Positions 1 through 64,000 of a stretch of 64,000 nt of DNA are shown here, piece by piece (the stretch's first letter is position 1; each line of letters begins with the position of its first letter). The notes beneath the pieces were generated by a model. The model had not been told where the DNA came from. It worked only from the letters and a program-made list of their open reading frames with translations, and made no database searches. Source of the stretch: an uncultured bacterium (GTDB lineage Bacteria > Hydrogenedentota > Hydrogenedentia > Hydrogenedentales > CAILVY01); assembly GCA_937951485.1 (NCBI GenBank), contig CALEDJ010000031.1, forward strand, positions 53,337 through 117,336, in the 5' to 3' direction. The translations under genes were made by a program, and so were the position numbers.

Positions 1-125
1 CCATTCCCCCGCGTCTTCAATTTTATGCCAGCCACCCGGTTGTGTTCATCAAAGTCGAGCACAATTCCAGGCCCGATCTCCTCAGATACAGTGTTCGCCA
101 CATCGGCCAATTCAATGTATAGCAT
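1..125 (-). CDS. DUF2283 small protein, C-terminus cut by window edge
   Basis: The minus-strand frame from ATG 125 reads MLYIELADVANTV and continues through GPGIVLDFDEH, the pattern of the small DUF2283 family (LYI...G.I.DFDE..R..GI). The function of the family is unknown; members are often found in toxin-antitoxin-like pairs. The ATG at 125 has AAGGA seven bases upstream. However, in-frame homology appears to run further upstream (YLKDSD before the Met, matching the family Y-x-x-x-x-D), to a TAA at 146-144, beyond which an ATG at 155 has a strong AAGGAG. The gene may therefore have lost its first strand by a nonsense change, or may start at 125. The 3' end lies outside the window. Confidence 0.6.
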   Translation of the reverse strand, partial: MLYIELADVANTVSEEIGPGIVLDFDEHNRVAGIKLKTRGN

Positions 126-155
126 GTCTGAATCCTTGAGATATTAAAAAAACAT

Positions 156-495
156 GTTGGCACTCCTTATTCTTGAGGGTGGAAACGTCGATCAAAAAAA
201 CATTGTGGCCAGTTTCTCCGTCTGATTCTGTGCCAACACGCAATTATTTTTTCGTTCAATCAATGCCCGAAAACGTATTCTCCCGTTGGATTGAGTCGTT
301 TTACAAGGATGCTTGATTGCGTATTCTATCCACTCTTATTTCAAGCAGGGCCTGCGCTTCATGACGCTGTTTGAGAAATAATACGTGGCTTTCATCGCAG
401 TTTTTTGTGCCCATCGCCTCTTCTGTCTGCAAAAACTGTATGCTACGCGCATCGGGTTGCCGATTCAATCGTGTGACGGCTTTACACATGCCCCG
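156..495. other. intergenic stretch, no supported gene
   Basis: This interval lies between the small DUF2283 frame and the end of the glycosyltransferase gene. A minus-strand frame at 301-489 has no recognisable domain, and no ribosome binding site supports it. An AAGGAG at 162-167 (minus strand) serves the ATG at 155. I see no RNA gene or repeat here. Confidence 0.4.
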
Positions 496-1680
496 CTATT
501 TCCGCAGCATATCGTCTATCGCATCAACAAGCGTTTTTCCCTCCACCTCGTAACAGTAGCGGTCGCGGGCGAGGCGCAAGGCGTTTTCGGCCATCCGGGC
601 GCGCATGGCATCGTCTTCGACCAGGCGGTTCATGGCTGCCGCGATTTCCTCGACGCTTTCCGGGTTGACGCACAGCCCGACCTCGTTCTTCTCTATAATC
701 TCCAGCATACCGGGAAAATTCGATCCGATGACCGGCAAGCCGACCGACATGTACTGAAACAGTTTTATCGGCGCGCAATAGTAACTGTTCAAACCCACGT
801 TCAGTTGGGCCTGGAGTCCGATATCCGCTGAGGCGGCGAGGTCCATCAGTTCCTGGCTGGAGACCATGGGATGAAACACCACGCGGCGTTCCACGCCCAG
901 TTCCCGCGCCATTCGCTGCAATTCGTCCCTGAAAGCCGGTTCGCAGGGGCCGATGAAAAAGAGCACCGCATCTTCGCGCACCGACGGCAGCGCCTTCACG
1001 AAAGCGTCCGCGCAGCGCGCGCGGGAAATCCACCCGTGAAAATACAACACCTTGCCGGAGGGCAAACCCTGTTCCTTAAGGAATTGTTGGATGCGGTCGC
1101 TTCTGGGCCGCGCCTGCGCGCGCGGCGGCACATTCAGCACCGTCATGGGGCATTCACGCAGGCCGTATCGCCGTTTCAGTTCAAGGGACCGGTTCGGTTC
1201 ACAGGCCACCACGAGGTCCGGGCGCTTGATGAAGCGCCGCTCCAGCCAATTCCAGAATGGTTTCATGGGAATGCCGGGGCGGTCGGTGTAGAGTTCATAG
1301 GAGTAGAAAATCAGTCGGGCGCGGCAAATGCGTGCAATCAGCCAGGCTGCCGGCAGCATGTCCACATCTATGCCGATAACGACGCCAGGCCGCGCCTGGA
1401 TGCCTGACCAGGCAAAGCGCGCCCACAATTCGAGCAGTGTGAGCATCTGAAAAAACGGACGCAACAGCGGCGTTTTCGTGAATTGTTTGAAGAACAGCGG
1501 TACAAGACGGCAATCTGCGCGGGGATGAATTTCTTCGCCCTTGCCCAAGTCTTTACGCGCGACGGATTTCAAGAGCGTCACCTGGATGTCCCGCGCGTCC
1601 AAGGCGTCAATGAGGTTCCATAGTGGGCTATCAATGAATGGCTGCCATCCCATCCGCAGAATGCACACGCGTCGTTTCAT
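496..1680 (-). CDS. GT4-type glycosyltransferase
   Basis: 394 residues, the usual length for GT-B fold glycosyltransferases of family GT4, which move a sugar from a nucleotide donor to a cell-surface glycan or lipid. The N-terminal half is the acceptor domain. The C-terminal half has the donor-binding signature around residues 300-335, with CAPIKLFQYMSVGLPVIGS followed by a Glu in the ELLEII-like segment. The first acidic residue of the E-x7-E motif is Gln here (LFQYM), as in some family members. No signal peptide is present, so the protein is cytoplasmic or membrane-associated. The ATG has GGGAG five bases upstream. It follows rnk in the same direction with a 123-base gap. Donor and acceptor cannot be told from sequence. 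Confidence 0.85.
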   Translation of the reverse strand: MKRRVCILRMGWQPFIDSPLWNLIDALDARDIQVTLLKSVARKDLGKGEEIHPRADCRLVPLFFKQFTKTPLLRPFFQMLTLLELWARFAWSGIQARPGVVIGIDVDMLPAAWLIARICRARLIFYSYELYTDRPGIPMKPFWNWLERRFIKRPDLVVACEPNRSLELKRRYGLRECPMTVLNVPPRAQARPRSDRIQQFLKEQGLPSGKVLYFHGWISRARCADAFVKALPSVREDAVLFFIGPCEPAFRDELQRMARELGVERRVVFHPMVSSQELMDLAASADIGLQAQLNVGLNSYYCAPIKLFQYMSVGLPVIGSNFPGMLEIIEKNEVGLCVNPESVEEIAAAMNRLVEDDAMRARMAENALRLARDRYCYEVEGKTLVDAIDDMLRK

Positions 1681-1803
1681 CGTTGCTCCCGGCGTTGTCG
1701 TTTACCGCGTCCTGGCGGATGGTAACAGAATAACCCGAAAAGACTCATCCCGTGCCGATGCATCATTCTGACGACGAAGAACCCGGAATGTGCATGCCTT
1801 ATA

Positions 1804-2223
1804 TTACAGGTATGCGTGACCGGCGGTCTCAGGTTGATAGACCACATCCATGATGCGCACGTGGCGGACTTGGTCGCCGATGGGGTAGGCTATTTCATCT
1901 CCGATGCGCTGTCCCAGCAGGGCCGTGCCTTTGGCGCTCATCACCGATGTCTTGCGTTCGCCGATATTGGCGCAGGAAGGATAGACCAGCGTTACGATAT
2001 GTTCTTCAGCCGTGTCCACATCCCGGATCAGCACGATGGAGTTCATGGTAACCGTGTCTGCGGGGATTTTGGAGGCAGGCATCACCCGGGCGTGGTCAAG
2101 TTTTTCATGCAGGCGTTTGATGGACTCCCAAGTGCGTCCGGCATCGCCGCCGCCCCACAGTTCCATCTGCATTTCCAGTTTCGTGCGATCGGCATCGGTG
2201 ACAAGAACCTCGTGTGTCTCCAT
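1804..2223 (-). CDS. rnk: Rnk/GreA-type nucleoside diphosphate kinase regulator
   Basis: 139 residues, close to the roughly 136 of Rnk. The N-terminal helical part is short, and the C-terminal half carries the GreA/GreB-type fold with VTMNSIVLIRD, TLVYP, GTALLGQRIGDEI and YQPE, all of which match Rnk. Rnk resembles transcript-cleavage factors but lacks their long coiled coil. It binds RNA polymerase and alters nucleotide triphosphate pools in gamma-proteobacteria. The start METHEV at 2223 was chosen because AAAGGG sits seven bases upstream and the alignment with Rnk begins there; an in-frame start 108 bases upstream has neither. It stands alone between a secreted GH38-like gene and a glycosyltransferase. 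Confidence 0.85.
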   Translation of the reverse strand: METHEVLVTDADRTKLEMQMELWGGGDAGRTWESIKRLHEKLDHARVMPASKIPADTVTMNSIVLIRDVDTAEEHIVTLVYPSCANIGERKTSVMSAKGTALLGQRIGDEIAYPIGDQVRHVRIMDVVYQPETAGHAYL

Positions 2224-2471
2224 CTTCCGGCCCTTTCTTGCGATGTTGACAATCCCGGCGTTTGCACTGGTTTGCATCGTGGGGCGCGTAGCAGCGCCTC
2301 CATCTCCGTTTCCCCGGTCGCGCGTCCCCAAGGAAACGCTATGATTCGTTCTGTTTCTCTGATGGCTTACCTCCTGCGTTTTTGTCTTGTACCCTGTCTT
2401 TCATCCATTATAACGCTAATCAGATGCCAAAACATCCCACCGTATGTTGTTCACGCTTCAGCGTGTGTTTT

Positions 2472-5400
2472 TCATTTCTCGCCCGGTCGCTGCGGCGCTT
2501 CGACATATAATACCCGTCCATTGGCCGCCAATTTCGCCACGGCCCATGTCGTCGCCTTGGGGTCGGAAAACCGGAACAGGACGTCCTGGCTGCCGAATGC
2601 GGGTATCGAAATCGCCGCACGGCGTGGAAAAATGCTGATTTCAGGAATATCACCGATTTCCGACCAGAATTCACTGGGCACAATCAAATCCAGGAAACCC
2701 TCCGCTGCAATGCCGCTTCGGTTCACAACGGTCACCTTTACTTGTGATTCGTTACGCAAAGTCTGGATGGTAAAGGGGCTTTCCATCGGCATCAGCACAT
2801 CGCGATACACTTGGCCGTCCAGGATGGTCCAGGCGGCTATCGCGTTCGTTTCAGGACTTCCCGTGACGGCCATGGCATTTATCTCTTTTTGAAAGAATGT
2901 GTTCGGTTTTGTGTGGAAGGCGAACTGACCTGGTCCGATGCTCCAATCCTTTGAGGCTTCGACATACACCACCCCTTCCAAGGTCCGGTCCACGGTATTG
3001 TTCGCCACAATGACCTCGATTTTAGGGTTTTCTGTCGCGAGGGTTCCCTGAATCAGTAGGGAAATCGGATGGTTGCCGATGGGCGCGGCCCCAGTATTGT
3101 GAAGCCAATGGCGCGTGTAAACGGGACTGTGGGGATCGCTTGTCCCGGCAAGGGTGCTTGGCTTGCCTGGAGCGGTTCTGTTGGAGGTCAAAATCCACAC
3201 AGAAGTCACCCCAAAGCCGGGGAAACGACACGGCAAATCGGAACCGCTTACAGTTAATGCTTGCCCCGGCCATTCCCTGTGGTCGCAATGCGCGGCCTTA
3301 AGCAATGGCGCGAAGAAGCGCAGATTGCCGTCCCATGTCTCGCCGGTGCTCTGCCAGCCGCGCACGATAAATCCGTTGCGGGGATGCTCTGATGCTGGGG
3401 AGAACTCCATCGCTGCATGGGGATACCCCGGGCCTTTGACCGCGCTTACAATGAATCCCGGACGGTCCACTTCGAGGAATCCGTGTCTGCTGGAAAGACG
3501 ACCGGGCCGGACCTCGACCGTCGCCACACGAAAGGCTTCATTGAATGCAGCGGCCGCGCCCGGCACATCCGCCGCTCGCCAGTTTCCCTCAAATGGAAAC
3601 AGGGAATAGCGAAAACGCTGGACGGGGCCGGGGGATAAGCCGAAGGGTTCCTCGTTCCGCGCCAGCACCATGGTCAATGTGCCGTCTTTGGCCGCGCTGC
3701 ACAGGCTTGTTCCCGGAAAGACGAGTGCAAGTCCCCGGGATGCAGGCGATACAGGCCGGCCATTCAGATAAGCGGACGGCGCCAAAGGATATGTGCCGTG
3801 TCGCGCCACCGCCGCCGCAAAATCCTCGGCCAGCGCGGCGGCGCGTTCAGGAAGCAACGCAGCGAATACAAGCGTCGGGACAGCATCGTCATCGGACGCT
3901 GTCCATGAATGACGCAGCAACATCGTCGCACCTTGTTCGATGCGCTGTGAAAAAACGCTCAATGCCTCACCTGTCAAACCCTGCGCTACCGCACCGCTGA
4001 CGACATTGTGCGCAGGGCCGCCAATAAGGATGGCCATGCCCATGCCCTGACGGAATTCGTCGGCGATATCGGCGAGTTCAGTGGAATCCGACCAAAGGAA
4101 ATCGGGCTTCGGCGGCGTGTCCGAGCGGATGGCTGCGGGAATGCCGCGTTTTGCGAGTGCCTGAAGTATTTCGCGCGCGGCGCGTTCGAGAATCGCATCG
4201 CTGCCATGTACGATGATTGCCGGGGCCAGGGGAACCACGCCGTCCGCGCCAATCAAGAGATGGTCGTCGGGGGTGATGGCGGCCCATTGTGCGGCGGGAT
4301 AAATGCCTTTGCCGGAAGCCGCGTCGCGGCCATCTGAACGGAATAGAAGGGGATCATGGGAGCATGTGCCGGCGATGGCGGCGAAACGTTCGCCAAAGCG
4401 CGGGGTGCAGCCCTGCGCGTCGGTCCGGAACGTGGCTGCCAGCATCCGGTCTTTCAATGAAACATTTTCCAGACGGACTTCACAGTCCACGCGCGGCACC
4501 CCATGATACAACGTCACCTCCCTGATCAGGCGGCCCCCGGCGAAGGACGTTTCGATCCGTAATTGCTGCATGCATCCGGTGACGATGGAGCGCAACGATG
4601 CCCCGCCCGATGCGGTTGACGCCGCCGCGCCTGTTGTCCAGAGTTCCCAACCGCCATCTGTGCGCGCCGCATCTTCATTCAACAAAATCATCCGATTCGC
4701 CGCGCCCGCAAGATATTCCACGCCGGTGTCTTTGTTTTTTATGCTGACCAGATCGCCTGTGGCGGGGTCGGCGCGGACGATAAACGTGTCGTTTTCGATT
4801 TGGGCGTCGCGTTGTTCCGACACACGCGGGATTAGACCTTCCGGCACCAAATAGTACGTGCGGTAGCCCATCCCCGGGACATTTCCCGCCACGAATCGGA
4901 TTCGCGCCGAGGTGATCAGGCGGTCGCGTTCCATTTGGATGCGGTCTGCGTAAAACGGTGTTCGATTGCCGAATTCATCCACGATGGAGAAACCTTCCAC
5001 GGCGGGGGGCGTTAGCACGGTTTCGCAGACATCGGTGCGCGGACGCGCGGTGGGATTGAAAACCACCAATGCGCGAAGCCCCGGTGCATCGGGCGGCGCA
5101 GCCGCCCGTGTGTCGGCCTGCCGTGCGATGTATTCCATGGAACGCCGCGTGATTTCCGAAGCCAGTTCCAGCGCTTCGCGGCAACCCGACAGGGCATCAA
5201 AGTATGTGTGTTGATGGGTGGCCAGACCCAAGCGGTCCACGGCGCCCTGGTGCAGCAACTGCCGCCAGGCCAGGTCCAGCGCTGCGGTGGGATATTCAGC
5301 GCCGAGTAATGCGGCCAGTGTGGCGAAACGCTCCGCCACAGTCAGACGACTTTCGGCCGCGAAGAACGCGCGTTTCAGGTCCGACTGCGTGACGACCGCA

Positions 5401-7247
5401 CCGAGACGGCGCTGCACCATCGGGCGTGCGCTGTGCGGAATGCGGTCCGCGATGTCCAGCGGCAGGCGTCGGATTGCGTCCAGAAACTCACTCGCGCCGC
5501 GTCCCATTACAGGATACGCGGGAACAGAACGCGCAAGGGCGGATGCCGCGCCGAAGAAAAACGGCTCAGGCGGCGGCATGAGATTCTCCAGCACCAGCAC
5601 ATCGGTGTTGATGCTCCATTCCAGCAATTCGCGTCGCCGCACGGCGGCCATGCCGCGCAATTCCTCGATACGCGCAGGACCGGGGGCGGACTGCCTGCGC
5701 CGGTGGAGCATTTCGCTGCCGTCCGGCGCGAAATGCCGGAAGAGTGGCGGCAGGCCGTAGTGCTCCAGATTGGACACGATGCCAGCCGCGCCCAGGCGCG
5801 CCAGCAATTGCGGCGTTTGCGGCGCGATGCCCGGTGCATCCCATACGTAATAGGTCATGTCGTCGTCACGCAGGATACTGCGCGCGGCGACCAGGCCGCA
5901 GGCGATGTTGCGAAGCAGTGTTTCGCCCCCGACGAGGCGATCATCCAACGGCGTGCAGGCAGCCTGCGAGGCGCAACGCCCCATGGCAACAGCGTGTAGT
6001 ATTTCCTCGCGTATCGCGGGATGCGCGTCCAGTACAGGACGCCACTGGGCGACCGTACCCAAATCAAAACCGTAGTCCGATTCCTGGCCCATCAGTACGA
6101 CCTGTCGCAAGACGGACGCGTTACGGCGAAAGGTTTCCGCTCTTTGGTCTTCCGGCGCATCGGGGCGGTAGCGCTGTCCTGTCACGATGAAAACACGCCC
6201 CCCCTCCCCTCTCGCCTCCACCGTCACGTTTGCGGTGAATGTGGCGGCGCGAATTTCTCCGTCGGCATCCTCCATCGTCAGCCGCACTGTGACGGGCACC
6301 GCCCGCCCCGGCGTGGCATCGCCAGTGGGGATTGCGAAGGTTTCGCGCAGCACCGCACCCGGCGGGATGGGACGTGTGCGCCCCACGACGGGTTCGGGGA
6401 AATGCGCTCCAGTTATGGCCACACCAACCGGCGGCAAAACATTTTCGCCCGAATTGAACAGTGTCAGGATACAATCCTGGCGAACGTCCGTGTCGGTGCC
6501 GGAAAAAGTGCCCGCGCGCTGCAATCGCGGCGCATAATACAGGTTTCCCAACGGCTCCGCCGGATACACCCGCAATCCCAGTTCATAACCGCTGTTGCCG
6601 CTGAGCAGCGGACGGTGCGCAAAACCGCGCACGCTCCATTCGCGCGCATTCATCCCCGCAGCCTGCGCAATTCGGTCAAACGACGCTGTCGGGAATTGAA
6701 TCAACACCAGGTTTTCGCCTTGGCGAAATTCCAGGAGGAATTGGTCGCTGCCCGCCGATATGGCAGGCGCGGGCCGAACCTGCCGCAAGGGGAATCCGTT
6801 CAGCCACACCCGCGCACCTAACGGCGTCTGCAGGTCAAACAGGGCCGCGCGCGCGGTATCCGATTGCACATAGAACGCCGCATAGGCCACGCCCTCCGGC
6901 ATACCGCTGAAAAGGCCGGCCAAATCTATGGCGGGGCCCGTCGTAGCCATTTCCCGCCAGACGGCTTCACGCGCCATGCCCGGAACGGCCAAAAGCGGAC
7001 GGGGACGGACCCGCGCCGCGCCGCCCAGCGACGCCAGGTAATCCCGGTCGCCCAATGGGGTTTCGCCACGGCGCAACGCGGCCACAATGCCCCCCGATAC
7101 ATCTGGTTCGAAGGGAGCACATACGAGCCATTGCGCGACATGGCCGCGGTCCAGCAACATGGTCAGGGGTTCGGGGGACTGCGCTATGGCGCTTCTCAGA
7201 CAAAGCGTTGCGAGCACTACTGCATATATCGTTCGCTGCAATCCCAT
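2472..7247 (-). CDS. exported GH38-like (alpha-mannosidase family) protein, catalytic site divergent
   Basis: 1591 residues, much longer than the roughly 800-1000 of typical GH38 enzymes. A Sec signal peptide (MGLQRTIYAVVLATLCLRS, Ala-x-Ala cleavage) supports the start at 7247, which has GGAG five bases upstream. Residues about 1-370 look like beta-sandwich modules. Residues about 370-720 follow the GH38 barrel and helical region: AQWRPVLDAHPAIREEI, a GETLLRN segment, WDAPGIAPQTPQLL and a helix matching the family qFHD region. Residues about 815-1060 match the GH38 C-terminal beta domain (FIVRADPATGDLVSI, GGWELW). The HxH zinc motif expected at the barrel start is absent (TGQRYRPD instead) and the nucleophile segment is irregular. 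The C-terminal 350 residues look Ig-like. Mannosidase activity is uncertain. Confidence 0.7.
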   Translation of the reverse strand: MGLQRTIYAVVLATLCLRSAIAQSPEPLTMLLDRGHVAQWLVCAPFEPDVSGGIVAALRRGETPLGDRDYLASLGGAARVRPRPLLAVPGMAREAVWREMATTGPAIDLAGLFSGMPEGVAYAAFYVQSDTARAALFDLQTPLGARVWLNGFPLRQVRPAPAISAGSDQFLLEFRQGENLVLIQFPTASFDRIAQAAGMNAREWSVRGFAHRPLLSGNSGYELGLRVYPAEPLGNLYYAPRLQRAGTFSGTDTDVRQDCILTLFNSGENVLPPVGVAITGAHFPEPVVGRTRPIPPGAVLRETFAIPTGDATPGRAVPVTVRLTMEDADGEIRAATFTANVTVEARGEGGRVFIVTGQRYRPDAPEDQRAETFRRNASVLRQVVLMGQESDYGFDLGTVAQWRPVLDAHPAIREEILHAVAMGRCASQAACTPLDDRLVGGETLLRNIACGLVAARSILRDDDMTYYVWDAPGIAPQTPQLLARLGAAGIVSNLEHYGLPPLFRHFAPDGSEMLHRRRQSAPGPARIEELRGMAAVRRRELLEWSINTDVLVLENLMPPPEPFFFGAASALARSVPAYPVMGRGASEFLDAIRRLPLDIADRIPHSARPMVQRRLGAVVTQSDLKRAFFAAESRLTVAERFATLAALLGAEYPTAALDLAWRQLLHQGAVDRLGLATHQHTYFDALSGCREALELASEITRRSMEYIARQADTRAAAPPDAPGLRALVVFNPTARPRTDVCETVLTPPAVEGFSIVDEFGNRTPFYADRIQMERDRLITSARIRFVAGNVPGMGYRTYYLVPEGLIPRVSEQRDAQIENDTFIVRADPATGDLVSIKNKDTGVEYLAGAANRMILLNEDAARTDGGWELWTTGAAASTASGGASLRSIVTGCMQQLRIETSFAGGRLIREVTLYHGVPRVDCEVRLENVSLKDRMLAATFRTDAQGCTPRFGERFAAIAGTCSHDPLLFRSDGRDAASGKGIYPAAQWAAITPDDHLLIGADGVVPLAPAIIVHGSDAILERAAREILQALAKRGIPAAIRSDTPPKPDFLWSDSTELADIADEFRQGMGMAILIGGPAHNVVSGAVAQGLTGEALSVFSQRIEQGATMLLRHSWTASDDDAVPTLVFAALLPERAAALAEDFAAAVARHGTYPLAPSAYLNGRPVSPASRGLALVFPGTSLCSAAKDGTLTMVLARNEEPFGLSPGPVQRFRYSLFPFEGNWRAADVPGAAAAFNEAFRVATVEVRPGRLSSRHGFLEVDRPGFIVSAVKGPGYPHAAMEFSPASEHPRNGFIVRGWQSTGETWDGNLRFFAPLLKAAHCDHREWPGQALTVSGSDLPCRFPGFGVTSVWILTSNRTAPGKPSTLAGTSDPHSPVYTRHWLHNTGAAPIGNHPISLLIQGTLATENPKIEVIVANNTVDRTLEGVVYVEASKDWSIGPGQFAFHTKPNTFFQKEINAMAVTGSPETNAIAAWTILDGQVYRDVLMPMESPFTIQTLRNESQVKVTVVNRSGIAAEGFLDLIVPSEFWSEIGDIPEISIFPRRAAISIPAFGSQDVLFRFSDPKATTWAVAKLAANGRVLYVEAPQRPGEK

Positions 7248-7478
7248 CGCTGCTCCGCGTCCCGCCTGGTTCATGGCCAGCATTGTGCCCGCCGTCTTCG
7301 CGCAAAGCAAATGACCGGACGCAGTCATCCTCTCTCAAACACGCATCAGGGCGTCCGGAAGGGTTGCACTTCGACGAAATTGAAGGCGATTTGTTGCCAG
7401 ATGGGGCCGCCGGGCGTGGTTGTATCGCGCCACTGTCACGACCGCAGGTATCCAGACCTGTTTCCGACAGGGACGTTA

Positions 7479-7985
7479 TCACCATTTCAATCGGCGGGCG
7501 CCGACCGGATTGAAATGACTGGTTGCGGTACGTCGTCGCTTCTTTTCAAGCGCGGAGAAGACGGTCGGACTGCGGATACCCTTATCCATGACGATTTCCG
7601 TTTTCCCGAAGAGATCGCGGCTGGCTTCACCCAATGTCTTGTGGAGGTGCAAATGGCATTCCAGACATAAGCCGGAATGTCCCAGGGCGGGGCGCTCGTT
7701 GCAACGATCGCAGGGGATGCCAATGCCTTTCTCCCGGGACGCAGTCGCTGCGTGGGCTTGGTGTTCATCCGAGAAGAGTCCGCGCCAGGATTCACGGGTA
7801 AGTTCGGGGGGAAGGGAGAAAAAGCGCATGGCATATTCTTCAGGGTTTGTGATTTCCGTGTCCGGCAACGGTTTTCCAGCCTTTTCGGCGGCGCATTCGG
7901 AGCAAAGGTCTCGCCCTGTTTTCTTCTGGATCAGTTTTCCACACTCTGCGCACCGCGCGATATCCATATCTTCAAACCGCGCCAT
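7479..7985 (-). CDS. uncharacterised protein with two CxxC zinc-ribbon pairs
   Basis: 168 residues. I do not recognise the family. Two treble-clef-like cysteine sets are visible: C12-x2-C15 with C28-x2-C31 near the N-terminus, and C92-x2-C95 with C107-x2-C110 followed by a His-rich HLHLHK. Both sets resemble structural zinc sites of nucleic-acid or protein binding ribbons. The start overlaps the 3' end of coaE by 14 bases, so translation is probably coupled. A basic C-terminal tail (EKKRRRTATS) could touch nucleic acid. No signal peptide is present. The role is unknown. Confidence 0.7.
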   Translation of the reverse strand: MARFEDMDIARCAECGKLIQKKTGRDLCSECAAEKAGKPLPDTEITNPEEYAMRFFSLPPELTRESWRGLFSDEHQAHAATASREKGIGIPCDRCNERPALGHSGLCLECHLHLHKTLGEASRDLFGKTEIVMDKGIRSPTVFSALEKKRRRTATSHFNPVGARRLKW

Positions 7986-8571
7986 GAATCACCTCGGCAA
8001 TCGCATCCACCTGGGCGTGTAACGTCGCGATGTCACCGTTATTCTCGATGACCCAGTCGGCCATATCGTATTTTGCCTCCGGGGGCGTCTGCGCCGCAAT
8101 GCGCCGCCATGCATCGTCTTCACTTAATCCGCGCATTGCCACCAGCCGCTTCACCCGCAGCGGCGCAGGGCACAAAACCAGAATCAACCCGGCCAGCCAG
8201 GAGTCTTTCACGCCATTTTCTCCCAGCAGCGCCGCTTCCACTATTACATTTTCAGCGCCGTCATCAGCCAGTTGCGCGCAACGACGCGACACTGCTTCAA
8301 TTATCAATGGATGCATGATTGCGTTCAGACGCGCCCGCGCGCCCGCATCGCCGAATACCAATGCGCCCAATTTGTCTCTATCAATTCTACCATGCGCGCA
8401 GACATCCCGCCCGAACGCCGCCAGTACTGCGGCTTCCGCCGCGCCGCCCGGGGCAATCGCGTCGTGTCCCGCCTGGTCCGCATCAATGACGGGAATACCG
8501 CGAGCGGCGAAACGTCGGGCCGCTTCTGTTTTGCCGCTGGCGATACCGCCGGTCAATCCATACACATGCAT
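7972..8571 (-). CDS. coaE: dephospho-CoA kinase
   Basis: 199 residues, the normal length. The enzyme phosphorylates the 3'-hydroxyl of dephospho-CoA with ATP in the last step of coenzyme A synthesis in the cytoplasm. The P-loop GGIASGKT is at residues 8-15, followed by the family IPVIDADQAGHD substrate segment at about 27-38 and NAIMHPLI near 80. AAGGA lies upstream of the ATG. The downstream zinc-ribbon gene overlaps the end of coaE by 14 bases. The upstream side is a repeat-rich gap, so the two genes probably form their own transcript. Confidence 0.95.
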   Translation of the reverse strand: MHVYGLTGGIASGKTEAARRFAARGIPVIDADQAGHDAIAPGGAAEAAVLAAFGRDVCAHGRIDRDKLGALVFGDAGARARLNAIMHPLIIEAVSRRCAQLADDGAENVIVEAALLGENGVKDSWLAGLILVLCPAPLRVKRLVAMRGLSEDDAWRRIAAQTPPEAKYDMADWVIENNGDIATLHAQVDAIAEVIHGAV

Positions 8572-8937
8572 GGCGTGAAGATTTCCTTTTCAGTAACGTT
8601 TTAGACGACTGAGGCAATCATTGCTCTTGCCCCGTCATTGCGAGTCTCCCACCGTCTTCTGCAGCGATTCGTTGAAGAAAGGAAACGCACTTTCTTCGCG
8701 ATACAACGATTTGAATCTGTCCGCCAACCCTGAATCCTCGTCATTGCGAGTGAAGCGAAGCCGCGCTGTGCGCCGCAACGCCCGCAATAACGGGTGTAAT
8801 AGCGGTGCCAAATCAGGCGCATCTCTTGCGCCATACGAGAAAACGTTACCGTTTTTATCACTGAGCATGTTGGTTGACAATCATACATGATTTCCGGGAA
8901 ATGATGTTCCGCAACGGGTGCGTGCGGACGGCGTGGA
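8572..8937. repeat. intergenic gap with two copies of a CGTCATTGCGAG element
   Basis: CGTCATTGCGAG occurs at 8633-8644 and again at 8739-8750. The second copy continues into GTGAAGCGAAGCCGCGC and closes with CGCAATAACG near 8783-8792, an imperfect inverted copy of the first ten bases, so the element can fold into a long hairpin. The same core with inverted ends is found near 17234, 53220 and 61143. It looks like a small dispersed palindromic element; no gene is supported here. Confidence 0.65.
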
Positions 8938-11238
8938 TCAGGGATTGCGCGTCTTTTCCGTGACGATCAGGCGCAACGGGCCGGATACATTGGCCCTGTG
9001 CGGCGTAATGAGCACCCGATTGCCGGAATCTTCCGGAAGCACCCGGACGGATATCGCGGCATCACCGTCAGGTGTGACGCACCGCACGTCAATATCTCCA
9101 ACGGTTTTCGGGGTGCGCAGTTCAATGCTGTTCAGCAACACGAGGCTGTTCAAGCGCACCTTGATCCTCTGTTGGTAGTGTCCCTCGGATTCTTCCTCAA
9201 ACCGGATTTGTCCCAGACAGGACGGAGTGAATATCGGCGCGGCAAGGCTTTCGAGGCCGGGCGGCAGATGGGGCGCAATGCGCAGATGCTGGTCCGGAAT
9301 GTTGTACAGCAGCCCTTCCATCGCATACAGCACATGCCAGATGGCCATGGCGTCCGTGGGCATCTGGGCGGGGTGTGGCGCAGACATGACAATACGCCGC
9401 CAGGCGGATTCCGCATGGCGCAATCCTGCTTCCATCTCTCCGCGAAAGAGCAACAGACACGCCAATTGGAGTTCCCACAAGGGCCGGGACGGCGTCCTGG
9501 CCTGGGTGACGGCGTTCCGCAGCGTATTCAATATCCCGTCATGCAGGAAGATGTTTCCCAAGCCCAGATAATCGGCGTGCCATTGCGCCGACAGTTGCCC
9601 AGCGTAATCCAAAGCCGTTTCATCGTCGCGGGAGAGATAACAGTGCCTCTCTTTACTCCAGAAACGGCGATTAAAGTTTTCGATCGCGCGTTCGTATGCT
9701 GCATCGCGCCGCGCTGCAACATCTTCGCAATGCAGATGGCGCGCCATCAGCGCGTGCGCTTTCATGGCGACACACCACAGCCCCGCTGCATCAGCAGTGC
9801 ACAGTGATTCCGGCACATGTTCACCCGGGCGCAACCCCTGAAGCACTTCGTCCGTGGCGCGTGTCAGGATGGGGTGGAACTCCTGAAGTCGCGCCAGATT
9901 TTTCGTGAAGACGTAATTACGATACGCCGTGACCAGGCATGCCGCCAATCGTTCGGGGGTTTCATCTCCCCCACGCTCGCCCTGGAGAATCTTGATCGAT
10001 CCTGCGAGATCAGCATCCTCCAGACGTGGAAAAAACAACAGCAAGCCCAGGGACCCGTAGATTCTCGTGTCGAGTTCCTGCAGATGATTGCCTTCTGTGC
10101 TGGCGCGCAGGCAAAAGCGACCGTCGCGCGTGTAGTCCGCGTTCGCCGCAATCGCCTGGATGCTGTCCACAAGTGCGTGACGCATCCATCGAGGCAGAGT
10201 GGAATGCAGCAGGCGTTGTTGCCAATTTTCGATGGCGTGAAAGAAATAACGGACATGCCGGAGGGATTTCTGCGCCGTCTCTATTGCGTTGCGCGTTCGG
10301 GCCATATAGGCGCCCTGCGTTACGGGATCGGCTGTTTCCACGCTTGGGCAATGCCAGGTGAAGATGAAATCGGCCCTTTGCTCTTCCCGGGGTTGCATCG
10401 AATATTCGGCGATAACGGCCCCACAGCGGGGAAATGTGCCCTGTGTGTGCAGACCCCTGGAGAATATGCCCTCGGTGAGATACGTCCAGAACTGCTCGTG
10501 AGCGGACGGCGCCCGGTTGTCCCACTGCAGAAAAGAAAGGCGCAAGATTGGATCGTGCCGTATAGCCAGGCAAGCATGGTCCCCGATTTGTTCCGTTTCA
10601 CTGTCTCCCTGCAGGAAAACCAGCGCATTATACGCCGGCTCGGTCGCTTCCCCCGATTGCTCCCCTTTGTGTGAAACGTGCACCTCGGAGCGCGGCAGAT
10701 TTTTTTGAATGGGGATTGCCGCAGGGACAATTTTCATTGAAGATGTATTGCCGTGAAATGCGTTTGCACCATCCCAATTGAATACCAGCGCCGCTTCCAC
10801 CGGTTCGTCGCCGTGATTCACCAGACGGATGCTTGAAAAAAAAACCGGCAAGGCGGAGGCTTCACAGTCAAAGGGAATGACGGGTGAAAAGAGGGTCCAG
10901 AACGCCCCTAAGGGGAATGTCTCGTCATCCATTTGGAAATGCGCGGCGGGATAGACGCAGCGCCAACGCAAACGCGTGGGGGCGGAAGGCATGTTTGCAC
11001 CTGCACGATCCCAAGTGGAGCATATCACTCGAACCGCCGCGCCGCGGCTTGTTGCGACGCGCAGCGCCAGAAAAGAATCCGGCGCCCGGACGCCGGCAGC
11101 CGCGGCCGGTTTGGAAGCCGCGATGTGGATATTCTGAAAGCGCCCGTCTGCGTATATGTGGATGGAGCCGGCACCGATGCCTCCCAATCGCAACGATGCC
11201 TGTGCTCGCAACTCGTTCGGGTGCCGTTTTTTTGGCAT
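8938..11238 (-). CDS. divergent GH116-like (GBA2-type) protein
   Basis: 766 residues. The N-terminal part has the GBA2_N pattern LGGIGAGSIHIYADGRFQN and VFNWDGANAFHG; the C-terminal half is an (alpha/alpha)6-like region. Around residues 365-395 the text ELDTRIYGSLGLLLFFPRLE aligns with the GBA2 nucleophile region. The segment that carries the acid/base Asp in GBA2 is short and altered here (CTADAAGLWCVAMKAH), so beta-glucosidase activity is doubtful. The start at 11238 is chosen because it lies two bases after the rimI stop, with GGGTGA upstream, and gives MPKKRHP directly before the domain. No clear signal peptide is present, so a cytoplasmic role is possible. It is the last gene of an HU-tsaB-rimI run. 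Confidence 0.75.
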   Translation of the reverse strand: MPKKRHPNELRAQASLRLGGIGAGSIHIYADGRFQNIHIAASKPAAAAGVRAPDSFLALRVATSRGAAVRVICSTWDRAGANMPSAPTRLRWRCVYPAAHFQMDDETFPLGAFWTLFSPVIPFDCEASALPVFFSSIRLVNHGDEPVEAALVFNWDGANAFHGNTSSMKIVPAAIPIQKNLPRSEVHVSHKGEQSGEATEPAYNALVFLQGDSETEQIGDHACLAIRHDPILRLSFLQWDNRAPSAHEQFWTYLTEGIFSRGLHTQGTFPRCGAVIAEYSMQPREEQRADFIFTWHCPSVETADPVTQGAYMARTRNAIETAQKSLRHVRYFFHAIENWQQRLLHSTLPRWMRHALVDSIQAIAANADYTRDGRFCLRASTEGNHLQELDTRIYGSLGLLLFFPRLEDADLAGSIKILQGERGGDETPERLAACLVTAYRNYVFTKNLARLQEFHPILTRATDEVLQGLRPGEHVPESLCTADAAGLWCVAMKAHALMARHLHCEDVAARRDAAYERAIENFNRRFWSKERHCYLSRDDETALDYAGQLSAQWHADYLGLGNIFLHDGILNTLRNAVTQARTPSRPLWELQLACLLLFRGEMEAGLRHAESAWRRIVMSAPHPAQMPTDAMAIWHVLYAMEGLLYNIPDQHLRIAPHLPPGLESLAAPIFTPSCLGQIRFEEESEGHYQQRIKVRLNSLVLLNSIELRTPKTVGDIDVRCVTPDGDAAISVRVLPEDSGNRVLITPHRANVSGPLRLIVTEKTRNP

Positions 11239-11240
11239 AG

Positions 11241-11741
11241 TCACCCGTTTGTTTCCTCGCCTTGTACGCCGTGATGGTCCTTTTCCCGCAGCCATTTTTC
11301 CATGACGACAGCATTCTCCGGTAAGCGCGAATAATAACCGCGCCGCACGCCGATGGCGGAAAAACCCAGGCGTTCGTACAGCGTGCGCGCGGCGGCATTG
11401 CTTTCGCGCACCTCCAGTCGCATGACCGTGGCATTGATGCGCACCGCTTCTCGCAGCAAGTGTAACATGATGTGCGTTCCAAAACCCCGTCGGCGAAATG
11501 GCGACGCCACGGTAAGTTTGGTGATATGCGCCTCATCCGCCTGGAGCCAGAATCCCCCGTAACCGATTACTTCAGTATCCAGCATCGCCACGTGGAAATG
11601 TGAAGCCGGATTCACCACCTCCTGATTAAACATGCCCGGCGTCCAGGGATCCGGATAGGAATCGTTTTCAATAATGATCAAATAAGGCAGGTGCGCAGAT
11701 GTGAACCGCACGAAATGCAGCGATGGCTCAGGAAAACTCAT
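11241..11741 (-). CDS. rimI: RimI-type protein N-acetyltransferase
   Basis: 166 residues, a GNAT-fold acetyltransferase. RimI acetylates the N-terminal alanine of ribosomal protein S18 using acetyl-CoA. The acetyl-CoA loop RRRGFGTH follows the beta strand ITKLTVASPF at about residue 80, and the C-terminal YERLGFSAIGVRRGYY is the usual RimI ending. The ATG overlaps the stop codon of tsaB by four bases (ATGA), the classic tsaB-rimI arrangement, which strengthens the assignment over a generic GNAT. The 3' end abuts the GH116-like gene. Confidence 0.9.
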   Translation of the reverse strand: MSFPEPSLHFVRFTSAHLPYLIIIENDSYPDPWTPGMFNQEVVNPASHFHVAMLDTEVIGYGGFWLQADEAHITKLTVASPFRRRGFGTHIMLHLLREAVRINATVMRLEVRESNAAARTLYERLGFSAIGVRRGYYSRLPENAVVMEKWLREKDHHGVQGEETNG

Positions 11742-12484
11742 GGTGCGCGCCCGCCGGGGATCGGCGCATTGCCGCGACGATTAAGCGCGTCCCGGCACAT
11801 TTCCGCCTGTGACGGCCGGATATAGACAGGGGCAACCCGGCCGGCGTCAGCGCTGATACCGGTTCCCAGTAGATACAACGCTTCCGCGGCGACTGCAGCC
11901 GCCCTTGGTACAGAACAAAACGCGGGGGCAAACAGCGCTTCAGGAACCCGTACGAGAATCCGTTCCCGGTAGAGCGTTGCGCCATCACCAAGAAACCATA
12001 CCGGTCCTGCCAGGCCTTCCAGCAAATCCTCAACCCTCCCCACACGGTCTGGGAAAAGTTTTTCGCGCGCTCCGTGGACATAGCGATACGCCGATCCGTA
12101 CACTTCTTTCATCCGCGCGTCAAGAAGGGGACAGACGATGCCGTCCCACAGCGGCAGCAGATGAGTCATGGCGTCCAGGGTGGGCACACCGACCAGCGGC
12201 AACCCCCGCGCAAAGGCCAATCCCTTCCATGCTGCGACGCCGATGCGCAGCCCCGTAAACGAACCTGGTCCGACGGATACTGCCAAAGCGTCCACATCCG
12301 ACAGGGAATATCCGGATTCCGCGAAGACCCAGTCCACTACCCCCAAAAGCCGTTCGGCGTGCAGGCGACGGCATTCCACCACCATCTCAGCCAGCACGGC
12401 CGCATCGGTGGACCCTGTTTCCCCACGACAAAGCGCCACTGTGTTGATACTTGTGCTGGTGTCCACCGCGAGGATCATAATCAT
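11738..12484 (-). CDS. tsaB: tRNA threonylcarbamoyladenosine biosynthesis protein TsaB
   Basis: 248 residues, an ASKHA-fold protein. TsaB is the partner that allows TsaD to transfer the threonylcarbamoyl group to A37 of ANN-decoding tRNAs. Diagnostic text is ILAVDTSTS at the N-terminus, VSVGPGSFTGLRIG at about residue 70, and VGVPTLDAM. The start MIMILAV at 12484 was preferred over one 36 bases upstream because the domain begins here; a Met two codons further in is also possible. The 3' end overlaps rimI by four bases. It sits downstream of the HU-type gene with a 75-base gap. Confidence 0.92.
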   Translation of the reverse strand: MIMILAVDTSTSINTVALCRGETGSTDAAVLAEMVVECRRLHAERLLGVVDWVFAESGYSLSDVDALAVSVGPGSFTGLRIGVAAWKGLAFARGLPLVGVPTLDAMTHLLPLWDGIVCPLLDARMKEVYGSAYRYVHGAREKLFPDRVGRVEDLLEGLAGPVWFLGDGATLYRERILVRVPEALFAPAFCSVPRAAAVAAEALYLLGTGISADAGRVAPVYIRPSQAEMCRDALNRRGNAPIPGGRAP

Positions 12485-12559
12485 GGCGGCATTCCGTGTG
12501 TGGGCTTTCAATCCCTGCACTGCGCATCTGCAGGCAACGATGACCGGTCCAGGGCCCCG

Positions 12560-12919
12560 TCAGCCTTCTTGTAGAGGTTCGCAGGATTCCGGCGCCATGG
12601 CGGCGGAAGGCTGTGCGTCCCCACTTTCCAAGGAATTTCCTTTGCTCACATCTTCCTTCATCTTTTTGCCCGGGCGGAATGTCACCACGCGCCGCCTGGG
12701 TACGGGCACCTGATCGCCTGTGCGCGGATTGCGTCCGATGCGCGACGCGCGCGTCTTCACCTCAAAAACCCCGAAATCACGCAATTCCCAGCGATGCCCT
12801 TCCGCCAGGGATTCCGCGATTGTTTCAAAGGCGCCCTCAATGATTCGCGCCACATCGTTCTGCGTCATCCCCAGTCTGTTCGCCACTTTGATTACGAGTT
12901 CGCGCTTCGTCATCGTCAC
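12560..12919 (-). CDS. HU/IHF family DNA-bending protein with extended tail
   Basis: 119 residues if translation starts at GTG 12919, or 117 from the ATG at 12913. The GTG is favoured: GGAGG lies ten bases before it, which would leave about 16 bases to the ATG. The body (TKRELVIKVANRLGMTQNDV, then FGVFEVKTRASR and GRNPRTGDQVPVP) is a standard HU/IHF subunit that binds and bends DNA as a dimer, with RNPRTG as the beta-arm tip. About 25 residues beyond the normal end form a Ser/Glu/Pro-rich tail (SLESGDAQPSAAMAPES). The protein may be HU or an IHF alpha homologue; sequence alone does not separate them. Confidence 0.9.
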   Translation of the reverse strand: MTMTKRELVIKVANRLGMTQNDVARIIEGAFETIAESLAEGHRWELRDFGVFEVKTRASRIGRNPRTGDQVPVPRRRVVTFRPGKKMKEDVSKGNSLESGDAQPSAAMAPESCEPLQEG

Positions 12920-13205
12920 GGGAACGCACCCTCCTTCCTGCACACACGTATCCGGGCGCCTGAACCCGAAACAGGTTATGCGCCCTCGCAATGATTTGCA
13001 ATTATACGCAGCATCAGGCCGACATACAAGCCCTTACGGGTGCTTATCTTATCCACAGGTCTTACCGAAAAATCAAGAAAAAAATCCTCAAGGCGCGCGT
13101 TGCATTGTTACAAGCCGTTCCGTATCTTGTTGGTGTGGAAGAAGATGCGGTTGGGCGGAAACGCCGTCTGCTTCGGCAATATTCCAAGACGGGAGGATAC
13201 GGAAA

Positions 13206-14345
13206 ATGGAGATACATGGCATCGAGATGACACCGGATACTTTGCGCCGACGCATTGGCAACATGGACCAGGTTGCGGGGGTGCGTATTGTGCTGCTGGA
13301 TGAGGGGAATGAACGCCCTGCGCGGGCTGCGCTGTTCCACACGGGGTCGGGCCTTGAATTCACCGTGCTGCTGGACCGTTGTATGGATATCCCATCCGCG
13401 CGTTATCAGGGCAAGGCGATGGGCTGGCGCTCCACCGTGGGCGATGTCGCACCGGCGTATTATGAGGCGGCGGGAATTCGTTGGCTGCGAAGTTACTTTG
13501 GCGGTCTGCTTAGCACCTGCGGTCTTGGTAACGTCGGCGCGCCGGACCCTGAAAGCGTCTTCAATGGCCAGGGATTGCACGGACGCATCGGCAACACGCC
13601 CGCAAAGAATCTCAAGGTCACGCAGGAATGGCGCGATGGGGACTATATCTTGAGTGTCTCCGGAGTGATGCGGGAAACGGTGTTGTTTGGGGAAAATCTC
13701 ACCCTTACCCGCACCGTTTATACGAAAATGGGGGAAAAGCGCTTCTGGATTCAGGACGTAATCGCCAATGAGGGATTTCGGGAAGCGCCACTGATGCTGC
13801 TCTATCACTGCAATATAGGATGGCCCGCCCTCGACGAAGGGTCGGTCATCCTCGCACCCAGTCGTTTCGTTGCGCCCCGCGATGATGAGGCGCGCAACGG
13901 CGTTAAGTGCTGGAACCGCATTGATCCGCCCACCCGCGGCTATGCCGAAAAAGTGTACTACCACGATATGCAACCGGAACGAGATGGTTCGGTGACGACG
14001 GCGATTGTCAACAACCGTTTCAACAGCGGCGACGGCTTTGGCGTCTATGTGCGCTACAATAAGCGGGAACTGCCGCGATTTGTCCAGTGGAAAATGATGG
14101 GCGAACAGGACTACGTGGTTGGACTCGAACCGTGCAATTGCGGCGTGGAAGGCCGCCAGGCGGACGAAAGTCGCGGTTTGCTGCATCGGCTGGCGCCCGG
14201 CGAAAAACGCACCTTCAATCTCGAATTCGGCGCTATCAACACAAGAGAAGAATTGAAAAGTATCCGCGCGGCATGCGCCGGCGTGAAAACGAAAATCGTG
14301 GACAGTTACACCAGTTTTGTAAAGCATTCTATTGCAAAAGGATAA
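13206..14345 (+). CDS. DUF4432 aldose 1-epimerase-like protein
   Basis: 379 residues with no signal peptide. The protein matches DUF4432, a galactose-mutarotase-like beta-sandwich (supersandwich) family thought to act on aldose sugars or uronates. Visible features are LEFTVLLDRCMDI at about residue 55, GMR/STCGLGNVGAP near 110, HGRIGNTPA near 130, LLYHCNIGWP near 200, and a late GLEPCNCGVEG. GGGAGGATAC precedes the chosen ATG. An in-frame extension upstream has no ribosome binding site and no homology. It is divergently placed from the HU gene and followed by a PilZ gene. The substrate is not known. Confidence 0.8.
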   Translation: MEIHGIEMTPDTLRRRIGNMDQVAGVRIVLLDEGNERPARAALFHTGSGLEFTVLLDRCMDIPSARYQGKAMGWRSTVGDVAPAYYEAAGIRWLRSYFGGLLSTCGLGNVGAPDPESVFNGQGLHGRIGNTPAKNLKVTQEWRDGDYILSVSGVMRETVLFGENLTLTRTVYTKMGEKRFWIQDVIANEGFREAPLMLLYHCNIGWPALDEGSVILAPSRFVAPRDDEARNGVKCWNRIDPPTRGYAEKVYYHDMQPERDGSVTTAIVNNRFNSGDGFGVYVRYNKRELPRFVQWKMMGEQDYVVGLEPCNCGVEGRQADESRGLLHRLAPGEKRTFNLEFGAINTREELKSIRAACAGVKTKIVDSYTSFVKHSIAKG

Positions 14346-14441
14346 GTGTTTCCTCCAAACCATGTACGGGGAGTGGGACAGCCGATAAACGATGCCGACA
14401 ATCTGGTAAATGCGCCAAAAGTGAACATAGAAAAAATTTGC

Positions 14442-14470
14442 TGGACATTCATGAATCATTGTGGTAATCT
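14442..14470 (+). promoter_or_regulatory. possible sigma70-type promoter for the PilZ gene
   Basis: TGGACA at 14442-14447 is followed after 17 bases by TAATCT at 14465-14470, with TG just before the -10. The -10 match is weak. It lies 70 bases before the PilZ gene start, in the only clear gap upstream of it. Confidence 0.35.
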
Positions 14471-14539
14471 ATGGTGGTTTTTTGAGCAGGTACGGACCCG
14501 CTTAGGGGTTTTTCCGCTGATAAAAAAGAGGGCGAAAGG

Positions 14540-14971
14540 ATGCAACGGGGAGAAAATGTTTCCTTTTCAAGGAAGAAGCACCACCAGCGTGTCGAGAAGC
14601 GGCGCGCGGAGCGGGTGACGGTTGCCATGAAGGTGTCGCTTCAGTCGAAGAATCCGGTGAACAGAGGGAACGTGGTTGGGCCGGCTATCGTGCATGATAT
14701 CTCGCTGCTGGGGGCATGTATGACCACGCGACATGAACTGCAACCAGGGGAGGAAGTGGATATCCGTATTCCCACGGATGCCTGTCCGGTGGATTTGGGA
14801 TTGCCTGCATATCTCTCGGGCCGTGCGCTGGTGCGTCGTGTGGAAGTAGCGACAGAGAACAGCCGGCGTGTCGCCATGAGTTTCCTGCCATCCCTGGCGC
14901 AGAGCATGGAATTTGCGTTCTACATGGCCTATCTTCTTGGACTCCGTTCGGAAACAGTCACGACATATTGA
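14540..14971 (+). CDS. PilZ domain protein, probable c-di-GMP receptor
   Basis: 143 residues forming a single PilZ domain. The c-di-GMP binding pattern RxxxR is present as R21-R-A-E-R25, and the second motif as DISLLG (D-x-S-x-x-G) at about residue 53. Both lie in the expected order and spacing, so nucleotide binding is likely. There is no effector domain and no signal peptide, so it would act by contact with a partner. GAGG lies eight bases before the ATG. It is convergent with the phosphodiesterase-like gene and stands alone. Partners are unknown; an MshEN protein elsewhere in the window would share the same second messenger. Confidence 0.88.
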   Translation: MQRGENVSFSRKKHHQRVEKRRAERVTVAMKVSLQSKNPVNRGNVVGPAIVHDISLLGACMTTRHELQPGEEVDIRIPTDACPVDLGLPAYLSGRALVRRVEVATENSRRVAMSFLPSLAQSMEFAFYMAYLLGLRSETVTTY

Positions 14972-14986
14972 AGGTTCATCTGTTTC

Positions 14987-16927
14987 TCACAGCAGCGACT
15001 TGCCTTCAAATTCCTCCGGCACGCGCGCGCCGAGATATGTCAACGCCGTCACACCCAGGTCAATGAGTGAGGCGTCCTGCGCAAGTTTCTGATTTGAAAA
15101 CAGGATGCCGGGGGTGATAGCCACGTCGGAACTGGCATGTTCGCCGCTCCACTTGTCGAGATTCGGCTCGAAAATCTCTTTCGGGGCCGCCCCCGAAGCG
15201 GATGCTTTCGCGGTCTGATAGCCTTCCGCATAGCCCAATTGGATATCCGGGTTGTCAATGGCTGAGAGTCCCTTCGCGTTTACAGTGGTATACACAGCAT
15301 TTAAGACCTTGTCACCGGTCTTCGGGTTCCTGACGGCCATCAGTTTCTCCCTGAGTTCCGCCAGCAGCGCCGGGGCTTCTTCAGCAGTGACAATGCCCTG
15401 TCCTTCGCGTCCTTTCATGTTCAGGAAAATCATCCCAAGCCCCAGTCCGTAGGCCCTGGTCCGCGACCAGTCGAAATCCTGCAGGAACCGCTTGTCGGTA
15501 AAGGCAGACTGGGGGTCGCTCTGGCCTTTGATCGCAAGATAGCCGTTACGAACCAACCATGTATTCACGCTGAATCCATAGCGGAAACTGTGGAAACCAT
15601 GGTCGGACATGACCATGAGCAGGTCGTTGTCTTTCATTCGCGTCATCACCTTGCCCACGATATCGTCCATTTTGAGGTACGTGTCCTCGACAGCGCGCCC
15701 GTATTTCGCCGCCATTTCCGGCGTGTACAATGGGTGTTTGGGGTCGCGGTATGCCCAGAACATATGCGATACGCGGTCGGGCGCAGTCCAGCCCGCCAGC
15801 AACAGGTCAAAACCGCCCCGGTCCATCTCGTCCAGCGTCAGTTGCTCATTCCAGGCCATGGTGCGCCGCACATCCTCCAGAAACATGTCCTCCGTCATAT
15901 CATCTTGCTGCAGCGCCTTCGTGTCGTATGCCCAGCCGATGGTTTTGTACAGCCCATAGCGGTCCGCCAATTCCGCCGCATATTCATGGGGGTGACTGAT
16001 CGGAATCATTGGCGCACGCGGATGGTATTGCAGGCAGGTCATATACAGGCGGATGGGGGTTTCGGCTTCCACTACGTGGAAGCGACTGATCGCGCGCACG
16101 GCGTATTTCGGGGAAAGTTCAAAGGTCCATTCCAGCCATTGGGACCATTCGCCGGCGCCGAGTTCCACCTTTTGTCCCTGCACTTCAATCGTGAGGCGCC
16201 TGGCCGCACGGTCCACAGTGAATTTGACGGGCACTTCCGCGTATTGGTTTCCGGATCCGGGAATTGCAATGCCGGGCGTCATCACCGTCGCGGTGTCACC
16301 GTCAAACTTCAGCGGCAACCTGACCCCGCCGGCCATGGATTCCTGCGTTTGAAAATCCTCGGAAAAAGCGAAGTAGGTGCTTTGCGTACCGCGAATGTCC
16401 TGCACATCCAGACCGCACAACTGGCAACTGTGCTCGCCAAGGTCTTCCACGGGATACGCAAACGGCACGATCAGTGATTTCACCCGGAATCCCTGGTCGC
16501 CCGCCACTTTCCAGAAAGACTCCCCTTTGCGGTGGCTTACATATTCCAACGGATCCTTCAGCGAACCATCTGGAAGCAGGTCAGGACGTTTGGCAGCGCC
16601 GAAACCGACTCCCGGAAGATAATTCTGCGGCGTCCGCCGCAGAAAATCGAAAATGCCATGGTTCACCGGCGTCCGGCAGGTCGCGAAATTGGACCACGCA
16701 GTCGGTGATTGCGGCGGATTGCTCGATGCCAGAGGCTGAAAACTGCCCGACGCTGCCAGTTTCGACATGTTCGGCAGTTCCCCCGCCGCCATCATCTGCC
16801 CGGCAATCCCGGCGTCCACCCCATCAAAACCAAGAATGATCACCCGCCCCTTCGCTTCCGCGTCCCCAAGGTTCGAACAGACTACAAACAGTACCGACGC
16901 CAGAAGACCCATCCGGCAAACCTGCAT
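14987..16927 (-). CDS. exported type I phosphodiesterase/nucleotide pyrophosphatase family protein
   Basis: 646 residues with a Sec signal peptide (MQVCRMGLLASVLFVVCSN, AEA-K cleavage). The start at 16927 has GGAGAGG five bases upstream. The mature part opens with VIILGFDGVDAG, the first metal-binding Asp region of the alkaline phosphatase superfamily. The nucleophile Thr segment SPTAWSNF is at about residue 75, MVMSDHGFHSF (Asp-His metal ligands) at about 445, and SGEHASSDVAITPGIL near the C-terminus. The family cleaves phosphodiesters or phosphoglycerol groups outside the cytoplasm. An insertion of roughly 150 beta-rich residues separates the two metal-binding halves. It is divergent from a sulfatase across a 462-base gap. 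Confidence 0.85.
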   Translation of the reverse strand: MQVCRMGLLASVLFVVCSNLGDAEAKGRVIILGFDGVDAGIAGQMMAAGELPNMSKLAASGSFQPLASSNPPQSPTAWSNFATCRTPVNHGIFDFLRRTPQNYLPGVGFGAAKRPDLLPDGSLKDPLEYVSHRKGESFWKVAGDQGFRVKSLIVPFAYPVEDLGEHSCQLCGLDVQDIRGTQSTYFAFSEDFQTQESMAGGVRLPLKFDGDTATVMTPGIAIPGSGNQYAEVPVKFTVDRAARRLTIEVQGQKVELGAGEWSQWLEWTFELSPKYAVRAISRFHVVEAETPIRLYMTCLQYHPRAPMIPISHPHEYAAELADRYGLYKTIGWAYDTKALQQDDMTEDMFLEDVRRTMAWNEQLTLDEMDRGGFDLLLAGWTAPDRVSHMFWAYRDPKHPLYTPEMAAKYGRAVEDTYLKMDDIVGKVMTRMKDNDLLMVMSDHGFHSFRYGFSVNTWLVRNGYLAIKGQSDPQSAFTDKRFLQDFDWSRTRAYGLGLGMIFLNMKGREGQGIVTAEEAPALLAELREKLMAVRNPKTGDKVLNAVYTTVNAKGLSAIDNPDIQLGYAEGYQTAKASASGAAPKEIFEPNLDKWSGEHASSDVAITPGILFSNQKLAQDASLIDLGVTALTYLGARVPEEFEGKSLL

Positions 16928-16988
16928 GTCAACCTCTCCTTTCTTCTTTCCGCGGCGTGTTGCGCCTGGGGGGCAGAACATCGCTCTT

Positions 16989-17008
16989 AATGATAACATA
17001 TTATCATT
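16989..17008. promoter_or_regulatory. perfect inverted repeat, candidate operator
   Basis: AATGATAA and TTATCATT flank the four-base centre CATA, with no mismatch in the arms. It lies 62 bases upstream of the phosphodiesterase-like gene start, inside a divergent promoter region. A dimeric regulator site is the simplest reading; the arms have no GC core or T-run, so a terminator is unlikely. The cognate regulator is unknown. Confidence 0.5.
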
Positions 17009-17233
17009 TGTGGCAATCAATGGCAATGCGACGAAAACGTTTCCGGTTGCCAAGAGGATAACAGGACCATGGGAACATGCCAGGGAAACGACGGGAAATG
17101 CGTCTTTTGGGGAACAATACGCAAAGATTCGGGTGGCCAAAAGGAGATTTGAATCACCGGACAGGATACCGCACAATGGGACATGGAAATATGTGAGACT
17201 TCAGCCGACAGAAGTAATCACCATGTGTAACTC

Positions 17234-17294
17234 CGTGATTGCGAGTCCCCCACCGCCTTCAGCGGCGTAGTGCGCCGCACCGCCCGCAATGACG
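17234..17294. repeat. palindromic dispersed element (CGTNATTGCG...CGCAATGACG)
   Basis: CGTGATTGCGAG opens the element and CGCAATGACG closes it at 17285-17294, an inverted copy of the first ten bases with one difference. The interior contains GGCGTAGTGCGCCGC, close to the copy at 8761-8790. It is one of at least four such elements in the window. Confidence 0.7.
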
Positions 17295-17389
17295 AAAAGA
17301 AAGTATCATTTGTATGGATTCCAAAGATTACGCAAGTCGGCCGAAATGCTACAGAAATAAGGAAAAACCAACAGCAAAGGCCCCTTATC

Positions 17390-18805
17390 ATGAAAGAATT
17401 TAGCAGACGGGATATGTTGGGTGCGTTAGCAGTGGGCGGGGCGATGTTCGGAATGTCGGCGGCGGCCCCCCGTTTGCAGGCACAAGAGAAAGATGTCGCT
17501 GGAGAGGCGGCCACCCGTCCGCCGAACATCATTTTCCTGCTCGCCGATGACCTGGGTTACGGCGATCTGGGGTGCTACGGGCAGGAGCGAATCAAGACCC
17601 CGCACCTGGACCGGATGGCGGCGGAGGGCATGCGTTTCACCGATGCCTACGCCGGGAGCACGGTCTGCGCGCCATCGCGCTGTGCATTGATGACCGGGCT
17701 GCATACGGGCCATTGCCGGGTGCGCGGCAACAAACTGGTGCCGCTGCTTCCGGAGGATGTGACGGTGGCGGAGGTGCTGCAACGGGTCGGCTATGCGACA
17801 TGCCTGGCGGGAAAATGGGGACTGGGCGAGCCGGACACGACCGGCATCCCCAACCGGAAGGGTTTTGACGAGTTTTTCGGGTACCTGAATCAGCACCACG
17901 CGCACAACTATTATCCCGAGTATCTGTGGCGCAATGAGGAGCAGGTGCGCCTGGAAGGCAATGTGGAAGTCAAGCCGAACATCACCTCTCATCGCGCGCA
18001 GTATGCGCCGGACCTGATCACGAATGAAGCGCTATCGTTTATCGAGCGGCATCGCGACAGGCCGTTTTTTCTTTTCTACTCGACCATCATCCCCCACGCC
18101 AACAATGAATTGGGCCGGGAATCCGGCGACGGCATGGAAATCCCTTCTGATGCGCCATACACCGATGAATCGTGGCCGCAGGTGGAGAAGAACAAGGCGG
18201 CGATGATCACGCACATGGACAACCATATCGGCCGGATTTTCGCCAAACTTAAGGAATTGGAACTGGAGGAGAATACCATTGTCTTTTTCTCCAGCGACAA
18301 CGGACCGCATCGCGAGGGCGGCGTTGATCCCGATTTCTTCAAGAGTTCCGGGCCGCTGCGGGGCATCAAGCGCGATCTCTACGAAGGCGGCATCCGCGTG
18401 CCGACCATCGTCCGATGGCCGGGGAAAATTCAAGCGGGCACGGTTTGCTCATTGCCCTGGGCGTTCTGGGATTTTCTGCACACCGCCGCGGAACTTGCCG
18501 GCGTGGAGGCGCCGCCGGGACTGGATGGCATCTCCATCGTGCCTGCGTTGCTGGGACGCGACACGGCGCAGGCGGTGCATGAGCATCTGTATTGGGAATT
18601 CCACGAGCGCGGTTTCAAGCAGGCGGTGCGCATGGGCCGCTGGAAAGCGCTGAGACCCGGCAAAAACGCGGAAGTGGAACTCTATGATTTGGAAAAAGAC
18701 CTCGGAGAAGCGCATAACCTCGCCGCTGATCACCCTGATATCATCGCGCGCACCGAGGCGCTTTTCAAATCTGAGCGCACCGACAATCCGCATTGGCAAA
18801 TATAA
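17390..18805 (+). CDS. Tat-exported arylsulfatase-type sulfatase
   Basis: 471 residues. It hydrolyses sulfate esters, probably from a polysaccharide, in the periplasm or outside. A Tat signal begins the protein (SRRDMLGALAVGGAMFGMS). The first metal ligands are in FLLADDLGYGDLG at residues 50-61. The sulfatase signature C-A-P-S-R is at residues 93-97, so Cys93 would be converted to formylglycine. Later ligands lie in FFSSDNGPHREGG. AAAGG is nine bases before the ATG; an in-frame extension upstream runs into the repeat element and is not used. It is followed 81 bases later by a Tat-exported GH116 enzyme in the same direction, which suggests joint action on a sulfated glycan. No maturase gene is in the window. 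Confidence 0.92.
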   Translation: MKEFSRRDMLGALAVGGAMFGMSAAAPRLQAQEKDVAGEAATRPPNIIFLLADDLGYGDLGCYGQERIKTPHLDRMAAEGMRFTDAYAGSTVCAPSRCALMTGLHTGHCRVRGNKLVPLLPEDVTVAEVLQRVGYATCLAGKWGLGEPDTTGIPNRKGFDEFFGYLNQHHAHNYYPEYLWRNEEQVRLEGNVEVKPNITSHRAQYAPDLITNEALSFIERHRDRPFFLFYSTIIPHANNELGRESGDGMEIPSDAPYTDESWPQVEKNKAAMITHMDNHIGRIFAKLKELELEENTIVFFSSDNGPHREGGVDPDFFKSSGPLRGIKRDLYEGGIRVPTIVRWPGKIQAGTVCSLPWAFWDFLHTAAELAGVEAPPGLDGISIVPALLGRDTAQAVHEHLYWEFHERGFKQAVRMGRWKALRPGKNAEVELYDLEKDLGEAHNLAADHPDIIARTEALFKSERTDNPHWQI

Positions 18806-18810
18806 GGTTT

Positions 18811-18832
18811 GGAGTACAGATTTCAGCCTGTC
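18811..18832. repeat. single REP-like unit
   Basis: GGAGTACAGATTTCAGCCTGTC matches the units that flank the decayed RAYT transposase near 44.6-45.1 kb (GGAGTACAGGCTTCAGCCTGTC type). It lies between the sulfatase stop and the GH116 start. Confidence 0.6.
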
Positions 18833-18886
18833 GGGTTGACGTTGCGGAAACACAAAGAATGGGAAATCATTGCGGGAGGATTCACC

Positions 18887-21800
18887 ATGAAGGAGACAAG
18901 GGGTTTCTGTTGCTGTAAGGGGAAATGCGGAGGGGTGGACACGCCGACGGTCAATCGCCGCAGTTTTCTCAAGGGCGCGGCGGCGGCGGGGGCGCTGGGG
19001 GCTTTGCAGGTCATCCCCGGTCAGGCCGCAGAAGACAACCCGGAAGCGCTGGACAGGTGGACACAGTCGCTGTGGGACAAGGGCGAGCGGCGCGTCTATC
19101 GCGGCGAGGCGCTGCGCGAGATTGCGTTCCCGCTGGGCGGGATCGGCGCGGGCCAGGTTTTTCTGACAGGCGGCGGGCGGCTGGAACGCTGGCAAATAGT
19201 CAACAATTTCAACAGCACGGCCAATGTGCCGGGCGCCTGTTTCGGGTTTTGGGCGAAAACGGCGGGGAAGGCGCCTGTGGCGCGGTTGTTGCAGGATAAA
19301 CCCCTTGAGGGGATTCCCGGATGTCCTTCTCTGACCTTTTCCGGTGAGTACCCGTTTGCATGGATTGACTACGAAGACGAAGAGGATCCCCTGCCGGTAT
19401 CGGTGCGCCTGGAGGCGTACTCCCCCATGATCCCACTGAATGCCGAGGATTCGGGATTGCCTGCCGCGGTCTTTCGCTTCATGCTGACGAACCGGTCCAA
19501 TGCGACGGTGGAAGTATCACTGTTGGCCACAGCGCCAAATCTCGTGGGTTGGGACGGATATTCTGTTTTGTCTTCGACGGAATATGAGGAGTATTGCGGA
19601 AACTACAACGAAATGAAAAAGGAATCCGGGGCGGTACATGTTCACATGCGCACGCGCCCCGGTGAGAAGCACCGCATGGACAGACCCTTCCACCTGTGGG
19701 TGAATGACGGCACGGTGGCGTGGAGCATGCGTGATTGCGATAACATCACAATGCGGCATGATCGCTATTTTCCGCGCGGGGAGTATCCCGACACCTCGGT
19801 TTTCTGGATGGGAGCCTTCCCTGGCAACGCGCCGGGCGCGCATTGCGGCGATGCATTGGAGCAAGTGCGGGAAGGCGCCGCGCTGGTCATCTCCGGGCTG
19901 GAGGCCAATGTGCTCGACTATTTCACGAAAGACGCCAGGAAGCGGCATCGGGAGGATGTTGTTTTTGAGACATGGGAATCCGGAACTTATGATGGGTGGA
20001 TCGTTGAGGGCGATGCGTTCGGCGAGGCCCCTGCGCGGGGCACCCTGCCCAACCAGCAGCCTGTGCGCGGATTTCGGGGCAAGTATCTGGTGAACACGTT
20101 TCACGGCGGCGATGCCGCGACCGGCCGCGCCCTCTCCCGGCCGTTTCGCATCCGGCACGATTACATCCACATCATGGTCGGCGGCGGCAATCACCCCGGT
20201 GAGACGTGCGTAAATCTCGTGGTGGATGATGCTGTCGTGCATTCCGCGACCGGGCAAAACTCGGAAGAATTGCGCTACGTATCATGGGATTGTCGCCAAT
20301 TCCGCAACAAACAGGCATGTATTGAAATCGTTGACACACACACGGGCGACTGGGGACATGTCCTCGTGGGAGACATTGTTTTCAGCAATGCCCCGATTCC
20401 TCCCGGCGTGACTTCAAGCGCAGCGACACGATTCCAGGAAGCCATGCCGTTTACCTGGGCGGAAGAACGCATCGTCGAAGAGTACACTGTGCCCAACGTC
20501 ATCGTCCCCATTCCCGGGATTGCTGCCGAATCACTGCACATTCGCCGCTACCGCGCATTCGCGAAGGTGAAGATGCGCCGTGATGCCCAAACGCTGCTGG
20601 CGGCCTCGGACGGCACACCATTAATCGCCATCGGCCGTCATGGGAAAGGCAGGGTCGTGTTCATCAATGGCGATCCAAGAGAATGGACCGACACCGGCAA
20701 TCGCACGGCGGTCATCGGCGCATTGGTGGCGCTTGCGGCGGGCGCGACATATTCGCCGCGCACCGGCTGGCGAACGGACGCCCCGCAGTACGGCGACATG
20801 ATCTTGAGCGTTCTCGCCAACGATGCCGATGCCTGCGCGGAATGGGAAGATTTCCAGTCGCTTTGGGCTGATTTTTCCCAGGATGGCAGGCTTTCGGAGA
20901 CGCCGACAGTGCCGCCTGCGTCGGGGCGGACCCGCAACGCCGCTGTTTGCGCCCCACTGCAACTGGCGCCAGGCGCGTCGCAAGAGGTGCGCTTTGTGTT
21001 GTCCTGGCACTTTCCCAACCGCGTGCGCACCGCGCATTACGGCTGGGGTCCCGGACCACTGCAATATGACCACTGTTTGGGGAATCACTACAACAACAAG
21101 TTCCGTTCCGCTCTGGAAGTCGCGGAATATGTCTCCCATAACCGACATCGGCTGGAGGCGGATACGCGCCTGTTTCAGGAAACCTTTTACGACAGTACGC
21201 TTCCCCACTGGTTTCTCGATTGCGTCAGCGCGAACGCCTCGATTGTGCGCAGTCCCATCTATGTGTGGCTGGAAGACGGGTCGGTCGCCGGGTTCGAGGG
21301 GTCCGACGCCTGCTGTCCGATGAACTGCACGCACGTTTATAACTATGCGATGGTCATGCCCTTCCTCTATCCGGCGCTGGAACGCCGGGTGCGGGAAATG
21401 GACCTGCTGCACCAGATGCACCCGGAGCAGCATTTCATCCCGCATCGCACTGTGTTGCCGCTGTCGTTGCCGCGCCTCGGCGACGCCATCGGCGGGCCGC
21501 ATCATCACGCGCTGGACGGCGAACTGGGCGCGTTGCTGAAAACCTATCGCGAGTGGCGGATGTGCGGCGACCGTGACTGGCTGGAAAAACTCTGGCCGAA
21601 CATGAAGAAGGTCATGGAGCACATTCTGCGCGATCATGACGTGAATGGCGACGGAGTCATCCAGGGCGAACAGCCCAACACTTACGACACGCATCTCTAC
21701 GGCAGCAATACCTTCATCGGATCATTGTATCTTGCGACACTGCGCGCGTTTGAGGAAATGGCGCGGGTCATGGACGAGCCGGCATTCGCCGCGCGATGCC

Positions 21801-22702
21801 GCGAACGCTATGAATCGGGAAGCGAGGGGTATGTGCGCGTCTGCTGGAACGGTGAATACTTTATCAATGTCTATGATGCGCCGGACGCCACGCCGGAGAC
21901 TTATGAGCAGGACAACTGCTATGGCCCCGGTTGCCATTCCGATCAATTGCTGGGACAGTGGTGGGCGCATATTCTGGGGTTGGGGCATCTGTTTCCCCAA
22001 GACCTGATTCGCCACACCCTGCGGGCCATCCACAAATACTCCTGGCGCACGCATTTTCACGGGCATTTGCAGCAACCCCGCCGCTTCGCGTTTGACGACG
22101 AAAAAGGGCTATTAAATTGCACATGGCCGCATGGCGGGCGTCCGCAACGGCCCATCCTATATTGCGACGAAATCTGGACCGGCATCGAGTATGAGGTCGC
22201 CGCGATGATGATCTATGAAGGGATGACGCGGGAGGCATTCCAGGTCATCAAGGGCGCGCGCGACCGCTATACCGGCGACCAGCGCAATCCCTGGAGTGAG
22301 ATAGAATGCGGCGGCCATTATGCCCGCGCGATGGCTGCCTGGTCGCTCCTGCATGCCGCCGCCGGATACGAGTTTGATGCCGCATCCGGCTCGTTGCGCT
22401 TCGCGCCCAACCTCAGTCCGGAGGATTTTCGCGGATTTTTCGTCGCGTCGTCCGCGTGGGGAACGCTGGCCATGCGCGAAGCGGGCGGAGGATTCTCCGC
22501 GACAGTTGACGTGCGCTGGGGCGCTCTGGCGCTGAACCGGTTGACTCTCGGATCACCCCGCACATCCTCTGCAACGATCTGCTCCGTTTCCGGAAAACCA
22601 CGTTTCCGCGTGGAACACCGCGAGAATGAAGTGCGGCTGTTGTTCCAGGAACCCGTCGGAATTACGCCGGGAAAGCCGCTCGTAGTTCAATGCGGAACAT
22701 AA
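18887..22702 (+). CDS. Tat-exported GH116 family glycoside hydrolase with inserted carbohydrate-binding-like domain
   Basis: 1271 residues, longer than the roughly 800-930 of common GH116 enzymes (beta-glucosidase, beta-xylosidase, glucosylceramidase). A Tat signal ([19 protein letters not shown]) follows a Cys-rich N-terminus. GGGAGG precedes the ATG. The GBA2_N domain starts with [19 protein letters not shown]. Residues about 358-510 are an inserted beta-sandwich ([34 protein letters not shown]) of the type found on GH32 levanases. The catalytic domain has [20 protein letters not shown], matching the nucleophile Glu region, and [15 protein letters not shown], matching the acid/base Asp region. 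It ends with [15 protein letters not shown]. The substrate is unknown; the sulfatase directly upstream suggests a sulfated polysaccharide. Confidence 0.88.
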
Positions 22703-22713
22703 GGAGAATTCAG

Positions 22714-23127
22714 ATGAAATTTGCCACGGAATACTTGTATTTCAACACGAAGAAGCACCGCGAATACATCAACATCACCGATGAGGTCGCGGCGGTGGTC
22801 GAAAAAAGCGGGGTGCAGGAAGGCATGGTGTTGGTCAGCGCGATGCACATCACGGCGGGGGTCTATGTGAATGATGCGGAGTCGGGACTGATCGCCGATA
22901 TTGATGAATGGCTGGAAAACATTGCGCCGTACCGCGATGATTACCGCCACCACCGCACCGGGGAAACCAACGGTGACGCCCATCTCAAAAGCCTCATCAT
23001 TCACCACGAGGTGATCGTGCCGGTCACCGGCGGGCGACTCGACCTCGGTCCCTGGCAGCAAATCTACTACGCGGAATTTGACGGGCAACGCCGCAAGCGA
23101 CTTATCATCAAGGTGATGGGGGAATGA
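22714..23127 (+). CDS. yjbQ: YjbQ/UPF0047 family protein
   Basis: 137 residues, the standard length. The family signature [11 protein letters not shown] and the closing [13 protein letters not shown] with an [11 protein letters not shown] tail are present, with [15 protein letters not shown] in between carrying the conserved histidines. YjbQ proteins can make thiamine phosphate from HMP-PP and thiazole phosphate in vitro, but the true role is unsettled. AAGGAG is seven bases before the chosen ATG, and a start 24 bases upstream has no site. It begins 12 bases after the GH116 stop, so it is likely co-transcribed; the functional link is unclear. Confidence 0.92.
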
Positions 23128-23699
23128 GAGAACACCCCGGAAACCGCAAGCGGAATTTTTGCGGGAACACACCCAAAAACAGTGTTGTCCAAAACAGATT
23201 ATCAAGAAGATGAAAGACCACGCCCAAAACGCTTGGAAAACCCTGTTGAATCAAGATGGTGGGCGGGCTTATCCCATACACAAACCTCTCCGTGGGATTC
23301 CTGAGGCATCATTGACCCGTGTAGCAATGGGTTCTTTTTTGTTTCCCCTCACCCCGCCCCGCTCCCAGCGGGAGAGGGTGTCCACCGCATATTGCTGCGA
23401 CGAGTACATCGAGAAACGCACCCCCCCACCCCGCTCCCAGCGGGAGAGGGTGTCCACCATGTCACCTGCGGCATACTGTTGCTCCCTCTCCCTCTGGGAG
23501 AGGGATGGGGTGAGGGGAAATGCCAATCCGATCGAAGGCTGTTCTCAACGCGAAGAATATTTTGGACAGCAGTGCCCCAAAAACATATAGAATGGGCGCA
23601 CTTTGAGACAGGGGATTTTTTCAAGTGGCGCGCCGTTGTAAATTTCTGGCATAATCCGTCGCATTTTTTGGAACAGACTCGTGATGACAAGGAGGCGGC
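23128..23699. repeat. 572-base gap holding three copies of a GC-rich palindromic repeat
   Basis: CCGCTCCCAGCGGGAGAGGG followed by TGTCCACC occurs at about 23358-23385 and 23431-23458. A third, inverted relative reads CTCCCTCTCCCTCTGGGAGAGGG at about 23482-23504. The block is closed at both ends by inverted text: TTTCCCCTCACCCC at 23343-23356 and GGGGTGAGGGGAAA at 23507-23520. Each unit is itself a hairpin, and the whole behaves like a compound palindromic element. No gene is supported in the gap; the sequence after 23600 is the leader of the DUF486 gene. Confidence 0.7.
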
Positions 23700-24053
23700 A
23701 TGGTAAGGTTGAGCACGGTGGCGTTGCTGGTTGGTTCGAATATTTTCATGACCTATGCGTGGTATGGACATCTGCGCGATCTTAAAGGCAGGGCGCTGCC
23801 GCTGGTCATCCTGGTGAGTTGGGGTGTTGCGTTTTTTGAATATTGCCTGCAAGTGCCCGCCAATCGGATCGGGCACCAGGTCTTTTCTCTGGCTCAACTG
23901 AAGGTCATTCAGGAGATAGTGACGATTTCTGTTTTCGCGGTGTTTTCCGTTGTTTACATGCGCGAACAACTTAAACTGGACTATTTATGGGCGGGTCTTT
24001 GCCTGGTCGCTGCGGCATATTTCATGTTTCGCGGCGCGCCGATCGCGCACTGA
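23700..24053 (+). CDS. DUF486 small multidrug-resistance-like membrane protein
   Basis: 117 residues with four hydrophobic segments (about 5-20, 33-49, 65-85, 93-110), the size and topology of DUF486, which belongs to the drug/metabolite transporter superfamily. Family text includes TYAWYGHLRDL, SWGVAFFEYCLQVPANRIG and QLKVIQEIVTI. The transported substrate is unknown. AAGGAGG is four bases before the ATG. It is convergent with the Gly-Glu linker protein, four bases apart, and has its own leader after the repeat block. Confidence 0.9.
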   Translation: MVRLSTVALLVGSNIFMTYAWYGHLRDLKGRALPLVILVSWGVAFFEYCLQVPANRIGHQVFSLAQLKVIQEIVTISVFAVFSVVYMREQLKLDYLWAGLCLVAAAYFMFRGAPIAH

Positions 24054-24057
24054 CGGC

Positions 24058-25503
24058 TTATGCCCCCCTTGGACAGTATCCATCTTCGCCATCCACACAG
24101 GGCCGGTAACCGTCGCTATTGTAGAACTGAATCGCGCGGAGCAGTTCGGAGAGATTGATTATCCAGTCCTGTGGATTGTAATCGCTGGCATGGGGGGCGC
24201 AGACCTTGTGGCCGTCAATTCCCGGCGCATAGCCATCTTCCGTGGCGCCGGGCGTCAGGGCGCAGGAATACCCGCCGGAATTGTAGAACTGGATCACGCG
24301 CAACAGTTCGCCCAGTCTGATCATGCCGTCGCCATCCTGATCCGCAGAATGCGTAAAGGGCGGCTGGCCTTCTCCCTCCCCTTCGCCTTCGCCTTCGGCG
24401 GCCCCCTCCCCTTCGCCTTCGGCCCCGCTGAATTCAACCAGGTACTTGAGCGCAACAGGGTCTATGCGTCCGCGGCGGGGATGGTCGGAACATCCGTCGG
24501 ACGCATAGGAAAATGATCCATGCTGAAGGTAGTGCCAGCCGTCCAGGGGTATCTCCAAGCCGTCACGCCAGGAAGCGTGCAGGAGAGGATTCACGACCTG
24601 AAGATGTCCGATCGTCACAGGTGCATGACAGGCATCGGTGGACCACAGGCAGTCCAACATGTAGTCCACGTACAGCGTGTAGGGCTGCTCCCTCGGAAGG
24701 ATTTCTTCGACGTCGGGGGGCAGCATAAGCCCCATTTCTTCCCCGATGTAAACGGGATAAGCCTCGTAACGATTCATGGCGGCAATCTGTCCGGCGAGAA
24801 CCAATGCCAGTTGCACGCCGTCCCAAACGCCGTTGTCGTCCTCATCGGGATTGTCCGCATTCCACCCCAGCGCATCCTCCTCATCATCGGACAGATGGTC
24901 GCCGTCGCGATCGTTTTCGAGGTGGATGCGGTAGCGCTCGTCGGTGCAGGGACTCAGGCAGACGTCGTCAATATGGACATCTCCGCCGCCAAGGGAGGGA
25001 TTGGCGATGGTCAATACGAAAGGTTCCAGGGGCAGTTCAATGAGGCGCATGGAGACGTGATGATACCCATCCGTATAGACGCCGCCGAAGGACAGGCCGT
25101 CGCGCAGCATGCCGTCCACTTCTATCATGAGCCATCCGGTGGCCTCCGGAGAAGTGACGTGCACGTAGAATTCCAGCATGAGCGTCGTATCCTCATGGCC
25201 TGTAATTTGTTGTCCGACGGCAAGCACATCATCGGTGACACGTCCATAGAAGCGCAGCCAGCCGTCGCCTGTGCGGGCGCCGTCCGTCTCACAGCGCTCC
25301 GCCGTACAAATATAGTTACGGGGATCGCCCGAAGCCCCTACGCTCCAATGTTGGTACGCCTCTTCGGATTCAAATCCCCCATCCACGAGCAGGTTGCCGT
25401 CACAAGGTTCCGGGGCCGCGGCCATGGCAGCAGCCGCAGGCAGACAAAGGGTTAATTGACATACGAGCGCCCATCTTATTACCAGTGCGATCATGGTACG
25501 CAT
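24058..25503 (-). CDS. secreted protein with calcium-type repeats, Gly-Glu linker and tandem dockerin-like C-terminal repeats
   Basis: 481 residues with a Sec signal peptide (MRTMIALVIRWALVCQLTL, AAAMAAA). AAAGGG lies eight bases before the chosen ATG. Residues about 30-200 form a beta-sandwich-like module (NLLVDGGFESEEAYQHW), resembling carbohydrate-binding folds. Residues about 205-245 are Asp-rich (NDRDGDHLSDDEEDALGW), as in thrombospondin type 3 repeats that bind calcium. At about 375-395 there is a linker of alternating Gly and Glu. It is followed by two copies of a repeat with a D-x-D-G-D or N-P-Q-D-W calcium-like loop and a helix LSELLRxIQFYNSxGY, plus paired cysteines. The arrangement resembles dockerins and may anchor or sort the protein. 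Function beyond that is unknown. Confidence 0.75.
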   Translation of the reverse strand: MRTMIALVIRWALVCQLTLCLPAAAAMAAAPEPCDGNLLVDGGFESEEAYQHWSVGASGDPRNYICTAERCETDGARTGDGWLRFYGRVTDDVLAVGQQITGHEDTTLMLEFYVHVTSPEATGWLMIEVDGMLRDGLSFGGVYTDGYHHVSMRLIELPLEPFVLTIANPSLGGGDVHIDDVCLSPCTDERYRIHLENDRDGDHLSDDEEDALGWNADNPDEDDNGVWDGVQLALVLAGQIAAMNRYEAYPVYIGEEMGLMLPPDVEEILPREQPYTLYVDYMLDCLWSTDACHAPVTIGHLQVVNPLLHASWRDGLEIPLDGWHYLQHGSFSYASDGCSDHPRRGRIDPVALKYLVEFSGAEGEGEGAAEGEGEGEGEGQPPFTHSADQDGDGMIRLGELLRVIQFYNSGGYSCALTPGATEDGYAPGIDGHKVCAPHASDYNPQDWIINLSELLRAIQFYNSDGYRPCVDGEDGYCPRGA

Positions 25504-25611
25504 CACATCACCCTTTCGGTCTCCCACCACGATTTTTGGTAATCTCATTTTTCCGTTTACAAGTATACAGCATTTTTCATGAAATCGGTAGTGCTTCTTA
25601 TCTATTTATCA

Positions 25612-25624
25612 TGTAAACGTTTCA
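25612..25624. promoter_or_regulatory. possible LacI-family operator
   Basis: TGTAAACGTTTCA resembles the LacI-family consensus TGTAAACGTTTACA with its central CG. It lies in the divergent gap between the Gly-Glu linker gene (start 25503) and the phosphodiester glycosidase gene (start 25789). Such short cores also arise by chance. Confidence 0.3.
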
Positions 25625-25788
25625 GATTTCTGAATTGGCAATCAGCATGTTGGAAAGCCTGTGTTTTCCCTTCTCTTGCAGAAAGGATCGATGCCGCAAT
25701 CTCGACGTTTTCCTTTGGCATGGCTTTGCCGCCGCTGAACAGCCTGTGTTAGGCTCTTGCCGGAATGCACCGCAGGAGCACACGAAGC

Positions 25789-26586
25789 ATGTTGTTGACC
25801 CGAAAGACGACAATTGCCGTTGTGATAGGGCTTTCGGGGATCGGCATGTTCTCCGTTATGGAGGTTTTCGCATCCGGTTCGGTGGACAGAACTGCGCCCG
25901 CGGGTTTGCGCCATGAACGCCTGCGATATCAGGATGCGTACTATGATGTGGTGTGGGTGGACCCGCGTCAGGTGTCGCTGCAATTGTTCTGGAAGCGCCC
26001 CAATGGCGAGCCGTTTGTGAATTTCCGGAATCTGGCGCAATGGTGTGCGGAACAGGGGGAAACACTGGTTTTTGCCACGAATGCCGGGATTTACGCCAGA
26101 GATCGCACGCCGCTGGGGCTTCACGTGGCGCAGGGCGAGACACTGCGTCCATTGAACACGGGCGCGGGGGGCGGCAATTTTTTTATGAAGCCCAATGGGG
26201 TGTTTTTCCTCGAAGATCCAAGAGGGGTAATTCTGGAAACGAGCAAGTATGCCGCATCGGATTGTTCGCCGACCATCGCGGTGCAGTCCGGTCCGCTCTT
26301 GCTGCAACAGGGACAAATACATCCGCGATTCATCCCCGACTCTGACAGCCGTTATGTGCGCAACGGCGTGGGGGTGAATGCCGAGGGCGAGGTGGTCTTC
26401 GCCATTTCCATTCTCCCCGTGAACTTTCATGATTTTGCATTGCTCTTTCGGGACAGGCTGGATTGCGCCGATGCGTTGTATCTGGACGGGGCGATCTCGG
26501 GGATGTATGCGCCGTTTGCGGGGCGGTGGGACATCGGCCTGGAATATGTAGGCATCCTGGCGGTGACGGAAAGACGGGATTCGTGA
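25789..26586 (+). CDS. exported phosphodiester glycosidase (NAGPA/DUF2233) family protein
   Basis: 265 residues with an N-terminal signal or anchor (TTIAVVIGLSGIGMFSVME). The core matches the NAGPA family, which cleaves N-acetylglucosamine or related sugars from phosphodiesters. Visible are ATNAGIYARDRTPLGLHV at about residue 85, GGGNFFMKPNGVFF at about 115, AVQSGPLLL near 160, and DALYLDGAISGMY near 225. The start at 25789 is preferred because GGAG lies 11 bases upstream and the signal peptide begins there; a Met eight codons earlier lacks a site. It ends three bases before the radA ATG, so it probably shares the radA transcript. Confidence 0.85.
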   Translation: MLLTRKTTIAVVIGLSGIGMFSVMEVFASGSVDRTAPAGLRHERLRYQDAYYDVVWVDPRQVSLQLFWKRPNGEPFVNFRNLAQWCAEQGETLVFATNAGIYARDRTPLGLHVAQGETLRPLNTGAGGGNFFMKPNGVFFLEDPRGVILETSKYAASDCSPTIAVQSGPLLLQQGQIHPRFIPDSDSRYVRNGVGVNAEGEVVFAISILPVNFHDFALLFRDRLDCADALYLDGAISGMYAPFAGRWDIGLEYVGILAVTERRDS

Positions 26587-26588
26587 GT

Positions 26589-27950
26589 ATGGCGAAGTTG
26601 AAGACCGTTTATGTGTGCCAGCAGTGCGGCGCAAGCAGTCCGCGTTGGGCGGGGAAATGTCCGGCATGCGATGAATGGAACGCGCTGGTTGAGGAAGTGG
26701 TGGAAGAGCAGGGGCCGCATGCGCGCGAATCGGTTGCGCCGAATACCACTCCCCTGCCCTTGACGGACGCATCCGTCGCCCCGCCACTTCGCCGGGGCAG
26801 CGGCATGCAGGAAACCGACCGCGTGTTGGGCGGGGGGATCGTTCCGGGTTCTCTGACGCTTATCGGCGGGGACCCCGGCATCGGCAAGTCCACCCTGATG
26901 CTGCAAATTTCCCATCATATCGCCCGGACGGCGGGGCGCGTACTGTATGTGTCGGGCGAGGAGTCCTTCAATCAATCGCGCATGCGCGCACAGCGCCTGA
27001 ACGCGGTCCACGAAGACCTCTTCGTGCTGACGGAAACGTCGGCCGCCGTCATCGCCAAAGAAATACGCGATGGAGACTATGCGCTGGCCGTCATTGATTC
27101 CATCCAATCCGTCTATACGCCGCGGTTGGCGTCGGTGCCGGGCAGCATCGGTCAGGTGCGCGAATGCGCCGACGAATTCATGCGTCTTGCGAAGGGATTG
27201 CAGACGCCCATCTTCCTCATAGGACATGTCACAAAGGACGGCATGATTGCCGGTCCGCGCCTTTTGGAACATCTGGTGGACACTGTTCTATACTTTGAAG
27301 GCGAAGGCCGACAGGCGTTGCGCATCCTCCGCGCGGTGAAAAACCGTTTCGGCTCGACCAACGAAATCGGTGTGTTTGAGATGCGCGACACCGGTCTGCA
27401 CGAAGTGCCCAATCCCAGCGCGCTGTTCCTGAGCGAACGGCCCGAAGGTGTGAGCGGCTCCGTGGTCATGCCGTGCATGGAAGGTACACGGCCCCTATTG
27501 GTGGAGGTGCAGGCGCTGGTGGGCGAATCCCACGCGGGGTCGCCCCGGCGAACAGTGACGGGTGTGAATCCGAACCGGGTATCGTTGTTGCTGGCGGTGC
27601 TGGAAAAGCGCGTTGGACTGCCTGTTGCGGATCGGGATGTGTTTGTGAATGTGGCCGGCGGCGTTCGACTGGATGAGCCTGCGTCGGATATGGCGGTGGC
27701 CTTGGCGCTTGTGTCGAGTTTTCGGGAACGCCCGGTCAGCGCCCGGTTGGCGGTTTTTGGCGAAATAGGACTGGCGGGCGAAGTGCGGGCGGTGGATATG
27801 GCGAGACAGCGTGTTGCGGAAACCGGCAAGTTCGGCTTTACGAGTTGTATTGTGCCGGCGGCTTGCGGACAGGACCTTGACGGCAACGGGGTGCAGGCGA
27901 TATCGGTGTCGCGGTTAACGGAAGCAATTGAAATGGCAGTGGAGAAATAG
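26589..27950 (+). CDS. radA: DNA repair protein RadA (Sms)
   Basis: 453 residues. RadA is a DnaB-like branch-migration ATPase working with RecA in recombination. The N-terminal zinc finger has C10-x2-C13 and C24-x2-C27. Walker A GDPGIGKST is at residues 94-102, and the RadA-specific KNRFGSTNE follows at about 252. The C-terminal part is the Lon-protease-like domain (AVALALVSSFRERPV, FGEIGLAGEVRAVD). The stop at 27950 is followed one base later by the GTG of disA, the known radA-disA pairing. A GTG two codons upstream is an alternative start. Confidence 0.97.
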   Translation: MAKLKTVYVCQQCGASSPRWAGKCPACDEWNALVEEVVEEQGPHARESVAPNTTPLPLTDASVAPPLRRGSGMQETDRVLGGGIVPGSLTLIGGDPGIGKSTLMLQISHHIARTAGRVLYVSGEESFNQSRMRAQRLNAVHEDLFVLTETSAAVIAKEIRDGDYALAVIDSIQSVYTPRLASVPGSIGQVRECADEFMRLAKGLQTPIFLIGHVTKDGMIAGPRLLEHLVDTVLYFEGEGRQALRILRAVKNRFGSTNEIGVFEMRDTGLHEVPNPSALFLSERPEGVSGSVVMPCMEGTRPLLVEVQALVGESHAGSPRRTVTGVNPNRVSLLLAVLEKRVGLPVADRDVFVNVAGGVRLDEPASDMAVALALVSSFRERPVSARLAVFGEIGLAGEVRAVDMARQRVAETGKFGFTSCIVPAACGQDLDGNGVQAISVSRLTEAIEMAVEK

Positions 27951-27951
27951 C

Positions 27952-29031
27952 GTGCCGAAAAAGAAACAAACCACGAATGAAGCGTTTCACGAAGCGCTGC
28001 TGATGGTCGCCCCGGGCACACCGCTGCGCGAAGGACTGTCGGCGATTCTGCAGGGCGGCACCGGCGCGTTGCTCTGCTTTGGCGAACCGGGCCGTCTGGC
28101 AAAACTGTCGGAAGGCGGGGTGAAGATGGACGCGGCCGTAACGCCACAGTTGCTCTATGAGTTGTCCAAAATGGATGGGGCGATCATACTCAATGCGAAC
28201 GGCACGCGTATTCATTACGCCAACCGGTTTTTGAAACCTGCGGCCAAGATTCCGTCCGATGAGACCGGCACACGCCACCGCACCGCCCAGCGCCTGGCTG
28301 CGCAGGCGAAATGTATGGTTATCGCCGTATCGCAGCGGCGCGCCAGTGTGACGCTGTACGTCCACGACAAGAGGCACGTACTGGATTCCGTGGCGGCGCT
28401 GGTCAACAAGGCGGTCCAGGCGATTCAGACGCTTGAAAAATACATGAGTGTGCTGAATCAGGCGATGCAGGACCTCACGACCCGCGAATTTCAGGATGTG
28501 GTAACGATCTTCGACGTGTGCCGCGCCATCCAACGCACGGAAATGGTGATCCGCATTTCCAAGGAAATTCAACCCTACCTGATGGAATTGGGTACCGAGG
28601 GCCGTCTGATCGAATTGCAGTTGAAGGAACTGGTGCTTCCTGTCAGTGAAGCGGTTCTCACAATCAAGGATTACTATCGGGATAGGCCCGGCGTCACTTA
28701 CGAATCGGTGCGCGAGAAAATCTCCCAGATACCCCAGCAGGAACTTCTTCAACTCGGCAGTATCAGCCATGCCCTGGGTTACGGGCCGAATATCCGGTCC
28801 ATAGATAATTATCTCTCACCGCGCGGATACCGGGTGCTGACGGCGACCCACCGGATTCCGCCGCAGATCATCCAGAATCTCGTGCAGCAATTCGGCAATC
28901 TGCAGCATATCCTGCGTGCGCCGACAGAGGAACTGGTCAAGGTGGACGGCGTCGGCGAGGTGCTGGCGGAGCGCATCCGGGTGAGCCTGAATCTGTTGCG
29001 CAATCAGTTGGCGCTCGATGACCGGAGATAG
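27952..29031 (+). CDS. disA: DNA integrity scanning diadenylate cyclase DisA
   Basis: 359 residues. DisA makes c-di-AMP from two ATP and scans DNA for branched structures. The DAC domain motifs are at residues 75-77 (DGA, within DGAIILN) and 106-110 (GTRHR). A helical linker follows, and the C-terminal helix-hairpin-helix part (APTEELVKVDGVGEVLAERIR) binds DNA. The GTG start at 27952 has GGAG eight bases upstream; an ATG inside the end of radA would add eight residues without homology. It lies one base after radA and two bases before pyrK. RadA is known to restrain DisA in other bacteria, so co-expression makes sense. Confidence 0.96.
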   Translation: MPKKKQTTNEAFHEALLMVAPGTPLREGLSAILQGGTGALLCFGEPGRLAKLSEGGVKMDAAVTPQLLYELSKMDGAIILNANGTRIHYANRFLKPAAKIPSDETGTRHRTAQRLAAQAKCMVIAVSQRRASVTLYVHDKRHVLDSVAALVNKAVQAIQTLEKYMSVLNQAMQDLTTREFQDVVTIFDVCRAIQRTEMVIRISKEIQPYLMELGTEGRLIELQLKELVLPVSEAVLTIKDYYRDRPGVTYESVREKISQIPQQELLQLGSISHALGYGPNIRSIDNYLSPRGYRVLTATHRIPPQIIQNLVQQFGNLQHILRAPTEELVKVDGVGEVLAERIRVSLNLLRNQLALDDRR

Positions 29032-29033
29032 TC

Positions 29034-29825
29034 ATGCCGCATCTCGCAGATTGCAGGATCATGTCCAACCAGGAAATTGCCCCCGAACACTATCGTTTGA
29101 CCCTGCACGCGCCGCAGATAGCGGCGGAGTCGGCGGCTGGGCAATTCTGCATGATTGAGGTGCGGCCGGGGTATGCGCCGTTCTTGCGGCGGCCCATGTC
29201 TTTTGAGCGGATTTTCAACGATGGATTTTCCATTCTCTACCGGGTTCAGGGAGAAGGGACACGGCTGATGGCCATGATGTCTTCAGGACAAGTCCTCAAC
29301 ATTCAGGGACCGCTAGGGAAACCCTTCCCCCTGAACCCCACTTATCAACGTCACATCCTCGTGGCCGGCGGTATCGGCATTGCCCCTTTCCCGGCCTTGG
29401 GGGACGCCATTGTGCGGACATTGGGCAAGACGCCGGAGATCGTCATCGCAGCGCGCACGGAACGCCTTTTGCTCTGTGAAAAAGATTTCCGGCAGATGGG
29501 GTGTCGCGTCCATTTCGTTACCGATGACGGCAGCGCCGGAGAAAAGGGGCTCGCTTCTGACGGCTTGCTGCGCTTGAATCCGGGGCCGGACTGCGTGGTG
29601 TATGCATGCGGCCCCATGCCGATGCTGAAAGCGGTCCATGCGGTCTGCGCCGCGCGCGGCGCGGTATGCTATGCCTCTCTGGAAGCCGAGATGGCGTGCG
29701 GTGACGGCGTCTGCCTGGGATGCGTGGTGGAGTCCAATGTCGAGGTGGAATACGAACGGATGGTGCGGGTCTGCAAAGACGGTCCCATCTTCGACACCCG
29801 TATAATCCGCTGGGATGCGTACTGA
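29034..29825 (+). CDS. pyrK: dihydroorotate dehydrogenase electron transfer subunit PyrK
   Basis: 263 residues. PyrK carries FAD and a [2Fe-2S] cluster and passes electrons from dihydroorotate oxidation in class 1B PyrD to NAD+. The FAD-binding beta barrel is at the N-terminus (FLRRPMSFERIF), the NAD-binding part contains LVAGGIGIAPF, and ACGPMPMLKAV follows. The cluster cysteines are in ACGDGVCLGC plus VCKDGPIFD near the C-terminus, the expected C-x4-C-x2-C-x(n)-C. The 3' end runs almost into pyrD. It is embedded in the disA-pyr run. Confidence 0.95.
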   Translation: MPHLADCRIMSNQEIAPEHYRLTLHAPQIAAESAAGQFCMIEVRPGYAPFLRRPMSFERIFNDGFSILYRVQGEGTRLMAMMSSGQVLNIQGPLGKPFPLNPTYQRHILVAGGIGIAPFPALGDAIVRTLGKTPEIVIAARTERLLLCEKDFRQMGCRVHFVTDDGSAGEKGLASDGLLRLNPGPDCVVYACGPMPMLKAVHAVCAARGAVCYASLEAEMACGDGVCLGCVVESNVEVEYERMVRVCKDGPIFDTRIIRWDAY

Positions 29826-29841
29826 ACAGGAGGCGGCGAAT

Positions 29842-30771
29842 ATGTCCATTTCACTGCGCGTGAATCTCGGCGGCCTGGAAATGAAAAACCCCGTCACCGT
29901 CGCCTCAGGAACTTTTGCCTATGGCGAGGAATATGACCAATATTTCGATATCAGCCAATTGGGCGCCGTCACAGTCAAGAGCCTCAGCCTGCGCCCGCGT
30001 GCGGGGAATCCCCCCCCGCGCCTCGTAGAAACCCCGGCAGGCATGCTCAACGCCATTGGCCTGCAAAACGTTGGTATTGAAGCGTATCTAAAGGATAAAC
30101 TCCCCTTCCTCCGAAAGAAAGGCTGCACCATCATCGGCAATATTTACGGCCATTCCCCGGAGGAATATGCACAACTCGCCCAACGCCTCGAGGCCGAAGG
30201 CGGCGCAGACGCCATCGAAGCCAACTTGTCCTGTCCCAACGTGCATGATGCGCGAACAGCGCGGGGATGCTCCCTGGTCGCGCAGAACCCCGAACTTGTG
30301 CGGCAATACACAGTTGCGATAAAAACCGCCACAAGATTGCCTGTTTTTGTCAAATTAAGCCCGAATGTGGTGGACATTGTGGAATCTGCCGTCGCTGCGC
30401 AAGAAGGTGGGGCAGATGCCGTGTCACTGATCAACACCTTGCTGGGAATGGGCATCAATCCGGAAACCCGCCGACCCATTCTCAGCAATATCGTGGGCGG
30501 TCTGAGCGGTCCTGCGATTCGTCCGGTCGCGGTGAAAATGGTATGGGACGTGGCAAAGCATTTGAAAATCCCCATCCTTGGCATGGGAGGCATCTGCACG
30601 GCTTCGGACGCAATGCAGTTTATTCTTGCCGGTGCGCGGGCCGTGGCGGTTGGTTCCTACGTATTCCGGGAACCTACTGCGCCCATGAAGATTGTTCAAG
30701 GGTTGGACGACTATTGCCGGCGGCACGGCGTGGCGGATATCAACCAACTCGTAGGCGCGATGGCGGTATGA
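29842..30771 (+). CDS. pyrD: dihydroorotate dehydrogenase, class 1B catalytic subunit
   Basis: 309 residues. It oxidises dihydroorotate to orotate in pyrimidine synthesis, in complex with PyrK. The FMN barrel starts with VNLGGLEMKNPVTVASGTF, and the catalytic Cys lies in ANLSCPNVHD at about residue 130, which marks class 1. Further motifs are PVFVKLSPNV and GGLSGPAIRPVAV near residue 220, and GMGGICTASDAMQFI. AGGAGG is eight bases before the chosen ATG; an in-frame start nine codons earlier overlaps pyrK and lacks a site. The neighbouring pyrK confirms class 1B. Confidence 0.96.
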   Translation: MSISLRVNLGGLEMKNPVTVASGTFAYGEEYDQYFDISQLGAVTVKSLSLRPRAGNPPPRLVETPAGMLNAIGLQNVGIEAYLKDKLPFLRKKGCTIIGNIYGHSPEEYAQLAQRLEAEGGADAIEANLSCPNVHDARTARGCSLVAQNPELVRQYTVAIKTATRLPVFVKLSPNVVDIVESAVAAQEGGADAVSLINTLLGMGINPETRRPILSNIVGGLSGPAIRPVAVKMVWDVAKHLKIPILGMGGICTASDAMQFILAGARAVAVGSYVFREPTAPMKIVQGLDDYCRRHGVADINQLVGAMAV

Positions 30772-30810
30772 CAACGCCGGAATGCCCCGGCGATTTGGAG
30801 CACCTTTGCA

Positions 30811-31497
30811 ATGGCGACTGAATTGATCGTCGGCCTGGACCTGGACAGCAAGACGGAGGCGCTCGCGGCAGTGGCGGCCTGTGGTTCGTGCCGTTGCTTC
30901 AAAATTGGTTCGCAGTTATTCACCAGATGCGGCCCGGAAATAGTGCGAGAGGTGCTCGGACTGGGCAAAGACGTTTTCCTTGACCTCAAGTTCCACGACA
31001 TTCCCAATACCGTGGCGCATGCGGCGCGCGCAGCAACGGATTTGGGCGTTGCCTTGTTCACGGTGCATGCATCGGGGGGGCGCAAAATGATCGAAGCGGC
31101 GCGTACGGCCGTGGAATCCACTCCGACGCGCATCCTGGCGGTGACGATTCTGACCAGTTTCGACGACACGGCAATCCGCGAAGAACTCGGTCTGCACGAA
31201 ACGGCGGCGGAGGCCGTGCCGCGTCTGGCGCGACTCGCGGTATCATCGGGTGCGCACGGGGTGGTGTGCTCCGCCCAGGAAATCGCGATGGTGCGCGCCG
31301 CGGTGGGGCCGGAGGCGCTGATTGTGACGCCGGGCATCCGCCCGGCATGGGCCGGGCGCGATGACCAGACCCGGGTGATGACGCCGCGCGAAGCGGCGCA
31401 AGCCGGCGCAAACGGCATTGTGGTGGTGCGCCCCATCTTGAAGCATCCGCATCCGGCGGAGGCGATCCGCCTGATCCTGGAGGAGTTGAACGCATGA
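30811..31497 (+). CDS. pyrF: orotidine 5'-phosphate decarboxylase, Gly-to-Val in the GRPI motif
   Basis: 228 residues, the usual size. It decarboxylates OMP to UMP. The barrel opens with IVGLDLDSKTEA, and the catalytic D-x-K-x-x-D is DLKFHD at about residue 58. The phosphate region has VTPGIRPAWAG. The final phosphate-binding strand, normally G-R-P-I, reads VVVRPIL here (GTG where GGN is expected). The ATG has GGAG ten bases upstream. pyrE starts inside the last codon, with a four-base overlap. Confidence 0.95.
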   Translation: MATELIVGLDLDSKTEALAAVAACGSCRCFKIGSQLFTRCGPEIVREVLGLGKDVFLDLKFHDIPNTVAHAARAATDLGVALFTVHASGGRKMIEAARTAVESTPTRILAVTILTSFDDTAIREELGLHETAAEAVPRLARLAVSSGAHGVVCSAQEIAMVRAAVGPEALIVTPGIRPAWAGRDDQTRVMTPREAAQAGANGIVVVRPILKHPHPAEAIRLILEELNA

Positions 31498-32069
31498 CGC
31501 CGGATGAAGTGCTGCAATCCTTTCGCGATGCGGGTGCGCTGCTGGAGGGCCATTTTGTGTATGCCAGCGGCCGTCATGGGCGGCAATTCCTGCAGGCCGC
31601 GCGCGTATTGCAGTTTCCTGACATCACGGAGCGCCTCTGTTCGGCGCTTGCGGCGCGGTTTCAGGATGCCGCGGTGGACCTGGTTATCGGCCCCGCCACT
31701 GGCGGCATTATCCTCGCCTATGAAACCGCCCGACATCTCGGTTGCCGCGCAGCATTCACCGAAAAAGACGGCGCGGGCGGCATGGCATTGAAACGCGGAT
31801 TTTCTCTGAAACCGGGCATGCGAGTGCTTGTCGTGGAAGACATCATCACCACCGGCGGCTCCGTCGCCAAATCCATCGCGCATCTGGAAGAACGTGGCGC
31901 GGAGGTGGTCGGTATTGGCGTATTGATAGACCGCAGCGCCGGCGAAGCGCGATTTCCTGTCCGATTCGAGGCGCTGGCCACAATCGCCATGGAAAGTTGG
32001 CCGCCGGATTCCTGCGCCCTTTGCCGCGATAGCGCGCCGCTCATTGATCCGGATGAGATCATCATATAG
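31494..32069 (+). CDS. pyrE: orotate phosphoribosyltransferase
   Basis: 191 residues. It joins orotate and PRPP to give OMP. The PRPP-binding motif VLVVEDIITTGGSV is at about residues 110-123. The GPATGGIILAYETARHL segment at about 65 and FTEKD at 86 are typical of the short PyrE type. It overlaps pyrF by four bases (ATGA) and ends the radA-disA-pyr run. The C-terminal CALC pair (C-x2-C) is seen in some bacterial PyrE proteins. Confidence 0.96.
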   Translation: MTPDEVLQSFRDAGALLEGHFVYASGRHGRQFLQAARVLQFPDITERLCSALAARFQDAAVDLVIGPATGGIILAYETARHLGCRAAFTEKDGAGGMALKRGFSLKPGMRVLVVEDIITTGGSVAKSIAHLEERGAEVVGIGVLIDRSAGEARFPVRFEALATIAMESWPPDSCALCRDSAPLIDPDEIII

Positions 32070-32301
32070 CCGCTGCAGACCGGCATATTTTCCTCTGTAT
32101 TAATGAATTCATTCCATGTTTTTCCCGGGACATTCGCTTTTCCTTATTTGTGCCGGCGGTTGACATTGCATGCGGATAATGAGTAGCCTCAAAGGGCTGG
32201 CTGGAAATGTGACATTGTCCTTCGATAGTTGCGCCCGGTTCGCGAAATCGCAAGGACGATGCGTCGCGGTCATGAATGCCCAGAAGGAGGTAGCACCCGG
32301 C

Positions 32302-33549
32302 ATGATCGAACGCATAACAATTATTGGCGGAAACAGCGTTTACATCCCTGAATTCATCTTTTCTGCAGTAAAACGGAATTTGAACGTAAAGGAATTCGTG
32401 CTCTGCAGCAAACCGGGGCGCAAACTCGATCTCGTATCGCGGTTTTGCCAACGGTTGGCGGACCGGGCGGGATTCCCGGTCAGGATCGTCCCCTGCACGG
32501 ATATCCATGAGGCGATCAGGAACGCAAAATACATCCTGAACCATATCCGGGTCGGCGGTATGCAGGCGCGCATGCGTGACGAGATGATCCCGATCACTTT
32601 CGACATGGTCGGCGATGAGACGTTGGGGGCGGGCGGATTCGCAAACGCTATGCGTACGCTGCCCGTCGTTTTTGATTACGCCGAGATTATTGAAGAAATC
32701 AGCCCGCACGCCGTGTTCATCAACCTCACCAATCCCATGGGCGTGGTACTGGAGGGGTTGACGCGATATTCCAAACTCAATGTGGTCGGCGTCTGTGATT
32801 TGCCGGCGGTGTATAAGAAGAAGATCGCCGCCTTGCTGCTACAAGAACCGGACAACATCCGGGTGGATTATATCGGTCTGTATCACATGGGATGGATTCA
32901 GGATGTCAAAATAGATAATCGTAGCCGGATGAGTCAGTTGCTGGAGCAGTTGGAAACGCAGCCGGAAGACGAATTTGACTATGATCTGATTGAACTTTTT
33001 CGCATGATTCCCACGCGGCCCACGGGCATGTACTTTCACCGTTCGGAAGTCCTCAAAAAACAGCAATCCTGCTCGCATTTCCGCTCGGAGGAATTGTACG
33101 AGGCGGAGCGTCAGATTCTGGAAATGTACAACAATAATCATTTGAACGAGATGCCGGAATTGGTGCGGAAACGCAACGCAGTATGGTATGAAGAGACAAT
33201 CATCCCACTGATCGAGGGGCTTGAGAGCGAGCACAACCGAGAGATGGTGCTGTGTTTGCGTAATGCGGGCAGTATCCGCGATTTGCCGGAGGAAAGCAGC
33301 GTCGAGGTGCCCGCGACGGTGAGCAAACGGGGCATACGCCCCAGAAAAGTGGGCAGTCTGCCCAGTTTTCTCAAGGGAATGTTCATCGCGGCGAAGGAAA
33401 GCGATCGGCTCACGGTAGAAGCGGTGAAGCATCGTTCTTACGAGTATGCGCTCCAGGCATTGACCATCAACCCGTTTGTTCCTTCCGTGGATATTGCGCG
33501 CCGCTTTCTTGATCGTATAATAAAAGAGGACAATCTGGAACTTCACTGA
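32302..33549 (+). CDS. GH4 family glycosidase, 6-phospho-beta-glucosidase-like
   Basis: 415 residues. GH4 enzymes use NAD+ and a divalent metal bound by a Cys and a His, and cleave by a redox-elimination route. NAD-binding text is ITIIGGNSVYIPEF at the N-terminus. NLTNPMGVV is at 141-149, metal Cys165 in GVCDLP, and metal His195 in IGLYHMGWI. In most members the residue before His is Asn (NH); here it is Tyr. AAGGAGG lies eleven bases before the ATG; an upstream in-frame start is not supported. There is no signal peptide, so it acts in the cytoplasm, on a substrate that may or may not be phosphorylated. It is followed 31 bases later by a HEAT-repeat gene. Confidence 0.85.
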   Translation: MIERITIIGGNSVYIPEFIFSAVKRNLNVKEFVLCSKPGRKLDLVSRFCQRLADRAGFPVRIVPCTDIHEAIRNAKYILNHIRVGGMQARMRDEMIPITFDMVGDETLGAGGFANAMRTLPVVFDYAEIIEEISPHAVFINLTNPMGVVLEGLTRYSKLNVVGVCDLPAVYKKKIAALLLQEPDNIRVDYIGLYHMGWIQDVKIDNRSRMSQLLEQLETQPEDEFDYDLIELFRMIPTRPTGMYFHRSEVLKKQQSCSHFRSEELYEAERQILEMYNNNHLNEMPELVRKRNAVWYEETIIPLIEGLESEHNREMVLCLRNAGSIRDLPEESSVEVPATVSKRGIRPRKVGSLPSFLKGMFIAAKESDRLTVEAVKHRSYEYALQALTINPFVPSVDIARRFLDRIIKEDNLELH

Positions 33550-33580
33550 GGATGCTTCAAGGCCTGTAAGGAAAAATGAC

Positions 33581-34915
33581 ATGAAACAGTGGTGCATTGC
33601 ATGGGCGTTTGCCGCAGTATTGGCGGGAGCGGTTGCGGGACAGACTGTCCCTGTGACGGGCGTGGAAGGCAAGACATTGAAAGACCTGGAAGGGACCTCC
33701 ACGCTGGTCACCGTGGTGTTGAAAGACAGCGGGGCGAGGGACAACAATCTTCGGGTCCTGGAAGTGCATTCCAGAGATTTGGTTGTATTGACCCAGAACA
33801 ATGAGCGCTTTTCTTATCTCTTTGAAGATATCCAGGAGGTGCACGTACAGGGCGGCAAAGTGGAGCCGCGAAGGCTGGTTTTGCCCAAGATGGCCGCGCT
33901 TCGCGCTGAAGATCAGAAAATTGTGGACCGTGCGCAGTCTCGGGCGCGCGAAGTGTACGCCGCATCGAATGACAACCAGGACCGTAAAATCCGCGCAGCG
34001 ATATTGCTGGCTTTGGAAGACGATCCGGGTGCAATTGACTATCTGCGCACGCTTGCGGAATCCAACGACGTGAAAACACAATTGGAGGCTGCACGCGCTT
34101 TGTATCTGGTGGGTGATCCCATTTCAGAAAGCATCCTTCGGGCAGGCTTGGAAAGCGGCAATCGCATCGCGCGCGCGCGCGCGGCCATGCTTGCCGGTCT
34201 GTCGGGCTATCACGAGGCAACGGACCTATTGAACGGCATGTTGCAGGACCGCGCAGCGGAATTATGTGCGCCGGCAGCCCGGGCGCTCGCCTGCCTTGAT
34301 AATAGAGCCACCATTCCCCGCCTCATTCAGTTGGTGGGTGACAGCAATATGATTAAATCCGAAGCGGCCATGTTCGCCCTGAAACGGCTTGGCGGGGAAG
34401 ACGTCATTGAGCAATTGCTGGCGCGCATGAGCGCCGCCGCACCGCAGGAACGTTTTCGGATCGCCGTGGTTCTGCATGAGATGGGCGTCGAGGACGGCCG
34501 CAAAGAGTTGGCGGCCATCTTCCGCGATGTGCCCACGTTGACGCCCGAAGCGGCGCTGATTCTGGCGCGCGACAAGGATTGGGACGCCACGCAGTTTTTG
34601 CGCGCGCGTCTGGCCCGACGCGAGAATCCCACCATGGAAAACCTGCTGTACCGGGCGCGCAATGCCGCCTCCTTGTTTCAAGGCGGCGACCCTTCCGCCA
34701 TGGCCGTGTTCCAGGAATTGTTGCGTGAGGACAACAAAGAGGTCAAATACCTGATATGCGACCTGATAATAGAGATTAACGATCGCCGCCTGCTCTCCGT
34801 ACTTCAGCCATTGCTGGAAAACGTTGACAATGACGTCGCCATCAGGGCATGCACCGCCACAATGTCCATGGCCATGCCGGAATTTCGGCAACGCCTGTTG
34901 GACGTCCGTGATTAG
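33581..34915 (+). CDS. exported HEAT-repeat protein
   Basis: 444 residues with a Sec signal peptide (MKQWCIAWAFAAVLAGAVAGQT). Residues 25-100 look beta-rich (STLVTVVLKD, RFSYLFEDIQEVHVQGG). From about residue 115 to the end are helical pairs of the HEAT type: KTQLEAARALYLVGDP, RARAAMLAGLSGY, SEAAMFALKRLGGEDVI, RIAVVLHEMGVEDG. Such scaffolds bind other proteins; I cannot name a partner. AAGGA is eight bases before the ATG. The acylphosphatase gene starts two bases after its stop. Confidence 0.8.
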   Translation: MKQWCIAWAFAAVLAGAVAGQTVPVTGVEGKTLKDLEGTSTLVTVVLKDSGARDNNLRVLEVHSRDLVVLTQNNERFSYLFEDIQEVHVQGGKVEPRRLVLPKMAALRAEDQKIVDRAQSRAREVYAASNDNQDRKIRAAILLALEDDPGAIDYLRTLAESNDVKTQLEAARALYLVGDPISESILRAGLESGNRIARARAAMLAGLSGYHEATDLLNGMLQDRAAELCAPAARALACLDNRATIPRLIQLVGDSNMIKSEAAMFALKRLGGEDVIEQLLARMSAAAPQERFRIAVVLHEMGVEDGRKELAAIFRDVPTLTPEAALILARDKDWDATQFLRARLARRENPTMENLLYRARNAASLFQGGDPSAMAVFQELLREDNKEVKYLICDLIIEINDRRLLSVLQPLLENVDNDVAIRACTATMSMAMPEFRQRLLDVRD

Positions 34916-34917
34916 AC

Positions 34918-35193
34918 ATGACGCCCAGAGTGCATGTTTTTATTGAGGGATGGGTGCAGGGTGTAGGTTTTCGCTATGCCACCCATGCACAAGCCCACGC
35001 CTTGGGATTGAGCGGATGGGTTCGAAATCTTCCCGATGGACGTGTGGAAGCGGAATTCTGCGGACCGAAAGCGATTCTGGAGCAGATGCTGGCATGGTGC
35101 AGGAAAGGTCCTCGCGGCGCATCGGTGCGAAATGTGGAAACATCGTGGGATGAAACCGACGCTCCGCCTGCATCTTTCCATATCCGATTTTAA
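34918..35193 (+). CDS. acyP: acylphosphatase
   Basis: 91 residues, the normal size. It hydrolyses acyl phosphates such as carbamoyl phosphate. The catalytic Arg19 lies in VQGVGFRYAT and Asn37 in GWVRNLPDGRVEAEF, exactly as in the family. No strong ribosome binding site is seen, but it starts two bases after the HEAT gene stop, so coupled translation is likely. It is convergent with the methyltransferase gene 17 bases further on. Confidence 0.93.
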   Translation: MTPRVHVFIEGWVQGVGFRYATHAQAHALGLSGWVRNLPDGRVEAEFCGPKAILEQMLAWCRKGPRGASVRNVETSWDETDAPPASFHIRF

Positions 35194-35210
35194 AAAGGGA
35201 ATGTTGCTGA

Positions 35211-36077
35211 TCAAGTTCGCCTTAGCCGCCAAATCATTTCCGTGCTGTGTTCATCGAGAGGGCTTTCATCAAAATCCCCATAGACGCCTTCCACGGTGAA
35301 TCCGCATCGCCCAGCGAGATGTTCCATTTCACGCGGGCTTAACCATGCCCGGCTGAGAGAGAGTTCCCGCTCAGCGCGCACTTTTCCTCTGGCATCCACT
35401 TCCTGTATCAAGTGCCGCTCCAAAATGAGTTGCCGGAACTCATCGTATCGCGCGGCGTGATAGTGAACCAGTGTCATATTCTCTTCCTTCACCATGTATT
35501 CTCCCGCCAACTGCAGCGTATCAACCGACCCCGATGTTGCGGCGCGGGCGATTGCGGAGGGATGGGCGGCCCACATATTGAGCAGGAATATGCCATCTTC
35601 GGCCAAATGCCCACGAACACAGCGCAGGGTTCTGATTTGATCCGGTGGCGTCAGCAGATGCATGAACGTACGGTAAGGCATGACAATCAGCCGGAAGCGA
35701 TGGGAAAAAGCAAAAGTGCGCATATCGGCACGGACAAGATACAAAGAGCCGCGAAGGGGACCCACCCGCCGTTGTTTCTCGCGGCAGACATGAAGCATCG
35801 CGGCCGAAATATCCACGCCGATCACGCGGACGCCAGTCATCGCCATGGGGATGCAAATACGGCCGGTGCCGCAACCCAATTCCAACACATCGCCGCCGCA
35901 CCTCACGCCTTCCAGCACATAATACTCCGCTTCTCCAGGAAGCCCCTGGTGAATGAAGTCGTAATAAGGCGCCCATGGGTCCAATTCTGAAGCAGCCGAA
36001 ACAGCGATAGCAGACGTCGCATCGCATCCCAATCTATCCGGACTCTGTCTATTATCGGTATGGATCATTTCTGACAT
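35211..36077 (-). CDS. class I SAM-dependent methyltransferase
   Basis: 288 residues from the chosen ATG. The SAM-binding motif VLELGCGTGRICIPMAMTG is at about residues 65-83, with VIGVDISAAMLHVCRE following as motif II. The domain starts with DPWAPYYDFI. Later text (RLIVMPYRTFMHLLTP, LNMWAAHPS) fits the small-molecule or lipid methyltransferase group. The start is uncertain: several Met codons lie between 36068 and 36098 and none has a strong site. It is divergent from the coiled-coil gene. The substrate is unknown. Confidence 0.8.
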   Translation of the reverse strand: MSEMIHTDNRQSPDRLGCDATSAIAVSAASELDPWAPYYDFIHQGLPGEAEYYVLEGVRCGGDVLELGCGTGRICIPMAMTGVRVIGVDISAAMLHVCREKQRRVGPLRGSLYLVRADMRTFAFSHRFRLIVMPYRTFMHLLTPPDQIRTLRCVRGHLAEDGIFLLNMWAAHPSAIARAATSGSVDTLQLAGEYMVKEENMTLVHYHAARYDEFRQLILERHLIQEVDARGKVRAERELSLSRAWLSPREMEHLAGRCGFTVEGVYGDFDESPLDEHSTEMIWRLRRT

Positions 36078-36223
36078 GCTCGCTTTTCCAGGTATCATTA
36101 TGCCCCGACCTGTGATCGTTGAAAAACATATGCTCTCGGTTTTGCGATCTGTATTGCCCAGAGACAAGAAACCGGATCTGTCCCGACAATTGCGGTGATA
36201 TGATATAATTCCATGGAGAATCC

Positions 36224-37015
36224 GTGTCAACATCATTGAAAGCGATCATGCAGCACAAAGAAAGAGAGTTAAGAGCGGAACTGGAACGCCTGAAACAGAT
36301 GGGCGAACAACATCGTACTAATCGTGATACGATTGCTGCGCTGCTGGAAAAAGCGGACGCAAGAAAAAGCAGCCATCCTGAAGAGCGGGTACGGTGGGAT
36401 CAGGTCATTGAAAACCTGGAGTTCTGCCTGGACGAAACCAAGGCACGCCTGGCAAGTTGTGAGGCCTCCATCCTGCGCATTGAGCGCCGATTGAAAGGGC
36501 TTCTGGAGGAAGGCGTTTCAGTATCCGGTGTCTATGCGCCGGAAATTTTTCTTTTTGAAGAGCCTATGGAACGTCCCTTTGTTCCCGGCGACACGTTGGC
36601 TGTGGCCAAACGCATTCTCGAGATGCCCTCGGACGAAATGGGCCGACTTACTCTGGACGCAGTTTCGGATCTTCAGTCCCGAATCGCCGAAGAAAACGCC
36701 GCTGCTGCCGCGCATGATTCCGGGCAGATGGCTGGCCCTGTCTTGCCGGAAGAGTCATCAGCGGCATTGCCGCAGGAACCGCGAAAGCAGCAAATGCTCC
36801 GAGGCGCCATTGAGAAAATCCAGAAAAATCGAATCGCCATGCTCACTGAAGAGGAAAAGCGTCTGATAATCGCTTCACATGAACTGTTGATAAGCAAATG
36901 TGACGACACCCCCAAAGGAAGGCGACTGAGACGCATTCTTGGGGCGGCGGTGAATATTCTGGTCAGCCGCCGGCAGTTCCCCGCCCAGCGCGCCGAATCC
37001 AACAGAATCCCCTGA
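36224..37015 (+). CDS. uncharacterised coiled-coil protein
   Basis: 263 residues beginning at a GTG with GGAG five bases upstream. A TATAAT at 36204-36209 lies so close that the leader would be very short. Residues 1-100 are strongly heptad-like (KERELRAELERLKQMGEQH, then FCLDETKARLASCEASILRI). A middle segment is followed by more helix (MLRGAIEKIQKNRIAMLTEEE). No enzyme motif and no signal peptide are seen. I do not recognise the family. It is a lone gene followed by the tRNA-Leu gene on the other strand. Confidence 0.65.
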   Translation: MSTSLKAIMQHKERELRAELERLKQMGEQHRTNRDTIAALLEKADARKSSHPEERVRWDQVIENLEFCLDETKARLASCEASILRIERRLKGLLEEGVSVSGVYAPEIFLFEEPMERPFVPGDTLAVAKRILEMPSDEMGRLTLDAVSDLQSRIAEENAAAAAHDSGQMAGPVLPEESSAALPQEPRKQQMLRGAIEKIQKNRIAMLTEEEKRLIIASHELLISKCDDTPKGRRLRRILGAAVNILVSRRQFPAQRAESNRIP

Positions 37016-37063
37016 GATCACCGCAGCGTTGCTATCGTCTCCCGGAAAGCAGCGTGGGGTCAA

Positions 37064-37152
37064 TGGTGCCGGAGGCGGGAGTCGAACCCGCACGGAGGGT
37101 GAACTCCGCCGGATTTTGAGTCCGGTGCGTCTGCCAATTTCGCCACTCCGGC
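37064..37152 (-). tRNA. tRNA-Leu (anticodon CAA)
   Basis: On the minus strand the acceptor stem GCCGGAG pairs with CTCCGGC, followed by discriminator A and an encoded CCA (37064-37066). The anticodon arm is CCGGA-CTCAAAA-TCCGG, giving CAA. A long variable arm (CGGAG...CTCCG) marks a class II tRNA, and the T-loop is GTTCGACTC. All agree with tRNA-Leu. Confidence 0.95.
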
Positions 37153-37164
37153 ACCGATGGCGCA

Positions 37165-37194
37165 AGTATACTTTCAGGCGGGTACCCGGGTCAA
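37165..37194 (-). promoter_or_regulatory. sigma70-type promoter for tRNA-Leu
   Basis: On the minus strand TTGACC (37194-37189) and TATACT (37170-37165) are separated by 18 bases. The mature tRNA starts 12 bases past the -10 element. Both hexamers are five-of-six or better matches. Confidence 0.6.
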
Positions 37195-37341
37195 TTTCTT
37201 CGATGCACCAAGCACCTTCAAATTCAGTCCCCCGACAGGCTCGGGATTCCCTCTTTTTTGGTCCTTTTGCGGAGATAATTCGGACGATGTTTCCTGATCC
37301 GCACGAAAAGATTGATGTTTCATTGAGAATTGTATGGGGGA

Positions 37342-38259
37342 CTATGCGCCGCCGAATGGGCGGTCGTAACGGCCCATGATTCGGGGACCTTGAATAGTGG
37401 CCATCCAGGGGGTGTCGGCGGGATAGTGGATCCAAGCGACGTGACCGTCGAGGTAGAGCACGTTCATGCCCGCCGGGACATGGGTGGACCCGGCGATTTG
37501 CGGGGTGAGGTGGTCCCACATCACCGGGACCATGCTCTGGGCCATTGCCGAGGCGGCGGGATTATTGATGTCGGTGATTAGAAAGCGTTCGATGCCTTCG
37601 CGCAGCCGGTAGATTATATTGCCTCCGCCTGCCTGTGTGCCGTAGAACTCAGGAGAGACCTGAAAATCCCGGTCGGAGACCGCAGCCCCGGTGGCCACAT
37701 TTGCATGGGCCAGTTCGCCCAAAGGCGTGCCAACGTAATCAGGCGGCTCAAATCGCCCCCCGGGTCCGCTGCCGATCATGTCGTCTTTCGGCCCCAGGAA
37801 GTTCACCGTCTCAAGGAAAACCCAGCCTGTATAGTTGAATGGCGACTTGATCAGTTCTTCAGGTTCTATCACGCCGTTGTTGTTCCCCGTGGACAGGCTG
37901 CCCCTGCGCGTGCCGGTGTCGTAACGTTCCAGCGGACCCGTCCCGGTGTGTGACGGACACCAGACCACCGTCAGGTCGGTCAGGTATTCCGGATATATGG
38001 ACGGCCCGTTGAAGATCATCGTGTCTGAAAGCCGCCCGTGCACATCACGGATCATACGCGGCGGATACAAACCGCCGCGCGACTCGCCCGCATACATTTT
38101 GAACGAAAGGCCGATCTGGCGGAGATTGTTCGCACAGGACGCGCGTCGCGCGGCTTCCCGCGCCCGGGACAACGCAGGCAGCAATATGGAGGCAAGAATG
38201 CCGATAATGGCGATCACCACCAGCAATTCAATAAGCGTAAAACCTTTTCTGGGGAACAT
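37342..38259 (-). CDS. DUF1559-type pseudopilin
   Basis: 305 residues with a type IV prepilin leader: MFPRKG cut before [19 protein letters not shown], with Glu at mature position 5, then the [18 protein letters not shown] helix. The rest is the DUF1559 globular region found in large paralogous sets in planctomycetes and relatives; it ends with [21 protein letters not shown] is three bases before the ATG. A second paralogue lies at 51996-52901, sharing the block [19 protein letters not shown]. The function is unknown; it is processed by the prepilin peptidase and probably surface-associated. Confidence 0.9.
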
Positions 38260-38518
38260 GATCCTCCTTTGATTGATTCTGTAATTGCAGAAACCGATCC
38301 GCGCATTTCCGCCTTTGAAAACAGGACGATGAAAATCAGACGGGATTCAAGCACTCGCACTCATTGGCTATGAATTCATCGTATCACCTGAATTTCCTCA
38401 TGTCAACGCACAAAATTCAGCATATCGCACGATATTTGAAACTATCACCGGAAATATGGCATACCATTGCCGGATATTCGGATGGAATTATCCATATTAT
38501 AACGATCGAAGGCAACCC
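38260..38518. other. divergent intergenic region upstream of the Rrf2-mtaB pair
   Basis: 259 AT-rich bases between the pseudopilin (minus) and the Rrf2 gene (plus). It holds the small palindrome described at 38482-38495. No gene is supported. Confidence 0.5.
38482..38495. promoter_or_regulatory. small inverted repeat, candidate Rrf2 operator
   Basis: ATGGA and TCCAT flank the four bases ATTA with no mismatch, 24 bases before the ATG of the Rrf2 gene. Rrf2 regulators bind AT-rich palindromes and often control their own operon, so autoregulation is plausible. This is inference; the repeat is short. Confidence 0.35.
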
Positions 38519-39124
38519 ATGCGACTGTTTTCCAAAGGCGCGGAATATGCCATTCGCGCACTGATGATTGCCATTGAGCAGGGCCTGGACCGGCGTATTG
38601 CAGCGCCGGAAATCTGCGCGCGCGCGGATATTCCCGAAGCGTTTGCTCGCAAAGGTTTTCAGCAACTGGTACACGCAGGGATTCTGGAAGCTGTGCGCGG
38701 TCCGGGGGGCGGTTACCGTTTGTGTGCCGCGCCGGCGAAGGTGTCGCTTTGGAACATCATCACCGCCATGGACGGCTTTGAACAGTTTGGACGGTGTCCG
38801 CTGGGGGTGGGCTGTGAAAAGGTGCTGCATGCAGCCGACAGGAAAAAGTTTTTGTGCGAATCGTGTACGGACTGTCATCCGCGTTGCGGCTATGAAAAAA
38901 CCTGTCCCTTGCATGACCTGTGGCGCGATGTGCGGCGCACGGTTATCCCCCGGTTGGCGAATACAACCCTTCAGGACATTGTTGATCGCTACGCATCCGC
39001 GGGCGAAAAAGCCATGGAATTCGACGCCTCTATTGCGGCTGCATCGCAATTCCCCCCGGATCACCCGAGAGATAAGAGGAAAGCACCTTTACGCCCCAAA
39101 CCGAATACGAACAGGAAGAAATAA
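38519..39124 (+). CDS. Rrf2 family regulator with ferredoxin-like cysteine motif
   Basis: 201 residues. The winged helix of the Rrf2 family is clear: MRLFSKGAEYAIRALMIAIE, IAAPEICARADIPEAFARKG and VRGPGGGYRLCAAPAKV. IscR-type members use three Cys at C-x5-C-x5-C. Here C93 and C99 keep the first spacing, then comes an insert with C113-x2-C116-x2-C119-x3-C123 and C129, the spacing of a ferredoxin [4Fe-4S] site. A cluster-sensing repressor or activator is likely. A Lys-rich tail ends the protein. AAGG is six bases before the ATG. Its stop overlaps the mtaB start by one base (TAATG), so both are translated together, and the regulator probably answers to redox or cluster state for the methyltransferase. 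Confidence 0.88.
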   Translation: MRLFSKGAEYAIRALMIAIEQGLDRRIAAPEICARADIPEAFARKGFQQLVHAGILEAVRGPGGGYRLCAAPAKVSLWNIITAMDGFEQFGRCPLGVGCEKVLHAADRKKFLCESCTDCHPRCGYEKTCPLHDLWRDVRRTVIPRLANTTLQDIVDRYASAGEKAMEFDASIAAASQFPPDHPRDKRKAPLRPKPNTNRKK

Positions 39125-40494
39125 TGGCCAAGCGATTTACCGGGCTGACAATTGAGAATCCAGATGACCTGATTTTCGGCAGCGCGCCCCATCCTGTGCA
39201 AATCACCCCTGAGATAGTGGCGGGCGGGGGTGAAACCCTTCCTGAATTGAACTACACATTGCCGCATGGCTCAGAGGTGAGCGAAGCAACGCTGGACAAG
39301 GTCCGGAATACTTATCGTCAGATGGCGGCAAGCGCATTGCTGCGGGCGATTGAACTGGAAATCCCCCGGTGCGTTATCGAGATTGAACTGGTATTCGAGA
39401 TGACCCTGAACCCGGAATGGGGTGAGGCGATCATCCGGGATACGCGGGAAATTATCGAGGAATACAAGGAGCAGGGCGTTCACACGGCGTTGCGCGCGAC
39501 TGTTGCAGACATCCGCGATCGCACCCGTCCCCCGCGCAACCGGAGTGGCGAAGAGACGGCGCTGGTGCTGGAGTCCTTTGAACGGTGCGCACCGCATGCG
39601 GACATCCTGTCAATTGAGAGCACAGGCGGCAAGGAGGTGTCGGACGAGGCCCTGCTGATGTGTGATATCGGCGGAGTGACCTTCGCACTTGGGCAACTGG
39701 GTTCCAACGACATGGAATTCTTGTGGAGCCGCATCGTCGCGATTGCGGAGAAACACCGCAAGGTGGCGGGCGGTGACGCGGCCTGCGGCTTCGCCAATAC
39801 CGCCATGCAACTGGCGCGGCAGCGCATGGTGCCGAAAGTGCTGGCGGCGGTGGTGCGCGCCGTGGGCGCGGCGCGTTCGCTGGTCGCCGTGGAATGCGGT
39901 GCGCGGGGTCCGGACAAGGACTGCGCCTACGAAGGCCCGATGATCAAGGCAATCGCCGGCATTCCGATCGCCATGGAAGGCAAATCGGCGGCCTGCGCCC
40001 ATTCCAGCCACATCGGCAATGTGGCCATGTGCTGCTGCGATTTGTGGAGCAATGAATCCACGCCCTATACGCAGTTGTTCGGCGGATTCACGCCAGCGGT
40101 CAGCCTGGAAGAACTGTGGTATGACTGTAAACTGATGAACGAAGCCCTGCGCGCAGGGCATGCGCAAGTATTGCAGCGGCTTCTTGCCGGTTCCGATGCG
40201 CGCAACAGCGCCGAGGCGCTCATGCTGACCCCGGAATCCGCCATCCGCATCGCCCGCGCCATCATTTCCTCGACCGACTATGCGGAACGCGCGGCGAACG
40301 CCGCCCGAGAGGCCATTGCGATCATCGAAGAGGCGGCCCAATCCGGCGCATTGACCATTGCGGCGCGCGAAGCACCGTTTCTGGATAGATTCAAGGCGGA
40401 CCTGGAACACTTTGCGGCGCTTGGCGATGACATAACGGACCACTATGCCGCGATGTATCCCGGAAAATTCATTCCGAAGGAATACGGCCTGTGA
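39124..40494 (+). CDS. mtaB: methanol:corrinoid methyltransferase (MtaB family)
   Basis: 456 residues, close to the roughly 460 of archaeal MtaB. MtaB moves the methyl of methanol to the cobalt of the corrinoid protein MtaC, using a zinc ion. Identity with Methanosarcina MtaB is visible throughout: YTLPEINY-like LPELNYTLP, SIESTGGKEV, NTAM, APRSLVA-like AARSLVAVE, DKDCAYE, GIPIAMEGKSAACAHSS, and CCCDLWSNES. The three zinc ligands known for MtaB correspond to E165, C221 and C267 here. A related substrate instead of methanol is possible. No corrinoid gene is in the window. It is convergent with the isomerase-DUF1080 gene three bases away. Confidence 0.88.
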   Translation: MAKRFTGLTIENPDDLIFGSAPHPVQITPEIVAGGGETLPELNYTLPHGSEVSEATLDKVRNTYRQMAASALLRAIELEIPRCVIEIELVFEMTLNPEWGEAIIRDTREIIEEYKEQGVHTALRATVADIRDRTRPPRNRSGEETALVLESFERCAPHADILSIESTGGKEVSDEALLMCDIGGVTFALGQLGSNDMEFLWSRIVAIAEKHRKVAGGDAACGFANTAMQLARQRMVPKVLAAVVRAVGAARSLVAVECGARGPDKDCAYEGPMIKAIAGIPIAMEGKSAACAHSSHIGNVAMCCCDLWSNESTPYTQLFGGFTPAVSLEELWYDCKLMNEALRAGHAQVLQRLLAGSDARNSAEALMLTPESAIRIARAIISSTDYAERAANAAREAIAIIEEAAQSGALTIAAREAPFLDRFKADLEHFAALGDDITDHYAAMYPGKFIPKEYGL

Positions 40495-40497
40495 CGG

Positions 40498-41949
40498 TTA
40501 CATCTCTTCAATCCGGATATTGCGGAAACGGACCACGGACCGATCGTCGTGGTTTTGCAGGCCGATATGGCCTTTCATGGATCGGGTTTGCCTGGTGCGT
40601 AGCACCTGTCCGCCGTTCATCTCGAAGATAATCTCCGGCCCCCTGGCGATAATGGTTACCGTATTCCATTGTCCGGCAGGACGCACGAGATTCTTTTCCG
40701 GAGCGACCAGAGCATAGATCGCGGCCGGCCCCTGCTTGGTGGGGGGTGTGCCGGGGGCATCGTAGATTTGCATTTCGTAGCCGGTGAATGCCGGGTTCTT
40801 CTCCGCCGCGGACCGGAAAAAGATACCGCTGTTCCCGCGTTCGCTGATTGCGTACTGCAATTCGAGGCGAAAATCCGCGTATTCCTTTTCGGTACGCAGC
40901 CAGGACCCTGTCGTTTCGGGGTCTTCCGACCACCCCTGCCCGTTGCGCCCAATCAATACGCCGTCTTCCACCAGCCATTCGCCGCCGGCAACCGCCACCC
41001 ATCCGCTGAGGTCGCGGCCGTTAAAAACCGGCATGCAGCGCTTTTGTTCTCCGCGGATTCGCAGGAGCAGATCGCGGGTAATGCGGATGGCTTCGGCTTC
41101 CTTTTCCTCGTCGTCCGGACATGACTCGATTCCCACATAGCCCGTGTAGCCGCCGTCGCGCACAATACGCATCATGCGGTGGAAGTCCGTTTCGGCGACC
41201 AGACCATCCGGTGTAAATTCCATGGACTTCGCGCTCACCGCCTTGGCCCATGGCATCATCATTTCCACAGCATCATAGCGGTTGACTTCCGGCGGGAAAT
41301 TGCCGAAGTCCGGCAGTGTGCCGAAGTTGGGCTTGTTCACCGCTTCCATCACGGAGGCAAGCCACTCCGGGTCAGACGAGGGCCCTCCGTGATTTTCAAT
41401 CGTGACGCAGATGTTGCGTTCCGCCGCGTAGTCGGCCAGTTTCGCACAACTGTCCGCCATCCACCGCCGCAACTCTTCGGGGTCGTCCGCGCCCCGCGCG
41501 TTCACGCGGATGCAACCGCAGCCTAGACAGGCCGCCGCGTCTATCCATTCCAGGGTCTTTTCCACAGCGCGCTCGCGCTGGCGTTCATTGGGCGACCCCA
41601 GTGGGCCGTTGGTGTCGAGCATAATCAGCCACATGCGCACGCCTTCATCCGCCGCGCGCTGTTTCAATTCGCCCAGATACGCCATGTCCTTCGCCTTATC
41701 CGCGAAGAACTGATCCACAAACTCGATGCAGTCAATGTCGTAGTCACGTTTCGCCACACGGGGAAAATCGAGGTTGGTCATCTTTCCGGCCCGCAGCGTC
41801 CGGTTCAGCGACCACTGCGCCAACGATATCCGGAATGGCTCATTATCGGCTTCCGCCGCCAAGGCGCGTCGCAACCCGCCGGGCAACACATGCAATGACA
41901 TGCTGCATACCGCCGCAGAGCCCAACATCAAGAACGATCTTCGTGTCAT
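40498..41949 (-). CDS. Tat-exported sugar isomerase/epimerase-like barrel fused to DUF1080
   Basis: 483 residues. A Tat signal (MTRRSFLMLGSAAVCSMSL) is followed by a xylose-isomerase-like TIM barrel at about 40-310, with metal-type residues in VTIENHGG, LPDFGNFPPE and GIESCPDDEE. From about 320 to the end is DUF1080, a concanavalin-like jelly roll also called 3-keto-disaccharide hydrolase (GGEWLVEDGVLIGRNGQG, GNSGIFFRS, PAGQWNTVTI). The two parts usually occur in separate genes. The product would be exported and act on sugars or 3-keto-glycosides. GGAGAAAGCC-like spacing precedes the ATG. Confidence 0.85.
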   Translation of the reverse strand: MTRRSFLMLGSAAVCSMSLHVLPGGLRRALAAEADNEPFRISLAQWSLNRTLRAGKMTNLDFPRVAKRDYDIDCIEFVDQFFADKAKDMAYLGELKQRAADEGVRMWLIMLDTNGPLGSPNERQRERAVEKTLEWIDAAACLGCGCIRVNARGADDPEELRRWMADSCAKLADYAAERNICVTIENHGGPSSDPEWLASVMEAVNKPNFGTLPDFGNFPPEVNRYDAVEMMMPWAKAVSAKSMEFTPDGLVAETDFHRMMRIVRDGGYTGYVGIESCPDDEEKEAEAIRITRDLLLRIRGEQKRCMPVFNGRDLSGWVAVAGGEWLVEDGVLIGRNGQGWSEDPETTGSWLRTEKEYADFRLELQYAISERGNSGIFFRSAAEKNPAFTGYEMQIYDAPGTPPTKQGPAAIYALVAPEKNLVRPAGQWNTVTIIARGPEIIFEMNGGQVLRTRQTRSMKGHIGLQNHDDRSVVRFRNIRIEEM

Positions 41950-41977
41950 GATGGCTTTCTCCTTCCATCCTCAACTG

Positions 41978-43036
41978 CTATACGTTGAAACGAAACAGGA
42001 TGACATCGCCATCCTGCACGATGTATTCCTTCCCTTCCAGCCGCATCTTGCCCAGTTCCTTCGCTCTTGCCGGCGACCCAGCCTCCATCAGATCCGTGAA
42101 GTGCACCACTTCCGCACGGATGAATCCCCGCTGAATGTCGGTGTGGATGACGCCGGCGGCGTCCACGGCGCGGGTGTTTTTGCGAATGGTCCATGCCCGC
42201 ACTTCCTGTGGCCCGGCTGTAAGAAAACTTATCACGCCGAGCATGTCATATGCCGCCTGGATAAAACGCAGACGGGACTCTTCCCCCAGTCCCAGTTGTT
42301 CCCGAAAGTCCGATCGTTCCTGTTCCGGCAGTCGCGCTATTTCCATCTCCATCGCGCCGCAAAGATCAATCAAGGGGAGATTGTTTTCATGCGCAAACGC
42401 CGTCAATCCTGAAGGATCATCCTTGCCAATGGATTCTTCACCGTAATTCCCCAGAAGCATGAGCGGCTTTTGCGAAAGGAACGAATACCCGGCAAGAAGG
42501 GGTTCTTCCTGATGGGATAGCGGGAGGGTTCGGAGGGCCTGTCCGGATTCGATGTGCTCGCGGCAGTGACACAGCAACCCGTACTCGGTGTCCTTTCGGT
42601 GCTCTTTCTCCAGCCGCTCTATTCTGCGCTCGATAATGATAAGATCGCACAACTTGAGTTCATCTTCCATAGCACTCGCATCGCGCACAGGATCCACGTT
42701 TCCCAACGGATGCATCACAGACTCGTTGTCGAATGCCCGCACCACATGAACGAGCGCATGGGTGTTTTTCAGCGCGGTCAGCGCCGCGCCGTCCAGCGCC
42801 TTCTGTTCGCCGGCCTCCTCGTTGGGCCCGATGTCCACAAACTCGAATTCAGCATGGGTGATTTTCTTGGGGTGGTGAATTGCCGCCAGCCGCACCACGC
42901 GCTGATCGGGCACTTTGATCACGGCGACGTTGGCCTCCCTGCTGCCATAGGTTCCCACCGCGGCCTGTGCGCCTGTCAGCGCATTGAAGACGGTCGTCTT
43001 GCCGGAACGTGCATAGCCTACAATACCGGCCTTCAT
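41978..43036 (-). CDS. ychF: YchF/OBG-type nucleotide-binding protein
   Basis: 352 residues, near the usual 363. Walker A is GYARSGKTT at residues 7-15. After it come EFVDIGPNEEAGE (DxxG region), the helical hairpin with RIERLEKEHRKD, and a C-terminal TGS-like domain (RAWTIRKNTRAVDAAGVIH, then QRGFIRAEVV). YchF is an ATPase bound to ribosomes and proteasome-like partners; the exact role varies. GGAGGG is seven bases before the chosen ATG; a start 63 bases upstream has a Cys-rich extension without homology. It is divergent from the PPK2 gene. Confidence 0.88.
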   Translation of the reverse strand: MKAGIVGYARSGKTTVFNALTGAQAAVGTYGSREANVAVIKVPDQRVVRLAAIHHPKKITHAEFEFVDIGPNEEAGEQKALDGAALTALKNTHALVHVVRAFDNESVMHPLGNVDPVRDASAMEDELKLCDLIIIERRIERLEKEHRKDTEYGLLCHCREHIESGQALRTLPLSHQEEPLLAGYSFLSQKPLMLLGNYGEESIGKDDPSGLTAFAHENNLPLIDLCGAMEMEIARLPEQERSDFREQLGLGEESRLRFIQAAYDMLGVISFLTAGPQEVRAWTIRKNTRAVDAAGVIHTDIQRGFIRAEVVHFTDLMEAGSPARAKELGKMRLEGKEYIVQDGDVILFRFNV

Positions 43037-43167
43037 GGCGGTTCCCTCCGTTGCCAACGAGTCGCTGGTATCGTAGCAGCCGTTGTTGCAGCGGCACAAA
43101 TTGTTTGCGTCACGCCAGCCTTCGGGCTAGACTCAAACGGCGAACGAAGCAGTGGAGGGTGAGTGAT

Positions 43168-44634
43168 ATGCTGGAGCAAGTGGATCTTGATGCCCGTTTG
43201 TCAAGAGAACCCTATCGGGAACGCATGGAGGAACTCGATCAGCGGCTTGCCCGACTGCAACGAGAACTTCGCGATGCAGGTGTTCCCGTTCTGGTCGTGT
43301 TCGAGGGATGGGACGCCGCTGGGAAGGGATCGGTGCTGAGCAGGATTATCAAGCCCTTTGATCCCCGAGGCTACAAGGTGCACAACATCACCCCGCCCAC
43401 CGAAGAAGACCGCATGCGCCCGCCGATGTGGCGCTATTGGAACCGCCTGCCGCAACAGGGATTTATCGCCATCTACAACCACAGTTGGCACCGGCAGATT
43501 CTTGAAGAACGGATCGAGGAGGGGCTGAGCGGCTTGGCGCTGGAATACGCATATGAACGCATTCGATGCTTTGAGCGCACCCTGGCCGATGATGGCGCCG
43601 TGATTGTCAAGTTCTTTCTGCACATCAGCAAAAAGGAACAAGCGAAGCGGTTCCGGAAACTGCGCGGCGACCCGGCATTCGCGTGGAAGGTGGGCAAAAC
43701 GGAACGCCGCCGTCACAAGCAATATGAAGTATATTACGGCGCTGCCGAGGATATGTTTCGGGAAACCTCGCGCACCAAGACCCCGTGGACCATCGTTGCT
43801 GCCACCGATGAGCGATGGGCGACCGTCCAAATCGCCGAAACACTCGCGGAGGCGTTTGAAAGCGCCCTTGCCAGGAAACGCGCAGGCCGGGATACGGAGC
43901 CTGATCTTGCGGCGCGGACCCTTGAACCGCTGGAAACGGTTGATCTCAGTCATTCCTTGACACGAGACGAGTATGACAAAACCCTGCCCAAATTGCAGGA
44001 CGAGTTGCGGCGTTTACAGCACCTTTGTTATATCCGACGCATTCCCGCCGTGATCGTGTATGAAGGCTGGGATGCCGCAGGAAAAGGGGGTAATATCCGC
44101 CGCCTTATCCGCGAACTCGACCCGCGCGGTTACGAAGTCATCCCTATCGCCGCGCCCACGGGCGATGAGAAAACCCATCACTATCTCTGGCGATTCTGGC
44201 GCGCCTTGCCCAAAGCGGGTCATTTCACTCTTTTCGACCGCAGTTGGTACGGCCGTGTGCTGGTCGAGCGGGTGGAGGGCTTCGCAAAACTGAGTGATTG
44301 GATGCGGGCTTACAGCGAGATCAACGAATTCGAGCAGCAACTCGTCGAATACGGCTGCGTTGTCACAAAATTCTGGCTGCATGTTTCCAAAGAGGAACAA
44401 CTGCGCCGTTTCGAGGCGCGCCAAAACGATCCTGCCAAGCAGTGGAAAATCACCGAGGAAGACTGGCGCAACCGCGCCAAGTGGGACCAGTACTGGGAAG
44501 CCGTTTCAGACATGATCGACCGTACCTCCACCGCCCACGCCCCGTGGACCATCATCGAGGGGAACGACAAACTGCACGCCCGCATACAAGCGCTCCAGAC
44601 CCTCACCGCCCGCATCCAGAAAGCCATTACCTGA
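43168..44634 (+). CDS. pap: polyphosphate:AMP phosphotransferase (class II PPK2, two domains)
   Basis: 488 residues, two PPK2 domains in tandem as in polyphosphate:AMP phosphotransferase. It makes ADP from AMP with polyphosphate, in the cytoplasm. Each half has Walker A FEGWDAAGKGSV (about residue 46) and YEGWDAAGKGGN (about 300), and a lid or Walker B region (FIAIYNHSWH; FTLFDRSWYGRV). In class II enzymes usually the C-terminal half is active; here the second half keeps the more standard FDRSWYGR, the first has NHSWHRQ. GGAGG is nine bases before the ATG. It stands alone, divergent from ychF. Confidence 0.92.
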   Translation: MLEQVDLDARLSREPYRERMEELDQRLARLQRELRDAGVPVLVVFEGWDAAGKGSVLSRIIKPFDPRGYKVHNITPPTEEDRMRPPMWRYWNRLPQQGFIAIYNHSWHRQILEERIEEGLSGLALEYAYERIRCFERTLADDGAVIVKFFLHISKKEQAKRFRKLRGDPAFAWKVGKTERRRHKQYEVYYGAAEDMFRETSRTKTPWTIVAATDERWATVQIAETLAEAFESALARKRAGRDTEPDLAARTLEPLETVDLSHSLTRDEYDKTLPKLQDELRRLQHLCYIRRIPAVIVYEGWDAAGKGGNIRRLIRELDPRGYEVIPIAAPTGDEKTHHYLWRFWRALPKAGHFTLFDRSWYGRVLVERVEGFAKLSDWMRAYSEINEFEQQLVEYGCVVTKFWLHVSKEEQLRRFEARQNDPAKQWKITEEDWRNRAKWDQYWEAVSDMIDRTSTAHAPWTIIEGNDKLHARIQALQTLTARIQKAIT

Positions 44635-44635
44635 G

Positions 44636-44678
44636 TTCCGGAGTACAAAGTTCTGAAGTACAGGCTTCAATTTGTCAC
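44636..44678. repeat. REP-like pair, left flank of the RAYT remnant
   Basis: Two units in tandem, GTTCCGGAGTACAAA then GTTCTGAAGTACAGGCTTCA, end in TTTGTCAC. They are the inverse of the pair on the right side of the transposase remnant, and of the same type as the unit at 18811. Confidence 0.65.
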
Positions 44679-44694
44679 AAGGGATAATTTATCC

Positions 44695-45047
44695 ATGTAC
44701 CGCTGGAGAAACTCTCCGAATCCGAGCGCGGGAAACTTCTTGCTGCGCGTAAAGAACGCAGGCACCCCTGGCATAGATCCCCTCACTACGCTGGAGACAC
44801 TGGTTTCTATCACATTTCCGCCGCCTGCCATGAGCACAGGCCCTATATCGGCCATACGCCAGAACGCGTGACTGCATGCAATAATATCTTGCTTGCCACG
44901 GTTCGAGTACCCGCGCCAATCCGTATCTTGAGACGATGGGAAGGGATGCAGCGCGGCGCATATGGGAGGAATATCCCGTATTGGATTATGGAAAGGGATG
45001 GGATGACGCCGATTTGCAGGATGAGGATGATATCGTGACAGGCTGAA
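44695..45047 (+). pseudogene. REP-associated tyrosine transposase (RAYT) remnant
   Basis: A full RAYT has about 200-250 residues; here only the two ends survive. The N-terminal part starts as MYRWR and then, after a one-base frameshift near 44712, reads LSESERGKLLAARKERRH and FYHISAACHEHRPYIGHTPE, the usual RAYT beginning. The sequence then jumps at about 44905-44920 into a different frame reading NPYLETMGRDAARRIWEEYP and VLDYGKGWDDADL, the usual RAYT end, to the stop at 45045-45047. About 120 central residues, with the catalytic His-x-His and Tyr, are missing. It is inactive. Inverted REP pairs flank it, as expected for such elements. Confidence 0.7.
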
Positions 45048-45095
45048 GCCCGTGCTCCAGAACTTTGGCAGGCTGAGGCCTGCACTTCAGAACTT
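45036..45095. repeat. REP-like pair, right flank of the RAYT remnant
   Basis: GTGACAGGCTGAAGCC-CGTGCTCCAGAAC and GGCAGGCTGAGGCC-TGCACTTCAGAAC form a tandem pair in the opposite orientation to the left flank. The transposase remnant stops inside the first unit. Confidence 0.65.
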
Positions 45096-45110
45096 ATTGG
45101 GAGATTGGCC

Positions 45111-47399
45111 ATGATCGCCATATTACTTGTTTTCTCGTCGCTGCCTCTGGCCGTATCGGAATCACCCGCCCTTGAACTGGGCGCCGCGCCGCTGGATTTT
45201 TCCGGCGACCCGGCGATGGAGATGGTGGCGGGGATTGACCGATTTCTCATGCGCGAGTGGGCCGACGCGCCGGCGCGTCGCGCTGCATACTGGCAGCGTG
45301 ATTGTTCCTCATATGAGGCGTATGAGGTGTCCATCGCAGACAATCGCGAACGCCTGAAAGCGATTCTCGGCGTCGTGGACGCCCGCATACCGCCGATGAT
45401 GGAAATAACGGCGCCGGTCGGGATGCCGGCCGCCTTGGCCGAAGCGTCGGACTATGTAGTCCATGCGGTGCGCTGGGCGGTGCTGTCGGGCGTCGAAGCG
45501 GAAGGCTTGCTGCTGGAGCCGAAGCAACCACAGCGCGCCGCCGTCATCGCCCTGGCCGATTGCGATGTGCCGCCTGAGGCGCTGATTGGCCTTGTAGAAA
45601 GCGTGCCGCCTGCCGCGCAATTCGCCCGACGGCTCGCGGAAAGCGGATGTCGCGTCGTCCTTCCCACGCTGATAGACCGCCGCGACACCTGGTCCGGACA
45701 TCCGGCCATCCGCATGACCAACCAACCGCATCGTGAGTTCATCTATCGCGCCGCATTCGAGATGGGCCGCCATATCATCGGCTATGAAGTGCAGAAGATT
45801 CTGGCCGCAGTGGACTGGCTGCAAGCGCAATCTGACGCGCCCATCGGCGTGATCGGCCACGGTGAAGGCGGTCTGCTTGCGTTTTACGCTGCCGCCATGG
45901 ACCCGCGTATTGCCGCCGCCGTCGTCTCCGGTTATTTCGGTCCGCGCGACGCTCTCTGGGAAGAACCCATCTACCGCAACGTCTGGGGACTGCTGGAAAT
46001 CTTTGGCGATGCCGAAATCGCCACGCTGATCGCCCCGCGTGCGCTTATCGTGGAGACCGCCGACGCACCTGCGATTGACGGACCGCGGCAGACGCCCCGC
46101 CGCTCCGGCGCCGCCCCCGGACGTATCCGCACGCCTCATCCCGACACCGTCGCGGCGGAGTTGCAGCGCGCGCGCGACTTTTTGCAGGGGCTGGATCCAC
46201 CCGCCCAGATTTGGCTTGAGTCCTCCCCAGACGGACTGCCGGGGCAGTCCGCCTCCCTGCGCCGCTTTCTGGCAGCGCTGGGCGCGCCCGGCCTGCCCGA
46301 TGATTCCGGAACACCACCCGCGTTGTTGCGTCCCATGCCCGACTTGGATGCGCGATTGAAACGCCAGTTCGACCAAATCATGGAACACACCCAACGCCTG
46401 ATGCGGGAATCGCCGCGACAACGCGCCGAATTCTGGGAAAATGCGGATGCTTCCTCGCTGGAAAGATGGAAGAAATCCACCGCATCCCTGCGCGAATACC
46501 TGTGGGACGAGGTGATCGGGCGCTTTCCGGAACCGATGGAAACGATGCAGCCGCGCAGCCGCCTGATGACTGACACGCCCGCCTACAGCGCCCATGAAAT
46601 CATGCTGGATGTCTATCCCGACGTGTTCGCCTGCGGCATATTGCTGGTCCCGAAAGACATTCGCCCCGGCGAACGCCGTCCCGTGGTTGTGTGTCAGCAT
46701 GGATTGGAAGGTCGTCCGAATCTGATTGCCGATCCCCGTGTCAACGACAAAACGTATATCCAGTATGGATGCCGTTTGGCCGAACGCGGCTACATCGTCT
46801 ATGCGCCCCAAAACCCCTACATCGGCGGTGACGCCTTCCGCGTTCTTCAGCGCAAGGCGAATCCATTGAAAAAATCCCTGTTCGCCGTCATCGTGCGCCA
46901 GCACCAGCAGACCCTTCGCTGGCTTGCCGCGCTGCCCTTCGTGGATGCCGAACGCATCGCGTTCTACGGGCTGAGTTACGGCGGCAAGACCGCCATGCGC
47001 GTGCCCGCGTTGCTCGACGGTTATTGCCTCTCCATTTGCTCCGCCGACTTCAACGAGTGGATATGGAAGAACGTCTCCAACAGCAGTCCTTACAGTTATC
47101 TTTTTACCGGCGAATACGAAATGCCGGAGTTCAACCTCGGCAACACCTTCAATTACGCCGAATTGAGTTGGTTGATACTTCCGCGCCCATTCATGGTCGA
47201 ACGCGGTCACCACGACGGCGTCGCGCCGGATGAATGGGTGGCCTACGAATTCGCGCGCGCCCGCCGCCAATACGTCGCGCTTGGCATCGGCGACCATGCG
47301 GAAATTGCCTATTTCGACGGCCCTCACGCCATCCACGGCGTGGATACATTCGCCTTTCTCGAAAAACACCTGCAGTTCGCGCGATGCGGAGAGGACTGA
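45111..47399 (+). CDS. exported protein with two alpha/beta hydrolase domains, first one lacking the Ser nucleophile
   Basis: 762 residues. A Sec signal peptide (MIAILLVFSSLPLAVS) and GGGAG seven bases upstream support ATG 45111. Residues about 90-400 form one alpha/beta hydrolase domain whose nucleophile elbow reads GHGEGG at about 249, so Ser is replaced by Glu and this domain is probably inactive. Residues about 420-760 form a second domain with a canonical elbow GLSYGG at about 620, an acidic residue region GHHDG, and a late His in GPHAIHG. It resembles acetyl-xylan esterase or dienelactone-hydrolase-type enzymes. It lies downstream of the RAYT remnant. The substrate is likely an acylated glycan, by inference. 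Confidence 0.82.
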   Translation: MIAILLVFSSLPLAVSESPALELGAAPLDFSGDPAMEMVAGIDRFLMREWADAPARRAAYWQRDCSSYEAYEVSIADNRERLKAILGVVDARIPPMMEITAPVGMPAALAEASDYVVHAVRWAVLSGVEAEGLLLEPKQPQRAAVIALADCDVPPEALIGLVESVPPAAQFARRLAESGCRVVLPTLIDRRDTWSGHPAIRMTNQPHREFIYRAAFEMGRHIIGYEVQKILAAVDWLQAQSDAPIGVIGHGEGGLLAFYAAAMDPRIAAAVVSGYFGPRDALWEEPIYRNVWGLLEIFGDAEIATLIAPRALIVETADAPAIDGPRQTPRRSGAAPGRIRTPHPDTVAAELQRARDFLQGLDPPAQIWLESSPDGLPGQSASLRRFLAALGAPGLPDDSGTPPALLRPMPDLDARLKRQFDQIMEHTQRLMRESPRQRAEFWENADASSLERWKKSTASLREYLWDEVIGRFPEPMETMQPRSRLMTDTPAYSAHEIMLDVYPDVFACGILLVPKDIRPGERRPVVVCQHGLEGRPNLIADPRVNDKTYIQYGCRLAERGYIVYAPQNPYIGGDAFRVLQRKANPLKKSLFAVIVRQHQQTLRWLAALPFVDAERIAFYGLSYGGKTAMRVPALLDGYCLSICSADFNEWIWKNVSNSSPYSYLFTGEYEMPEFNLGNTFNYAELSWLILPRPFMVERGHHDGVAPDEWVAYEFARARRQYVALGIGDHAEIAYFDGPHAIHGVDTFAFLEKHLQFARCGED

Positions 47400-47715
47400 T
47401 CCAAGAAAGCATCGGCGTTTTGCCCTCAGGTGCCAGCGAAATGCCTTTTTCGGACAGCAAACCGTTGAAAAAACCATCTGTTGGCAACGGGCGCTGCTCC
47501 TGTTCGACGCAACTTGCCTTGCTTCGTAATGGCATCTGGAAGCAGGCATTTGCGAAATGGTCTGTTTCCTCATCCAAGAGCGTGAAATATCCGGGATTCT
47601 TGAATAGGGTTGAGGTCCGGAACGCCCCTTTCGCAAATGCCTTGGAAATAATTTCGCTTGACAAAAATGGACATAATGATTAAACTAAAGTCAGTGAATC
47701 CTGAAGGATTGTCCC
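47400..47715. other. intergenic stretch of 316 bases ending in a promoter
   Basis: After the hydrolase stop I see no supported gene. A good sigma70-type promoter lies at its end. Confidence 0.5.
47658..47686 (+). promoter_or_regulatory. sigma70-type promoter for the MshEN coiled-coil gene
   Basis: TTGACA (47658-47663) and TAAACT (47681-47686) are separated by 17 bases. The -35 is a perfect match. Transcription would start near 47693, leaving a short leader with AAGGA before the ATG at 47716. Confidence 0.65.
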
Positions 47716-49302
47716 ATGACGCATGATCCCTTGCAGCATGAATCATGTGCGCGGTTGCTGGCGGCGCTCGAAAAAGATCGCGGCATGGCGGCGCACACCC
47801 GCCAAATCCTTATGGAACATGTGGCGCGGTTGCGTGCTGGGCTCAACGAACTGGCCGCCCAACTGGAGGAGGCCATTACTGGGGAAGAGAATACGGCATC
47901 CGAGATGGCGGATGCGTTTCAGGCATTCCGCGAAACGGTTGCGCAAGAATTGCAAGTTTTTTCCTCAGCGCGGGAGCGCGTTGAGGCATTGGAGACGGCT
48001 GTTTCTGAGAAGGGTCTGTCGCTGCAGAACGCGGAGCAACGCCGCGTCGAATTGGAACATGAAGTTGCGGACCTCCAGGCAGCCTGTGCGGCGGCGCGTG
48101 ACCGCGCCGCATCCCTGGAGGAACAGGCAACAGACCTGAGCCGCAGGATGGAAACCAGCCGGAAACGTTTGGAACAACTCCAGGCAGAGGCCGCATTGCG
48201 TCTGGAGGTGGAAGAAAACCTTCGACGTGAGTTGGAGGCGCTGCAATCGCGCTTGGCGGATGCCGATGCCGCACGGCAGGCACTGGCGGAACATGAAGCC
48301 GCACTACGCGAGGCGCGCCAGGAGAACGAACGGTTACGCGCGCTGGCGGATTCACTTGGCCCCCGTCTCTCGGAGGAAAGCGCCGCGAAATCAGCCATTG
48401 AGGCGGAGTTGACCGAAGCGCGGAAGGAGCATGCGGCCATAAAGGCTTCGCTGGAAGCGGAATTGGCCGCTGCCCAAGAGCAGATCGCCGCGCTGAAGGC
48501 CAAAGCGGATGCAGCGGAACGTACAACAGAAGCCTTGGAAGGACTGCGCGCTGAGCGTGAGGCGTTGCAGGCGGAACTGGAACGGGCGCGGGCTGCGGCC
48601 GGGGAACTGGAAACGCTCCGCGCCGAACTGCGCGGGGCGCGGGAACGTTCCGCCGCGTTGGAACAAGAACTGAAGGCGGAAATCGCCAAGGACAACCAAT
48701 CGGCCTTGGCCGAACAACTTGCCCACACCGTCCGGGAAGCCGAAGAGGCACAGAAAACCGTCCTTGAATTGCGCCGCGAATTGGCGACCTTGCGCGGCGA
48801 AACCCGAAAGCACAGCGTAGCACAATCCCCCCCCCCGCCGCTGACAGCGCACAAACCAAGAAACACACACAAGCAAAGCCTCGGTGAGATTCTGCTGAAT
48901 GCCGGAATCCTCACGACAGAACAACTGGAAGAAGCGCTGGATGAACAACGCCGCAATCCAACCCGTCATCTGGGCGGCATCCTGATTGAAAAAGGTTTTG
49001 TGGGCGAGGACGCCGTCGCACAGGGACTGGCGCGTCAGTGCGATGCGGAATTCATCCGGCTGGACCAGACGGTCATTGAACCGGATGCGCCCGCGCTTAT
49101 CAGTGGAAGGATTGCGCAACAGCACACCTGTATCCCCATCCGCGCGGGAGATGATACGGTCGTACTGGCCATGATGAACCCGTTGGACTTGGTGGCCATT
49201 GAAGACGTGGAACGGGCCGCAAACCGCCGTGTGGAAGTGGCTGTGGCGACCGCCACGGAAATCAGGGCCGCCATTGCACGGTGTTATGCGGGAACCTTCT
49301 GA
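47716..49302 (+). CDS. long coiled-coil protein with C-terminal MshEN (GspE N-terminal-like) domain
   Basis: 528 residues. Residues about 15-370 are a long, Ala/Glu/Leu-rich coiled coil. After a Pro-rich hinge (SPPPPLTAHK), residues about 389-528 are an MshEN domain: SLGEILLNAGILTTEQLEEA, then HLGGILIEKGFVGEDAVAQG, and a FIRLDQTVIEPDAPALI segment as in type II secretion and type IV pilus ATPases. MshEN binds c-di-GMP through its Leu-Gly repeats, and the two LG-x2-L motifs are present, but the Arg or His that precedes the first one is Ser. No ATPase domain follows, so it would act as a c-di-GMP-responsive scaffold. It is convergent with a response regulator gene. Confidence 0.82.
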   Translation: MTHDPLQHESCARLLAALEKDRGMAAHTRQILMEHVARLRAGLNELAAQLEEAITGEENTASEMADAFQAFRETVAQELQVFSSARERVEALETAVSEKGLSLQNAEQRRVELEHEVADLQAACAAARDRAASLEEQATDLSRRMETSRKRLEQLQAEAALRLEVEENLRRELEALQSRLADADAARQALAEHEAALREARQENERLRALADSLGPRLSEESAAKSAIEAELTEARKEHAAIKASLEAELAAAQEQIAALKAKADAAERTTEALEGLRAEREALQAELERARAAAGELETLRAELRGARERSAALEQELKAEIAKDNQSALAEQLAHTVREAEEAQKTVLELRRELATLRGETRKHSVAQSPPPPLTAHKPRNTHKQSLGEILLNAGILTTEQLEEALDEQRRNPTRHLGGILIEKGFVGEDAVAQGLARQCDAEFIRLDQTVIEPDAPALISGRIAQQHTCIPIRAGDDTVVLAMMNPLDLVAIEDVERAANRRVEVAVATATEIRAAIARCYAGTF

Positions 49303-49338
49303 ATTATTCCTTTCGTTCGACCGATTGCAGGGAATCTT

Positions 49339-49713
49339 TCAAGCGGCTGCCTGGGGGCCGAGCAGTTTGCAGACCAGTTCACGCAGGTCTTGTGCCAAGT
49401 GCTGCTTCGGAAAGACGGCTGAACTCTGCGCCTTTTCCACAAGATGCGGATCTATGGGGTCATCCGAGAGCAGCACTATCGGGAACTCCGGCGGTATGGC
49501 GGGTTCCGCGCGCAGCAGTTTGGACACTGCCAACCCGCTGAACAAGGGCAGATGCACATCCAGGAAAGCCATATCCGGCATGTTCTCAACTACTACGTCG
49601 AACGCTTCTTTGCCGTTTACGGCCCAGTGCACATCATGCCTGTCCCCTTCCAGTTCCGCAGCGAAAACCTGATACAATCCGGCATTGTCCGTTGCGATCA
49701 GCATGCGCGCCAT
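49339..49713 (-). CDS. stand-alone response regulator receiver protein
   Basis: 124 residues, one receiver domain without output. The phosphoacceptor is Asp52 in AFLDVHLPLFSG, the conserved Lys is in VFPKQHL at about 103, and the Ser of the switch is in IVLLSDD. Only one Asp (D9 in IATDN) marks the acidic pocket, where two are usual. It would be phosphorylated by a kinase elsewhere and act by binding a partner. It is convergent with the MshEN protein, 36 bases apart, but not in the same transcript. Confidence 0.85.
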   Translation of the reverse strand: MARMLIATDNAGLYQVFAAELEGDRHDVHWAVNGKEAFDVVVENMPDMAFLDVHLPLFSGLAVSKLLRAEPAIPPEFPIVLLSDDPIDPHLVEKAQSSAVFPKQHLAQDLRELVCKLLGPQAAA

Positions 49714-49825
49714 GGCCTTATTCCCGTCCAGATTTCACAGGAACAATACCCATGTAAAATAAACCATATTCAGGGTGGAACGCAAGCGGAACCAAACGTC
49801 AAGACGCGCGGGGTCGGGGGGCCGA

Positions 49826-50836
49826 TCAGCGGTTGGCGCGCCAGCGGATTGGCGCACATAACGCCTTGAGGTTTTCTTCCGGCGTGCCGGGGGGTATCTC
49901 GCAGCCCGACCCGGCGATGAAGGGATTGCCAACGGTCTCGTACAACGCAAACAATGCGCTGCGAATGCTGTCCGGGTCGGATTCCATCACCACGCGCACG
50001 GGGTCTAAGTTGGCGACGATGGGCTGGCGCGGTCCGAGCATACGGCGCGCTTCGGCAAGGTCCACCTGCCAATCCAAGTCAATGATGTCGCAGTCCAACT
50101 CGCGGAAATGCGGCAGCAGGTGCGTGGTGTTTCCGCAGATGTGCAGGCGCACCCAGCCCCCTGCCGCGTGAATCGCCTGGATGATGCGCTTTTCGCGTGG
50201 GGCGACATATTCCGCGTACATCACCGGTGAAATCTGGCTGGCGATGGCGTCACCCATGCCGATGGTGTCGGCCCCTGCCTCAATTTGCGCCTCGGCGAAT
50301 TCCACCGCGGTCTCGACGCAGTGGTCCATCAGGGCGCAAGCGTAGTCCGGGTCGGTTGCGAGGTCCATCAGGAAATTGGTGACGCCGCGCAGGTCGGCCG
50401 CCTCCGCTGCCGGACCTTCAACCCATCCAAGAATAGAGCGACGCCCCTTCACCGTCCGCGCATATTCCCTGACCGCCTGCACCCGGTCCCACATGCGCGG
50501 GGATGCAAACGGGTCAGGATGAGCGAGGCGCGTGAAGTCCGGATTGTCCTCGAGGGGCGGCTTGACGCAACGGGGGACGCTGTTCTCCGGAAACTCGATC
50601 TCGGCGCCGAAGCCGGAAGTTTCCCGGAACGGGTCTGAAATCGCGCTGACCTGGTCGAAATCGAAATGCTCCGCACAGCGGAGGTTCGCTTCGACAAGCA
50701 CACGGTAATCCGAAGCGAACCGGGAGTAAGTGCTGCCGATGAAACGCACCGCAAACGCCATGAGAATGGGCAGGCGCGGGAGAATGTCCGCCTCTTCCCC
50801 CCTGAGCACTGCCCGGTAACGATCCAGATTGTTCAT
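49826..50836 (-). CDS. URO-D family methyltransferase with MtaA/MtbA-type zinc site
   Basis: 336 residues of the uroporphyrinogen decarboxylase fold. True HemE lacks the zinc motif seen here: H232-x-C234 in LHICGNTTHLL and C312 in IAGSGCEIPPGTP, 78 residues later. This H-x-C-x(n)-C spacing is that of the methylcobamide:coenzyme M methyltransferases MtaA and MtbA. It probably passes methyl groups between a corrinoid and a thiol, or a related acceptor, in the cytoplasm. The ATG at 50836 has GAGAGG nine bases upstream. It lies 10 kb from mtaB and could belong to the same pathway, by inference only. The acceptor is unknown; no coenzyme M genes are seen. Confidence 0.8.
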   Translation of the reverse strand: MNNLDRYRAVLRGEEADILPRLPILMAFAVRFIGSTYSRFASDYRVLVEANLRCAEHFDFDQVSAISDPFRETSGFGAEIEFPENSVPRCVKPPLEDNPDFTRLAHPDPFASPRMWDRVQAVREYARTVKGRRSILGWVEGPAAEAADLRGVTNFLMDLATDPDYACALMDHCVETAVEFAEAQIEAGADTIGMGDAIASQISPVMYAEYVAPREKRIIQAIHAAGGWVRLHICGNTTHLLPHFRELDCDIIDLDWQVDLAEARRMLGPRQPIVANLDPVRVVMESDPDSIRSALFALYETVGNPFIAGSGCEIPPGTPEENLKALCAPIRWRANR

Positions 50837-51049
50837 GTTCGCGATCCTCTCTCCTGTCCCCCAATTTGCGTCCGGAATCCAAGAATTGCACAATACCCCC
50901 AACGTTTCAAGTTGTCGGATTCCAATCCAATACGATTTGCGTAACACTTTAATGTAATGGCGTGGATTGTCGAGGCGCGCGATACAGCCGTTTACGTTCC
51001 CCGCTGCGCGCCGTTACGCTAAAGTGTTGCCGATTCGGAACGAATCACC

Positions 51050-51919
51050 ATGACAATCAGAACAAAAGCCCCCGGTCCCCGCCCAAAGCCTTTTCTCAAG
51101 TGGGCAGGGGGCAAGGCGCAATTGCTGGATGTGCTTATTAAACGGGTCAAGGACGCCGGGCTTTTCCCCCGCTATTTCGAGCCTTTCGTGGGGGGGGGAG
51201 CCTTGTTTTTTGGGCTGTTTCGCCTTGGACTGCTTCAGGGGAAACCCGTGTCGCTCTCTGACACCAATGCCCGGCTCATTGACGCCTATCTTGGCGTGCG
51301 CGACAGGCTTGACGAACTGATTCAATTGCTGCAACGACATGCGGCGGCGCATTCCAAGGAATACTACTACGCGATGCGGGCACAGGTTCCGGAGGAACCC
51401 GTCGCGCGCGCCGCGCGCATCATCTATCTGAACAAAACCTGTTTCAATGGATTATTCCGCGAGAACAGCAAGGGCGAATTCAATGTGCCCATGGGCAGTT
51501 ATACGGACCCGATCATCTGTGACGAGGAGAATCTGCGCGCCTGTTCGAGCGCCTTGAAGGCAGTAGATATCGCGTGTCGTCATTTCAGTGAAGTGCTGAA
51601 CCTTGCCCGCCCCGGCGATTTCGTGTATTTCGATCCCCCCTATCACCCCCTATCAGCGACCTCCAGTTTCACCGCCTACGACAAGGGGGGCTTCGCCGAA
51701 AAGGACCAGCGGGAACTGGCGGCGATCTTTACGGAGTTGACTGAACGCGGGGTCAAGGGGTTGTTGTCGAATTCAATGACCCCGTTTATCACCGAACTCT
51801 ACAGCGATTCGCGCTTTCGGATAGAGGAAGTATATGCGACGCGCGCCGTCAACAGCCGCGCCGACCGCCGGGGGAAAATTGCCGAGGCACTGATTCGCAA
51901 TTACGCGATCGAATCGTGA
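51050..51919 (+). CDS. dam: orphan DNA adenine methylase (Dam/D12 class)
   Basis: 289 residues. The class alpha N6-adenine methylase motifs are in order: FLKWAGGKAQLLD (motif X and start), FEPFVGGGALFF (motif I, SAM) at about 43, and FVYFDPPYHPL (motif IV, DPPY) at about 195. KTCFNGLFRENSKGEFNVP is the target-recognition start typical of Dam/DpnM (GATC). No restriction enzyme or other methylase lies next to it, so it is an orphan methylase for GATC or similar. No strong ribosome binding site is seen. Confidence 0.92.
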   Translation: MTIRTKAPGPRPKPFLKWAGGKAQLLDVLIKRVKDAGLFPRYFEPFVGGGALFFGLFRLGLLQGKPVSLSDTNARLIDAYLGVRDRLDELIQLLQRHAAAHSKEYYYAMRAQVPEEPVARAARIIYLNKTCFNGLFRENSKGEFNVPMGSYTDPIICDEENLRACSSALKAVDIACRHFSEVLNLARPGDFVYFDPPYHPLSATSSFTAYDKGGFAEKDQRELAAIFTELTERGVKGLLSNSMTPFITELYSDSRFRIEEVYATRAVNSRADRRGKIAEALIRNYAIES

Positions 51920-51921
51920 CA

Positions 51922-51956
51922 AAAGGCGCCCCCGACCTTTCAGGGACGCCTTTAAT
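51922..51956. terminator. bidirectional rho-independent terminator
   Basis: AAAGGCG pairs with CGCCTTT, extended inside by CCC with GGG over one mismatch, around a loop of about ten bases. A T-run follows on the plus strand and an A-run precedes, so it can end both dam and the pseudopilin gene. Confidence 0.6.
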
Positions 51957-51995
51957 TCCTTCTGCTCGTGCGATGTGTCGCCGGGCAGTCAATAA

Positions 51996-52901
51996 TCACA
52001 TGTTCGCTTCAAGCAACACCGCCCAGGCGCGTGAGATCGGGGTTTTGCCGGGGTAGCGCACAAACTCCACATGGCCGTCCATGTACAGCACATTGCCCCC
52101 GCCCGGAATATGGTTAAAGAATTCCACACGCGAGTTGGAGTCATCGCTCATGACCCAGATTTCGCTCTGCGCCTTGGCCGATGCGGCGGGATTGTTGATG
52201 TCGGTGATCAGGAAACGCTCGATGCCTTCGCGCAAGCGATAGACAGTCTTATCCCATTCAAGAACATTGATATCGTTTTCAAACCACCGGGGATTGTTGT
52301 TATTGACCCATTCCTGGTAACCGAGATTGAGTACGGAACCCAACGCAATGATGAACCCCGGCACGAAGTAGTTCGCGTAGTTCGACGTGTTGATGTTGGG
52401 GTCGTTCTCCGATTGGGGCGTCGGAAAAATATCAGTCGGGGAAATTACAAACCCCGTGTAGTTGTATGACTCCGCGGTGAAGCGGCACGGACTCCTCATG
52501 TCGGTGTTGGGATCGCGGTAGAAGTTCCAGATGCCCTCCTGGAATTTTGTTTTTGCTGTTGCATCCGAAGGGCAAATGATGACATTCACGTCTGTCAGGT
52601 ATTCCGGATAGACCGCGCGCGCATTGAAAAACACCTCGGTACCCGTTCGCTTGACGCAGTCCTGTGGGTCTGTAGAGGTGTCATCGCCTTGCCATAAAGT
52701 CATGGAGGGGTATCTCTCCCCTTTTGACTCATTGGCGTACATTTTGAACACCAGGCCCAATTGCTTCAGATTGTTCTGGCAACTGGAACGCCGCGCCGCC
52801 TCGCGGGCGCGGGCAAGCGCCGGCAGCAGAATAGCCGCCAGAATGCCGATGATCGCGATGACTACCAGCAATTCAATCAAAGTAAAGCCCTGCTTTTTCA
52901 T
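51996..52901 (-). CDS. DUF1559-type pseudopilin, second copy
   Basis: 301 residues. The prepilin leader is MKKQG, cut before [19 protein letters not shown], then the [18 protein letters not shown] helix and a DUF1559 domain ending with [24 protein letters not shown] is nine bases before the chosen ATG; an in-frame upstream start is not supported. It shares with the copy at 37342-38259 the N-terminal helix and the block [19 protein letters not shown], so the two are paralogues. A terminator follows. Function is unknown. Confidence 0.9.
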
Positions 52902-53505
52902 CTTAAGGTTCTCCTTTGTATTCACGATCACAAATCAATAAATCCGGTCGTTGCACATTCGGGTTTCACGCTTAATTGCTCTTTAGTTCGCCTCCTTTCG
53001 TGGTCCTGTTTTTTATCGCATTCTATTCTATCTCAATGCCCGGATTTTTGCAATAATCTTTTTTTGAGGATAAGATGACCGCAACGATATATTCTCATTT
53101 TTTACATATAATGAAGGTGTTTCTCACTTTTCTGTCCGGCCTGTGAGGAGCGAGAATTCCGGTAAGATTTCAGCCGAATGGTGTAACCTTCGGAAACAAC
53201 ACGCAGAAGAAGTTCCTTTCGTCATTGCGATTGAAGCGCGGCTTAATCTGAAACAACGGCGTTTCATAATGTCCACGACTGCTTCGTTCCGTGCGTAATG
53301 ACGGAGTGCAGTGTTGTTGTGGCAAACGGTTCGTCAGTGTCAACTCCCATAGAATAATGGAACGTTTACACGTAAGGTTGCTGGAATTGCATGGGGATAA
53401 TCCATTACAATGGGCGGAAAAGCGAAAAGCCGTCTTCTCTGCATGAAGATGGTTCGGTTTTTGAGATAAGATACATCAGGCAACTGCAAGGAGAGGAGCG
53501 GGCGT
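52902..53505. other. 604-base intergenic region with a dispersed palindromic element
   Basis: CGTCATTGCG at 53220-53229 and CGTAATGACG at 53294-53303 are the inverted ends of one copy of the dispersed element seen near 8.7 and 17.2 kb. AACGTTTACA at 53361-53370 is a weak LacI-type half-site. No gene is supported. Confidence 0.55.
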
Positions 53506-54825
53506 ATGTTCAGGTGTTTGGCCGGTATATTGGCAATAGTTATGATAAGCGTGTTTTCAGGATGCGGCGGCGAGGCGTCGGCGCCTCAGACCGCGCCGGC
53601 AGCGGCGCCGGTGCAGCAGCAGCCCCCCACCAAGGCGGCGGCACCCGTCAAGACGGCTGAAAAAGCGGCGGAGGCCCCCCCCCCGGTTGCCTCAAGACCT
53701 CCTGCTCCCACGTCCCCCGCCCCGTCGGTGTCCGAATTGCCTGCGGTGACGCCGGAGGCGCAGGTATCTGGGGCAAGGATATTAAGCCCGGAACCTGTAT
53801 ATGATTTTGGCGAGGTGGACTCGGAAGAAAAGGTGGAACATGCGTTTGTGATACGCAATGTCGGCACGGATCAGTTGGAAATCCGCAATGTACGCACTTC
53901 CTGCGGATGCACGGTGGCGCAACCGGACAAGAAATCGCTTGCGCCCGGCGAAGAGACGAAGGTTTCCGCGACACTCTCACTGAAGGGACGCCAGGGCGCC
54001 CAGACGAAGACAATCACCATTGAATCCAACGACCCGGAGAACCCGACCTATAAATTGGAGTTCAAGGGAACGGCAGTCGCCGCGATTACGGTGGAGCCGC
54101 GCATGGTCAATTTCGGGCGCATCCCCGACAACGAATCGAAATCGGAGACAATCCGCATCTGGTCCACAAAGCCGGACCTCGCGTTCAAGGTGGAATCGGT
54201 GGAAGTGCTAGGTTCGGAACAGGTGAAAGCGGAATTGAAGGAAGTGCAGAAAGGCAAGGAATACGCGCTCCATGTTGCCCTTGCCAGTCCGCTGAATCCG
54301 GGCAATCTCAATGCGCGCGTCACCCTCAAAACGGACTATCCTGCCTACGCCAACATTCCGGTGACGGTCTTTGCCGTCGTGGTCGGCGATCTCGACATTG
54401 CGCCGAATGAAATCACACTGCGCTTCAGCGAAGAGCCGGACAAGAAGAGTACGCAGTATCTGCGTGTGTCGCCGGGGCGCGTGAAGGAATTCAAAATCAC
54501 CAGTGTGGAAACCCCTGTTCCCGGAATGCTTGCGGAGGTGCAGGAACGGTCTCCCAACGATTATCTCATCAAGGTGATTGACATGCCGCTGGATGACACC
54601 CTGGAAGGCAAGGAATTGCTGATTCATACGGATGTGGAAAGCATGTCAACCATCCGGGTGCCTTTCAAGATCGTCCGTATTCCAGCGCTTCGCGCCGCCC
54701 CTTCGGCGATTGGGACGACCGCGTCGGATGCGGCGCGCCGGCCTGCCGCAATGAAGCCGCCCGCGCTCCCGCAGGTTCCCACAAACGCGCCTTCGGCATC
54801 CGGCAACGTGCCGACCAATCAGTAG
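53506..54825 (+). CDS. DUF1573 lipoprotein
   Basis: 439 residues. The signal ends in a lipobox-like ISVFSGC, with the lipidated Cys at about residue 20, then a Pro/Ala-rich linker (AAPVQQQPPTKAAAPVKT) to about residue 90. DUF1573 follows (ILSPEPVYDFGEVDSEE, then RTSCGCTVAQPDKKSLAPG), an Ig-like fold common in Bacteroidetes and planctomycete envelope proteins. A second Ig-like half runs to about 390, and a Pro-rich tail ends the protein. GGAG precedes the ATG. It is probably an outer-membrane or periplasmic anchored protein; no function is known. Confidence 0.85.
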   Translation: MFRCLAGILAIVMISVFSGCGGEASAPQTAPAAAPVQQQPPTKAAAPVKTAEKAAEAPPPVASRPPAPTSPAPSVSELPAVTPEAQVSGARILSPEPVYDFGEVDSEEKVEHAFVIRNVGTDQLEIRNVRTSCGCTVAQPDKKSLAPGEETKVSATLSLKGRQGAQTKTITIESNDPENPTYKLEFKGTAVAAITVEPRMVNFGRIPDNESKSETIRIWSTKPDLAFKVESVEVLGSEQVKAELKEVQKGKEYALHVALASPLNPGNLNARVTLKTDYPAYANIPVTVFAVVVGDLDIAPNEITLRFSEEPDKKSTQYLRVSPGRVKEFKITSVETPVPGMLAEVQERSPNDYLIKVIDMPLDDTLEGKELLIHTDVESMSTIRVPFKIVRIPALRAAPSAIGTTASDAARRPAAMKPPALPQVPTNAPSASGNVPTNQ

Positions 54826-54905
54826 CGTATCTCTGCATACAATTCCAGAATCCGTGCCCTGCGAGAAGATGATGTTCCCATCATCGGTCCACCGCCGAAA
54901 AACGG

Positions 54906-56252
54906 TCAGGATTGAAAATCGGGCAATAACGGACGCTGCAGTGCGATCATTTCGTCAACGCATTCGACGGCGCGCCGGTAGGAATGGCAGACGGGGTCCA
55001 GCAGGAATGCCTGAATGAGTTTGCTTCTTGAACGTTCCTGATAGGCTTCGACAAGCAATTGGTGGATGCTGCCCTGCAGGCGGAGCATCGCAGCGATGCC
55101 TTCGGGCAGAGGCGGCATGGGTGTCATGCATATCCCGGAGGCATCGGCAATAGCGGGCGCCTCGACCACCATCTCCTCGGGCAGGTTAGGGATGGTTCCC
55201 CGGTTGGGCATGTTCACGGCGAGCAGTTCCCGTGTCCGTCCGCACGCAATGCCTTCGATGACAGGCACGGCGAATTCGCCGGAGGGTTTCAGAGGGGCAT
55301 CTTCAAAACGCGCGGGCTTGGGCTCCGGCTTGCGCCAGGGGCGGGTGGTTTTGTCGCCGCTCAACGAATAGACGAATTCCGGGATATTGCCGGTATGCCA
55401 GGGGTGTCCGTCGGCGGGATCGTAGAAATATTGCACTTCCGAACAAACGAATTCCTCTGCCCAGCGGATGTACTCGCCGTAATGATTGGGGGCGGGCGAG
55501 GGCCACAGACCGAATCGGCGGAAAAGGATGCGCGCGAGGCCCAATTCGTGCCAGTCGCAAAGCCAATCGCCCTCTGCCTCTATTGCGCGCAAGCGCGGAT
55601 AGAGGTCTTCGCCGGTCTGTCTGTCGCGGATGCGGACAAACCATGTGAAGTGGTTGATACCACAGGCGGCGGTATCAAGTTCCTCAATGGGTTTTTCAAG
55701 AAGGGTGGAAATCTGGCGCAGCCCGTCATAAACCCCATGGCACAATCCAACATTTCGAATATCGGTCAGGCGTGAAAGGGCTTCGCAGAGTTTGCTTTCG
55801 GGATTGGTGAAATTCAGCAGCCATGCGTCTGGACAGCATTTTTCCATGGTGTGGGCGATGTTTATCAGCGGCCCCATGTTGCGCAAAGCGTGAAAAAGGC
55901 CGCCTGGACCGCCGTTCTCGCCATAGACCTGCATGAATCCGTATTTACGGGGCACGTGAAAATCCTGCGCCCAGTAGAGGTACCGGTTGATCTCTATGGC
56001 GGTAATAACAAAATCTGCGCCGTGCAGCGATTCTTCCAGGTCGGTCGTTTCCCGGATGGATACCCTTCGCTGTAACTTCCTTGCCACCTTCCGGGCATAG
56101 TCCCCAATCTCCGGAAGATGCTCCGGAACCATATCCATCAAGACCAGGTCTGTCCCGGATTGGGCGAGCACATCACTTAACAGGATATCGCGCACCGACC
56201 CCGGCCCAAAGGACCGACTGCCTGCGCCGACCAATACGATTTTAATACTCAT
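54906..56252 (-). CDS. GH4 family alpha-glycosidase (alpha-galactosidase/glucuronidase-like)
   Basis: 448 residues, the typical GH4 size. NAD binding is at IVLVGAGSRSFG, metal Cys171 in GLCHGVYDGL, and metal His201 in GINHFTWFVR. YGENGGPGGLFHALRN at about 110 and NFTNPESKL at 148 are typical of the alpha-galactosidase and alpha-glucuronidase group. The enzyme needs NAD+ and Mn2+ and acts in the cytoplasm. GGAG is eight bases before the ATG. It follows the esterase gene by 66 bases in the same direction, so the two may be co-transcribed. The exact sugar is not known. Confidence 0.9.
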   Translation of the reverse strand: MSIKIVLVGAGSRSFGPGSVRDILLSDVLAQSGTDLVLMDMVPEHLPEIGDYARKVARKLQRRVSIRETTDLEESLHGADFVITAIEINRYLYWAQDFHVPRKYGFMQVYGENGGPGGLFHALRNMGPLINIAHTMEKCCPDAWLLNFTNPESKLCEALSRLTDIRNVGLCHGVYDGLRQISTLLEKPIEELDTAACGINHFTWFVRIRDRQTGEDLYPRLRAIEAEGDWLCDWHELGLARILFRRFGLWPSPAPNHYGEYIRWAEEFVCSEVQYFYDPADGHPWHTGNIPEFVYSLSGDKTTRPWRKPEPKPARFEDAPLKPSGEFAVPVIEGIACGRTRELLAVNMPNRGTIPNLPEEMVVEAPAIADASGICMTPMPPLPEGIAAMLRLQGSIHQLLVEAYQERSRSKLIQAFLLDPVCHSYRRAVECVDEMIALQRPLLPDFQS

Positions 56253-56318
56253 GGCAATACTCCGAAGTCGCCGAAACCCCTGTGACGATAAACACTCCGC
56301 ATATGCGCCGCGCAGATA

Positions 56319-57137
56319 TTATCGTCGCTGCTGCTTAAATAGCCAACGGATGGCTTTCTCGTGCGCATACGCGGTGTCCCATGAATTGTGGCCGATATCC
56401 GGGAATTCCGTGTACCGGACATTGCCGCCTGCGGCCTGCAACGCGGCAACCATCTCCCGGGAACGTTCCACGGGAACAGTGGCGTCATCCGCGCCATGAA
56501 AGACCCATGTGGGCAGGGTCGCGAGATGGCGGATACGCTCTTCCGGGGTTCCATAATCACCGGAAAGCGGCCTGCCAAGACGGCCCGCCACTTCTTCCAC
56601 ATTGCCGCCGCCACATATTGGCATCAGGGCCGCGAAGGTATCGGATTTTGTTGACGCCCACAGCCAGGCGCCGTAGCCGCCCATGGACAACCCGGTAAGA
56701 TAGATGCGTGACGGATCAATCGTGTATTCCTCCCGGATACGGGCCATCATCGTCTCAAGGGGTGCAAACATCACGTCCCAGAATTCGTTTTCCGGACACT
56801 GAGGGAATAACACAATCGCCGGAAAACGGTCCGGAAAGCGACGAATCGCAGTGCCAATGCCCACCTCTGTCTGCACCAGGCCGTCATTGCCGCGTTCCCC
56901 CGCGCCGTGCAGAAAAACAATCAGGGGCCATGCTTTCTGCTCCGAATACTCATATGGCACATACACCACGTAACGATACCGTGCCCCGTCGAAATCCAGG
57001 GTCTTGTTGATGAAACCCGAGGGGAACTCTCCCGAAGGCCGCGGTGAGGTGAGTGACGTCAGGGGGGAAGGAGTAGCGCACCCCGTCATCAACCGCAGCA
57101 TTCCCGCCAGTCCAAGCATGCAAGCGCATTTTTTCAT
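56319..57137 (-). CDS. lipoprotein esterase (PHB-depolymerase/feruloyl-esterase type)
   Basis: 272 residues. The N-terminal signal has the lipobox LMTGC, lipidated Cys at about residue 20. The alpha/beta hydrolase fold shows the oxyanion segment VFLHGAGERGNDG at about 75, the nucleophile GLSMGGYGAW at about 150, an acidic residue in GADDATVPV at about 217, and a His in FPDIGHNSWD at about 247, so the triad is complete. Family members remove acyl groups from glycans. GGGAG lies eight bases before the ATG. The GH4 gene follows. Confidence 0.88.
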   Translation of the reverse strand: MKKCACMLGLAGMLRLMTGCATPSPLTSLTSPRPSGEFPSGFINKTLDFDGARYRYVVYVPYEYSEQKAWPLIVFLHGAGERGNDGLVQTEVGIGTAIRRFPDRFPAIVLFPQCPENEFWDVMFAPLETMMARIREEYTIDPSRIYLTGLSMGGYGAWLWASTKSDTFAALMPICGGGNVEEVAGRLGRPLSGDYGTPEERIRHLATLPTWVFHGADDATVPVERSREMVAALQAAGGNVRYTEFPDIGHNSWDTAYAHEKAIRWLFKQQRR

Positions 57138-57415
57138 TCGTCCGTCTCCCTTTTCTTCGTATTATCAACAAATACCCGAGAACGAGCAAGGACCTTATAA
57201 ATGGGTTTCTCTGTCCTTTTCACCACGCTGTATTCTGGTGTATTCTTTGCAATGTCCGGTATCTTGGGCTTAAGCGCGCTATAAGCAAGGCGGCGCCCAA
57301 AATGGCGTCCTACCCGTATTTGTGGATGACTACCGGATGTGCACTGCGGGGCTTTCGCCGCCTGAAACGCCATTACCCGGCACGCCGCCATGCCTGGTGC
57401 AGCACAAGTTTTCCG

Positions 57416-58759
57416 TCAACTGTTTTCCTCTTTGCCACCCGTCAGGCGGCGGGCGGCTTTCTGCACCTCGGCGTACATGCGGTTCAAAAGGCGGCGCGCC
57501 CAGAGGAATTCCGTGGCCAGCACGGCCAGCCCCATTGGAATGACAACAGTGGCCGGGCCGGGCAGCACCATCATGGCAACGCCAATCAGGATAAGGGTCA
57601 GGCCGACCACCAGGACAAGAACCTTTCGCGCATTCTTGATGGCATACCAGCCTGCGGCGGAGAGGTTGCCGCCGATGGCGTTCGCCAGGGCCATGATTTC
57701 ACGATAGGAGCGCAGCAGCGAGAAGAACAGCATCAGTCCTGTGGCGGGGAACACACCGAATAACATGACATTGGTTGCCAGCGGAAGGAAGCGTGAGTCG
57801 GTCGCGCGAAGCGCGAGGAGCGTGATGTAGAGTACGTAATACAGCAGAAAAAAAAACCCTTCCCGCCGGGATACGCTGCCGCCGCTGACAAATACCGGCA
57901 GGCATACGAGTGCGACGGCCAACATGATCGGCAGGTCGAAATCCAGGGAGGTTTCGGAAACCACCAGGCCGCCGGGCGCTAACAGGCCGCCCACGGCCAA
58001 CACGCAGAGTATGTTGAAGATGTTGCTGCCCACGATATTGCCCACGGCGATATCGCGTTCCCTGCGCAGACTGGCGACCAGTGATGTGGCCGCTTCAGGC
58101 AACGACGTTCCCGCGGCCACCAGAGTCAACCCGATGGTCAGTTCGCTGACTCCGAATTGACGCGCCATCTCGGATGCGCCGGCAACCAGCCACCGCGCCC
58201 CCAATACCAGAAGGCCCAATCCCAGCAGGATTCCGGCCGATGGAGCGGCCAACGTTCCGGTGCTCAAAGGGGAAGTCGCCGCGCGTATCTCCTTTTCAAC
58301 GGCAGTTGAAGCGTTCTTCCTGGAAAACGCAACAACAGCCCCTGCATACGCCACGAACAACGTCAGCATAAATGCGCTCTCGATGCGTCCAATGACGCCG
58401 TTACGTGCGAGAAACCATGCAAGCGCCGAGGTGACAATCATGAGAGGCACGTCAATCCGCACCAGCCTACTGGCGACGAAAAGCGGGGTCAGCAACGCTG
58501 AGATGCCCAGAATGAACAGCACATTGAAGATGTTGCTCCCCAGCACGTTGCCGACGGCGATTTCCGATTGTCCGGACAGTCCCGCCTTGATGTTGACCGC
58601 CAATTCGGGGGCGCTTGTCCCGAAGGCCACCACCGTCAAGCCGATCAGGAGAGATGGCACCCCCATCATGCGCGCCAGCCGCGAAGCACCGCGCACCAGC
58701 AGTTCCGCCCCACCAATCAGCAGAAGCAGGCCGGTTATTGCCATTGTAAAGGTGGACAT
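57416..58759 (-). CDS. Ca2+/Na+ (K+-dependent) exchanger fused to a C-terminal PGPGW segment
   Basis: 447 residues, polytopic. The two alpha repeats of the CaCA family are clear: LLIGLTVVAFGTSAPELAVN (about residue 40) and LTIGLTLVAAGTSLPEAATS (about 195), each with the acidic residue needed for cation transport. The last 70 residues (VLVLVVGLTLILIGVAMMVL, then PGPATVVIPMGLAVLATEF) match the small PGPGW membrane family, normally a separate protein. GAGGAG is 12 bases before the chosen ATG; a start further upstream gives a short acidic extension. It stands between the esterase and the DUF6259 gene. Confidence 0.82.
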   Translation of the reverse strand: MSTFTMAITGLLLLIGGAELLVRGASRLARMMGVPSLLIGLTVVAFGTSAPELAVNIKAGLSGQSEIAVGNVLGSNIFNVLFILGISALLTPLFVASRLVRIDVPLMIVTSALAWFLARNGVIGRIESAFMLTLFVAYAGAVVAFSRKNASTAVEKEIRAATSPLSTGTLAAPSAGILLGLGLLVLGARWLVAGASEMARQFGVSELTIGLTLVAAGTSLPEAATSLVASLRRERDIAVGNIVGSNIFNILCVLAVGGLLAPGGLVVSETSLDFDLPIMLAVALVCLPVFVSGGSVSRREGFFFLLYYVLYITLLALRATDSRFLPLATNVMLFGVFPATGLMLFFSLLRSYREIMALANAIGGNLSAAGWYAIKNARKVLVLVVGLTLILIGVAMMVLPGPATVVIPMGLAVLATEFLWARRLLNRMYAEVQKAARRLTGGKEENS

Positions 58760-58781
58760 GTATGCGCAAAACTCCTCTTCG

Positions 58782-61034
58782 TCACCGAAACTCATATATC
58801 CGCGCACCGCGCGGCGGCAATTTTACTTGAACACTGACTTTTCCATCCTCAAACCGGCCGACAATGGATTTTGCATCGTCTTCGATTTCCCAAATCGTTC
58901 CGGAGTCGGGGATTGGATATTGAGCAGCGTCCACCGACAACAGGAAAGAAACGCTGTCATTGGAGATACTTGCGACAGCCACGGCAACGCCGCCATCTTC
59001 GCAGGCATAGGCGCCCGCAAGCGCCGGCGGGTATTCTTTTCGGTATTCCCTGAGCGCATCCTGTTGTCCCGCATAAATCGAGAGGCGGGAAATATCTATT
59101 GTTTTCACCGGCGCGTTAATCTTCGGCGGGCGCAAAAACCTGCCATACACGAGATAAGGCCGCGCCTGTTGCCGCAACCGGCACAACCGCAGCGCATATT
59201 CGATTTCTTCCGGTCGTTCCTTGAACTGATTCGGCTGGATATTGGCGATGGTGGGTTGCTGTCCCCACACAAACGCGCGCGCCTGCTCCATATAGAACTG
59301 TTGCGAGAACTTGCGGTCCAGGAGCGCCAATGGCGTTTTCGGCGCAAATTCCCCCGGCCACAGTTCATCGTAGGGCGGCATGGTCAGGCTGGAGTAGTTG
59401 CCGTAGCAAAGCACATATTCGTGATACACCGCATGAAAGAAAGGGATCGGCTCCCACGCGCCGGGCGCGGCATACCGCTCCATGCTGACTTGCAGACTCA
59501 GCATGAGGTCCAGATGCGGGAGCCAGGTCTCCCCGCATCCTTCGCCGGAAAGCGTCACACCGCGTGGCGCACAGCGCCGCCGGATGTCATCCGCCAGTTC
59601 CCGAAAACCCGCGACCCAATACGCGCCGCCGCCGATGGGGTGGCCGTGGGTGGGATCGAAACAGGACAAACTCAGGCAGGCCTGATCCATGTAAATGCCG
59701 GCGACGCCCAAGCCCATTACGGCGTGCTCGGCCAACCCGGCGTATTTGTCTCGCCAGAATGACGTGCCCAGGCACATCGGCGCGCACGGTGATTTCGTGA
59801 AGGTGTTGTACACTTCCTTGAGCGGCGCGCCGTCGAAGCCTTTCACGGCATAGCGCTCCGCGCCCTCGTCGCGCCAACTGTCGGTTTCCATGCCCCACAG
59901 GCGCTGGTTCATATAGATGAGCGCGTGAATCCCCTGCTGTGCGGCGGCTGCGACCGCCTCGCGGAAGGGTTCTTCTCCTTCGCGCGGCGGAAAATACTCC
60001 GGGAAGCCCACATCGTATGCGCAGCCATGCCACCAATGCCAGAACACGCTGATCGGAATCCCGCTGTATTCCTGAAGTTGCGCAGCGGGCTTCAGCACGT
60101 TTTCGGAACGTCCCCGGTTCCAGACCCACAACCCCGTGTTCTTGACCCACTGCTGGACCAACCCCCGCCGCAGACGGCTTTCCCTGGCCCAGGGTTGATT
60201 TACAGCCCACGCGCGATAACGTAACGCTGCGTCCATCCAGTCGCCTTCGATTGTACCCAGAAGCACTGCGTACGGCGATTGATATGCCCGCGTGGTGATG
60301 CCTTCGGGCATCTGGACGACCTCGATGCCCAGTTGCCCCGGCATGCCGCCGAATATGGAAAAGCCCTTGCGTCGCGATGCGGTGTCGTCACAAGCCACAT
60401 ATAGTCCCGGTCCCCCCTCCCGATAGACCGTCATGCACTGCATTGAAACGTGGCCCGGGTAGTCCCATTGGAATCTTTTGGGCGGTTGTCCCGGGGATGA
60501 GGAAAGCATCGCGCGCGCCTGCGTTGTTTTCTGGCCCATCCACAGCGGCGCGGCAAGCACTTCATCCGGTTGAGCCGAGACATTCGGGATGCGCGGAAAA
60601 TGAACAGCATGCAACGAGGCGTCTCCGGCCATTTTCACAGTGACGCGCCATTGACTCAGCGGCGCAGCATTGTCCAGTGCAATGTCTGCAATCACTTCAA
60701 GGTCCACACCATTGAACGACGACCAGGTCAACATCAGGGCATCTTCGCCGGATTCCCACCGGAATTCCGTTGCATCCGCCGGCGTCACACGACGCGGTGC
60801 ATCTCCCCCCAAGACAATATGCCACAGATGATTTTCACTTGCGGCGTTTTCCCCCACAAAGTCATGTCCATTCGTCTTGTCCACGAATGCAGCGATGCCG
60901 CCGTGTTGAACATCGAAGCGCACCAGTAAACGACCGTTTTCAATGAGCGGTTCCGCCGCGGCGGCCTGCACACTCCAAAAAAACAGCGCAATCACCAGAT
61001 ACACGCCGCGCCTGCGCTTCTGATCATTGATCAT
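58782..61034 (-). CDS. exported DUF6259 glycoside-hydrolase-like protein
   Basis: 750 residues with a Sec signal peptide (GVYLVIALFFWSVQAAAAEP). The ATG at 61034 has AGGA close upstream; the TTG four codons earlier is weaker. An N-terminal beta-sandwich is followed by a TIM-barrel-like middle (PISVFWHWWHGCAYDVGFPEY at about 330, GIYMDQACLSLSC at about 470, GVTLSGEGCGE at about 515) and a C-terminal beta domain. This is the DUF6259 pattern, related to GH101-type enzymes. Asp in YMDQ and Glu in SGEG are plausible catalytic residues. The substrate is unknown; the context suggests a plant or algal glycan. Confidence 0.8.
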   Translation of the reverse strand: MINDQKRRRGVYLVIALFFWSVQAAAAEPLIENGRLLVRFDVQHGGIAAFVDKTNGHDFVGENAASENHLWHIVLGGDAPRRVTPADATEFRWESGEDALMLTWSSFNGVDLEVIADIALDNAAPLSQWRVTVKMAGDASLHAVHFPRIPNVSAQPDEVLAAPLWMGQKTTQARAMLSSSPGQPPKRFQWDYPGHVSMQCMTVYREGGPGLYVACDDTASRRKGFSIFGGMPGQLGIEVVQMPEGITTRAYQSPYAVLLGTIEGDWMDAALRYRAWAVNQPWARESRLRRGLVQQWVKNTGLWVWNRGRSENVLKPAAQLQEYSGIPISVFWHWWHGCAYDVGFPEYFPPREGEEPFREAVAAAAQQGIHALIYMNQRLWGMETDSWRDEGAERYAVKGFDGAPLKEVYNTFTKSPCAPMCLGTSFWRDKYAGLAEHAVMGLGVAGIYMDQACLSLSCFDPTHGHPIGGGAYWVAGFRELADDIRRRCAPRGVTLSGEGCGETWLPHLDLMLSLQVSMERYAAPGAWEPIPFFHAVYHEYVLCYGNYSSLTMPPYDELWPGEFAPKTPLALLDRKFSQQFYMEQARAFVWGQQPTIANIQPNQFKERPEEIEYALRLCRLRQQARPYLVYGRFLRPPKINAPVKTIDISRLSIYAGQQDALREYRKEYPPALAGAYACEDGGVAVAVASISNDSVSFLLSVDAAQYPIPDSGTIWEIEDDAKSIVGRFEDGKVSVQVKLPPRGARIYEFR

Positions 61035-61046
61035 AATCCTGTTCAA

Positions 61047-61306
61047 CTCCCGTCAGTTTCACCAGTCAACAAATGGGGTGGCAAATTTTCGTTGTCGGAA
61101 GAATATCACCTGAGCCTTGCAGGGGGCGAAGAATCGTCGCATCGTCGTTGCGAGCGAAGCGGCACTCTGCAGCGCAGTTCGAAGAAATGGTGTCACGAGG
61201 TGCAATGTGGGATTTTCGAAATGTTGTACACCGTATCGGTTTGTGCGAAGATAACGTGTGAAAACATCGGGACAGCCGGGTGGACCACGGCAAAAGGAGC
61301 AGGCAT
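61047..61306. other. divergent intergenic region with a partial dispersed element
   Basis: CGTCGTTGCGAGCGAAGCGG at 61143-61162 matches the start of the dispersed element seen at 8739. Its partner end is not clear. No gene is supported. Confidence 0.5.
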
Positions 61307-62269
61307 ATGCGGGACATGAATCGCAGGGCGTTTGTGAAGACGGCAATAGCCGGGCCGGTAGCGTCGGCGTGGGCGGCGCAGGCGATGGGAACGGCTTCTG
61401 CGCAGACGACTTTGTCTGCTGCGAAGGCCATGCCGCAGGGGAAAATCGGTAACCTGTCCATCAGCCGCCTGCTTTTGGGCGGGAATCTGCTGACGCATTT
61501 TACGCACAGCCGGGACCTGAAGTATGTGTACCGTCTCTGCGAACACTACAACACCGACCAGAAAATCGTGGAGACCCTGGCATTGTCCGAACAGCATGGC
61601 ATCAATACGCTTGTGGTGCACACGGTCCCGCATGTGATTGATCTGCTGATCCGCTATCGAAAGGAACAGGGCGGCAAGATGCAATGGATTGTCTGCCCCA
61701 CCGCCCAGATAGACCGGGACCGTGAGGCATACATCAAGCAGGTGCGGGACCTTGTGGATGAAGGCTGCGAAGCGATTTACCTCTGGGGCGTTACCGCCGA
61801 CCGCCTTGCGGGGGAAGGCAATATCCGGGCGATAGCCGACGCCGTAAACATCGCAAAGGATCACGGGGTGCCGTCCGGCGTGGGCGCGCATGACTTGCAA
61901 GTGATTATCGCCTGCGAAGAGAACGGCATCAACGCCGACTTTTACATCAAGACTTTCCACCACCACAACTATCCGAGCGGTCCGAAACCCGAACAATTGA
62001 CGGGGCCTTATGCGGAGCACCCCGGATACTGGTGCCGCGACCCGGAAGAAACGATTCGCGTCATGGCGGCCGTGGAAAGGCCATGGATTGCGTTCAAGGT
62101 CATGGCCGCCGGGGCCATTCCCCCGAAAGATGCCTTCGATTATGTCTTTGAGCACGGCGCGGACCACGTGCTCGCGGGCATGTTCGACTTCGAGATCGCC
62201 GAAGACGCCGCGCTCGCGCGAGACGCCTTTGCGCTGGCCACGCATCGCGATCGACCGTGGCGCAGTTGA
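61307..62269 (+). CDS. Tat-exported TIM-barrel protein of unknown specificity
   Basis: 320 residues. A Tat signal (NRRAFVKTAIAGPVASAW) is followed by a barrel-like domain: LSISRLLLGGNLLTHF, EGCEAIYLWGVTADRL, GVPSGVGAHDLQVI and FYIKTFHHHNYP, and near the end AFKVMAAGAIPP. It resembles aldo/keto-reductase or aldolase-like exported proteins of planctomycetes, but I cannot name the reaction. AAGGAG is seven bases before the chosen ATG. It heads a run of three genes with gaps of 22 and 29 bases. Confidence 0.7.
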   Translation: MRDMNRRAFVKTAIAGPVASAWAAQAMGTASAQTTLSAAKAMPQGKIGNLSISRLLLGGNLLTHFTHSRDLKYVYRLCEHYNTDQKIVETLALSEQHGINTLVVHTVPHVIDLLIRYRKEQGGKMQWIVCPTAQIDRDREAYIKQVRDLVDEGCEAIYLWGVTADRLAGEGNIRAIADAVNIAKDHGVPSGVGAHDLQVIIACEENGINADFYIKTFHHHNYPSGPKPEQLTGPYAEHPGYWCRDPEETIRVMAAVERPWIAFKVMAAGAIPPKDAFDYVFEHGADHVLAGMFDFEIAEDAALARDAFALATHRDRPWRS

Positions 62270-62291
62270 CAACGAACGACAGGAGAGGACC

Positions 62292-63188
62292 ATGCAGCGG
62301 ACATTGACGACAATGATGCTGATTGGCGCCATGGGCGGCGGCATTGTGTCCGCCGAGGAAACGACAGAAAGCAAGGACCTGTTTGTGCATCCCTTCTTCG
62401 CGTTCTGCATGGACACGCACGACAGCATGAAACGCGACCTGCGCGAGCAGGCGGCCCTGCTGAAGGAACTGGGCTATGACGGCGCGGGGCACCTCTGGCT
62501 GGACCAAGTCGCGGAACGGATCGAAACGCTGGATGAGGCCGGTCTGAAACTGTTCAAAATCTCCATGTATGTGGATATATCCGCCGAACAACCCTTTGAT
62601 ACCCGCCTGGAGAATATCATGCCGTTGCTGAAGGATCGGGGTGTGATGCTGGCGCTGCTGATGCGCGGCATGCCGCCTTCGGACCCCGCGGGCGATCCCA
62701 AGGCCGTGGTCATCATTCGCCGCATCGCCGACATGGCGCGCGACGCGGGCGTCACCGTTGCGCTTTACCCGCACTTCCGCGACTGGCTGGAGCGCGTCGA
62801 AGACGGCGTGCGCCTCGCGAAACTGGTGGACCGGCCCAATGTCGGCGTCATGTTCAATCTTTGCCATTGGCTGGCCGTGGACGAGGAAAAAAACCTCGAT
62901 GCCCTGCTCGACCTGGCAATGCCGCACCTGGTTGGGGTCAGCATCCACGGTGCGGACAGGGCGGCGGAAGTGCAGGCGGGAACGGGGAATTGGATACAAC
63001 CGCTGGACAGCGGTTCCTTCGATGTGGTTGCATTTCTCAATGCGTTCCGGCAGCGTGGATACCGGGGACCCGTGGGATTGCAGTGCTGGGGCATTCAAGG
63101 CGACGCCCGCGACCATCTGACGCGATCCATGGCGGCCTGGCGGAAGATGTCCCAAGCGCTCTGCGCGGTTTCATCAGCAGAAAAATAA
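62292..63188 (+). CDS. exported sugar phosphate isomerase/epimerase-like barrel
   Basis: 298 residues with a Sec-type signal (MQRTLTTMMLIGAMGGGIVS). The xylose-isomerase-like barrel has LKELGYDGAGHLWLDQ at about 55, VALYPHFRDWLERVE at about 160, VGVMFNLCHWLAVDE at about 190, and VGLQCWGIQGDARDH near the end. The His and acidic residues of the metal site (YPHF, CHW) are partly visible. AGGAG is five bases before the ATG. Second gene of the operon starting at 61307. The substrate is unknown. Confidence 0.8.
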   Translation: MQRTLTTMMLIGAMGGGIVSAEETTESKDLFVHPFFAFCMDTHDSMKRDLREQAALLKELGYDGAGHLWLDQVAERIETLDEAGLKLFKISMYVDISAEQPFDTRLENIMPLLKDRGVMLALLMRGMPPSDPAGDPKAVVIIRRIADMARDAGVTVALYPHFRDWLERVEDGVRLAKLVDRPNVGVMFNLCHWLAVDEEKNLDALLDLAMPHLVGVSIHGADRAAEVQAGTGNWIQPLDSGSFDVVAFLNAFRQRGYRGPVGLQCWGIQGDARDHLTRSMAAWRKMSQALCAVSSAEK

Positions 63189-63217
63189 GCGCGATACAAC
63201 GCGGCCGGAGAATTCAT

Positions 63218-63808
63218 ATGCTTCTGAACACCTTTGAGTTTGCGCTCGTAAATAATCCCGCCCGTGCGTTGTTTCAGCGACACATGGAGGCGCGGTGGAT
63301 GTTGAAGTCGGGCGGGGCCGTGCCGGACGGTCATGCGCTCGAAATCGGTTGTGGGCGAGGCGTCGGCGTCGAAATCATTCTGGACCGCTTCGGCGCGCAA
63401 CATGTGGACGCCTTTGACTTGGATCCCCGCATGGTGCGCCGTGCCGTGCAGCGCCTGCGGAACCGCGGCGAACGGGTCAGGTTGTGGGTGGGCGATGCGA
63501 CGTGCATCACCGCTCCGGACGCCGCCTACGACGCCGTCTTCGACTTCGGCATCATCCACCACATTCCCGACTGGCGTAAGGCCGTTGCGGAGGTCTTCCG
63601 CGTGTTGAAGCCGGGTGGCCGCCTTTATGCCGAGGAAATGCTGAAAGCGTTCATTCATAATCCCATCGCGCGTGCTTTGACCGAACACCCCTTGGAGGAC
63701 CGCTTTGACCACATGGCGTTCCTGGGCGGTCTCGAAGCGGCGGGGTTTTCCATCCGTGCGGAAAAGGAATTCCTGAACTACGTGGGCTGGTACGTCGCGG
63801 AGAAATAA
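63218..63808 (+). CDS. class I SAM-dependent methyltransferase
   Basis: 196 residues. Motif I is ALEIGCGRGVGVEIILDRFG at about 40-60, followed by VDAFDLDPRMVRRAV, DATCI, and FDFGIIHHIPDWRKAV. A SAM-dependent enzyme of the UbiE/small-molecule group is likely. GGAG is seven bases before the ATG. Last gene of the operon; it ends 88 bases before tRNA-Ser. Confidence 0.85.
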   Translation: MLLNTFEFALVNNPARALFQRHMEARWMLKSGGAVPDGHALEIGCGRGVGVEIILDRFGAQHVDAFDLDPRMVRRAVQRLRNRGERVRLWVGDATCITAPDAAYDAVFDFGIIHHIPDWRKAVAEVFRVLKPGGRLYAEEMLKAFIHNPIARALTEHPLEDRFDHMAFLGGLEAAGFSIRAEKEFLNYVGWYVAEK

Positions 63809-63853
63809 GCCGCGCGCTGCACGGTTGCAACGCTGCATCGTTGCGCGACATGC

Positions 63854-63883
63854 TTGCGCCCCGCGCCCGTTTCATGCTAGAGT
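63854..63883 (+). promoter_or_regulatory. probable promoter for tRNA-Ser
   Basis: TTGCGC (63854-63859) and TAGAGT (63878-63883) lie 18 bases apart, with TG before the -10. The mature tRNA begins 14 bases further on. Confidence 0.45.
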
Positions 63884-63896
63884 TCAAAGGCTCTGC

Positions 63897-63987
63897 GGAG
63901 AGGTGACCGAGTGGCCGAAGGTGGCGCCCTGCTAAGGCGTTGTGCGCCAAAAGCGCACCGTGGGTTCAAATCCCACCCTCTCCGCCA
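63897..63987 (+). tRNA. tRNA-Ser (anticodon GCU)
   Basis: Acceptor GGAGAGG pairs with CCTCTCC (63977-63983), then discriminator G and an encoded CCA (63985-63987). The anticodon loop CTGCTAA gives GCT. A long variable arm (TTGTGCGCCAAAAGCGCACC) marks a class II tRNA, and the T-loop is GTTCAAATC. Confidence 0.95.
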
Positions 63988-64000
63988 GTTGTTGCCTTCC

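Follow-up and report, generated by a model that had tools for sequence, protein, structure and literature searches.

Among Fe-S sensors, the Rrf2 regulators are a textbook case. Their signal is believed to be set by the residues that hold the cluster and by the contact with DNA of the turn between the first two cluster cysteines (Cys1-Cys2 turn). The stretch of DNA analysed here (64 kb, hereafter the window) comes from an uncultured bacterium of the phylum Hydrogenedentota and carries a gene for a cysteine-rich Rrf2 protein directly upstream of an mtaB homologue. Which of the cysteines could hold a cluster, and does the regulator act as a switch for mtaB?

The rrf2-mtaB gene pair

The following features define the pair:

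38519..39124, + strand: rrf2, encoding a 201-aa winged-helix regulator of the Rrf2 family
39124..40494, + strand: mtaB, encoding a homologue of methanol:corrinoid methyltransferase subunit B
39113..39126, + strand: AGGA ribosome-binding-like site and TAA/ATG overlap, read from the sequence
38260..38518, no strand assigned: intergenic DNA that separates rrf2 from the divergent pilin-like DUF1559 gene in the ORF map, the expected place of promoter and operator

The one-base overlap reported in the preliminary description is present: the stop codon TAA (39122-39124) and the start codon ATG (39124-39126) have base 39124 in common, and AGGA is found at 39113-39116 within the 3' end of rrf2. Translation from the ATG at 38519 gives the protein of 201 aa. 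This start is likelier than the alternative in-frame ATG upstream at 38456, since the relatives begin with M-x-[LF]-[FY]-S-K. The pair stands alone: it is preceded by the divergent DUF1559 gene and followed by a convergent TIM-barrel/3-keto-disaccharide hydrolase gene. We take it to be a putative two-gene operon, as part of the best reading given below and with the same, about even, confidence. The promoter and terminator scan gave no sigma70-like promoter or useful terminator on the + strand of the window. The best 15-mer common to the upstream regions of the window and of G043, the second genome with such a pair, matches at 13/15 positions (AATTATSSATATTAT, 38486-38500); this is at chance level (33 of 200 shuffles reach the same) and represents no significant operator motif. 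In the operator search, the upstream regions of mtaC had nothing in common with that of rrf2-mtaB. The regulator ends in a basic C-terminal tail (residues 181-201, 39059-39121), PRDKRKAPLRPKPNTNRKK; Lys/Arg-rich tails also end several Rrf2 relatives that lack the insert described below.

The mtaB product matches Pfam PF12176 (E=4.4e-155), and its residues E165, C221 and C267 align with Glu164, Cys220 and Cys269 of 2i2x_A, which we take to be zinc ligands. It scores 452 bits versus a cut-off of 720 for the NCBIfam equivalog NF040651, so the protein is better called MtaB-like, and methanol as its substrate is not certain. The gene is the single MtaB homologue gene of its genome. The partner MtaC is encoded on contig C11 of the same genome (G000:C11), together with URO-D and homocysteine methyltransferase genes; it shares 66% identity with the MtaC that G042 encodes in an operon. 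Likewise, mtaC and mtaB of G043 are on different contigs. Both genomes with the rrf2-mtaB pair thus have mtaB apart from mtaC, unlike most relatives: the same clade has ten other mtaB loci, and at eight of these mtaC lies with the gene, usually together with URO-D and homocysteine methyltransferase genes. In Hydrogenedentota, mtaB is often part of an operon in which a homocysteine S-methyltransferase gene, two URO-D genes and mtaC are also found, as observed at L069, L070, L071, L073, L074, L076, L077 and L078. Gene content suggests that the mtaB-mtaC-URO-D operon of Hydrogenedentota is a methanol-to-methionine or methyl-transfer module. In the 96% complete G009 genome, URO-D/mtaC genes are present (L104, C9) and MtaB was not found. 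A gene of the AraC family adjoins mtaB at four loci (L064, L066, L067 and L080); wherever the tree could place mtaB, those with an AraC-type neighbour belong to a second, distant mtaB clade, in which such a neighbour is frequent.

Cysteines of the regulator and the insert

The regulator belongs to the Rrf2 family (PF02082, E=5.6e-27) and passes the cut-off of TIGR00738 rrf2_super (82.0 vs 73.3). It stays below those of the NCBIfam equivalogs IscR (60.1/207.6 bits), NsrR (23.3/182), RirA (48.2/193) and CymR (36.9/195). The best Foldseek matches of its AF2 model are RsrR, CymR, IscR and NsrR. Model confidence (pLDDT), obtained with a four-row alignment, is about 80-94 across residues 1-90 and below 50 at residues 100-120, and the model supports no ligand geometry for the insert. 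Three conserved cysteines after the wing, by which cluster-binding Rrf2 proteins are recognized, are found as C93, C123 and C129, with the first spacing broken by an insert:

38795..38797, + strand: C93, canonical cluster Cys1, the same in every canonical relative and every insert-bearing protein
38810..38878, + strand: 23-residue insert, residues 98-120, with C99, C113, C116 and C119 (profile alignment)
38885..38887, + strand: C123, canonical cluster Cys2 (C-G), by match to the family motif
38903..38905, + strand: C129, canonical cluster Cys3 (C-P-L-H), by match to the family motif

The cysteines of the protein are at positions 33, 69, 93, 99, 113, 116, 119, 123 and 129. Those named in the preliminary description, C129 included, are therefore where it placed them, and C-x2-C-x2-C-x3-C is literally present, a pattern that 0.031% of residue-shuffled versions of the protein also contain. 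Nearly all related Rrf2 proteins, drawn from genomes of Hydrogenedentota (68) and Omnitrophota (384), are free of the insert, and 48 such relatives were used for the profile. The insert, which separates canonical Cys1 from Cys2, is missing in 48/48 of them, and all carry the family motif, C-x6-C-x5-C-P-[LIM]-H in short form; after the third Cys it has a small or hydrophobic residue, then [LIMFV] and then H. The proposal that C93 and C99 are the first two IscR-type cysteines has to be corrected, as the motif maps to C93, C123 and C129 and C99 lies inside the insert. As a candidate for canonical Cys2, C99 is ruled out by the match to C-G-x4-C-P-[LIM]-H at C123/C129. The spacing C116-x6-C123-x5-C129 repeats the canonical one, which makes C116 a possible substitute for Cys1. 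More than one set of three or four cysteines could bind a cluster, a choice that the sequence does not decide.

An insert at the same place was found in four other proteins. The Hydrogenedentota genomes G043 (SLFT01000387) and G009 (JAJRTN010000109) have one each, and the other two are from G622, which belongs to a different phylum. The idea of a dedicated ferredoxin-type [4Fe-4S] insert was not supported by this comparison: the ferredoxin spacing occurs in the window's protein only and is not conserved, because C119 is private to that protein. With C-x2-C-x2-C-x3-C in 1/5 insert-bearing homologues, a conserved site of the ferredoxin type is ruled out. What recurs, in 4/5 of them, is a pattern of six cysteines, C-x5-7-C-x6-13-C-x2-C-x6-9-C-x5-C-P-x-H. 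The individual spacings are 5-13-2-2-3-5 in the window's protein, 7-6-2-9-5 in that of G043, 5-11-2-6-5 in both G622 proteins and 5-6-7-3-2-5 in that of G009.

A second change accompanies the insert. Cys8 is present in 50/50 aligned insert-free relatives, and the five insert-bearing proteins have A, A, S, S and S at its position. All five keep the C...C-x5-C-P-[LIM]-H motif, its His and a Trp. E9 of the window's protein aligns with Asp8 of ScNsrR by way of a one-residue gap; in one insert-bearing protein this position is R. In ScNsrR, the [4Fe-4S] cluster is held by three cysteines of one subunit and by Asp8 of the other as fourth ligand (PMC5411485), and the Cys93-Cys99 loop meets DNA, where it faces the minor groove in the centre of the operator (PMC9338935). 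The cluster of RirA was stabilized by an added fourth cysteine ligand (PMC11138216). As the Cys1-Cys2 turn is DNA-facing in NsrR, the insert would lie within the cluster loop that meets DNA. With Cys8 gone from all five insert-bearing proteins, the insert would most likely serve to replace the lost ligand by one from the same subunit, with an insert cysteine taking over from Cys8.

Distribution of the insert and its association with mtaB

Insert-bearing Rrf2 proteins are rare: genome searches found 5 genes in 4 genomes and two phyla, and a pattern scan of genome contigs gave 4 loci. Sampling 386 genomes across the domain brought in one more, G622 with its two genes, around which two further searches returned zero additional insert-bearing proteins. 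No further homologue of this kind was found in viral contigs, and a plasmid search gave matches at 27-39% identity only. Among the loci read in the 384 Omnitrophota genomes there were insert-free relatives only. At L059 (JAACEL010000095.1; genome G054, of the window's order according to the genome search), an Rrf2-like frame holds stop codons. In the tree, the regulators of the window and G043 are sisters (support 99/95), and a branch of support 100/99 parts insert-bearing from insert-free proteins. A single clade of all five is neither shown nor rejected by the AU test (p=0.085). The outgroup branch is very long, and the tree therefore does not polarize gain versus loss of the insert.

An Rrf2 gene lies directly upstream of mtaB in two of the 21 mtaB-bearing Hydrogenedentota genomes, the window's and G043, at intergenic distances of -1 and 21 bases, respectively. 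These genomes belong to different families, and the flanks around the pair differ. Their MtaBs are mutually nearest by tree path, but without a supported pairing. The suggestion of a dedicated Rrf2 switch for mtaB can be kept in part: a cysteine-rich Rrf2 gene upstream of mtaB recurs in G043, with sister regulators, but the insert is not specific to mtaB. The gene follows two of the five insert-bearing regulators, these sisters, and not the other three, a mixed result for the conserved association that the preliminary description made its test. In G009 a nucleoside hydrolase gene is downstream of the regulator and mtaB is not adjacent. The first of the two G622 genes (G622a) is followed by a gene for a FAD-type protein (read by eye, without Pfam match) and has a glycyl-radical enzyme gene a few genes upstream, and the second (G622b) is followed by a gene for an NHL-repeat protein. 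From these three genes, the insert appears to be older or broader than the link with mtaB.

The insert-free relatives in Hydrogenedentota and Omnitrophota are 39-56% identical to the window's regulator across the first 97 residues and have in common with it the three-Cys motif, C33 and C-P-[LIM]-H. They differ from it in carrying Cys8, in lacking the insert and in having genes for nitrate reduction, molybdenum-cofactor synthesis or NO repair nearby. Nitrate-reductase, molybdenum-cofactor or NO-repair genes are found near 12/15 insert-free loci, which are not phylogenetically independent, versus 0/26 controls, window included. The genes counted were narG and its cytochrome c neighbour, nrfH, RIC/hemerythrin, moaA, mobA and the molybdate transporter gene; NCBIfam confirms NarG, NrfH, RIC and MoaA. 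The insert-free gene lies beside narG at L106, L107, L110, L112, L113, L114 and L115, with nrfH and mobA at L060, with mobA and a molybdate transporter gene at L086, and with hemerythrin-DUF438 or RIC genes at L105 and L108. The window's own genome also has an insert-free relative (C25), adjoining mobA and a molybdate transporter gene. The same neighbourhood search found zero nitrate or NO genes in the window. The insert-free proteins with Cys8 are thus probably an NsrR-like regulator family of nitrate/NO functions in Hydrogenedentota and Omnitrophota.

A putative Fe-S repressor and its known counterparts

Our preferred reading, to which we give a probability of roughly 0.5, is that the protein is an NsrR/IscR-like Fe-S repressor that controls its own rrf2-mtaB operon. 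This repression model draws on knowledge of the family and on gene order. In the Rrf2 dimer, C93, C123 and C129 would probably bind an Fe-S cluster, and with the cluster intact the operon would be repressed by its own product. Were the cluster lost or changed, through low iron, oxygen, NO or a redox shift, mtaB would be released from repression. The insert would lengthen the operator-facing Cys1-Cys2 turn and add extra thiols. One of its cysteines could fill the ligand place of Cys8, and the remaining ones could tune cluster stability or hold a second metal.

Alternatively, the insert could form a site of its own (C99, C113, C116, C119), either for structural zinc or for a second Fe-S cluster, beside an ordinary three-Cys cluster. 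The insert cysteines would be suited to this, being four in the proteins of the window and G009, three plus a His in that of G043 and three in each of those of G622, with a CxxC pair in 4/5. We nevertheless regard a separate site as unlikely, since the loss of Cys8 in all five proteins would be left unexplained; moreover, the C119 place is empty in the G622 proteins, with their three insert cysteines, so that a four-Cys site is not general. The fact that the full C...C-x5-C-P-[LIM]-H motif is kept with its His and Trp in 5/5 proteins, as a cluster site predicts, makes a cluster-free thiol-disulfide or electrophile switch, similar to CymR or SifR, quite improbable, even if vicinal cysteines are many and the CymR fold was matched well. 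Rrf2 proteins without a cluster do exist, SifR being an example (PMC9218516).

It could also be that the regulator targets other genes, such as those for nitrate/NO functions, and that mtaB is merely next in the transcript. This would fit with the narG, nrfH, RIC, moaA and mobA neighbours of the insert-free relatives, with the three insert-bearing genes that lack mtaB, and with the sister relationship of the two mtaB-linked regulators, which makes them one event. Such an incidental link is rather improbable, as the pair is kept in two families despite different flanks and the window is free of nitrate and NO genes. A bolder version of the Fe-S repressor is conceivable, although we hold it doubtful: a distinct six-Cys Rrf2 lineage that has lost Cys8, in which the DNA-facing cysteine-rich loop would ligate a rearranged cluster or second metal, the metal state would shape the operator contact, and the regulator would have been wired to an mtaC-detached mtaB in two Hydrogenedentota.

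What stands out most is the changed ligand set predicted in the DNA-facing loop, ahead of both the ferredoxin motif and the coupling with mtaB. A lineage that has lost an invariant cysteine and gained several in the Cys1-Cys2 turn offers a ready-made test of the idea that ligands and turn determine the signal. If rrf2 controls mtaB, methyl groups in this uncultured phylum would enter corrinoid metabolism through a redox or iron gate; no description of such a gate was found in the literature searched.

Among characterized regulators, NsrR of S. coelicolor ([4Fe-4S]; PMC5411485, PMC9338935) resembles the window's protein in its Rrf2 fold and in three cysteines in the same region. Its Asp8 is matched by an acidic residue and its Arg12 by Arg13, and the nitrate and NO genes adjoining the insert-free relatives add to the likeness. 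Unlike NsrR, the window's protein has the 23-residue cysteine-rich insert in the Cys1-Cys2 turn and mtaB as partner gene, and it reaches only 23 vs 182 bits for the NsrR equivalog. With E. coli IscR ([2Fe-2S]) it shares the N-terminal winged helix, the GPGGGY wing and the motif end C-x5-C-[PL]-x-H, but it differs in the insert and in its IscR equivalog score (60 vs 207 bits). No isc or suf genes were found near rrf2. The Msr proteins of Methanosarcina, presumably a different, archaeal regulator family from Rrf2, resemble our reading in the transcriptional control of methanol methyltransferase genes. They regulate mtaCB, and several genes control the mtaCB operons (PMC11218639). The AraC-family genes mentioned above also place a regulator next to mtaB, but not one of the Rrf2 family. 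Compared with these systems, the window's regulator is a rare variant of the known Rrf2 switch rather than a new kind of switch.
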